Positions 1-64,000 of a stretch of DNA of 64,000 nt are shown here, one piece after another. The position numbers were made by a program, and so were the translations under genes. Position 1 is the stretch's first letter. Every line of letters starts with the position of its first letter. The notes beneath the pieces are model-generated. The model made no database searches. It was not told where the DNA came from and was given only the letters and a program-made list of their open reading frames with translations. Origin of the DNA: Enchytraeus crypticus (lineage: Eukaryota; Annelida; Clitellata; Enchytraeida; Enchytraeidae); contig CAJHZI010000547.1 of assembly GCA_905160935.1 (NCBI GenBank), positions 2,853,001-2,917,000 on the forward strand, given 5' to 3'.

Positions 1-225
1 TGCCATTTTCCGTGTAACCAGTCCAGTGAATGTCCGAGATTTTACTCTCAGATCAGCGCGGCAGGCATTGGAACCAACGAGGGTTCAATTCACCTCGAGA
101 TCTGTCATTTAAAACTTGACTATAACAAAACAAATTAAGTAACAAAACACTAATTTCAGTAAAATCATAAAATTTAGCTGAAGATTCTTAGCTCTGTACA
201 ATGTTAATAAATTCAAATAATTAAT

Positions 226-1219
226 ACACTACTACGGTGGCTAGCAACTGCCATAAATTTTATTATTGTTTTTAAACAAAAAAACAAAAAAACAAAAAAA
301 CAAAAAACCAAAAGCAAACAAATCTTTGTTACTATAAATAGCCACTTTGTTACTATAAATAGCACACTAGCAGTATCTATATCACACATAGTCGATGACA
401 ACATCCAGCACTCGATCTTGAATCAAAGGCCAGCTTATGTGCAAAAAATAAAGTTTATTGTCAATGACAACATCGAGCACTCGATCTCGAGCCAAAGCCA
501 AACCGATGAGCACAAAATTAGGTCAAAAACGGTGCAAATCCAAAATTCAGTTAATTAGTCATGTTAAGCGAATTCGTCAATGACAACATCGATCACTCGA
601 TCTCGAGCCAAAGCCAAACCGATGAGCACAAAATTAGGTCAAAAACGGTGCAAATTCCAAAATGCAGAAAATCAGTCCAAAGACTTTCACCTTGTAATTA
701 TCACCGCTTTTGACCTAATTTTGTGCTCATCGGTTTGGCTTTGGCTCAAGATCGAGTGCTCGATGTTGTCATAAACAAATTAACTTAGTATGACTAATTA
801 ACTGAATATTGAATTTGCACAGTTTTAACCTCCTTTTTGCTCATCGGCTTGGCTTTGGTTTGACATCGCGTGCTCGATGTTGTCATTGACGAATTTACTT
901 AACATGACTAATTACCTGAATTTTGGATTTGCACCGTTTTCGACCTAATTTTGTGCTCATCGGTTTGGATTTAGCTCGAGATCGAGTGCTCGATTTTGTC
1001 ATTGACAATAAACTTTATTTTTTGCACATAGGCTGGCCTTTGATTCAAGATGGAGTGCTGGATGTTGTCATCGACTATGTATGATATAGATACTGCTAGT
1101 GAGCTATTTATAGTAACAAAGTGACTATTTATAGTAACAAAGATTTGTTTGTTTTTTTGTTTTTTGATTTTTTGTTTCAAAAAAAAAATTTATGGCAGTT
1201 GTGAGCCACCGTACACTAC
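226..1219. mobile_element. Fold-back element, ~1 kb modular palindrome
   Basis: The left arm (about 233 onward) and the right arm (to about 1213) are inverted copies. The ends read ACGGTGGCT..CAACTGCC and its complement, then A/T-rich tracts, then repeated CTTTGTTACTATAAATAG blocks. The interior is built of modules starting ATGACAACATCGAGCACTCG: three forward, about four inverted, centre near 690. A direct repeat ACACTAC (226-232 and 1213-1219) flanks it, consistent with a target-site duplication. No transposase ORF is present, so it is non-autonomous; the short ORFs inside are not genes. Single modules occur at 2832-2945, 16728-16815 and 58785-58835. Confidence 0.75.
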
Positions 1220-1620
1220 GGATTTAATTGTCTCATTTTTAATATTTTTTTCTAAAATCATATTTCTCCAAACAATATTATGGAATCTTTGAAAAACTGA
1301 ATTAAATCAAATTACAAGCAACAAAATAAATATAATGATATTTCCCAGAATCTCAACATTTAAAAAGTAAACTTTTCGTAACAGTGTTTGGCAACTTAGA
1401 GACACCTGTGTTTCTATGGTGACTGAAGAAATTGATATACTATTTAATCTAAATTTTCATTAAATATTTAATAGTATTCAGTTATCAACTTAGCACGGCC
1501 TGGTATGGACTCGGAAATGCAGATATGTTTCCTATAATAGCAACCGTTTTAGCAAATCAAATTCAATAAATATTTACATGTTTAATTGGGTAAGCCTGTT
1601 ATCCGCAATTTTGAAACTTC

Positions 1621-1961
1621 ATATACACCGTGTTTTTTTGTAACTGATACCCCTAATTATTTTTACAATAAAGTCGTAAGGAGTTGATCGATGTTCTTGA
1701 AATGTGCAGTACTTGATCAGCAGCCAATTCTACCATACATAATGAAATTTTGTTTCAATATATTTTAAATCTTGAAAGTTATAGTTTCGCAAAACTATAA
1801 CTTTCAAGATTTTAAAGATATTCAAACAAAATTTCACTATGTTTGGTAGAATTGGCTGCTAGTCAAGTACTACTGTAAATTTCAAGAGCATTGGTCAACT
1901 CCTTACGGCTTTATTGTCAAAATAATGTGGGGTATCAGTTATAAAAAAAGACAGTGTATAT
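1621..1961. mobile_element. Near-perfect palindromic MITE upstream of ANKRD60
   Basis: The ends ATATACACCGTGTTTTTTTG and its inverted partner at 1961 enclose arms that pair almost throughout. Both carry AACTGATACCCC, CAACTCCTTAC, AGCCAATTCTACCA and CTATAACTTTCAAGAT. The loop at the centre (about 1787-1791) is only a few bases. TA dinucleotides at both ends would fit a Tc1/mariner-type duplication. It ends 57 bp before the ANKRD60 start codon and has no coding capacity. Confidence 0.7.
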
Positions 1962-2017
1962 TAGTCTAATAATATATCCTGTCAATATGAGATACCGTGG
2001 TGTATGTTTAAGAAGGA

Positions 2018-2204
2018 ATGAAAATGAAAAAACAGCCCAAAAATTCTAGTCGATTAAATGTAAAATTTAAAGTACACTTGGACACCAGAGTATCGGACAA
2101 TTACTCTACTAATAAATTAGCAACAGTGGGTGAACTGAAAGATATTGCAGAGTTGGCAACGGGTGTTTGTGCAGATATTCAACGACTTCACTATCTAGAT
2201 AGAG
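2018..2204 (+). CDS. ANKRD60: ANKRD60-like exon 1 (start, first half of Ubl)
   Basis: The ATG at 2018 is the first in frame after a TAA at 2009-2011. Another in-frame ATG at 2024 could also be used. The exon encodes residues 1-62 plus one base of a Gly codon, and the donor is G|GTAATG. The segment NVKFKVHLDTRV...TVGELKDIAELATG reads as the first beta-hairpin and helix of a ubiquitin-like fold. Open reading continues past the donor to 2386, but the residues there no longer fit the fold. Exon 2 continues it exactly (YLDRG/ELRD). A 341-bp palindromic element ends 57 bp upstream, so the promoter must overlap it or lie beyond it. Confidence 0.85.
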
Positions 2205-3968
2205 GTAATGTAATATTTTCTATTAATTTCGGACTTTATGATATTTTTGTAAAATCACCTATTTATTTTGATATTAGCCTACACTTAGCCTATGTTAGTG
2301 TTATTCTTTACAATTTAGAGCATTGTAAAAGCCAGAGACGTTTTGATTTCCCAAAGGGCCCAAAACTATATGATCCGTTGAGTTGAGCGGCTTGAGCCCA
2401 TTGGCGCAACCACAGGGGTATAGGGGACACGTTCCCCCAGAATTTTGAGTGGGGGACACGCATGTAAATGTCCCCCCCAGAATTTGGGTTCAAACATATA
2501 CTTGATTTGAGACCTATGGCGTGTTTTCAAGATCGCTTAAAACTGTTTAAGTATTACTGATTATAGAGCCATGCTGTAGAGTGGTAAATTTATATGCTTC
2601 CATTACATTTATGAATTAAATCTGTAGTTGTATAGTGTATGCTGAGCAACCAATGTTAGTCGATGATGACAAAACATAGAAGAGTGCCAACCAGCTGGGC
2701 TATGCGGCTGGATAAAATGATATAGGTCTATTTATAGGCTGCTGCTGTTTCCCTTGCGAGGTCAACTTATTAACCATTGAATGGAGGCACTGAAAAACGT
2801 CCTCTTCTATAATTCCTTTCATCATTGACTAGTTTTCTAGATTTAAATGGAAATTTGCACCTTTTTGGACCTTCTTTTTGCTCAGCAACTTGGAGTTGTC
2901 TCAATTGTGTTCGATGTTGTCATGGACGACAGTAGCACTCTTTTTGTTGTTATGTTAGACAGAATAAAGACAAAATTCAATTTTACCAGTACAAAATTTG
3001 TCCCATGATCCTAATTGTGTCCCCCCCAGATTTTAGCTCGTGTTTTTGCCTATGCTTGAACCAGCGGGTTGTTGGCATTGTTAGAAAGTTTGCTAAAGGA
3101 GTTATTAGAAGGAAGGATGGAGAGGATAAAATAAAGGAAGACCTTGACTTTTGAGTTGTTAAACGAATTATTTGGCATGATTTGAAAATGAAGTGTAAAT
3201 TTTAAGGCAAAGAGAGCAAACTTGTCAGACAAAAATTTTATATTAGGCAGATATAAGAAATCATTCAATCAATGAGAATTCTTTAAATTCTAGTTCATAG
3301 TTAAGACACTAACTGCAGTCACTGGAAAGAAAATAATAATGGGCTTAATCTGGTGCAAATCCTTGGCCCTTCAATCATTGACATAAACTTAGCTGTGGGC
3401 TTTCTGTGTCATTAACACTCATTTTCCTTCAGCAGCTAAATTGTCTATATTAGTGCTTGCTTCAAACTAATCATAATCTGGTCCTGGCTTATTTATTTAT
3501 TTATTTATTTACTTAGTTAGATCACCAGAAAGGATCATTCAACCCTGTACAGTTCACAAGCAATGCAAACAATCAAGTAAATGCAATGTGAACACAATTT
3601 AAATGTGAACCATGGCGAACTTAAAACGAAAAATAAAAAGTAGAAATTAAAGAATTGAAATAAAGAAATTCAAAATAAAGAAAATTAATGATAATAGGAA
3701 TGCATAATTTTATATTTAAGTTCATTATCATTAATAATTATTTAATAAGTACTGATGAAAATTAATATTGAAACAGTTAACGGAGCGAGATGATCGTGAA
3801 TTAGATGGAAGGGATAGCCAGTATCTAGGGCATTGTACAGCGATATACTTTTCGCAACAGAAAGTTCTGAACGATGGTATAGTAAATTCCGAAACTTGTC
3901 GAAATTTATAAACAGAATTTACAACATTATTTAATAGCAACGAATAATTGTAACATAAAGGCATATCA

Positions 3969-4001
<33 letters not shown>

Positions 4002-7000
4002 AAGTTGTGTTAGTAAGAGCACTTATAACTCAAGAACGTCTTGACAGATTTTAATGATCTTGGACATTTTGAATTTGCCTCAACCAGCCCTAACATAATG
4101 ACCAATAAGATATTTTAAAAATAATGGGGTTTGGCCAAAAAACGGTATAAATAAAAACACATCAAAATTATAACATGCAGCCATCTGTCGATTGACTTAT
4201 ATATACAGATTACAATTGTCTATTACGATATGCTGACATCATCAATTTAACATTCGCTAACCGGAAGTGTCGATGGCTCAATGCTATAGGCACTAGACTT
4301 TAGCTGATGTAGTCCAGGGTTCAATTCTGGCTCAAGTCACTTTAAATTGTTAAAGTTTGATAAAATTTTTAAGTTTCTTAAGAACAATTTTTTTAAACTT
4401 CTTTTAAATCTTAATATATATAACAAATTTTGTTTGTTTTATATCAATCAATCAATCAATAAGAATTTAACATCCGGTTCCTCGCCATAAGGCACTGTCA
4501 GGGACGTCTCTTGCAGACACTACACAAACAGGCGCCAAAGCACCACACGATGACGACTGAGTGCACAGAGACCACAAGAGAAAGCGAGATCAAAACAGTG
4601 CAAGTCCAAGATCCAAGGCAAGCGGGTCAAAATTTAGACCTATGGCGGAAAGAGATGGGTTTTTAGCTTGCCAAGGAAAGTACCAATACAATTACAAGAT
4701 CGAAGGTCTTGCGGCAGAGAGTTCCATATTGTGGGAGCAGAAAACATGAAGGAGCGTCTGCCCATGGCAGATTTAATATTTGGTACGGTGAGAAGGATTT
4801 TACTAGAGGGATGAAGACTACGAGAGGGTTGATAGATGGATAAAAGATCAGATAGATAGGATGGTTTACCATAATTTAAACTTTTGAAGGTCAAGGAAGC
4901 TAGCTTGAATTTTGTACGTTCGGATACCGGTAGCCAGTGCAGCTTCTTAAGAAGAGGAGAGGTGTGAGATTTGAGTATTTTTACATTACAGACGACTTGA
5001 GAAAGAGAATTTTGAACGTGGTGGAGACGAATTAGAGAGGTCTTTGGGAGATCATTTAGCAGGGAATTACAGTAATCAAGTTTAGAATGGACAAGTGCAT
5101 TAGCTAATACAGTGGCGGAATTAATATCAAGGGACTTACGAATTTGACGTAATTGACGGATATGGAAAAAAGAAGAACGACAGACTGCCGAAATATGAGT
5201 TTTAAAGTTTAGATTAGAATCAATAATTACCCCAAGATTACGTGCAGAATCTGTGGGTATTAAGGGGATATCGTTAAATGTAATGGTTGAGCTAGTTATT
5301 TTATGACGCTGCTGTTGGGTGCCAATGAGAAGGTATTCCGTTTTTGAAGGATTGACAACAAGACGATTGGCGCAAAACCAGGAGTGAACTAGATCAAGGG
5401 TAGAGGTAAGCTTAGACAGAGCATTAGAGGAATCAGGACTAGAGAACGAGACATAAATCTGGGTGTCATCAGCATAAAAGTGAAATTTCAGCATCGAATC
5501 AGTAGCGTGTGACTTAAAGGGGTGGTATATAAGGTGAAAAGGAGGGGACCAAGCACAGAACCCTGAGGGACTCCACAAGGTAGAGTGCTGGATGGTGATA
5601 AAGTGTTTTCAATAATTACAGATTGGGTACGCTGTGAAAGGTATGAGGATAGGAGGCCATGAGCCTTGTCAGAGATTCCGAAGCAAGAATTGAGTCTAGA
5701 AAGGAGTATATTGTGGTTTATGGTGTCAAAAGCAGCAGAAAGATCGAGAAGAACTAGGGCAGATACTTGTTGAGCGTCCATGGCTAGACAGAGATCATTG
5801 TGGATCTTGGTTAGTGCAGTTTCAGTTGAGTAGAATTTACGATAGGCAGATTGAAAAGGTAAGAGTGATGAGAAAGAGAAATGAAGACAAAGACGTGAGT
5901 ATATAATCCTTTCGAGGACTTTGGAAATGAAATTAAGATTAGAAATTGGTCGATAGTTGGAGAGCTCGTTTTTAGGCAAGGAAGCCTTCTTCAAAGGAGG
6001 AGTTACAACGGCTTGTTTAAATGGGATGGAAAGACACCTTCACTAAGACAGAGGTTTATTAAGTGAGTTATGGGAGGCACAAATGCATCAATGCAGGATT
6101 TGATAAGTTTAGTTGGAATGAGATCCAGAGGACAGGATGAATCAGACGAGTTAAGAATTACAGTACGAATTTCCTGATGAGTTGCCAAGCGAAAACCTGA
6201 TAATGTTGGTGGGGAAGGAGTGCATTTATCAGCAAATGAGAAACTTAAAGTAGAAGAGGGTTTGGAAGAGCAAAAGAAATGGGTAATTTTATCACTGAAG
6301 AAATTCAGGAAGGATGAGGCGAGAGTGGTAGATACGATGTCGGAAGGAAGGGATTTAGGTATATTTCTCCTGAGCAGAGAATCCATTGCATTCCACAATT
6401 TCTTCGGGTTATGTTTATTCACAGTAATGAGATTTTTAAAATAAGAGCTTTTGGATTTAGCTATTAATTTATGAACAATAGCCGATTGACGTTTAAAGAG
6501 CATTTTATTTTCTGGAGTACTAGTTCGCCTAAACTGTGCTTCAAGACTAGAGCGAAGTTTCTTTTGCTTAAGAATTTTAGGAGTGATAAGAGGCTTAGTT
6601 GGTCGTGAGCGACAGATGATTTGTTTGGGAGGAGCATGCTTGTTTAGAAGCGCTGTGACTATAGATTCAAATTGTAGACAGAAGCTAGAGACAGAGGATT
6701 CTGGATTACAACGAGAGGAGAAGACAGAATATCGGAAGAAAAATTATCGGTATAAATAGAAGATAATTTCCTAATTGTTTTAGTTGTACGTGATTGAGAG
6801 TAGACAATTAATATATTCATATAGATAGATAGATAGATGGATGGATGGATGGATGGATGGATGGATGGATGGATTGATGGATTGATGGATTGATGGATTG
6901 ATGGATTGATGGATTGATGGATGAATGGGCGGGCGGGCAGGCAGGCAGACAAGCTGATAGACAGATAGACAGACAGATAGAAAGGCAGATAGACAGACAG

Positions 7001-10000
7001 CAGACAGACAGACAGACAGACAGATAGACAGACAGATAGACAGACAGACAGATAGACAGATAGATAGATAGACAGATTGTTAGATAGACAGACAGACAGA
7101 CAGACATACAGCCAGACAGACAGACATTGTTGATAGGCGGTACGAAGTCCGTCGGGTCAGCTAGTTATGAATAAATTTATACAGAACTACGCAACAGCAA
7201 TGTTTATGAATATCACTTAACTTTAAAATTGTAAGTTCTTTAAATATATTGTTCGTATGACTACGATACTCTGCATGATGAATTATTCTAATTGCTCGTT
7301 TTTGGAGTACTATCAATTCGTTGAGCAGTGTTTTAGAAGCGTTCCCCCAAACAATATTACAATAAATTAGATGCGGATATATTAGACTGTAGTATAAATT
7401 TAACATACAATGTTTAGGTAACTTAGTTTTAACCCGATGGAGTAATCCAATGGATTTGGCTAATTTTTGTGCAGTATAAGAAATATGATATTGCCATGAT
7501 AATTTTTTCATCAAGAATCACTCCCAAAAATTTAGTCTTATCTATTCTAGAAATGTTGATATCATCTATGCATATATGAAAATTTTCAGTATTATTGTTA
7601 TATTTGTATTTATACCCAAATAGCATATAATTGGTTTTTTGTATATTTAGGGTTAATCTATTTGCTTTAAACCACTCAGAGAGTGTTAGGAGTTCAGTAT
7701 TAATTGAATTCACTAGTTTCAAAATATCAGGGTTTGTGCAGATAATATTTGTATCATCTGCAAATAATATGAAGGTAAGAATTTTACTAATCTCAGATAT
7801 GTCATTGACATAAATCAGAAACAACAAAGGTCCCAATATTGAACCTTGTGGGACACCGCATTGAATAGTTCTATAATTTGATTCTGAATTATTATATACC
7901 ACATATTGCTGTCTATTGGTTAAGTAACTTTTTAAAAGTGTATTAAATACTCCCCTAAAACCATACATTTCTAGTTTTTTAAGTAATATTTCATGGTTTA
8001 AAGTGTCAAAAGCTTTTGAGAGATTTATGAAAATACCCAAACAAATTTTTTTATTGTCAATAGCTTTAGACACCCTATCATGCATGTTTAATAGGGCCAT
8101 ATATGTAGAGTGCTTTTTCTTGAATCCATATTGGGCTGAAGTAATGATTTTGTGATGGTCAATAAAAGAGAGCATTCTAATGGCAATAATTTTCTCAAAT
8201 ATTTTAGAGAAGCAAGTTAAAAGACTGATTGGTCTATAATTTGAAATTTCGTTACTAGGACCTGACTTAGGAATCGGACATACTTTGGCAATTTTCATTT
8301 TACTTGGAAGTGTAGAATTCATAATACATAGATTTAGTACAATTGCTAAAGGTTTGGCTAGGTACTAGATTATATTTTTTAGAAGAATGGACGATACCTC
8401 ATCGAAACCTGCACTCGATGTATTTTTTGTAGATTGGACTATGTTAATGATTTCATATTGATCGGTTAGATAGAGAGCACATGTGTTGGAGATTTTACTT
8501 TTGTCAGAAATGAAATCATGAAAAGACTTTTTTAGGGATTTTATCAGCTAGGGATTTTCCTAATCCAATAAAATAGTCATTAAACTCTCAGATATAACTT
8601 TTTTATCAGATACCATTTCACTATTTAAATTATAACATTCCTGAATAGATTTAGACTTATTTGGTTTTAAAATGCTATTAATGCACTGCCATGTTTTCCT
8701 AGGGTCATGTTTATATTTAAGCAATTGATCTGAATAAAATTTCCTTTTGCGCAATTGTTAAGAGTGAGTTTAATTTATTCCTATAAGCAATAAACTTAAG
8801 TGTATTTTCATATGTATTTGACTGCTTATAGACTTTATAAAGTTTAGATTTATTTCACATGATATTGCTAAACCTCGAGTCATCCATTCTTTTCGAGGAG
8901 CATTTCTACTTTTATCAGATTTAGTTTTAGGGAAACATAAATTAAACCACGTTCAAATATTTCTAAAAAACTCATTATATACTATTTCTGGGTTTGCAGT
9001 ATTAATATTTTCATATTTGTAAATTTGGGCCCAATCAATATCATTAGCACAAAAAAGTTTAAATTTATTAGTAGATTTTTGATTAAATATTCTTTCTTTG
9101 TAGTTCGAATTAGTCGCTGGATGATTTGAAGCGCTAAATTTACTGAGGTGGCTGAAAATTATTGGATAATGGTCTGTTGTATCATCATAAAGTATTGCAG
9201 ATTTACAGATGCTAACATCAACATTAGTAAAAATATTGTCAATTAAGGTCGCAGAAGTATTAGCAACTCTGCTCGGCTTGTTGATTGCAGGTAGCATACT
9301 ATGAGATACAGTACAACTCTCGTGATAAGACCGCCACAACAGCCGGAATCTGGCCGCTACAGCGCCATTGCAGCCCCGCTACAACGACGCTGTAGTCCCG
9401 CTGTAGCGGCCGCATAGCTCCGTTATCGCGGCCAGATTCTAGCGCGAAAGGCGCGAGAATCACGAGTGACTCCCTTTTTAAGGCGGAGCTTAAAAGTTAA
9501 CTACGACAGTTATTGAAAGATAACTCCATGGGTCATCTTATCGCTTTACAGTGCCTCCTGTGGCGCAATGTAGCCGTTTGAAAGTTTGCTGCGAGAACTA
9601 ATTGTAATCTTTCATAAACAAAGATGAACGAGATTTACGAGACTGAATGCGCTCTAAGTGACATGTAAATTTGATATTGAAGTTAAACATTTACATCGAT
9701 CGTCTTCAGTGCAATGCCAAGTGTCAGGTTCAAGGTACTTTCATACTCAAAGTCTGCTTTCGCGCTCCATAACAGCACTCCTTAGATCTTCTGAGGTGGT
9801 TTCCCATTGCCTTCCTCAGTTAGATGGATTAATTACCATTTAATCCTGGGGAGAAAAATTTTGTGGTGAGGTGGGCCCCTCTTTCCATCCTCAGATCCTG
9901 CCTTAGTCGCCTCTTACATACACGCTGCAGATTGTTAGCGGTTGCCCTATTCTGCAGTGGTCTAACCACACCCGACCACAGCACGGGGGCATATAAAATA

Positions 10001-12929
10001 TTTCACATATATTGTGTAATACAATATACTTTATTTATACTGTACTATCTAATAGTTGACCAACCGTAAACTGCACGTGTCGTAAGAGGCGACAGAGAAA
10101 GAACTGAGGAGAGAGAGATATGTGTTTATTTCAGCATCCACACCAAAACACTGACAACCACAAATAGAAATAAACATTCAAATTAAAAAAAAATTAAAAA
10201 ATTTCCAGAAACACAGAGTGTCAAACAGTCTATAAATACCGGAACAACGGCCGTCAGGGAAGATGATACACATCTTATTTAGCTGACCACCGTCTACAGC
10301 TCATTAATGACATATATAATGCAAAATCAACTGAAGTAAAAATTTATCTCAGAATTAATAAACAAACTAAAAGAAAGGAAAATAAATTACAAATTAATCT
10401 GATTAGAAAGCTGTCAGCTAAGTCACAATTCTATCTGAACATTAAAAAAAATTCTCTGAATTCTATCTGAACACAAAAAACGAAAATATAGACATTTACA
10501 AGCCATCAAACAATATACATTTGTAACGTTTGGTGAATTCAGCTAGAGACCTCGAACTGCGGATATCAGGAGGTATTTGGTTCCAAGAATTCACATACTT
10601 ACAGGCATAAGATTTAAAAAAAATTCTGAGGTTGTTCTAGCACACAAATAATTGGTCGCCGAGAGCCTAGTATTATATACAAGCGAAATCTGATTGTCAA
10701 TCAAAATACATCTCATGGATTCTGACATAGTCAGATCGGGAAAATTAATACATTTAAAAGCAAGGTAAAGAAAAGGAAAGGAAAATAAAGAGAAATCATC
10801 TCAGAAGCCTCACTATTCCCAAGCTATAGGCTACGTTAAGGTGTGGATAATATATATGATTTGGTGATGTTGTACACCATTGGTCGATGGAAGGCTCTTC
10901 ATGTAGAGTGAAATGCCGCATATGAGTAGGAATATGTACCTTAAACATGGGCCATTTTGCACACAACACGAGAGAAACAGATTTTATCTATTATTACTGA
11001 TGCAGTATTTTATTAACCGCTGTCCTTTACAACTTTGTTAAAGAGTACATGTATGATTAGATAAGTTAATAACGGTATATTTCCTTGGAGTAGAATATAG
11101 GACTAAAGGTTTGCAATTAAACTAATAGAGTCATGACTTATTTAACTGCAGTCTTCTTATTCCAAGACCTTGTTCACCGCGTACATCCCAATACATCCTA
11201 ACCACTGCGTATTTTAAATTAAATTTTAAGTTTCAAAATTTTCTATTAACGCTAATTGAAGTTAACAGTAGCTCTACCAGCTTTATGTGCACTTAATGTA
11301 AAAAAGCTAATGTAAATGTTAGTTTTCTCAGTCGAAAGCGATGTCAGTGAAAGGCTTCACTGCAGAAAGCGAGAGAGAGAGTACGATTATATAGTACATA
11401 CAGGCGGGGATCCAGGGCCAAGGGGGTCCGGGCCCCTTTAGACCGACGGAAAAATTATATAACTACATTTTTATTATGTTCATGGCTATTTGTAGGCCTA
11501 CATACAAAAGATCTGTGGTTCCAGTGGTGGGGGGTACTAGGGTAATCTAAGTTTCTCTAGCTCCCAAATTTCTGAGGTATTCCCCATTAGGGGCTCATAT
11601 TTGATAGTTGATATCAGCCTACTATACGGGCCCTGTATAATTGAAGGGAGAGCGACAAAATTTTGACATTTCCAGTATAGAACTTTCACATTCCTACTGT
11701 AATCACTCTGTAAGAGTAAAAAACGTGTAAGTAAAGAAATTGAACTCTGTTTCGGAGCAGTGACGCAACCAGCCTTAGCTGGGAGAGGCTTGAGCCTCCC
11801 TTCAGCCTAAATTAGGTCATTTTGCATTTCGTCCACATCTGCTGATTTTTTCAAAGGTGAAAACTACTCTTTATTAGAAATATATGCCCAGCTAGGTCTG
11901 GAGGATTTTTCCACTGGAGAAACTTAAAAAGCTAGAAACCTGAAATCTTTAAAAAAGCAGCAGAAAATGATAAATATAATGTCGTATATTGGCCTAACTA
12001 TAATTTCTATCATAAGACTATAATATATAACACTTGCCATATGTTAATGTCAAAGTGTTAGATATAAATTTATTAAATAAAAAAATTCGAATTTCAGAAT
12101 TTAAATATTTTGAGTCCCTTGTCCCTTAGCAGTTTTTGGGTTTTTCAATATTCCGGAGAAGGCGTGAGCGTAAGTGAAAATATTTGGACACTATCCAAAA
12201 AATTTTCGGCCCCTCCCTTTAAAAAATTCCTGAATGTGCCACAGAGAATAAATTATAATACTATGTATATATGCCTATTTTGCGATATCGCAAAATCGGT
12301 ATTACAATATCGCAAAATGGATCAAGTGCATGAGATGTGGAGTGTAAAATCGGTAAAGCATATGACGTATACCAAAAGCTCCAATATATTGGAAGAGTAA
12401 TAAAATTGAGAAGGGATTACAGATAGGAATATATTCACCAGTTTTAATGTATGCATGTGAAACCTGGGAAATAACTACCAAAATAAACCACAAATTAAAC
12501 TATTTTCAACAAAGATGCCTCAGAAGAATTTTAAATATTCACTATTGGGACCACATCAAAATTGAAACGGTTCTCAAAAGGATTGGACTAAGAAAATTAG
12601 ATGAAATAGTTTCTGAGAGAAGGTTGAGTTTTTTTGATCATTTACTGAGAATGTCTAAGGATAGAAACGCAAAGACTGCAGTTAACCGGAAACCAACTCA
12701 ATTAAAAGGAAACGAGGAAGACCTAGAAGTATTTGGCTAAGTACGACCAACAAGGATTTGAGAGCATTAAACATTTCATGGGAAGACGCTGTGAAGATTG
12801 CTGATGAAGAAAAAATGGAGGAACGTAGCCGCTCTATGTTCTGTACAGAACGCAAGGAACTGATGATGATGATAATAAAGGCCTATTAGTATATAATATT
12901 CTATATATAATATTCTATATATAACATTC

Positions 12930-12975
<46 letters not shown>

Positions 12976-15137
12976 TATATATATATATATATATATAATA
13001 TATTTTTTCTTTCCTTAGGGCCCCTTCGACTCGGGGGCCCCTCAGACCCTAGCTACGACACTGCAAATTCATACTGAGAGTCTGCTTTCACGCTCCATAA
13101 ATAACAATAAAAAATCATCAATATTATTCCTTCACTTAGGCTATTCTTTATCGATAGCATGGTTTTCACTGTCCCGGACACAACACGGGGATCATTAGAC
13201 ACGTTTAAGTATAGCCTTCCTTCTGAACTTATTATATTAGAAAACTCAATTAGATCTATTTACAATGAGTAGTCTCTTCTTGTTGTAAAATGGATAAGAA
13301 AGAGAGCGCTAACGATTTTTTAATTGAGACGTCACGTGGAGAACTCTCCAAATACGTCACCGGCTCAATTTCTAGAATATAACAGATAAACATGTACATG
13401 CTTACAGTTCCGTTGTATGACGAATCAAACGCCAAACATTCATTGAATACATTATCTTCTAGTGCTTTATGTGAAATTTTGTGAAATAAAACATATTTTC
13501 TTTCATTTTTTCTTTCAGTATGACTATTTCGAAGTTCAAAATCATATTCAATGGTCAATCAGCCATAAATATTGTAATAACTAAAATGTTTAGTTGAATT
13601 ATAGGCCTATCTTCTCTAGTTCTCTATACATGTAGACTGAAGAACTAAAATTTACAATTGATTATGCTACATTGATGTATGTGCATTTGATCATGATTGA
13701 TATATGCTACATTGATGTAAGATACTCGACCGCGGGTCAGTATGTGCCGGGTTCAAATCCTGGGGTCGCCTTTCACTGACATCGCTTTCGACTGAGATAA
13801 CTAACATTTACATTAGCTTTTTTACATTAAGTGCACATAAAGCTGGTAGAGCTACTGTTAACTTCAATTAGCGTTAATAGAAAATTTTGAAACTTAAAAT
13901 TTAATTTAAAATACGCAGTGGTTAGGATGTACTGGGATGTACGCGGTGAACAAGGTCTTGGAATAAGAAGACTACTGGAAGGACTTATAGGATTAAGACT
14001 TTCTGGTAGGATATGTTGACATCATCTATTCAACTGCTTTTAAACGAAAGCCTCGGTGGTTTAGTGGTGTAGATGCTAGGCTTTAGATCATGGGGTTCGG
14101 GGTTCGATTCTGGCTCACTTTAATTTTTTCGGTTTCTTAGGGATATGTTCAGGGTTAGGGTAAAGGGTAGGGTGTAGGGTTAGGGATAGTTAAAAAAGTT
14201 AATTAAAAATTAAATTCAATTTGTTTTTCAAAGTCTATTCCACAATGACAATTAAGCTCCTCCCACTAGTCCTCTTATTCGACTCTTGGACCTCGTCACC
14301 GTGTACATCCTAACCACTGCGTTTAAAATCGTAACATTTTGTTACAAATAATTTAAAATATTAATGGCTATAGAAGCATAGACCCTATGCATAGTGCAGA
14401 ACACTCTTTTAGTTCAAAAACTCCAGGCATTAGCCAAAATTTACATTTTCCATGTTAATTGGAATTGCATCAAGTAACGTATAAAACATTTCTATCTATG
14501 TACATGCATATGATATTGGTTTCTTTAAAGAATTCTGAGTAGTTTTATTCAGAATTAAATAGAGTTACTTATTTCTATTCAATTTACGCAGTGTAAGCCA
14601 ACTTCGACAACTTTTAGGCCTATATTGAAAACAGCTTTTTCTTATTTTTTGAGATCTTTTTAGGTATTGATTTATTGAAAGGCTTATGCTACATTAGTAT
14701 AACGTCCGCCTTAGGATTGAGAGGTTCTGGTTCAAATACAAGTTTGGTTAAAATTGACCATTTTCTTAGATGTTTCTTCTATGCACACATGTAGACCTAC
14801 ATTGAAGTATAGGCCTATATACATATATATATATACATATATATATATATGTATGTATATATATATATGTATATGTATATGCATATATACTTTTAAATAT
14901 ATATATATTTGTGCAATGCCCACTGGCAGGTCCATGGTATGCACTCCTCTCTATCTTCTGGTTTCCTCTTCATGACTATATACATGTACGAGTGGATATC
15001 TCTCAATCATCGAACATTCAATTCTATATATCACTATTCTTGGGGGATTCTGCTTATGACGAGGTGACCCCCTAAGCCTTCCTCACCTTCGACTAACATT
15101 TGCTGAGCATGTGCACTGAGAAAACAATCCTGTTTAC

Positions 15138-15178
<41 letters not shown>

Positions 15179-15367
15179 GTGTGTATATATATATATATTT
15201 ATATAATAAATAATATATATAAATGTATGTAAATCATAAAATTAAAGTAGTATATGTATTTTTGTACAATACATGTATATGTATAGGCGTTGTATATATA
15301 AATAATATAGATTTGTATGCACATGTATATAATATATAAGTTATTTAGAGTGTATTTATCATGGATG

Positions 15368-15401
<34 letters not shown>

Positions 15402-15446
15402 ATGTGTATGTATTATATATGTACTATATATATATATACACATACA

Positions 15447-15480
<34 letters not shown>

Positions 15481-15507
15481 TATATATATACTACATATAT
15501 ATATACA

Positions 15508-15551
<44 letters not shown>

Positions 15552-18500
15552 TTGTCGATTAGTCAAGGTTTGTCAGCATGTGATTGATAACTCAACAGTT
15601 TATAGACCTACTGGGGCCAAAGTGATAAATCATTACAGACTTGTAATGATTTATCACTTGTAATGATTTATCAGACTGCAACAGATTGTGGGGGTCGATA
15701 AATACAACCAATGAGAATCGAACTTTTCCTTAAATCCCTCTCTGCAACTTCGATAAAAATACTTTCAATATTTTCATTCATAATAGTAAGATCATTAATG
15801 ATACTAAATTGTTCATGCATATTGACAAAGATTCCAACACCTCCACCTGGCTTGATGGGGCGAGAACAAGATACAAAATTATAGCCCGGTAAAGCAAAAA
15901 TATCAGAATTAAATGGTTTCAACCAAGTTTCACTAAGACCAATCGCAACAAATTGCGCGTCAAAATGAGATACTAAGGTGCATAAATGATCATAATTTTT
16001 AGATAAACTTCTGACATTCATATGCATAAAATTACATAGGTTATTAGATTGCAAAAAAGACTTGCACAATCATTCAACCAAAACTTGGTTGAATGATTGT
16101 GCTGTCTTTGCCTAACGACAGGAGAGCTGAGAGATACACGGGTGCTCCGGGACTACGATGTGGTTCCAGGTGCCACACTCACAGTGGACATGTGGAGTGA
16201 ATGGCACAGCCTCATTGATGCAGTGCTACTGGGAGATATAGAACAGGTGCCATCAATATGGTCTTACTATTGATTATGATAAACTTTATATTACATGTTT
16301 TTTTATCCTTATCGTCATTTTGTTGTCATTGTCTAACGTCTTTGGCTGGAGCCAGTGTCGAAGTCGGTAAGATACTCGACCGCGGATCAGTAGATTCGGG
16401 GTTCAAATCCTGGGCTCTCCCGTCACTGACATCGCTTTCGAGTGAGGAAACTGACGTTAAACCTTAGCTTTTAGCTTTACGTGTCTATAATAACAGTATT
16501 GACTGCATAACCGAGGGTTTAAGGAGTACATAAAACTATTGTTTTATTGATTAAAACTCTCAATGCCCTATATCCGTTGAGTCATTTTCATTGGTCCTGG
16601 GTTAACACGTACGCGTTCCATAATTGTATAATATTATGCACTGTGTGTTTGTGATATGAAAAAATTTAAATATTAGAATATTTTGCATGAGGCGTCTCAT
16701 GACTTTGAAATGGTTTTCTTGATTTTAGATTATGTACCATTTTGGACCTAAGTTTTGCTCGGCGGCTTTAATTTGGCTCAAGAATGCTTGATATTGTCAT
16801 TGACGACAGAGGCACTCTCCTTCTTTTCTTGGTCGTATAATTAACAAGCGGTAATATCGTTGCCTTACCATCATTATAACAATTGATGACAGAATTCGTG
16901 ACAGTTGTTTGAGGTTCTCCTCTAAGGAACTATTTTAACTAAAAAGTGGATTTAACGTCAAGGTCAGAAGCCTGAAATGCTTCTCTTCAAGACGTCTGGT
17001 GTACCGGTGCACTCTGAAAGGTAAATGTCCGAGATTTTACTCTCTAATCAGTTCTACCGAAAATTTGAACTCAGGACCTCAGGAGCAGCCATTTAAAACT
17101 TCATTATACTACCTAACGCGCTTACACACTGAGCCATCGAGGCATTCGGATTGTTTTAGTATTTAACAATAATAATATTATTTTGCAGGTCTTTCAATTA
17201 GGGGTATCGCCTGACCGCACGTGCATGTTTCCGCGCCTGGAGGATATGACCGTGGAAGAGAGAAAGCAGTGGTTTGGTCGCAGAGGTTTCGTGGCACTGT
17301 ATCTAGCTGTCCACCGGGGTCAGGTTGAGCTCTGCAAGAGACTTATAGAATCCGGTTTGCTCACTGACATTTTTAACAACAGCAACAACAGAATTAAAAG
17401 CTGGTAAAGCTAATGTTATCGTCAGTTTCTTCACTCGAAAGCGATGTTAGTGACGAGCGAGCCCACGATTTGAACCCCGCACATACTGATCTGCGGTCGA
17501 ATATCTTACCGACATTGCCAGTGGCGATGTACTATAATGATATAATTTGAGTACTAGATGTCCTCCACGACAACAGTGAGCACTACGGTACCAAATCCTA
17601 TCTGATGAGAAGAGTGTGGGGTCTAAGAAGCAAACCACACTCCGAGAATACAGTCCAAGTAACGGTACTAGTTGAATGAAGGTTTATGTGTTGGACTCAG
17701 CTTCAGTGCAATGGGTGGATAGGAGAGGTCAAAGAGAAATGTTTTTAGCTGCCTATGAAACTGATTGTAAGGAAGGAAAGGCTGATTAGGAAAAGATGAG
17801 GGAATGCGCAAAGTGAAAGAAAGAGAATTCCAGATCTGTGGGACAACATGCTGGAAGGAGCGCTTGGAGAGCCTGCAGCAAGAAGGAATGCATGGTCTCT
17901 CTAGAGTGATTAACTTAGAGGACTTAGTAGACGACTGCATAGAGGTAGGTTTAAATATATAATTTATGGTTTAACGATCAAGTGGACACTAGTGATATGA
18001 CAGCCGTTCAGGTAATCAGGGATCCTTACTCTTTCAAGATGTTTTACTCTCTGTTACTTTTTAAATTACACAATCTAGCCGAATTTGATTATAGTGGCTG
18101 ATTAGAAAACCAGATATCGACAACTTAGTATGCAGTGCCGATTTAGTAAAAGTTGGATCAATTGTTATAAAACTAATTGCAGACGTTATAAATTATGCTA
18201 GTGTAAAGAATTTTAGACTAATTTAATTTTGAATATTTCGTCTAATGATATGCTATTCATTAGCTCGAAATTGCATATTTGAAGCAGTTGTGTAATGTTT
18301 GACATACAGTAGGGCCTAGTTTTAAGTAATATGAAATGTTATTATTAAATTGAAATTTCAATACCACACTCCAATCAATTAGTTTTACTTTGAGTTAAAT
18401 TAATGCCTGTAACAGGTAAATGTAATTTTACGTGATTGCATTCTTATGCCATTTAAATGCATATAGCCGGTCTTGATGTCAACAAGAAATCAGCATCAGG

Positions 18501-20000
18501 TCGTTGTCCTCTACATATAGCAGCTGCCACGGGTCAAACCACGGTTCTCAAGTATCTACTACAAGCTGGTGAGAGCTCCCTCTCTCTCTGTCTTATTGCA
18601 CTGTCTACTGGCAGGTCCATAGTATATAACGACTCCGCTCTTCTCTGTCTTCCGCTCTCCTCTTCATGTCCACATGTAAGTGAGTCTTTAAATCATCTAA
18701 CATACCTAATATCCGCCTGCCTCTGCCTCTTTTTCCTTCCATTCTACCTTCTATGACCTTTTTTAATAGACCTTCCCCCTTAGAATGTGTCCTATCCATC
18801 TCTTGCTTAATACATTTATCAATGTGTTAAGAAATAGGTGAAAGCTATGATCTACATACTCAATAATCTCTTCTTACTTTTAAACTCCTCATTAAATCAT
18901 TGCTTGACTATTTTCCTCTTATCTAACGATCTGTTGAGTAAAAGTAAAGCTTTTACAGGTTCCGGTTTTGAAAAATAAATGGAGAGTAGTCATTAGTATT
19001 AGGAAGTGAGTCAAATGAATTTAATGAATTAATTGAGTGTAAAAATGTAGGCACTAAACGTTGGACTAAGTTAAATAAATAAAAATGTGTAAACGTATGA
19101 TGAAAATTGTAGTATTAGGTCTATGTCGTTCTGTCATCCTCATATCAGTACTTAAGAAGCTGAAACCCTGAAACCAAGTTTAACGTCAGTTTCAAGCTCG
19201 ATGGCATATCAATGGCGGGGAACATTGGATTTGACCATGCATCGACTGATTCGCTGTCGAACAGCTTGCCTACAAGCCACCGGCTCAGCCCATTACTGCA
19301 TTTGGATGACGTTTATTAAAAAATTAACTTTTATGATTTCTTCCAACTACTCAACCTGAGATGCTGCTGTGGAAGACAATAGCAATTTGGATAAATTCTG
19401 ATGAATTTCTAAAATGAATCTAATATGCAGAGTGTTTGCTAGCACTAATAGTATGGGCAATGTTAGGCCTACATTTCTCATGGAAAAGCTCTATGGATAA
19501 ATTTATTAAATGAAGATCGCTTATGTAATTTGCTAACATAAAATTATCTTAACTAATTACTATAACTCGTTACAAAATTTTGCAAACTAATATGATTTCG
19601 ATGATGTCGTTATATTTTATGAACTATTTCCTGTAGGTGCATTGAGCTTTAATAATTAGTTTGAATTGTAAATATTTACATTGAAGGTGCAGACATAAAT
19701 GCAAAAGATCGGAATGGCATGACTGCAGTTCAGTTAAGCAAATTCTACAAACACAAAGCCTGTGAACAACACCTCGTGCAGTTCGGCTTCGACCTGAGAG
19801 CAAGCAAGAGCGTTAGGACGGAGCATCCAATGTTCGCTCATCAGTATTTCGATTCTTCTCTGACACCGTATTTACAAAGTAATCATGCCCAGCTGTACTT
19901 TCAACAACTTCTGCCGCCTGGTGAGTACGAAGGAACGAGTTTAAACTCTCCTAGACGTAGAATTAAAAGACCAGGTGCAAGAAAATTGGATGCGACATAG
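2018..20000 (+). CDS. ANKRD60: ANKRD60-like protein (ubiquitin-like + ankyrin repeats), 5 exons
   Basis: Coding exons are 2018-2204, 16122-16246, 17189-17354, 18467-18568 and 19687-20000. All junctions are AG/GT and the phases agree (894 nt, 297 residues plus stop). Seen: residues about 14-93 form a ubiquitin-like segment with TVGELKDIAELATG, QRLHYLDRGEL, DYDVVPGATLTVDMW and then EWHSLIDAVLLGD. Residues about 105-160 carry WFGRRGFVALYLAVHRGQ, followed by ankyrin repeats (CPLHIAAATGQ, LLQAGADINAKDRNGMTA) and a basic tail. Known: vertebrate ANKRD60 has the same order, with a DVVPG turn and an FVALY.A.HRG ankyrin start. ANKUB1 is the nearest alternative, but it has a second Ubl and a long tail that are absent here. 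Function in the family is poorly known; no enzymatic motif is seen. An in-frame TAA lies 9 bp before the first ATG. Confidence 0.87.
2397..3050. repeat. Possible degenerate MITE with C/G-tract ends
   Basis: Runs of C or G next to AGAATTT/AGATTTT recur at 2430-2490 and 3028-3045 in opposite arrangement (GGGGACACGTTCCCCC, TGTCCCCCCCAG). TTGGCGCAACCAC at the left and a partly inverted counterpart at the right suggest decayed terminal inverted repeats. One fold-back module (2832-2945) sits inside. Boundaries are uncertain. Confidence 0.3.
2832..2945 (-). repeat. Solo copy of fold-back module
   Basis: Shares with the fold-back element the order TTTGCACC..TTTTGGACC, TTTTGCTC and GTTCGATGTTGTCAT, and ends GACGACAGTAGCACTCT. 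The 16.7 kb and 58.8 kb copies share that terminal motif. It is about 110 bp with no ORF. Confidence 0.55.
3491..3968 (-). mobile_element. LINE-B, 3' part: ORF2 C-terminus and 3' UTR
   Basis: From 3964 down to a stop near 3731 the minus strand encodes MPLCYNYSLLLNNVVNSVYK through FRTFCCEKYIAVQCPRYWLS to NINFHQYLLNNY. This is the conserved C-terminal end of CR1/Jockey-like ORF2 proteins (Y-x-GP-x-WNSLP-like followed by an F-x-x-x-L end). The 3' UTR runs to a (TTTA)n tail at 3491-3520. The reading frame continues at 7165 once the Helitron between is removed. A solo copy of this 3' UTR lies at 38935-39122. Confidence 0.8.
4262..4350 (+). repeat. tRNA-like module inside Helitron
   Basis: TCGATGGCTCAATGCTATAG and CCAGGGTTCAATTCTGGCTC resemble RNA polymerase III box A and box B with a tRNA-like spacing. 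A related copy is at 14009-14130, where the sequence upstream (GATATG.TGACATCATC) also matches. It is a retained tRNA-like piece of the element, not a tRNA gene: no cloverleaf could be closed. Confidence 0.45.
4446..6815 (-). mobile_element. LINE-A (L2/CR1-type non-LTR retrotransposon), 5'-truncated
   Basis: The minus strand encodes a pre-RT region (about 6815-6003, e.g. KTIRKLSSIYTDNF), then reverse transcriptase: LSNYRPISNLNFISKVLERI, QSAYRKFYSTETALTKIHND, LLDLSAAFDTINHNILLSRL, GVPQGSVLGPLLFTLY. After one frameshift near 5500-5580 come FHFYADDTQIYVSFS with the catalytic YADD, then GVIIDSNLNFKTHI and the end RSFMFSAPTIWNSLPQDLRS. Another break is near 6000. The 3' end is a (TTGA)n tail at 4446-4462. 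The endonuclease is absent, lost to 5' truncation. It lies wholly within the Helitron; a related 3' end is at 44885-45180. Confidence 0.85.
6823..7128. repeat. GATA/GATG/GACA tetranucleotide microsatellite
   Basis: About 300 bp of GATA, GATG, GATT and GACA units in blocks, inside the 3' end of the Helitron. Open frames across it (poly SVCLSVYL or HPSIHPSI) are repeat artefacts. Confidence 0.9.
7165..9318 (-). mobile_element. LINE-B, RT and endonuclease C-terminal part
   Basis: The minus strand encodes the endonuclease end (MLPAINKPSRVANTSATLID, NIFTN, TDHYPI), a pre-RT stretch with frameshifts (8341-8950) and then RT: [90 protein letters not shown] with the catalytic FADD. An extra A in a short A-run near 7505 shifts frame at FLGVILDEK/LSWQYHISY. 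The ORF then runs to the Helitron at 7164. It belongs to the CR1/Jockey group by RT motifs. Several frameshifts mean it is dead. Confidence 0.85.
9319..9466. mobile_element. GC-rich palindromic element at LINE-B break
   Basis: CTCGTGAT at 9319 and ATCACGAG ending 9466 form terminal inverted repeats. Inside, AATCTGGCCGCTACAGC is mirrored by GCTGTAGCGGCCGC and GCGGCCAGATTCT. Its GC content is far above the surroundings. It directly abuts the point where LINE-B coding sequence stops. Confidence 0.6.
9650..10110. repeat. Dispersed repeat fragments (GTCGCCTCTTAC / GTAAGAGGCGAC)
   Basis: GTCGCCTCTTAC at about 9907 and GTAAGAGGCGAC at about 10081 are inverted copies of a motif also seen, degenerate, at 20936. 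CTGCTTTCGCGCTCCATAA at 9756 recurs at 13082 (CTGCTTTCACGCTCCATAA). No convincing protein. I read this as mixed non-coding repeat scraps. Confidence 0.35.
10480..10760 (-). mobile_element. LINE ORF2 3' fragment
   Basis: The minus strand reads FKSYACKYVNSWNQIPPDIR then SSRSLAEFTKRYK: the W-N-x-(I/L)-P-x-D-I-R...S-x-x-x-F-x-K motif that closes many CR1/I-group ORF2 proteins. The upstream part (10620-10760) is weaker but in the same orientation. It was too broken for an ORF call. Confidence 0.6.
12415..12880 (+). mobile_element. LINE ORF2 C-terminal fragment with GAT tail
   Basis: Plus strand: MYACETWEITTKINHKLNYF then QQRCLRRILNIHYWDHIK and RRLSFFDHLLRM. This is the GCETW...RCLRRIL...FFGHLLRM region that ends many RTE/Jockey-group ORF2s. 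After a break near 12730 it continues STTNKDLRALNISWEDAVKI to a (GAT)n tail at about 12861. Clearly a decayed 3' fragment. Confidence 0.75.
12893..13003. repeat. TA microsatellite
   Basis: Repeats of TATA with a short TATAATATTC-type lead-in at 12893-12935. No other content. Confidence 0.9.
13715..13840 (+). mobile_element. SINE family 1 copy (5' degenerate)
   Basis: AAGATACTCGACCGCGGGTC and GGGTTCAAATCCTGGGGTCG carry the tRNA-like core and a perfect box B. The 3' half (CACTGACATCGCTTTCGACT) continues directly into the right arm of the inverted-repeat composite. Confidence 0.65.
14000..14260 (+). mobile_element. Second copy of Helitron-internal region, with TTAGGG-like stretch
   Basis: GATATGTTGACATCATC, then GGTGGTTTAGTGGTGTAGAT and GGGGTTCGATTCTGGCTCAC, parallel 4228-4350 inside the Helitron in the same order. 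14150-14190 contains GGGTTAGGG, GGGTAGGG and GGGTTAGGG, a short telomere-like patch. Neither a TC start nor a CTAG end could be placed, so the copy is partial. Confidence 0.45.
14685..14752 (+). repeat. tRNA-like SINE remnant
   Basis: CTACATTAGTATAACGTCCG and GAGGTTCTGGTTCAAATAC look like a worn box A/box B pair of a tRNA-Leu-like head. Too diverged for a functional tRNA. Confidence 0.35.
14810..14912. repeat. TA/TG-rich microsatellite
   Basis: TATATATA interspersed with CATA and TGTA. Open frames on both strands here (IYIYI, HIHIY) are repeat artefacts. Confidence 0.85.
14923..15135 (-). mobile_element. Chimeric short element with RTE 3' tail (copy 1)
   Basis: On the minus strand it starts after a TA tract with GGTAAACAGGATTGTTTTCT, then the AGTCGAAGGTGAGGAAGGC region and CCTCGTCATAAGCAGAATC. 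It ends with the RTE-like LINE 3' terminus (CCATGGACCTGCCAGTGGGC). The head is unrelated to the LINE; the tail is shared. Same layout at 22607-22858 and 57712-57958. Confidence 0.6.
15139..15205. repeat. TA microsatellite
   Basis: Pure TA runs broken by ACGTGTG, at the 5' end of the chimeric short element as also seen at 22855. Confidence 0.85.
15366..15548. repeat. Long TA microsatellite with CAGTATATA interruptions
   Basis: Nearly 180 bp of TA with ACAGTATA and TACTACATATA interruptions. Four overlapping open frames rich in Ile/Tyr are artefacts of this tract. Confidence 0.9.
15620..15674. repeat. Perfect 18-bp hairpin plus direct repeat
   Basis: AAGTGATAAATCATTACA (15620-15637) pairs with 15642-15659 across a 4-base spacer. 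TGTAATGATTTATCA is then repeated directly at 15660-15674. It marks the low-coordinate edge of the LINE endonuclease fragment. Confidence 0.8.
15675..16063 (-). mobile_element. LINE endonuclease N-terminal fragment (probably LINE-B)
   Basis: The minus strand reads NFMHMNVRSLSKNYDHLCTL, FVAIGLSETWLKP, GGGVGIFVN and ILIGCIYRPPQ. These are the start motifs of the apurinic endonuclease of CR1/Jockey-type LINEs (N-x-RSL, SETWL with the catalytic Glu, YRPP). In orientation and content it is the missing upstream part of the element at 7165-9318, minus about 50 residues. It sits 50 bp before ANKRD60 exon 2. Confidence 0.78.
16064..16102. repeat. Perfect 18-bp hairpin at LINE/exon boundary
   Basis: GCACAATCATTCAACCAA (16064-16081) pairs with 16085-16102 across AAC. 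The left arm belongs to the LINE side and the right arm runs into the acceptor region of ANKRD60 exon 2, 19 bp before the exon. Confidence 0.85.
16122..16246 (+). CDS. ANKRD60: ANKRD60-like exon 2 (second half of Ubl)
   Basis: The acceptor is CCTAACGACAG|GA and the donor CAG|GTGCCA. The exon completes a split Gly codon and encodes residues 64-104, including VLRDYDVVPGATLTVDMW and EWHSLIDAVLLGDIEQ. DYDVVPG is the last turn and strand of the ubiquitin-like fold and is the best ANKRD60 signature in the gene. The acceptor lies only 19 bp from a perfect hairpin (16064-16102) that marks the 5' end of a LINE fragment, so the upstream intron edge has been rebuilt by an insertion. Confidence 0.88.
16343..16482 (+). 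mobile_element. SINE family 1 copy
   Basis: TTGGCTGGAGCCAGTGTCGA, GATACTCGACCGCGGATCAG and GGGGTTCAAATCCTGGGCTC give a tRNA-like head with an intact box B (GGTTCAAATCC). The tail is CACTGACATCGCTTTCGAGT...GACGTTAAACCTTAGC. It lies in ANKRD60 intron 2. Confidence 0.8.
16728..16815 (-). repeat. Solo copy of fold-back module
   Basis: ATTTTGGACCTAAGTTTTGC, TTGGCTCAAGAATGCTTGAT and TTGTCATTGACGACAGAGGC follow the module order of the fold-back element. It ends GCACTCT like the copy at 2945. Confidence 0.55.
17021..17147 (-). mobile_element. SINE family 2 copy (diverged)
   Basis: AATGTCCGAGATTTTACTCT, TTTGAACTCAGGACCTCAGG and ATTTAAAACTTCATTATACT match family 2 in reverse. The box A end reads ACTGAGCCATCGAGGCAT. 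In ANKRD60 intron 2, ending about 40 bp before exon 3. Confidence 0.65.
17189..17354 (+). CDS. ANKRD60: ANKRD60-like exon 3 (linker, first ankyrin repeat)
   Basis: The acceptor is TATTTTGCAG|GTC and the donor TCCG|GTTTGC. It encodes residues 105-159 plus the first base of an Ala codon. The segment starts LGVSPDRTCMF and passes through a charged linker (MTVEERKQWF) into RGFVALYLAVHRGQVELCKRLIES, a canonical ankyrin helix pair. A minus-strand SINE starts about 40 bp after the donor. Confidence 0.88.
17394..17524 (-). mobile_element. SINE family 1 copy
   Basis: Reverse of family 1: AAAAGCTGGTAAAGCTAATG, ACTCGAAAGCGATGTTAGTG, GATTTGAACCCCGCACATAC (box B inverted) and TCTTACCGACATTGCCAGTG. Begins about 40 bp after exon 3. 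Confidence 0.8.
17660..17945 (-). mobile_element. LINE ORF2 C-terminal fragment (L2-like)
   Basis: The minus strand reads RSFQHVVPQIWNSLSFTLRI and FHRQLKTFLFDLSY, the R-x-F-x-x-x-x-P-x-WNSLP...F...LKTFLF signature of L2/CR1 3' ends. 5'-truncated, within an ANKRD60 intron. Confidence 0.75.
18467..18568 (+). CDS. ANKRD60: ANKRD60-like exon 4 (second ankyrin repeat)
   Basis: A short 102-nt exon with acceptor GCATATAG|CC and donor GCTG|GTGAGA. It completes Ala160, encodes residues 161-193 and opens Gly194. The ankyrin signature G-x-CPLHIAAATGQTTVLKYLLQAG is textbook. The pyrimidine content upstream of the acceptor is weak. A 3' scrap of an RTE-like LINE begins within about 10 bp after the donor, the second mobile insertion hugging an exon of this gene. 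Confidence 0.88.
18569..18840 (-). mobile_element. RTE-like LINE 3' scrap
   Basis: Matches the 3' end of the RTE-like LINE at 34149: the minus strand encodes LLKKVIEGRMEGKRGRGRRI and LGMLDDLKTHLHVDMKRRAE before ATGGACCTGCCAGTAGACAG. Starts right after the donor of ANKRD60 exon 4. Confidence 0.8.
19687..20000 (+). CDS. ANKRD60: ANKRD60-like exon 5 (third ankyrin repeat and C-terminus)
   Basis: The acceptor is TTGAAG|GT. The exon encodes residues 195-297 and ends at TAG (19998-20000). ADINAKDRNGMTAVQLSKF is the third ankyrin repeat. After QFGFDLRASKSV comes a non-repeat tail with HPMFAHQYFDSSLTPYLQ and a basic end (SPRRRIKRPGARKLDAT). The pyrimidine tract before the acceptor is weak, but the phase and the ankyrin continuity support this splice. 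A candidate AATAAA lies at 20632-20637; no closer signal was seen. Confidence 0.86.
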
Positions 20001-20920
20001 TCGGTTCAAGATTTCAATAATGCTTTTTCTTCAATCTAGATTTCAAACAGCTTTTTCAACGTGTTTGACAAAACGTGTCCTGCATTTATAGTTTCGGTAC
20101 GCGTTTCCAACTTTATCCCTTCGTTGAATATGAATATCTGGAGACCGAGTTAACTGAAACTGGACGTCTTTAAAATACTAATTATTTTTAGCGCAAAATA
20201 CTGCAGTAAACTCAAAGTGATCGGTGCCCTAACTTACGCGTACTTCTACACGTTTAGTAAGGCAATCTATGCTCTCAAATTCTAAGCCTACAGAGCAGTG
20301 CATATCTCTTGCCATATCGTTTGCGCTCCATGCCGAATTTGCCGCTCATAGTTTAAACCACGTCCGAGGTTCTGTTATGATTGAGTCTTGTCATTTGCTA
20401 TTCTCATTTAATATTGATTCCTATTTATTCATTTTAATGTGGTGCTACATTAGTAAGTGCTATATTGCTCGTATGCAGTTAAAACGATGAAGAAACCAGT
20501 ATTAGGACAAATATTTAGCTATTTGCCAAATTTATAATATTTTATTAAGGGACCCGGCGAACCTCTATTTTGACTGTGTAACGATAGCATGGCTTCTCGA
20601 TATATAATATTAGGTAATCTCTTGGCCAATGAATAAATCCAAACCGTGCCAAGGTATCATAATCACTTACCTATTAATTGTAGTCTTGGGACATCGATCT
20701 TAGGTCCCAGCAAAACCCGAGAACTGTCTAGATTAAGACTCAACAGGGTTGATTCAAGACTCGATAGAAAAGATATAACATTTTAATAAAGAAGATATTA
20801 CCCCAGTACTACTCTCCATATTTCCCTGAGGGACTTCTGATACCACTACCCCACATGAATGACTAAACTATACAGATACCTATTATTATTCCAATGTTGA
20901 AAACGGCTGAAGTATAGACT
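20001..20920. other. Intergenic / ANKRD60 3' side, nothing specific
   Basis: Contains the probable ANKRD60 3' UTR. One AATAAA at 20632. No other gene or recognisable repeat. Confidence 0.4.
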
Positions 20921-20924
20921 AGCC

Positions 20925-21170
20925 GTGGATTGCATATGTCGAAAAGGCGATAAAGCACTAAGATCCAAACTAACGTCAGAAAGGGCATTCCGTTGGTGAG
21001 CGCTTGGGCTTCAGAGTTTTCTACAGGATTTTCTACTCCCGACCCTAGTTAAACTGGGATTAAAGGAAGAAGATGATGATGATGATAATGATGATGATTG
21101 GTGGTGATGAATCTGATGATGATGATGATGCTGATGATGATGACGATGATTATGATGATTCTAATGCAAA
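20925..21170 (+). mobile_element. Repeat 3' end with GAT tail (copy 1)
   Basis: AGCCGTGGATTGCATATGTC and AAAGGCGATAAAGCA, then CTCCCGACCCTAGTTAAACT and a (GATGAT)n tail. Same 3' end (CGACCCTGGTTAAACTGGGA then GAAGATGATGATG) at 23100-23180 and 37797-38032, where it follows a coding scrap. Confidence 0.6.
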
Positions 21171-21230
21171 AACGTTTTAGAAAAATTAATCTATTGCGAA
21201 AAGGTCCTTGAAACGATTCTTGTTAATAAA

Positions 21231-21345
21231 TACTGAAATACTGTTGAATGAACTTCATACTGAAATGGTGTTGAATCAATCTCATACTGAAATGATGTTG
21301 AATCCATCTCATACTGAAATGATGTTGAATCAACCTCATACGTAA
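21231..21345. repeat. ~32-bp tandem repeat
   Basis: Four units of ATCTCATACTGAAATGATGT-TGAATC type with small changes. Confidence 0.75.
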
Positions 21346-21584
21346 TAAATTATACTAAATCCACGAAGATAAAGATTTTAGTGTGGATCACGCTCTCGTA
21401 CTGATGTGACAAATAGACGTTACGCAAGGAGGATCTTAGGAAACTGGTATCATTCGAAATTTGGCTAAGGGAGAAGAATGGAGAAAATGAAGTATACTTG
21501 CAAAATTACGAGCGAAAAAGTGCTATATAAGGATGGTATAAAATGAAAATTGATAAATAGCATACAAATACATCTTACATATGT

Positions 21585-21768
21585 CCTGAGAGGGATTGGT
21601 TTACTGAATTAGGTCATTGAAGGAAAAAAGGTTAGAGGAAGACCAAGCATTGGGCTTCTGAATGGTTTGATAACTAATTCATATGTTGATATGAAGAGAA
21701 AATCAGAGGATGGTAATATGCCTATCTGAAGGAGTTATATGCCATGGACCTGCGACTAGACAGTGTAC

Positions 21769-21812
<44 letters not shown>
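21585..21812 (+). mobile_element. Degenerate RTE-like LINE 3' end with GA tail
   Basis: CCTGAGAGGGATTGG, AGGTTAGAGGAAGACCAAG and GGGCTTCTGAATGGTTTGAT correspond to the HILRGG...RGRPRLGMLDDL region of the RTE-like LINE. It ends CCATGGACCTGCGACTAGAC...GTACTAAGAG and runs into (GA)n at 21772-21811, the tail of this family. Confidence 0.7.
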
Positions 21813-21816
<4 letters not shown>

Positions 21817-22606
21817 AGATATCATAATGTAGCATGAGATGTTTGTTTATGGCTACGAACGTCTACATCATCAGCTTTGAATAACTCTATGCATCTAACA
21901 ATATATCAATATCAAGTAGACTGCACACATGCAGAATGATAACTTCATATTTTTCAATGAACTTTTCAAAAATTATTATCGCTTATTTAACGCAGAAATA
22001 CCACATTGAAATATTGAAATAGACAGAAATAAAATACTTTGACTCGATATAGGTATGAAGCAAAGAACACGATATTGATATGTAAAATATCAAGGCACAT
22101 TAACACTCAGTCTACAATTATTTTCAATTATGCATAAATATCGTACAATTATTTCTTATTGATATTGATGCAAATTACTAAGGCATTATCGTATATGAAC
22201 GCTCAGTTCTCAATAATCTGCTAAATGTCAAAAATCCAAATTGCATATTTCAATGCTTCTCTATCTACTTAAAGAAAGCACTCAATAGATCCCATCAAGT
22301 TAATCTTGCATTATCCATTCATACAATGTAGATACTATGCATATATCAACCATTAATGTAACTTTTAGGTTCTTCCCTTAAAATACAATAATTGCGTTGG
22401 AAAATTCTTTTGCCTCACCTCAACATCGGTTGACTCTTGCGATAGGCCTATATACGGCTACGATTTCAATAGTTTGCCGGTTTTAACACGGATAAGAAAT
22501 GATATTTGATAGTGTACAATTTTTAAATATTATTTGAGATTCAAGTAAAAAATGCAAAATAGATCTACACAAAATTCATTTTTACAATTTTATCTTTGCA
22601 GTCTTT

Positions 22607-22853
22607 GTGTATGTACATATTGGCAGGTCCACGGTATATAACGCCTCCACCCTTCACTGTCATCCTTTTTCCTCGTCATGTATACATATTAGTTTAATTT
22701 TAAATTATCTAGCAATACTCATTATTGTTGTTATATATCATTTTCTTGGAGATTCTGCCTATGACGAGGTGGGCCATTATGCCTTCATAAGCTTCGACTA
22801 ACATTTACTTGGCAGGGGCGTCGTCCTCTGAGAAAATTCTCCTGTTTACCCTA

Positions 22854-22858
<5 letters not shown>
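22607..22858 (-). mobile_element. Chimeric short element with RTE 3' tail (copy 2)
   Basis: Same layout as 14923-15135. On the plus strand TTGGCAGGTCCACGGTATAT, GATTCTGCCTATGACGAGGT and GCTTCGACTAACATTTACTT, then CTCCTGTTTACCCTAATACA and a TA tract. Confidence 0.65.

Positions 22859-22912
<54 letters not shown>
22855..22912. repeat. TA microsatellite
   Basis: About 50 bp of uninterrupted TA next to the chimeric short element. Confidence 0.9.
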
Positions 22913-22920
<8 letters not shown>

Positions 22921-22952
22921 ACGTGTATATATAAATACATATTATGTATATA

Positions 22953-23078
22953 TAAAGCTAATATCAGTTTCTCCACTCGAAGGCGATGTCAGTGATGTGC
23001 GAGCCCAAGATTTTAACTTCGCACATACTGATCATCGGTCGAATATCTTACCGACTTCGCCACTGGCTCCAGCCAGTA
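22953..23078 (-). mobile_element. SINE family 1 copy
   Basis: Reverse orientation: CACTCGAAGGCGATGTCAGT, GATTTTAACTTCGCACATAC (box B worn) and CCACTGGCTCCAGCCAG. In the intergenic space. Confidence 0.75.
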
Positions 23079-23099
23079 TTTATCTATTTATATATTATA

Positions 23100-23180
23100 C
23101 TTATTATACTGATAAAAGCAAGTCTATTCGTATCCCGACCCTGGTTAAACTGGGATTTAAGGGAAGATGATGATACTTAT
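23100..23180 (+). mobile_element. Repeat 3' end with GAT tail (copy 2)
   Basis: TCTATTCGTATCCCGACCCT and GGTTAAACTGGGATTTAAGG then GAAGATGATGATA. Only the last 80 bp of the family seen at 37797. Confidence 0.55.
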
Positions 23181-23199
23181 TAAACTGATATTTATGTAT

Positions 23200-23209
23200 T
23201 TGTATATGT

Positions 23210-23262
<53 letters not shown>
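23200..23262. repeat. TA microsatellite
   Basis: TATA tract with one TAATA interruption. Confidence 0.9.
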
Positions 23263-23263
<1 letters not shown>

Positions 23264-24404
23264 CGTGCTACCTGTTAGGTATTTAACATTTGAACAGTAC
23301 TTATTTCACTATATAATTATTTAATAAGAATTAAGAGTCCACTTTTAGTTTTGCATGTATAATTATTTTAAAGAGATTAAGCAGGATAAATTTTTCAACA
23401 GCTGTACATAGAAAAAATTTCATTAAATATAGCACCAACCACGAAAATAAAATACATGAAATATGCATATTAATCAATTACTAGGAATTTTAGAAAGAAT
23501 CGAATAAAATACAAAGTTGCTGCAGACTAATCAAGTGGTTAATAGAGAATCTAGCAGCTGACCGAAAAAAATAACCGATGTAATCTCTTCTTACAATTAC
23601 ACATGAGTACCAATGCATCTCTTAAGGCACTAGTCGATCTACATCATACATGTTTGCATTATACAATTATAAGATATCACAATTCACAAGCGTATGATAA
23701 TTAAAATAAGGCGAGAGATTCTGTTATTTGTCCTCCTCTCTTCATATACCTCTCTTCATACTCCTCTCTTGAAAGTGCCACTCTAATGCGAATAAAACAG
23801 AAGTTTCTCTATCTCCAATTACTGATGTCAAGATGACAAAAATATCAAATGGTGCAGCTAAAACGTCGTCTATACATTTAAAAGTATATACACTATAGCA
23901 TCGTAAATTTTTTCTACGGCAAAAAACTTCACAGTCATTCAATTAAACTAATAGATCTAATTGTATTTCAGAAAAAGAATCTTCAGCGCAAAGGCCGCGC
24001 GGTGGCGCTAAACTACCAAATTAAGAATTGGTTAGAAGCATGACAAAAGATCATAACATGCTTGTATATAACTTACAAGTCTACATTTAGACTATGAAAG
24101 ATCAATCGCTCCGCCTATCAGTAAACTGAAACTCAAACATTTCGAGCGGATTTTATGCGCCATTTTGATTCACCTGATAAATTTTTACAGGATTTCACAA
24201 GACATTTTGCTAAAACTTTACTGTCATTAAAATAATATTTAGGAACTCTATCAAATTTAAATGAATGCTAAAATGTTTCACATTTTCTGATGTCGCTGAA
24301 CGATAGAATTTTTAGAAGACGACAGAAATTCTGAGAAAATCTGAGAAATTCTGACACATTCCGCAGAATAAACTTCTGCACAGCGTTTTCAAAATCATGT
24401 CCAT
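23263..24404. other. FGFR 3' flank, nothing specific
   Basis: This must hold the FGFR 3' UTR. No AATAAA on the minus strand was found close to the stop. No other ORF with family signal. Confidence 0.4.
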
Positions 24405-39927
<15,523 letters not shown>

Positions 39928-40515
39928 CTGAATATATACACATAAACACTTAGAAATAAATACTTTTAATTAAAGCATTCGTCAATTTTAAATAAAGTTC
40001 AGACTATGTATCAAACTACAAAGAGAGACAGAAATCTTGTAATTACCATGTTACATAATTGCTGGGTAGTAATGTTGTTTTGCTAATATTTTACCGAACT
40101 GATGTGCTGTACTTATTGACTCGGCGCTCTGGAAGCTATTGATAGTAACTTTCACACAAATTCTGTATGTCATCAGTAAACAGAAATATACATTATAAAT
40201 AGTAACGGGGTACATATTTTCTTCAAGAGGATTCAGTTTCTTTAATGGCATACAAAATTTCAGAAGTTTACTTCAATCGGTACAAATATGAAACTGTTTC
40301 GAGGAGAAAATATAACTGGTAGTGTTGCTCAAGTATACGTTATCTAAAGTTATGGATTGACCTCTGTAATTCAATTGCAATCAAAAAATATGATTCAATC
40401 TGGGCCTATTGTAATTACCATGTTACAAAATTGCTGAATAATAATGTTGTTATACGTCAGGTATAACTTGATATGTATAACATCATACAACCTGGTGTTT
40501 TGAATGTCTCAATAG
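39928..40515. other. Upstream of the first recognised FGFR exon; no exon found
   Basis: An exon ending in one base of a split Ala-type codon is expected further along the minus strand. I saw no Ig I, acid-box or signal-peptide coding segment here. Confidence 0.4.
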
Positions 40516-40519
40516 CGTA

Positions 40520-40740
40520 TGGCTAACGTCATGAAGTTTTAAATGACTGATCCTGAGGTGATTTCAACTCTCGCGGGTTCGAATCCCAGCCGCGCTGATC
40601 AGAGAGTAAAATCTCGGACATTCACTGGACTGGTTATACGGAAAATGGTATAAATTACCTAATGGTTTAAACATGTGGATATTTAAAGTGATAGATATCG
40701 ACATAGTTGACCATTTCATTATAATGCGTGTTTACTTTTT
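40520..40740 (+). mobile_element. SINE family 2 copy
   Basis: GTCATGAAGTTTTAAATGAC, CGCGGGTTCGAATCCCAGCC (strong box B), GAGTAAAATCTCGGACATTC and ATATCGACATAGTTGACCAT. The direct-strand reference copy; ends in a T-rich tail. Confidence 0.85.
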
Positions 40741-41213
40741 TTTATTAAAACGCTGTAAAGCTACGTTTAGCGTCAGTTTTAGTACCGCAAGGTATACCTA
40801 AGATCTTTCAGAGACGGCAAAAGGTTAAATGTTATTAAAAGGGTATATAAGGCAATGAAACGGCTAAATGACCTTAAAAGGTAATATAAATTTATTTAAA
40901 GGTTCAAAGATACTAAAAGGTTATTGAAGTTTAACGTTTAATTTCTCACACAAAGAGATGCCAGGGATAAAATGAATCAAGCAATTCGTTGGTGCCATAA
41001 TTTGCAACCTGATATATCTCCATCATGAATATATCAACACCTCATCAATTTATTTAAATAAATCACTTGATATTTAATTAACTGGCATTTATTGATATCT
41101 CAGATGAGATTCTTTTCCTGTATTGTCAAAATTAAATATTTTAAATCTAGCGATGAGTTATATTTCACCTAATCTGCGTCAAGGAAAGTTAAGAGTCATT
41201 GACTGTTGTACAC

Positions 41214-41345
41214 TGATGCGATGTTGGTAAGATACTAGACCGCGGATCAGTATGTTGGGCGTTCAAATCCTGGGCTCCCCCGTCACTGACATCGCTTTCG
41301 AGTAAGGAAACTGACGTTAACATTAGCTCTACCAGCTTTTTACCA
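41214..41345 (+). mobile_element. SINE family 1 copy
   Basis: GATACTAGACCGCGGATCAG, GGCGTTCAAATCCTGGGCTC and CACTGACATCGCTTTCGAGT, ending TTAGCTCTACCAGCTTTTTA. Confidence 0.8.
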
Positions 41346-42107
41346 ACACTGTATATAATTGAGATTGCACGAAAAATTATTAAATAATTTTGATTTAAAG
41401 AATTACTTATTTTAATATTTACTTTGCAACTTGCAGATTCATGTGAATGTATATTTTTCATCATGTGCTTGCATATCTAAAGGTAGTCTATGTATCTCAG
41501 TTTTGATGAATGGTAGTGATTAAGATTACATCATGATATACTGAATAGAGATTTCTGTCTAGATGCATATTCTGTTATATTTTGCAGCTGTCTCGACTCT
41601 TTACTCATTCCTTGCTAACTCTTACAAAACATCATCAACTTTTTGAAACCTTTCAAACTATAGCCCGTTGTATATTAAAAGGTATGAACTTATTTACAGT
41701 TTAGATCTATCATCTATGAACATTGAATAAAATGATAAAACTTCAAAGTCTACATGCATATAAAAAACACGATTTTCCTATTTATTCCAACTGATAAAGT
41801 TGGATTTTCAATTAAGAAAATTCTCCAAATGCTACTAGATGTTTTTACATTAAATTCGTTGGATTACAAGAATAGTTGTACAAATTGAGGATCAAACAGA
41901 CCACCATAAAGAGATGGCCGTATTTCCTACTTTCATAATATAAATCCACTTCATGAGAGGCCTAAAATAAAAACTTTTGAACTTGTCAAATGGTCATATT
42001 TCATGTTTGTATTATCTTCTATAAATTAATTTGTGAGATTCTAAATGACTCTTGAAACTGTCGCGACCGAAATCGAACGAATAGATATATCGTTTAGATT
42101 TTAATTG

Positions 42108-42262
42108 AAAGAGCATAAATGTATTAATATATAGTTTAGAGTATAAATGATAGAGTATAAATGTATTAATATATCATTTAGAATATAAATGATATAGTAT
42201 TCATGTATTAATATAGCATTTAGAGTATACATTTAGAATCTAAATCATTTAGAGTATAAATG
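42108..42262. repeat. Irregular tandem repeat (ATTTAGAGTATAAATG)
   Basis: Five or six units with lengths of 16-30 bp. No coding content. Confidence 0.7.
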
Positions 42263-42372
42263 CAGTATTCGTAGCATCTTCAGTCTTCAAAACGTCAAAG
42301 CAAGAAAACTCACATATTAGAGTAATGCATAATTATCAGTACTGTTCTTCATAGCAAATCTGATAATTCAGA

Positions 42373-42520
42373 TAAAGCTGGTAAATCTAAGGTTAACGTC
42401 AGTTTTCTCACTCAAAAGCGATGGGATGTCAGTGATGGGCGAGCCCAGGATTTGAACCCCGCACATACTGATCCGCGGTCGAGTATCATACCGACGTCGC
42501 CACTGGTTCCAGCCAATGGC
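42373..42520 (-). mobile_element. SINE family 1 copy
   Basis: GGTTAACGTCAGTTTTCTCA, GGATTTGAACCCCGCACATA, GATCCGCGGTCGAGTATCAT and CGTCGCCACTGGTTCCAGCC. Carries a small GATGG duplication in the tail. Confidence 0.82.
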
Positions 42521-42599
42521 TCATATCATCAGATCATAACTAGCCTAATATTACTATTTAATTATATATATATATTGTATTAATAGTGCCAATGGCTAG

Positions 42600-44300
42600 T
42601 GACGATATAGTAATTTTTAACTTCGCTAATTTAATTATCTCTAATTTACGTCTCGTCTGCTCTATGTTTAATTGGCTTGTATTTGGACCAATTCGTAAAT
42701 TTTACATAAATTGTTTAAACTGATTTGCTGTACGTTTTAAAACTAAATATTTCGTATGAAAATGAAGACGAAGTTACGCGTCTTTGAGCAAACGTCGAAA
42801 GTAGTATAAAAATAGAAATGGCAAACGTCAAAACAAATACGTAAACAAGTGATTGTTTTCAAAGGCTCGCGAGCGGTTAATATCATTGATGTCTGCAGTT
42901 AATACAGGTATTAAATAACCGTACCTCGCGCATATGAGAGAGACGGATAAGCAGGTATGCATATCCAGTGTATGCTATTGACTAGAAATGAGCATTTAAT
43001 CTATGCTAGATTTTTTCATAATTCTTAGTAGTTTCCTATATAACTTTGTAGAACCAGGAAATATAAAAAATCAACAGAGATATAATATTGATTTATGAAG
43101 TAAATAAGTCTGAAATGTACAGTAAAGTTGCTGCACGATTGGGTTAGACTTTCCGTAAGAGAGTATTTGATTTAATGTCAGATTCGGTCGCTATAAATCC
43201 ATCCGAATAATCAAAGAAACTTTAACATTTATTCTCTCTTTCTCTCGCCAGTTTGTTGTGTCGAGTTATATATAGAGAAGCTGAATAAAAATACACCACA
43301 ACGAACGATTGTGTTTTACTAAAACATGCATAATATACGTTTTGAGTTATAAATTGGCGCCTGAATTTTGTTAAGCTGGGTCTAATAAGCGAAATTTAAT
43401 TTCTTAATAAGCAAAATTTAATGTTTGTAGATTTGTACTGCACCTCAATTGATTATCTCACACCTCTCTTTGCACCTTTTCTAGGATATCTACATCTATA
43501 ATACGCCCTTTTTAAATACAAGTAAAGTGCAACCATGGCGTTTGAAATATAAATTGGTTCAGTTTCTTTACGCGAATGTCATAGGCCTAAATTACGATTA
43601 CTTTAGTAATTCTGAAAAAATTATACATAGTCTTATTCTCACCAATGAGCCAAACCATATCAATAGTGAGCTAAATTATTGAGATTCGCCAGGGGATACT
43701 TTATTTTGTCGGATTTGTCCTACTCTCTATAGGCCTACTTTATGAGTGCACGTGTGTACCCTAGAAATAGTATAATTCTTTTATGTAGCCTAGTATGAAA
43801 CGACAAATTCTTGGCGAAGCGATGAATATACATGTGGTTGTACTTTAGAATGGTATAGGCCTATTTATATTCAGTACTTCAAGTTGTGTATTATGTGTAA
43901 TATTGCCCATTTTGAGTGATTGGTTGCTAACATTCTCTGACCCATTTCATGCAAAAAGTTAGTATTTGCTTAATGAAATATATGTAGGCTATATCGAGGC
44001 CAACATAGGTCTAAATTAATAAAGCTCCAAGCTTTGTGCATACGGACTACAGATTGCAGTATATGTATATAGAGGTTTAAGGTTTAAGGCAGCAAATAAA
44101 ATGCAAACGAGAGAGAGAAAAAGAGAAGCGAAGAAGTCATATGCCAAGGACTTGGCGCTAGGTGCCCACTTCACCTAGAGAACATTTTAATATTTAATAC
44201 ATATAATTTAAATGCAATTTTTGTATTCACTTTGGAATCAACCAAATCACCTCCAATTCTTCATAGTTTCGAAGCATATTTAAGAGCAACCGGTTATTAG
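42600..44300. other. AT-rich sequence, nothing recognised
   Basis: No ORF with a family signal, no clear repeat. Short stops in all frames. Confidence 0.4.
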
Positions 44301-44329
44301 TAAAAACCCCTCTTAAATCCTAACTGTTT

Positions 44330-44800
44330 AAATCCTAACCTCTTAAATCCTAGTGCGCAGACACTGCGATGCTGTAAACAATAGGAGTGCCTGGAACGTA
44401 TTTCACCTGCTCCCATTTGACCTGTAGGGTGGGTCAAGTCATTATTGATTTTTATAAAAGTTTCTTGAGGCCAAGTAACGAATCTCGTGCAGTCGACGGC
44501 CGTAATTCAATCAGATTAGTTACAGAGTCGTAATCCGCTGGAGTAGCCCTTGCGCCTAGTAGTAGGTGTTGGTTCAATTTAAATTCTGTTCTTTCGCGAA
44601 TAATTATAATAATGCTAATAATAATAATCGTAATAATAATAGGAAGACTTATTGCAGAGCGAATAGGCGATAAACGAGAGACTTCTTTTTTCGCATAACT
44701 TTGCAAAGATTTAATGCAGTCTGCTTCAGCAATTCTTTTAAGCTACTAGATGGCTTCGAGTAGCCGGGCGGCGATTCAGCACGTGTTTCTCGAATCGTTT
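44330..44800 (-). other. Unassigned, higher-GC patch with 84-codon ORF
   Basis: The minus strand has an open frame ending KLNQHLLLGARATPADYDSV, TNLIELRPSTARDSLLGLKK-LL, and a further stretch VKWEQVKYVPGTPIVYSIAV after a CCCTACAG. Composition differs from the flanks. I do not recognise the family; it could be a decayed transposon or retrocopy. Confidence 0.3.
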
Positions 44801-44884
44801 TTATCAAACCTCGGGTTCTTTACACCCGGGTAAAAAAGTATAATAATAATAAATATTAATAACAATTTCTGCAATTAATAAATA

Positions 44885-45180
44885 TTTCTCAGACAATATG
44901 GAACTCTCTGCCACAAGATATTCGATCTTGTAATTGTATTGGTACTTCCCTTGGCAAGCTAAAAGCCCATCTCTTTCCGCCATAGGTCTAAATTTTGACC
45001 CGCTTGCCTTGAATCCTGGACTTGCACAGTTTTTATCTCGCTTTCTCTTGTGGTCTCTGTGTACTCAGTCGTCATCGTATGTTGTTTGGGCGCCTGCTTG
45101 TGTAGAGTATGTAGGAGACGTCCCTGACATTGTCTTATGGCGAGGAACCGGACGTTAAATTCTTATTGAATGATTGATTG
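44885..45180 (+). mobile_element. LINE-A-type 3' end
   Basis: ATATGGAACTCTCTGCCACA (IWNSLPQ) and GGCAAGCTAAAAGCCCATCT, then the same 3' UTR as 4470-4700 (ATAGGTCTAAATTTTGACCC, CTTATGGCGAGGAACCGGAC) and a tail GATTGATTGACTGAT. 5'-truncated copy of the LINE-A family outside the Helitron. Confidence 0.82.
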
Positions 45181-45384
45181 ACTGATATCAATAATAATAA
45201 TAAAGAAATAAGTAATTAATTTTGGGATAACTCAAATTGCTTAGACACCAGGTAAGTGCGTTAGCTGAGAGTCACATCTCAGCTAGTAATGTCAGACTAG
45301 TATTGAAAAATATGCTTTGCTGCTGGCTCAGCTGCAGAGGCCGCAGCTTACAAGAACTTGAAGAAATATGTCGAAACCTCTAGC

Positions 45385-45614
45385 CAGTGATGGAAAAGTA
45401 CTTTACTTTTACTTTCAAAATTACTTTTACTTTTTACTTTTTGACTTTTTGACAGTACGTTTACTTTTACTTCGCGATCCTGAAAAATGAACTACTAATA
45501 ATTACTTTTACTTTTACTTTTTGATTTTGAAATAAATTACTTTTACTTTTGGATTCCCAAAAATAAATACTTTAATTTATGAAACTAAAAAGTAAAAGTA
45601 CTTTTCCAGCACTG
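45385..45614. mobile_element. hAT-type MITE
   Basis: Terminal inverted repeats CAGTGATGGAAAAGTACTTT and its partner ending AAAAGTACTTTTCCAGCACTG. Flanking 8-mers CCTCTAGC and TCTCTAAC agree at 6 of 8 positions, as expected for a worn hAT duplication. The interior is ACTTTT-rich with no ORF. Confidence 0.8.
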
Positions 45615-45909
45615 TCTCTAACTGCTACACTGTCGTGTTCCTTGCTTTTGAGACCTAGCGCTCCATCAACACTGTTGTCTCGTACTTCAAAGATTAATTA
45701 GGATGGAGATACCGTACTAGCAGGTCATCAGCAGTAAAAAGCATTTTTGTGCCAGCGACTGTCAAATTGTACTCCAGCGCAACATTATTAATTTTACTTC
45801 AATACTTATATGATGATATCACAAGGCGTCACTCAGGTCTGTATAGCATCCAAGGGTTAATCTGATATCTCTTGCTCCCGGGAACTTCTAGGTTTTAGAT
45901 ATCAACAGG

Positions 45910-46428
45910 TTATGCGGCCTGCTCGGAGTGAGAATGGTTTGGCGGGTTTAGAGTTTCGTGTAGGCTGATATAAGAAAATAGCAATCCCTCCCATTTAATC
46001 CTCTCTCTCGTCTCTGATAGCATGCTCTCTTTGTTTTTGTTTATGCATTCGGGAAACAAGTTGCCTGTTGAATTAGAGCTTTCGTTAAGGATACACTCTA
46101 TTATATTATAGCCTAGGCACGCTCCCTTCATCATAGTAACACTTAAACGAGAATAAGAACAATTGTTCATGTAGATTCTACAAGGGTGTTTCCAACACAG
46201 GGTGTTTGAACGGAAGGTGCTAAAATATGGGGTGCTAGAACATAGGGTGTCAGAACATATGGTGTTAGCATTGCTAAAGATTGATCTCATTATTAATATG
46301 CAACCACTACGAGTGCTGCGATAATTAACATCAAAGAGCTTTGGGTAGAATTGTAATTTGATTACGTTCAGAAGAATGAAATAAATGAAATATTTATATG
46401 AAGCAATAATAATAAAGAAAAATCTCAT
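45910..46428 (-). other. 172-codon ORF of unknown nature
   Basis: Among the longest open frames not explained by a LINE. It starts with a hydrophobic stretch (FFFIIIASYKYFIYFILLNV), then a Cys/Ser/Thr-rich part and an end NPPNHSHSEQAA. GGTGCTAGAACATAG-like short repeats fall inside (46200-46265). No domain recognised and codon use is like the AT-rich background, so I doubt it is a gene. Confidence 0.2.
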
Positions 46429-46429
46429 G

Positions 46430-47225
46430 TGAAACTATGTAAGATCCAAAAATATATGTAGTTCCTCTTTTAAAGGAAAGTCTAAATTGTTATTACACAA
46501 TATTGAACAGCATGAGTAAATGCTTACTAAGGTACTGAGCCAGATAACATCAGATAATATCAGATAATATCAGAGCTGAGACTTCCTAATTTCATATAAT
46601 GATCGAAATCAAATTGCCTTCTATACGAGGAAGAACTCAGATATTCGTGGCTTAGCTTTAATGCTACAAATTAGAATTTGAATTAGAAAATTAGACCGCT
46701 ATGGGACGTTGCGTGTCCAAACATTCTATTCACTGTTTGAACGCCAATCGTGCTTTAAATCAATCGCACACTCATAGTAGTACATTTAGAACTTCAATAA
46801 TCTGAAATTGCATTCACAAATGTTGAAAAATTGAAGATGGCACTGGCCAATCTTAGTTCGAGATAATATAGTAATGCAGTTTCTATCTCAGAGCTGATTA
46901 CTCACAAGTCGCTATTTTATCTCCTCTCACAGGTTCACTCATAGGAGATGTCAGGATGAATTATTACACGTCAGACACGGGGTGTCAGACTTAATAAGGT
47001 CAGATCAGTCATTAGACGCTTGCTGTCAGTCAATTTTCGCGCATATCCATAGCAGGTTTCAATTAGAGGCTTCGTTGAGAAAATTCAAAAGATTGGTTCA
47101 AATCTCGTATTCTAAATGTTTAGGAGAAAATCACAAGCCTTTGTTTAGCTCTTTTTCGTCCGTTCATAACATCAACTCAGTTAGCTATCCTCCAAGTACT
47201 ATCTTTCCATGTACTTTCACGTACT
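46430..47225. other. No gene recognised
   Basis: Ordinary AT-rich sequence with a short CAGATAATAT repeat near 46550. ORFs are short and carry no motif. Confidence 0.4.
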
Positions 47226-47229
47226 TTAT

Positions 47230-47530
47230 TTTAATGGCCTTGAATAAACTTCATTTTAGCGGCATTTACATCGAAGGCTGGATGCAGTGATCCCTTTAAT
47301 GCTATATGTGCTGTGATATCCCATTTTATGGGTCGGATATGGAGGGATATAGATGGGAAGTGAAAAATTAAGATCATCCATTCTTTTGTCTGGCACCACC
47401 AAGTGGAAGCGACTGGGATTTTATACGCCCCTCTGAAAGAGAAAAACTCAAACCCGTGTTTCCACTCACAGTCCATAACTAGACCTCTAGTTCTAGAGGC
47501 GATCTTTTCGTCACTGAGCCACAAGGCAAG
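47230..47530 (-). mobile_element. Possible tRNA-derived SINE (fourth type)
   Basis: Minus strand: CTTGTGGCTCAGTGACGAAA resembles box A and ACACGGGTTTGAGTTTTTCT could be a worn box B. The 3' part ends AAATGAAGTTTATTCAAGGC, a compact tail. Single copy here, so the family cannot be confirmed from this window. Confidence 0.35.
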
Positions 47531-47559
47531 CAGTTCCTATATGCTTTATTAACAATTTA

Positions 47560-47780
47560 ACATATGTAAAATAAATATATTATATATAGGCCCTATATAT
47601 AGTATACATATATTTATATAATATATATATATTATATATTATATATATAAGTATATATATATATAAGTATATTCAACCTTATTTATTAAATTAATTCAAC
47701 CTTATTTTAATAAATATAAGTATATATATTCAAGTATATTCTTTTAATATATATACTGTATATATGTATATATATATACA

Positions 47781-47879
<99 letters not shown>

Positions 47880-47880
47880 T
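47560..47880. repeat. Long TA microsatellite
   Basis: About 320 bp of TA with AAGTATAT and TTCAACCTTATTTATTAA-type interruptions, the longest simple tract in the window. Confidence 0.92.
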
Positions 47881-47934
47881 TATTGTTATAAAAAGTTAAG
47901 ACAAATTTGATTCATGAGAGTATTAATTGTAAAA

Positions 47935-48073
47935 AGCTGGTAAAGCTAATGTTAACATCAGTTTCCTCACTCGAAAGAGATGTCAGTGACGGGCGAGCCC
48001 AGAATTTGAACCCCGCACATACTGATCCGCGGTCGAATATCTTACCGACGTCGCCACTGGCTCCAGCCAGTAG
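47935..48073 (-). mobile_element. SINE family 1 copy
   Basis: AAAAGCTGGTAAAGCTAATG, CTCACTCGAAAGAGATGTCA, GAATTTGAACCCCGCACATA and CGTCGCCACTGGCTCCAGCC. Complete in reverse. Confidence 0.85.
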
Positions 48074-48079
48074 AAAATG

Positions 48080-50050
48080 AAATTTCCCGGGCTGAGTTTA
48101 ATATTTAATGCTTACTCTTACATACAATTTAGCAGAAGCTTTTTCTTAAAGGCGGAAAGCATTTAATAAAGATGACTTCATTAGTAGTTCTGTAGGACGT
48201 TAATAGTGAAATGTGCATTAGTTACATTTTCGCTACTTTGGTCTTATTGCCATGTTCTACTAATGGTTCTACCGGAAGCTCACCCATGCCGAGGCGAGGA
48301 AGAAACCTTCCACAGTAATAGAGATTTTCATATTTTGTAATTTAATACTACCCAATGAAATTACACAGACGGTATAGCTTATTAAACAATTTAACATTAA
48401 TGCTATCTTAGAACAAAGGATTCTATGAACTATCTTGTCCAGGGTTCAGACAGTGACTAATTCAATACTATAGTACATAGCCTACTGTACATGGATGTAG
48501 GAGATCCGATGCTGTGATCCCCTTTTCTGACTTAGAAGTCTATAAAAGAAAATAAATTTACTCAGGAAGGAATGACAGAAAAGTTCAGTTAATAATGCCT
48601 TATCATAATTGCAGACCTTTTTCAAAGTGAAAGTATAGACAAATATATTCAATAGGAATTTTGTTTATGTATATCGTAGGCTCTATTCAAAGTATTGATA
48701 AGAATCTTAAAATAACACATAACAATTTAATAGCCATTATTCCTTTTATTTCGAATACACTTATAAAAGAGTTGAATAAAAACAACCTTCAAGGGAAGAA
48801 CCAAATAAGCTCAATACGCACTGCAGTGAAATTATCATCCATGATGATATCGGCCATTTTAATGCTTTCTATATAAAAGGTACTTTCCGTTACGTTTGGT
48901 ACTTTCTTTCATTATTAATTTGCCGGTCCTGTAATGTTTCATATTCAACTTTGATCAGCTCAGACGAGAATCGAAACACAGAGTCTAATTCAGTTTAGAT
49001 CAGCAACATTTCTTGATGTTGACTACAGCTGGTTACTTAAAACTATTTGAGCACGTGTAGAAGTATAAATTGATTATGCAGTGCAATGCTTTATTGTAGG
49101 ATTCTAAAAGGATATAAGGCGAATTGGCGACTAGACGACTAAACAAGAATTTAAGACAATGAAGACAATATACGTAAACTTGCTTTTCACAGGCTAAGGA
49201 CTGCATTAAGAAAACGATAGCAAAGGTAAAGGCTATATATTGCTGCTGATCATTTCAAGCAACTGGTCTATGGAACTCCTTCTACGAGAAAGCTTTACAA
49301 TTCAGCTCCAATTTTAAATTAACTTCACGCCGCAAAAATAAAACCAAGAAGCAGGAGTTGCCAAAAAATAAAAAATAAACAAGTTTTGGATCGCTATGGA
49401 TGTACATTTCATTCTAGGAATATGCGGCCAGATCAGCCAATGCTACTTCTGTACGATACAATAGGATTAGATTTCACTCGCAAGTATCGAACGACTGCAC
49501 ATAGAAACATCCGAAAATTTATAAACCAAATACAGCCACATAGAAAACCCTCTTAAAATGCGGATTAATGATAGCAAGTTAGAAACAATCGTAATATAGA
49601 AAATTTAGCCGGTAGCTCCGACGAACAAATTTTTTCAAGGCATTAAACTGCACAATGTAGCGTACGTGCTGAAATTATTGAATGCAATACTAAAAGTATA
49701 ATCTGCTAATATAAAATATGCCCATACACATGTACGTTAGCCAATGCGCAGTCTTATCTTTTATATTATATATCGAATAACTGCTTAATAAATTGATCGA
49801 TACGAAAATTGATAGAAAGTTAATCCATGGCAAACAGAACATTTTACTCTCCTATAAACCCCCTGAGACTGAGACCAGAATTTATCATCAAGTTGAACAA
49901 TCGAATAACGGAGATTGATGATCAGCAAATAAAGGAGGCACACATTTGGAATATGTTTATAGTATTTTACATTTTCATTTTTATTTTAATTTCAGGTTTT
50001 AGGAATAAATTTCAGTGAAGTATAATATAATTTAGTAAAAATTTTAATTG
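48080..50050. other. No gene recognised
   Basis: AT-rich with scattered short ORFs (71 codons at 48661, 63 at 49827) that show no domain. Confidence 0.4.
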
Positions 50051-50066
50051 CACTACTATGAAATAT

Positions 50067-52289
50067 CTCTCTCTCTGCACTGCCTACAGGCAGGTCCATG
50101 GTACATAACGCCTTCACTCTTCTCTGTCTTCCGCCTTCCTCTTCATTTCCACATATGAGTGGGTCTTTCAATCATCTAACATACCTAATCTCGGCCTGCC
50201 CCTGCCTCCTTTTCCTTCCATTCTACCTTCTATGACCTCTTTTAATAGACCTTCCCCCCTTAGAATGTGTCCTATCCATCTCTTCTTCCTATTTCTTAAT
50301 ACATTTATCAACTGTCTATCTGTGCCAACTTTCTCCAGGACTTCCTCATTTGTAACCTTTTTGAGTCCAGCTAATCCTCTCCATTCTTCTCCAAATTCAC
50401 ATTTCCAAAGCCTCCAGTTTCCTAATATCTTCCTTCCTTAAGGTCCATGTCTCACATCCATACAATAGCGTCGTCCAAACCAAAGTTTTCACTACCTTTA
50501 TCTTTGTGTCTTTCTTTAGACTTTTTGTTAATAATTCCTTTCTACTACCAAAGGCCGCTTTTGCTTGTGCAATCCTACTGCATATTTCCGTTTCACATTT
50601 CCCATCATCGGTTATAGTATGACCCAAATATTTGAAACTCCTGTCCCAATTTCGTACCATTTATTGTGATATTAACTTCACCTTTATTATTGGACACTCT
50701 CATAACCTTGGTCTTTTTATATCAATCTTCATGCCATATCTTAGGGCCGTATCATTCAGCCTATCCATTATCTTCTGCAGTCCAATCTCGCTGCCCGCTA
50801 CCATTCCTTGATCATCTGCAAATCGTACATCTTGTAACAATTTCCCTCCTACTTTTATTCCTTCTTCCAAGTCTTCCATGGCTTCCTCCATCATTGCCTC
50901 AGCGTAAATGTTAAACAGCAGCAGCGAAATGCTACAACCTTGTCTTACTCCACGTCCTATTTCACCTTCTTCTGAGTATTCTTGTTGGATTTTGATTACT
51001 GCTCTTTGATTCATGTACAAGTTCAAAATTAGTCTTCTATCTCTCCAGTCAATTCCTATTCTTTTTAAGATATTCATCATCGTTATCCAATCAATCCTGT
51101 CAAAGGCCTTCTCGAAGTCTACAAAGCATACAAAAACGTCATTTCCATATTCTAAGCTTCTTTCGCAAAGAACCCGCATTACTCCTATTGCTTCTCTTGT
51201 GCCGCATCCTTTCCTAAAACCAAATTGTGTCTTGCTCAGTATCATCTCTGCTTTCGACTGAATGCGATTATTTACTATCTTTAATAAGATCTTCGATGCT
51301 TGAGGTATTAAGCTGATTGTTCTGTAATCCGAACACTCCACAGCATTGCCTTTTTTGGGAATTGGAATCATCACTGACTTGGTAAAGTCGTCAGGCCAAA
51401 TACCTGTACTGTACACCTCCGTACATACCTCCATTAACTTTTTGAGTGTTTCTCCTTCCAACAGTTTCAAGAAATCTGCTGGGATTTCATCTATTCCGGC
51501 TGCCTTCCCCTTCTTCATACTGTTAATTGCAGAATAAATTTCCTCCTTAATTAAATCGGGGCCCCTTTTATCGTCTTCTATGATATTCTCTTCTTCTATT
51601 TTAAAATCCTCTTGAACTGGTTTCCCAGCCTTATCATACAATTCCTCTACATATTCTCTCCATCTATCTTTTACTTCTTCCAGCTCTGTCTTCAATTCCC
51701 CATCCTTACCCATTATACTAATATTCTTTGCATCTCCTTTCTTTTCTTATCGGTTCTTGTTAATATCCTGACTTCCTGGTATAATAAATCCGACCTCCCT
51801 CTTCCATCATATTCTGCTAAATCATCACACTTTTCACTCCACCAATGATCTTTTGCTTTGTCTGTAATTCTTCCAAGTTCACTGTTTAAGCTTCTATATT
51901 TCCTTCGGCCATGACTGGTGTCAATACTTTTCCATTTCCTCCTTTCATCCATTTTGTCTAGCTACTCGCTTGTGATTCAAGGATTTTTAGCTGTATTTGC
52001 TTTAAGAAAGCCATAAACTTCTTTTGCACCTATTTTAATAGCTTCCTTTAGCTGACACCATCTTTCATTTACCCCTGTTCTTTCGTAGTCCTTCATTTCC
52101 TTAACTTTTCTTTCCACTACTTCCTGAAACTGACTTCTCTTCTCGTTCAATTCGTTCAAATTCCATCTCTTACTGCTTTTCTTCTTAAGTATTTTCTTCA
52201 GCTGAAGACCTACTTTTGCCATTACTAGATTGTGGTCTGAATTAATATCGGCTCCTGTATAAGCCCTTGAATTCTTCACACTATCAGGT
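50067..52289 (-). mobile_element. RTE-like LINE copy B, 5'-truncated
   Basis: Sister of 34149-36562. The minus strand encodes the endonuclease end (AYTGADINSDHNLVMAKVGL), the linker, and one long frame (50700-51713) with KSVMIPIPKKGNAVECSDYR, FVCFVDFEKAFDRIDWITMM, GVRQGCSISLLLFNIYAEAM and VRFADDQGMVAGSEIGLQKI. Frame then breaks near 50700, followed by YLGHTITDDGKCETEICSRI and GCETWTLRKEDIRKLEALEM. TACTATGAAATAT (50054-50066) and TACTATAAAATAT (52290-52302) are the likely target-site duplication. Amino acids differ from copy A at only a few sites, so both are recent. Confidence 0.9.
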
Positions 52290-52344
52290 TACTATAAAAT
52301 ATATGGGAAAATTATTGAATTTAGTATTTAATAATTAGTATATA

Positions 52345-52445
52345 TTTAATAATTAAATTGGACATGAAGAGAAGAGCGGAAGATAGAGAAGAGTGGAGGC
52401 GTTATATACCCAGGACCTGAACGTAGGCAGTGCACTAAGAGTAAG
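52345..52445 (+). mobile_element. RTE-like LINE 3' scrap, opposite to copy B
   Basis: GGACATGAAGAGAAGAGCGG, GAGTGGAGGCGTTATATACC and GGCAGTGCACTAAGAG are the last 90 bp of the family on the plus strand, 55 bp from the 5' end of copy B. Confidence 0.75.
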
Positions 52446-52449
52446 ATAT

Positions 52450-53370
52450 TTAATTATTTATATAATTTATTTCATGTGCCTAGTATGGTACGCCCATCAC
52501 TTATGTCGCGACCGTAGGCTGACCTTCAAAATTAGTGTTTTATTTATTTAGAATTTAAAATTAACAACGAAAGCAAAGCTAATTTCGCTGACAAAAGGAA
52601 TAATAATGTTGCAATAAATTAAAGATGAAGTTAATTTTATTCACTCAAAATTATTGAAAATTGTAATTTTGAAAGTGAAAAATAACTGGATGCTGAAAAA
52701 TAAAAATGATTGAAAGTGTGGTAGAGTGCATGCATGGCATGCCTTATCACTCAAGAAAGGTCATTACTGATTAGCAAAGTGAATCCAGAAATATTCAAGA
52801 GGTGCTTCTTGCTTCAACCGGAACTTTATTTCCAGTCAATAATTTAAAGGAATTTCGGGATGTCACGGTTTGTTACTTTTTAATAAAAATCTGAATGTCA
52901 GTTTTTTTCTAATTATAACATTACTACTTTTCTAATTACATTTAGTTCACAAATATTAGCAATCCACTATTAGAGAAGAATCGGATAGTAAAAAGGAAGG
53001 ACTCAAAGGAGTAAATTGTTTTGCCTTTTTGAACCAAGGATATAATTTTCAATACAGCAAACTCAGGACAGTCTAAGGCAAAGAAGACGTTTAAGAAAAC
53101 AATAGACCGTTGCCAGAAGTTTTGCTAAAGTGGAATAATGACTGAAAATCTTTTGTGAATATAATTCTGACTTAAAATCATAAAATATATGTATCTAGGT
53201 ATTAGATATATGGATCCAACTATTTATATAAGAAATGTGATATTTTATAAGTCGTAGGCTTATGTGAATATTGCATGTAGGCCTATTGAGTGGAATCATA
53301 CTCCTCATTCAATTTCGCGACACCAGCTTGTAGCTGCTTGTTGCATAATTTCACTGGCAAATGCAGCTGG
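52450..53370. other. No gene recognised
   Basis: AT-rich, short stops in all frames. Confidence 0.4.
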
Positions 53371-53375
53371 TACGG

Positions 53376-53450
53376 CTAAAAGCTAAAGCTAAGGTTAACG
53401 TCAGTTTCCTCACTCGAAAGCTTTGTCAGTGACGGGCGAGCTCAGGATTT
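53376..53450 (-). mobile_element. SINE family 1 copy, head truncated
   Basis: AAAGCTAAGGTTAACGTCAG, CTCACTCGAAAGCTTTGTCA and GACGGGCGAGCTCAGGATTT, stopping before the tRNA head. Confidence 0.7.
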
Positions 53451-53603
53451 ACAAAAGAATAAGAAAGGAAATACAAAATATACTTATTTGACAACTGGTA
53501 AAAATAAAAAATAAACGAAATAAATCTTATTATTTTAATTAATATTAGTGTATATTTCTTTCTCCAATTGTTTGCTACTCGTCCATGTACCCCTTTTATA
53601 TTT

Positions 53604-53622
53604 TTGCCCCCCCCCCCCCAGC
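53604..53622. repeat. Poly-C tract
   Basis: GCCCCCCC run of about 13 C bases; unusual in this composition. Confidence 0.8.
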
Positions 53623-53825
53623 GTGTTGTGTTTTGCGTCAAATCTCAATGGTGACTGAAAAATATGTGTTCAATAAGACAGGGTGACCCTCTTTGATGGC
53701 CTAGTGTTTGCTTGTGCATGTACTTGTATTTGTATGTACTTGTACTTTTATTTTTTGTACACTTAGTACGTATGTATGCTACATATACATTGTTATTGTC
53801 GTGGAAATAAACATATGTTCTTATT

Positions 53826-53880
53826 CTCTCTCTCTCTCTCTTTCTCTCTCTCTCGCTCGCTCGCTAGCTCTCTCTCTCAG
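53826..53880. repeat. CT microsatellite
   Basis: CT units with CTCGCTCG interruptions. Confidence 0.85.
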
Positions 53881-53889
53881 ATTTACATC

Positions 53890-55230
53890 TAATTATAATA
53901 AATCTCAGATCTACGTATATAGAAATCATGCCAGATATTGAACAGTGTAGAAGATGTACCTTCTATTTATAAATAATTATATATAGTAGTCATTAAAATT
54001 TATTACAGTAATTACTATAGCAATTATAGGCCTGTCGAAAGAGATGGTCGATATATCTATGTGATCTATTGACAGTAAATTCAATACAGTTAGACTTGCA
54101 AATAGTCGTAAGTACTTATTTGCAGTGTAGGTGTTCTACAGTAGATCGGCCTTTCTATAAATAATTTACAGTGAGGCTAGGCATAAATAATTTATTACAC
54201 GAAAGCCAGGAGATAAATATACAGATAGTAGATAGGCGTGCAGCGTCGGTAAAACTGATATTTATTAGGGAAGACGTAAACTAATGTAATAATTATTGTT
54301 ATCCGGCTGTCAAAAGATGTATGTTTGTACTTACTGTCGGCCTACAGGCAGTCAGACACTCACGTCAGTTAGAAAACTCAACCATCAATTCTAGAGATTG
54401 CATTTGCTGGATGGTAGTTTTACGTTACTACCGAGAAACTGTTTACGTTTATATCTACTTAATAAATGCGTCGCTGTCAGATTTACGTTCAATTTTAATT
54501 CACAGCCGGGGTTATTTAATGAAGTTAGTATCAGTTGATACGCTGAGATTGATACAGTATCTCCATGCACTGCACTCCAACGACCCCGGAGCGTAATGAC
54601 GGCCCTAAGCTGTAATTCATCGCAGGCACTTTCTTATCAATTTGCTAAAATCGTTTTGTGTTATTAATAACTTGCAGGCCCATAAGATTCTTCCCTATTG
54701 AATAATAAAGAGATAACGTGAAAAGATACAATGCAATATAGTATTGCAACAAAATAACAGCTAGGTGCGTACTAGAAAGAAATTTATGAAATGGTTAAAG
54801 AGAAGAGGGAATAAATAATTATCATCACCATCTTCCGAGTAAGAGGGAATAGATAATAATGGCTCTATAATTTATATGGTTGTTAGACATTGATGGGTCT
54901 TAGATATATGTTCGTGAGTTGTTTGTAATTCAGTGTTGAAAGTCTTACTGTGATGATAGCAGTGATTTTTTTATTTCCTGAAAGTTGGCCGAATATTCAT
55001 AAATTGTAGATTTGAAATTCTTCTCATTTATTGGCTTTCTTAAATACTATAATCCCTAGCATGCGTATCAGTTATTTAGCTTATCTTTTCAGTTTTACGT
55101 CAGATCTGTGCTGTACAGCTGATGTATACGTGTTGCGAGCACTATTAGTAACCTTATTGTTGTCTCTGACTCTAACTTGATCTTTGAGCAGCATTCTATA
55201 GTTTCCTTTTTTCTTTTTCCTTCTAATTCT
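53890..55230. other. No gene recognised
   Basis: A 91-codon open frame at 54321-54596 (plus) has no recognisable motif. No repeats of the families above. Confidence 0.4.
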
Positions 55231-55234
55231 CTAG

Positions 55235-55435
55235 CTATGGAGCATTAGACAATGCTTGAATGACTCTTACACAGAAATTCTTGTTCATGCCGTTATTTCT
55301 GCTACTAGACTTCTATGCTGGATTACTGTAATTGCCTGCTATTTAGTTGCAATAAATCTGTAACTGATAGACCGCAAAGGATTCATAATGCAGCTGCAAG
55401 ATTTTCTGATCTTGTTCAGAGTCAGAACTACTAAT
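55235..55435 (+). mobile_element. L2/CR1-type LINE scrap
   Basis: Translated with frame changes it gives TEILVHAVISATRLL, a YCNCLLF-like part, then RPQRIHNAAARF: the HAFISSRLDYCN...RLQRIQNAAAR block of L2/CR1 ORF2. Heavily decayed. Confidence 0.55.
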
Positions 55436-55439
55436 TTTA

Positions 55440-56450
55440 ACTAATTATAAAAATGGAAGAAGTCCTATAAAAATTACCGTTGATGAATGAGCTACTGTAA
55501 ACTGAATGTGACAATTTGTTTACTGTAACGTGGGATCACATTCCTCAAATATCTGGCGAAATAATTATCTCAGAAAATTATAATAATCCTATAAATACGG
55601 AGACTAATTGTCTAAAATTAGGAACTGCCTTCAGTCCAAAGACTAAATGTCTAACAGTAAGTCATTATTTACCGTTAGGAAAGATATATGAAATAGAACA
55701 AGTAGTTCGAACGGTTTGAACTGACTTTTAATGATAATATGAATAAATAATTACCTTTCTTTACTTTAAAAATCATTCTAATATAGGAGTAGCTAGTTTG
55801 AGTAAAAAAGACAGATATTTGAGGAAATGCGTACACTGGTGACTTATAAGAAGGAAAATATGAACTTATGATCTTAAATCTTAAAGCGTCTTCAGACTTC
55901 TGAAAGTTAAATTTCAAAGAATTTGAACAGAAATTAAAAATTATTTAAAAACAGCCCATATCATATTTCTTCTTATGAAACCCAGGAAGGCTCAGTCGAC
56001 GTCCCTGGATCTCATGTGTTTTAGAAATAGGCGAATTTTTACGATTCTATTTTTACAAACAGTAAAAAAGTAAAAGTTCAACATAGTTAAAAGTTAAGTA
56101 AAAGTTAGCATTGAGCTAGATACGGAACTAGTTTTGCTCAGAATATCAGATTCTGTTGAAGTTACTCTGGCGCAAATTAAAGCTAGTAAGCGCAAGCGGT
56201 GTATGAAATAGAATTCACTAGGATTCACAGTTTGATTTCTTGCCCACATACATGTATTTTTACTTATCTGTTCTATTTACTGAAAAAGCGCCACGTTTGA
56301 CACTCACTCGCTTTCCTTCTGAAGGTCATTTCATTATATCGTATTCTTCTAAATAATGCAACATTTTTAACTCAGTATGTAAATAGCATAAAGTTGATTT
56401 TTTTAAAGACAAAAAATGCTATCCCATGTCAATAATCTCATCTTTATGTA
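55440..56450. other. No gene recognised
   Basis: Short open frames on both strands near 55516-55917, without motifs. Confidence 0.4.
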
Positions 56451-56454
56451 CATG

Positions 56455-56565
56455 TAATGTTATACCGATTGGACAGAGTTTGAATCCATCATCCCTTTCT
56501 CAAACGAACCTAAGTTTTGAAAGTTTGCCGATCTAACCAACAGACCACTGCCACTGGCATTTATA
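56455..56565 (-). mobile_element. tRNA-Ser-like SINE remnant
   Basis: Minus strand: GTGGTCTGTTGGTTAGATCG (box A-like) and GATGATGGATTCAAACTCTG (box B). The long middle part resembles a tRNA-Ser variable arm. No cloverleaf closes cleanly. Confidence 0.45.
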
Positions 56566-56569
56566 TCTC

Positions 56570-57700
56570 TCATGTACGATTGAAAACAATGCTAACTGTA
56601 ACCCATTTACCCACAAGATGATACATCGACAACAGTTACAGTGCCTTTATTGTAATGCTCAAAGAAATATTTATCTACTTAATATTATTAGTACCAGTCG
56701 TAACTCATCTGAACTCTACGGGACGCCGGGCTGCATTGCGACATCTGTCGACACTTGTTCATGTTGTACTATAAGTGCCGAGAGAGGAAATCTGAGAGGG
56801 GTGAGCGGGGTGGGGGGGGGGGCACGCCGCATCTCTTGAGCTATTCTAGCGAAATGTGGTGTTAATGAAGCACATATTTCTATAATGTAGAGCGCCAGCC
56901 GCTTCAAGTATTCCACGCTTAATGAAAACCAGAAGTTTTGACCACAAAGACATTACTGATGCGGCAATAACAAATATTTTGATACAGCTCTACGGCGAAA
57001 CAATGATTTAATCATCAGGTTTCTGATACTGATAAATAACTAATCAGAAATTATATGCAGTAAATATACGAGATAAAGATAAATCATTGATTACAAAAAC
57101 AAATATAATGCTAGTTGTAAACGAATATCAACAGGCGGAATTATTTGAGAAAACGTTTAGGCCAATTTTGAATTGTTGGACATCACTCAGTAATTTAATT
57201 TCCGTCTTTAAACTACATTAATTGGTCTTCAAATTACACAATTATTCAAATTAGACCTACTTTATTTAATCCTTAAATTACATTTCAGTCTAGGTTAGAC
57301 AACATCTAAAGTTCTGCTGCCAATTGAACTCAGTTCCGTGAGCCAATGGAATCTTCAGTCGAATAAGTGAAATCTGAAATAAGTGAAATCTGCACGTTAA
57401 AACGAACATATATAATCAGTTTCTTGAGTTCTTCTAAATGGTCGGAAAGATATTACAAATATATCGAAGTTTTATTTCAAATACTTTTTAATAGTCCCTT
57501 TACAAAAGTCGCTTTTTACGGAAACAACAAATTAAGGATGCAACGATTGATCCAATTTCTATCATTTTATTTTTATTAGGTATAAGTTCAGGAATTTTTT
57601 ATAGGTTTGAGAAATTCTGTGCACCGTGTTTTTCTGCATTTTAAACCAGATTAATTTACTAGATGAGAATCGTGGGATATAGATTGAAATTATGTCAGTT
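56570..57700. other. No gene recognised; short GC-richer island
   Basis: 56690-56830 is locally GC-rich with a poly-G run at about 56810 (GGTGGGGGGGGGG). No ORF support. Confidence 0.35.
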
Positions 57701-57711
57701 ATTATAACAGG

Positions 57712-57958
57712 TTTCTCTCTCTTAGTGCACTGCCTAATGGCAGGTCCACGGTATATAACGCCTCTACTAATCTCTATCTTCCGTCTTTCTCTTCATGTCC
57801 ACATCTTTAAATTATTTCTGACATTCCTTTTGATATACCATTATTCTTGTGAGATTCTGCATATGACGAGGTGGGCCCCCTATGCCTTCCTCAGCTTCGA
57901 CTAACATTTACTGGGCAGGGGCGTCATTCACTGAGAAAACAATCCTGTTTACCCATAT
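57712..57958 (-). mobile_element. Chimeric short element with RTE 3' tail (copy 3)
   Basis: Minus strand: ATGGGTAAACAGGATTGTTT, AAATGTTAGTCGAAGCTGAG, CACCTCGTCATATGCAGAAT, then GATGTGGACATGAAGAGAAA and CCATTAGGCAGTGCACTAAG. The most complete copy, from head to GAGAG tail. Confidence 0.7.
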
Positions 57959-57959
57959 A

Positions 57960-59155
57960 GCAGGTTTAACGCTATAAAATTGGCAAAACTAAACCTATCA
58001 TTAAGTACGATGGCATTTAAGGAAGGCGTTTGAATTAAAAATAAATAAGCAACATACTAAACAAACGCTACGTTACCTGTCATTAGCTAGATTGTATGAT
58101 ATATGCAATATGTAACATAAAAATCTATGCTAATTCTATTGCTAATTGATGAGTTATATAAACTTAACGCTTATTCATTCGTTCAAACGAATTTGTAGGA
58201 AAGCATCTGAGAGGCAGATAAGCATTAACAATAAAAGCCTCATCTGTTTAACACACCATCGATTGTTCTATGCCACCTTTTGTTTCAGATCTGCTTTACT
58301 ACTGTTTATTAATAGAAGGATGCAGAAATGTGTGATACCTGTGTCATACCAATGCTATGCTATATATTAATGATATTACAAAGACAATAACTAGCTATAC
58401 TAAATCGACTATAACAAAATTTGGGGTTAGATTCGGTTTGGCTTTCTTAATTATAATTAGGGATCAGTCAAGACTAATAAGACTTCAGTTCGGTTCGGCC
58501 TAAATACCAGATTTCAGGCTTCGGTTCGGTTTATGATTCAATTCCCATCTCTACTAGTTATTCTACAAATATCTTTAACGCTGAGCTATTGACACATTCA
58601 CGTATGTTCTGATCTGTTCTTAATTCGAGATTCAGACCTCAAACTCAGAGATAAGCAAATTAATCTTTATAACGTTAGCTCGACTGTGTCGATTCGTCTT
58701 AAAGAGAGGCCTTGTGCGTCTGAAGCTTGACGTTAAACACACTTTAACCTACCTACGCAACATAACATAACAACAATTAGAGTGCTACAGTCATCAATGA
58801 CAACATCGAGCACAATTGAGGCAAAATCAGGCCGGCGAGAAAAAAGAAAAAAGAAATACATTGTGATACATACATACATACCTATACTTGGCTAACAGGA
58901 TTTTAACTGTCCATAGTTATGTAAGAAACACGCACGCTAACAGATAGAGGAAAAATCAGCAAACAGGATAGGCTGGTGAGAAATAGGTTCAGAAAGACGA
59001 AAAACAAAAGATTGCTATAACGAAGATGTGATTAATTATTTTAACTAATTAATGTTCCTATTTCTACTTTTGATCATCACGGTAACCAGTATAACAGTAA
59101 ACTTCTTTCTGAGCTTTTGCATGGCGTGAGGTTTATGCCATAATGTCTTAAAAAC
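57960..59155. other. No gene recognised
   Basis: AT-rich; contains one solo fold-back module at 58785-58835. Confidence 0.4.
58785..58835 (+). repeat. Partial solo copy of fold-back module
   Basis: AGAGTGCTACAGTCATCAAT and GACAACATCGAGCACAATTG share the module start of the 226-1219 element and the terminal motif of the 2.8 and 16.7 kb copies. Confidence 0.45.
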
Positions 59156-59159
59156 TTTG

Positions 59160-59385
59160 TGGTAAAGTCATAAAGTTTTAAATGAGAGATCCTGAGGTGA
59201 ATTGAACTCTCGTGTGTTCAAATCCCAGCCGCGCTGATCTGAGAGTAAAATCTTGGACATTCACTGGACTGGTTTTACGAAATATGGTCCAAATTGCTTA
59301 ACGGATTAAACATGTGGCATTAAAAGTGTTAGATATCAGCACAGTTGATCATTTCACTATAACGAGTGTTTACTTTTTATACTTG
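59160..59385 (+). mobile_element. SINE family 2 copy
   Basis: GTCATAAAGTTTTAAATGAG, GTGTGTTCAAATCCCAGCCG, GTAAAATCTTGGACATTCAC and TAGATATCAGCACAGTTGAT. Box B intact. Confidence 0.82.
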
Positions 59386-59389
59386 TTTT

Positions 59390-61410
59390 GAACGTGAATT
59401 AAAGCTATATATTAGTTGAATACTAACCGGATTGGAGTCTAGCAGCAATCATCTGACTACAACACATTATGGTTACCACTCTCGTCAGGATTTCTCCCGC
59501 TGATCTCAGCATTGCAACTGATTTCATTCAGATATCCATTGTGATACAGGCAACCATTGAAAATCGTTTAGCAAAGAGTCTTGTGTATTGTAAATCGTAA
59601 CTTGAATCTATGTCTAAATGAACATTTAAATTTTTATATTGATTTATTTATAAAACAAAGAAAACCTGTGATCTCTGGAAATATCCTAAATTTGATGATT
59701 ATACGAGAAGATACATAAGAGAGTTTCTATTCCAACTTCAAATTAGCTTACAAGCTAAGGATTCAGTCATTCTGCTGCAGGTAATAATAATAAAACCTGT
59801 GTATAAAAATACTAGTAATATCTAAGTTTTACTAAATTAACTGCTACGAGGGAAGTATAGTACAATAAGCTGATAAACCATTTAGTAGGATGGATCACTC
59901 ACTAATCAGTTTCTTAAAACTGGCGATTCCAATTTATGTTCGGTGGAGTTAGGAAGTTCTGCGAGCGTAGCAAACAGTGACTCTTCTCTCAGTGTACTGC
60001 TTAATGGCAAGTCCACAACCTAAGACTCTTTCTACATTTCTGTCGGCCATTCACTACTTACCCATTTATAAATACTGCATAATATCATCCACCATCCAAA
60101 TCTCGGTCTTCACTTTACTCTCTTTCTCTCCATTCGTCACCATACGACATCAGTTATCAAAATCAGTTTGAAGTCATTTACAAAATCAGTTTGGAGTCAT
60201 TTAATTCAAAAGCAGTTTTAAGAGGGCTAATTCTTTCTCAAATTATAAATATGATGAAAACGGTGTCACTATTTCGATGTAAGGCGTAGTATAATATATT
60301 TAAAACCTTGCAAATCCCTAGTGTTAAAAATAAGAATTAATCTAAGTCACTTTTCCATATCTATAAGATTGTTTAGAAAGAATTCCATGTTATAAATTAG
60401 TTTTATTGAAATTAATTTACAAATTGTTTTTCACTACTAGGCCTAACTCATCTAATTATACTAATCGATGTAACAGATTGATAGTAACTACTAAATACTA
60501 AGCACTTAACGGTATGCAATATTGTGCTACCTTATATTGACGTCAAATTCACTCGAAATTTTAAACAAGAACGAGGCCATTCATTGTTAAATTATTGAGT
60601 CAAGGACTTTTTTGAATAAATTACATTTTATTTCAAGTCAAACCCAAAAAGTATTTTAGACTAACTAAAGTCGATCACTACAGTTATTTAATTTAAATTC
60701 CACCGTAGTCTTATAAATAGTTAGCTGCTTTTCGTTTAGGAACACCTATGGTAATGATAAAGTCTACGGATGTGAAAAGAAAATCTTCAGGTTTTTTAAA
60801 TGTTGAATATTTTTCTTATTATTGTTTTCAGCACTTATTTTTCCTCAAAGTGGACATATTAAATACATGGGAAACTGAGAATCTGCAATAGGTATTCATT
60901 GTTATCATAAGGAGCAAATACTTTCTATATATTAAAAACTAATGTTATATCCCCCAAATCATCCAGTCTCTTGCTGTAAAAGTACTTATTTTTACAAATT
61001 TATTATAAATTTATATAAATTACACATATATGTAATGAACCTAATCCAAATTGTGTATATTCTTTGCAACGTGGCGATAGTTAATAATAAGTTTGTAACA
61101 ATACATATGACGCAGACGGAGCTGTATTCCGCAAGTATTCCACGAAACATTGTATCAATCCAGTCGCGCTAACCCAATCCATCTACCCAAGCCTCTAAAT
61201 CTTAGCGCCGCGTGAAACCTTTACAACATCCGATTTGTTTCGACAACACAGAGGCGTTGCTGCGTATAAACACTGCGATGAGATTCGTATTTAACTCCTC
61301 AGCCACGACCTTCTCCTTGAATATAAAGCAAATGCGAATCGAGAGTCGAACAAATGCGATCATTCTGTTAGCCACATTAATTAGAAATAATTATAAACTA
61401 TTATTTCGAT
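59390..61410. other. No gene recognised
   Basis: A worn RTE 3' terminus may begin at 59990 (CAGTGTACTGCTTAATGGCA). Other open frames here lack motifs. Confidence 0.35.
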
Positions 61411-61412
61411 AA

Positions 61413-61645
61413 TAGATGAAATTTTTCGGACACATTATGCGAAACAAAATAGTTGAAAATACCGTAGTGGCAGGAATAATAGAAGGAAAAAGATGCAAGG
61501 GTCGACAACGTATGGCGTGGATTAAGAGTCTTAGCAAATGGATGCAATTAGCTGAAACAGAGATGATCAGAGCAACAATGAACAGAGATATATGGAGGAA
61601 TAAGACCATGACCGCCCAGGCTTGGAACAGGCACGGCAGTTAGAT
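61413..61645 (+). mobile_element. LINE ORF2 C-terminal fragment
   Basis: MKFFGHIMRNKIVENTVVAG, KRCKGRQRMAWIKSLSKWMQ and NRDIWRNKTMTAQAWNRHG: the FGHIMR...GKR-x-x-GR-x-x-x-W...R-x-x-WR motif that ends RTE/Jockey-group ORF2s. Intact frame but strongly 5'-truncated. Different family from 12415. Confidence 0.8.
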
Positions 61646-62099
61646 AAGAAGTAGAATTATAAGAAATTATCCTAAGGTAATTAGTAAAAATATTCCATAC
61701 CTCGAATTTACGGAATTTGAGAAAAATTAAGCTTTAACCTCCAGGATCGTCCATGTTTCTCTTCCTAATACAATGCTAATTTATTATGTTATACATATAT
61801 ACGAAGCAAATTTGGAGATCTTAAATTTTCTACTTATAATATGAAAAACTATGCACTCAATAAATCAATAAAATAATATTGGAGATCTGGTTAATGCCGT
61901 ATTTATATGGGTGCCTGTTATTGCTGGACTTTATATTTGTTTTGAGTTTTTATATAAATATTCATAAGGTATTACTAAATTAAGTATACTTTTATCACTC
62001 GTAAAGCATGAATTTATTCGTAAGTAGTTTACCTGAATTTTCTGTTCAGGGTCAAGACTAGGGTCGTGAAATAGAGGAGCAACTGTGGTGTTAAAAGAA

Positions 62100-62940
62100 G
62101 AAGAAAATGTGTTTTATTTCACAAAATTTCACAGAATTCACAGAGTAATCACAAAGGGGGCTTGATTCTAGGCTCTATATATGAGAAAGAGATCTAAATT
62201 TAGGGGCTTAGCACCGAATTTAGGAGGACTTGACCCTCTAATGAATGATGAGTCATTGAAATATGGAATGAAGTTTAACATCAAAAAGACAAAAAGTGAT
62301 GAGAGTGTCTGTCCCATAATAAAGGTGAAGCCAATATCACAATAAATGGTATGAAATTGGAACAGGTAAGGAGTTTTAAATATTTGGGTCATACTATAAC
62401 TGATGATGGGAACTGCAAGATTGAAATATGCAGCAGGATTACACAAGCAAACGAGGCCTTCAGTAATATGATAGAACTATTAACAAAAAGTCTAAAGAAA
62501 GACACAAAGATAAAGATAGTGAAAACATTGGTTTGGACCACGCTATTATATGGACGTGTAACGTGGACCTTAAAGAAAGGAGAAAAAAGGAAACTAGAGG
62601 CACTGGAAATGTGGATATGGAGAAGAATTTAAAGGATTAGCTGGACTCAAAAAGTTACAAATTTGGATTTTCTGGAGAGAGTTAGTACAGATAGACAGTT
62701 GATAGATGTATTAAGAAACAGTAAGAAGAGTTGGGCAGGACACATTCTAAGAGGAGGGGGTGAACTAAAAGAGGTCATAGAAGATAGAATGGAAGGAAAA
62801 AGAGGCAGGGGCAGGCCGAGATTAGGTATGTTAGATGATTTAAAGACCCACTCATATGTGGAAATGAAGAGGAAAGCGGAAGACAGTGACGAGTGGAAGC
62901 GTTATATACCATGGACCTGCCAGTAGGCAGTGCACTAAGA
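62100..62940 (+). mobile_element. RTE-like LINE copy C (3' third)
   Basis: Plus strand: EQVRSFKYLGHTITDDGNCK, KSLKKDTKIKIVKTLVWTTL, a stop at about 62630, then RQLIDVLRNSKKSWAGHILR, GKRGRGRPRLGMLDDLKTHS and WKRYIPWTCQ. It ends GGCAGTGCACTAAGA. More diverged than copies A and B and opposite in orientation. Confidence 0.87.
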
Positions 62941-62944
62941 AAGC

Positions 62945-64000
62945 CCTCAACCCCTCTAGCATCGCCCCTGCTTTCTTCTTAATACAGCCCTGATTTACTT
63001 TGTTATATCTACATAAAATATATTCCAAGATTCTGCATTTTTTATTTTGCCTACTTCAGTGCAAATGCCAGATAACTGATTTATCAAATGTTGCAGCAGT
63101 TGATAGGTTTATCCTCAGATTTTTTTAAATGATGCGAAAATGCTTAAAACTCAAAATTAATAAGCGACAGGCCACTAATTCTAAGAGCTCTTTATTGCAA
63201 TTACTACTAAAGAGCTATTTAAGTATAATCATAGATCGTATGAGATTTATTCAACGACAGTATAACAATAGTTGTTTCCTTGCCTTCTTTTCAACATACA
63301 TGTAAACAACTTAAATTATTGTCTTCAATTTTCAAACCTAATTCTATAGAGTATATAGTATGTTAAGCTAAAAAAATTGTATTCTGTTGCTTTTAATCAT
63401 TATTGTTAAACTATTATTTCACGTAGTTAATGATAAATCTTATCATTTAAATTAAATCACACTAAGCCAAATCATTGTGACGACAATTAATAATTAATTA
63501 AGCCTATTGTGATAATTATTATTAATAATTAAATAGGCCTCTTATTAATAATAATTAAATTCCAGCAAATTAATAGTAAAATAATCGAGCAGGAAATTAA
63601 CGTTAAATCTGACCTTAGCTTAATGTAGGTACTTATTACAAGTTATTGGTTAATTTATCAATACTGTTTAGTTGATTAATATTTTCAATAAAAAAGAATT
63701 ATTAAACAATCAAGGATATTATTTACATGTAAATTATTTATAATAAAATATAAGCGATGTTAGTTTAAATTACATTAATGAATAGAACTAGTTGTGGTGA
63801 GCAGTTTTCAGTAGCCAGAATATCTGCAGCTGCTTAAGCTACCGTTCTAGGGAAACTTGCTGCTTGAATGAAAACCCAAACAACTTCTTGCTACATTAGC
63901 GTAGCAACCTGATGATGGAAGCAGATTACAGTGGATCTAGCAATTGAAATTCGATCAGCCTAACATTATTCCTCTCTTTCCTCGGATAACTTCTTACTCT
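62945..64000. other. No gene recognised
   Basis: AT-rich to the window edge; AATTAATTATTAATAATT-type runs near 63490-63560. Confidence 0.4.

Follow-up and report, generated by a model that had tools for sequence, protein, structure and literature searches.

A Short Non-Autonomous Helitron Lying in One LINE and Holding Another: Ends, Sister Copies, and an Empty Site

Introduction

In the window, a stretch of 64,000 nucleotides of Enchytraeus crypticus DNA that was analysed as a whole, a segment of 3.2 kb interrupts the coding sequence of one LINE (LINE-B) and itself holds a second (LINE-A), raising the questions of what the segment is, where exactly it begins and ends, and in which order the three elements arrived. 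A preliminary description took the segment for a Helitron of that full size, and regarded the LINE-B reading frame that reappears on its removal as independent proof of both boundaries. Helitrons are described as elements that use a Rep-helicase enzyme, insert between A and T, and carry a 3′ hairpin serving as a stop signal (PMC4778049); their ends and hairpin are described likewise in a second source, in which empty sites serve as evidence of Helitron movement (PMC6544945).

The Segment and Its Ends

The features of the locus are as follows.

3969-7164, + strand: non-autonomous Helitron copy with LINE-A nested inside, recognised by its ends (TC after A, CTAG before T), its sister copies, and an empty site
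3969-4443, + strand: Helitron 5′ part, TCTATA(TA)n followed by AAACAAAGTTGTGTTAGTAAGAGCAC, matched at 80-95% identity by 39 other long hits among those scored
4444-6812, − strand: LINE-A, 5′-truncated, with its 3′ tail (TTGA)n at 4444 and reverse transcriptase (RT) pieces within 4640-6039
6813-7164, + strand: Helitron 3′ part, with GATA/GATG/GACA arrays, hairpin, and end
7136-7153, + strand: terminal hairpin GGCGG-TACGAAGT-CCGTC, 7 bases before CTAG
7161-7164, + strand: 3′ terminus CTAG, found in 30 of the 37 sisters having a 3′ end and followed by T in 36 of 37
3500-3968, − strand: LINE-B downstream of the insertion, with C-terminal codons, stop, and 3′ UTR
7165-9300, − strand: LINE-B upstream of the insertion, with an RVT_1 match in 7429-8364; the upper limit is approximate

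The terminal bases are those first described, with A at 3968, TC at 3969-3970, CTAG at 7161-7164, and T at 7165. When the sequence up to 3968 is joined to that from 7165 onward, a single open frame results on the minus strand and LINE-B neither gains nor loses a base; the joined product reads VVLYKFIHNDMPLCYNYSLLLNN and passes VVLYKFIHNDMPLCYNYS on its way to QYLLNNY and the stop, so that the exact restoration of LINE-B to its C-terminus holds good. However, the open frame was rejected as the sole proof of the boundaries, because in a 60 x 70 grid of cuts around both ends, 746 of the 4200 pairs also keep the frame open into the LINE-B C-terminus, and the claim of independent proof was too strong; ranked by the likeness of the product to the LINE-A C-terminus, the claimed cut is the 19th of this grid. 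Two grid cuts obey the Helitron rule, one starting at 3966 and one at 3969, and the latter is chosen because the sister copies begin with TCTATA and the empty site aligns without a gap. Removal of 3970-7165 yields the identical joined sequence, since T stands at both 3969 and 7165, and this one-base ambiguity is resolved only by the TC...CTAG ends of the family. The boundaries are thus settled by the sister copies and the empty site, which uphold both ends and the Helitron identity, and the frame agrees with them.

Without LINE-A, the Helitron measures about 0.83 kb, so that the ends of the proposed 3.2 kb element stand and its size does not. Two tetranucleotide arrays lie in the segment, at 6824-6928 and 6959-7126, and outside LINE-A there is no ORF of at least 150 aa, save one running over the repeat array. 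The hairpin of the window copy includes a G.T pair, and its fold does not stand out from shuffles (z 0.22). The element is a short non-autonomous Helitron with a variable tetranucleotide array, which is a known kind.

Sister Copies in the Same Genome

Sister copies were sought in the window's own genome (524,188,772 bases in 802 contigs). With the 3′ part as the query, 68 matches were obtained (40 scored of 1494 candidates), and 33 of the 68 matched rows, the window's own included, end exactly at query base 385, which corresponds to 7164 (hand count). The 5′ part gave 72 matches (40 scored of 340 candidates). Forty copies were fetched, comprising the 39 other long matches of the 5′ search (L010-L048) and one copy chosen by its 3′ match (L049), and the 3′ end lies downstream of 5′ sequence in 38 of them (20 of 20 in a first batch and 18 of 20 in a second), the exceptions being L036 and L042; this count includes L026 by a 21-base match only, L045 by 22 bases, and L049 with part of the 5′ region only. 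L035 and L036 share their flank and appear to be a single locus counted twice. The preliminary description had called for other copies with the same TC start and the same 3′ end and had named their absence as evidence against it; a large family with many loci sharing these termini is what the genome holds.

The typical sister 3′ end consists of GGCGG, a loop, CCGCC, and GGGTCAGCTAG, followed by T. An automatic rule applied to the 40 copies finds TC preceded by A in 29, by C in 2, and by G in 1, the remaining 8 being unusable or not found, and in five of the 29 A-preceded copies, as well as in L015 and L029, a (TA)n run puts TC more than 40 bases upstream and the start is unsure. In 25 of the 40 copies, TC is at most 26 bases away from the conserved 5′ part, and the preceding base is A in 24 of these and C in L037; in the other 15, (TA)n growth obscures the 5′ start or the start was not found. 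Beyond the 3′ end, the next base is T in 36 copies and A in one (L017, after CTAG), and three copies have no 3′ end at the threshold used; among the 37 that have one, L043 and L045 show decay there. The mean divergence of the 5′ part is 7.3% among the window copy and 18 sisters (L010-L029 minus L015 and L028), the window copy differs from the majority of this set by 4.9%, and their tree looks star-like.

The window and its sisters, the latter for the most part, have the TC...CTRR ends of canonical non-autonomous Helitrons. The target is A/T without duplication, as seen in the bases flanking the close starts and the 3′ ends and in one gapless empty site. A hairpin precedes the 3′ end, with a stem of five perfect base pairs (GGCGG/CCGCC) in 25 of the 37 sisters, although it is short, and the version in the window does not fold better than shuffled sequence. 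A Helentron-type relative might be considered in place of a canonical Helitron, as tandem arrays are described in Helentron-derived elements too (PMC7492417), but the A and T flanks, the TC and CTAG ends, and the hairpin before the 3′ end fit the canonical type as it is described (PMC4778049, PMC6544945), and a Helentron is accordingly very unlikely.

The same 3′ end is also joined to other bodies. Six of eight further carriers (L052-L059) have no related 5′ part within the 2.2-2.4 kb upstream, and a stretch of 550-772 bases that includes the arrays and extends to the 3′ end is common to L054, L056, L057, and L059. Overall, 2 of 45 other copies, L054 and L058, show the CCGTC stem variant seen in the window, and none of the 37 sisters has it; the view of T at 7152 as a private mutation of the window was dropped, as these two copies carry the same T. 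Because the 3′ end with its array is attached to several different bodies, it is conceivable, though improbable, that the array is a place where Helitron ends are swapped and that the window copy, which combines the rarer CCGTC end with the common 5′ body, is a chimera.

LINE-B and the Empty Site

LINE-B has an RVT_1 match of 4.9e-36, and its RT matches the solved LINE-1 ORF2 (1.8e-13); its frame shifts between about 7430 and 7510, with stops further up. Another LINE-B copy was met through the flank of the sister L025, in a longer stretch (L050; C424:618500-628400), and this copy aligns to the joined flanks of the window with 94% identity and no gap at the junction. The joined flanks of the window read GGCATATCA followed directly by TTATGAATAA, as compared with GGCTTATCATTTTGAATAA in the L050 copy; in translation, the L050 frame reads LIQNDKPLCYNYS and the joined window FIHNDMPLCYNYS, with equal spacing. 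The L050 copy has stops of its own and contains a separate insert of about 0.54 kb (reverse strand, 3439-3981), with the 12-base repeat ATATATGAAAAT on either side. This insert resembles, by eye, the LINE family at 34495-35316.

The empty-site evidence consists of this one LINE-B copy. A second LINE-B 3′ end in the window, at 38941-39121, is 93% identical and is cut off in the 3′ UTR, short of the insertion site. The empty LINE-B copy that the preliminary description had asked for is therefore available, and the finding that would have spoken against the insertion, namely the same 3.2 kb in other LINE-B copies, did not appear in the sole other copy seen to cover the site. Neither the LINE-B RT nor the Helitron end pattern had a match in viral contigs.

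LINE-A and the Order of Events

The LINE-A ORFs lie within 4640-6743 on the minus strand, and RVT_1 is matched at 2.3e-21 for 5488-6039 and at 1.9e-4, below the cut-off, for 4640-5608. The preliminary description assigned LINE-A to L2/CR1, a putative label beside these RVT_1 matches. The 3′ limit at 4444 follows from the second LINE-A end in the window, 44893-45181 (92%), and the right limit, 6812, is good to a few bases. With these second ends, the LINE-A and LINE-B copies are 3′-anchored and 5′-shortened. The LINE-A RT piece had no match in plasmids, and an alignment search of other collections with three LINEs returned one short RT match (L001).

Among the first 20 sisters, most have GTTTTATA directly followed by TATTC across the LINE-A site. 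Four bases (ATAT) at this site may be a target duplication or chance.

The precedence of LINE-B over the Helitron, as first described, is upheld by the sister copies and the empty site; the arrival of LINE-A before or after the move of the Helitron had been left open. A LINE-A already present in the Helitron at its move into LINE-B, with a donor since lost or lying outside the copies examined, would be compatible with the window by itself, as Helitrons can carry inserts, and the scoring covered 40 of 1520 junction candidates and 40 of 340 candidates for the 5′ part. Among the 38 sister copies with both ends (20 and 18 in the two batches), none has a LINE-A match of at least 40 bases between the ends; matches of about 30 bases occur there in L014 and L028, within repeat-like sequence, and the eight further 3′-end carriers L052-L059 have no LINE-A match of at least 60 bases. 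The junction between Helitron and LINE-A (query 4344-4543) is whole only in the window among the 40 scored candidates, and the other 39 rows cover its LINE-A side, with identities of 89-98% (95-98% in 38 rows). One of these, on contig C285, reached about 30 bases further and was considered as a second junction, but proved to be LINE-A after unrelated DNA. An earlier LINE-A carried along by the Helitron would thus require a lost or unseen donor, and the LINE-A-free sisters together with the junction search make it highly improbable. Because none of the other Helitron copies examined contains LINE-A, the most likely order of arrival is LINE-B, then the Helitron, and finally LINE-A.

Proposed Course of the Insertions

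The reading that best fits these results, with a probability of roughly 0.97, is that LINE-B, in place first, received a Helitron of about 0.83 kb between an A and a T, and that LINE-A later entered the Helitron. The non-autonomous Helitron would have inserted in the LINE-B C-terminal coding sequence and, as rolling-circle elements do, would have added no target duplication; the 5′-truncated LINE-A would subsequently have entered it between GTTTTATA and TATTC, as suggested by its absence from the examined sisters. The ends, target, hairpin, and empty site are observed, and the Rep-helicase enzyme and a rolling-circle step are presumed from the family. The profile PF14214 for the Rep-helicase partner gave no candidate in the same genome, yet none of 14 controls matched it either. 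A rearrangement or assembly join in place of transposition, which might be suspected from the richness of the 3′ part in simple repeats, where assemblies can err, has a negligible probability against exact ends common to many loci and a gapless empty site.

Comparison with Known Helitrons

The closest descriptions compared are those of Hel-2 and Helraiser. Hel-2, a group of non-autonomous Helitrons of Lepidoptera and insect viruses, is described with TC and CTAG ends, A and T flanks, a 3′ hairpin, and a variable tetranucleotide repeat inside; by that description, the (CTGT)n repeat of Hel-2 lies downstream of the 5′ subterminal inverted repeat, whereas the GATA/GACA arrays of the window end just before the 3′ hairpin (PMC4344730). 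Helraiser and Helibat1 likewise have TC...CTAG ends that abut A and T in the target, but Helraiser is described as coding for its own transposase, where the window element has no ORF of at least 150 aa outside LINE-A (the array ORF excepted), and as having a 19-bp palindrome 11 bases from the end, where the window has a 5-bp stem at 11 bases (PMC4778049). None of the papers retrieved for the letters GGGTCAGCTAG concerns Helitrons, as judged by title.

Other Repeats in the Window

A recurrent LINE family occupies 34145-36388, 50063-52284, 62242-62943, and 18583-18822, with two copies 95% identical over 2.2 kb and the other pieces at 81-86%. Large imperfect palindromes lie at 233-1213 and 1621-1961 (83% and 87% by self-BLAST). 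A short repeat, about 100-140 bases long and SINE-like by eye, is dispersed over the following copies, which are roughly 80-91% alike.

13717-13820, 16343-16471, 17396-17525, 39289-39408, 41218-41343, 42374-42515, 47932-48069: dispersed SINE-like repeat

Within the Helitron, 4208-4334 resembles 13991-14117 at 71% (self-BLAST), and the latter is contained in an element with terminal inverted repeats (ACGCAGTGGTTAGGATGTAC) at 13913-14322, its limits set by eye. This pair looked tRNA-like by eye, and ARAGORN and Rfam show no tRNA.

Conclusions

The locus is an ordinary nested insertion and leaves the knowledge of Helitrons unchanged. It serves as a worked example in which a single locus combines three elements, exact boundaries, an empty site, and good support for the order of arrival, and it provides the termini and the target rule for one Helitron family of the genome.
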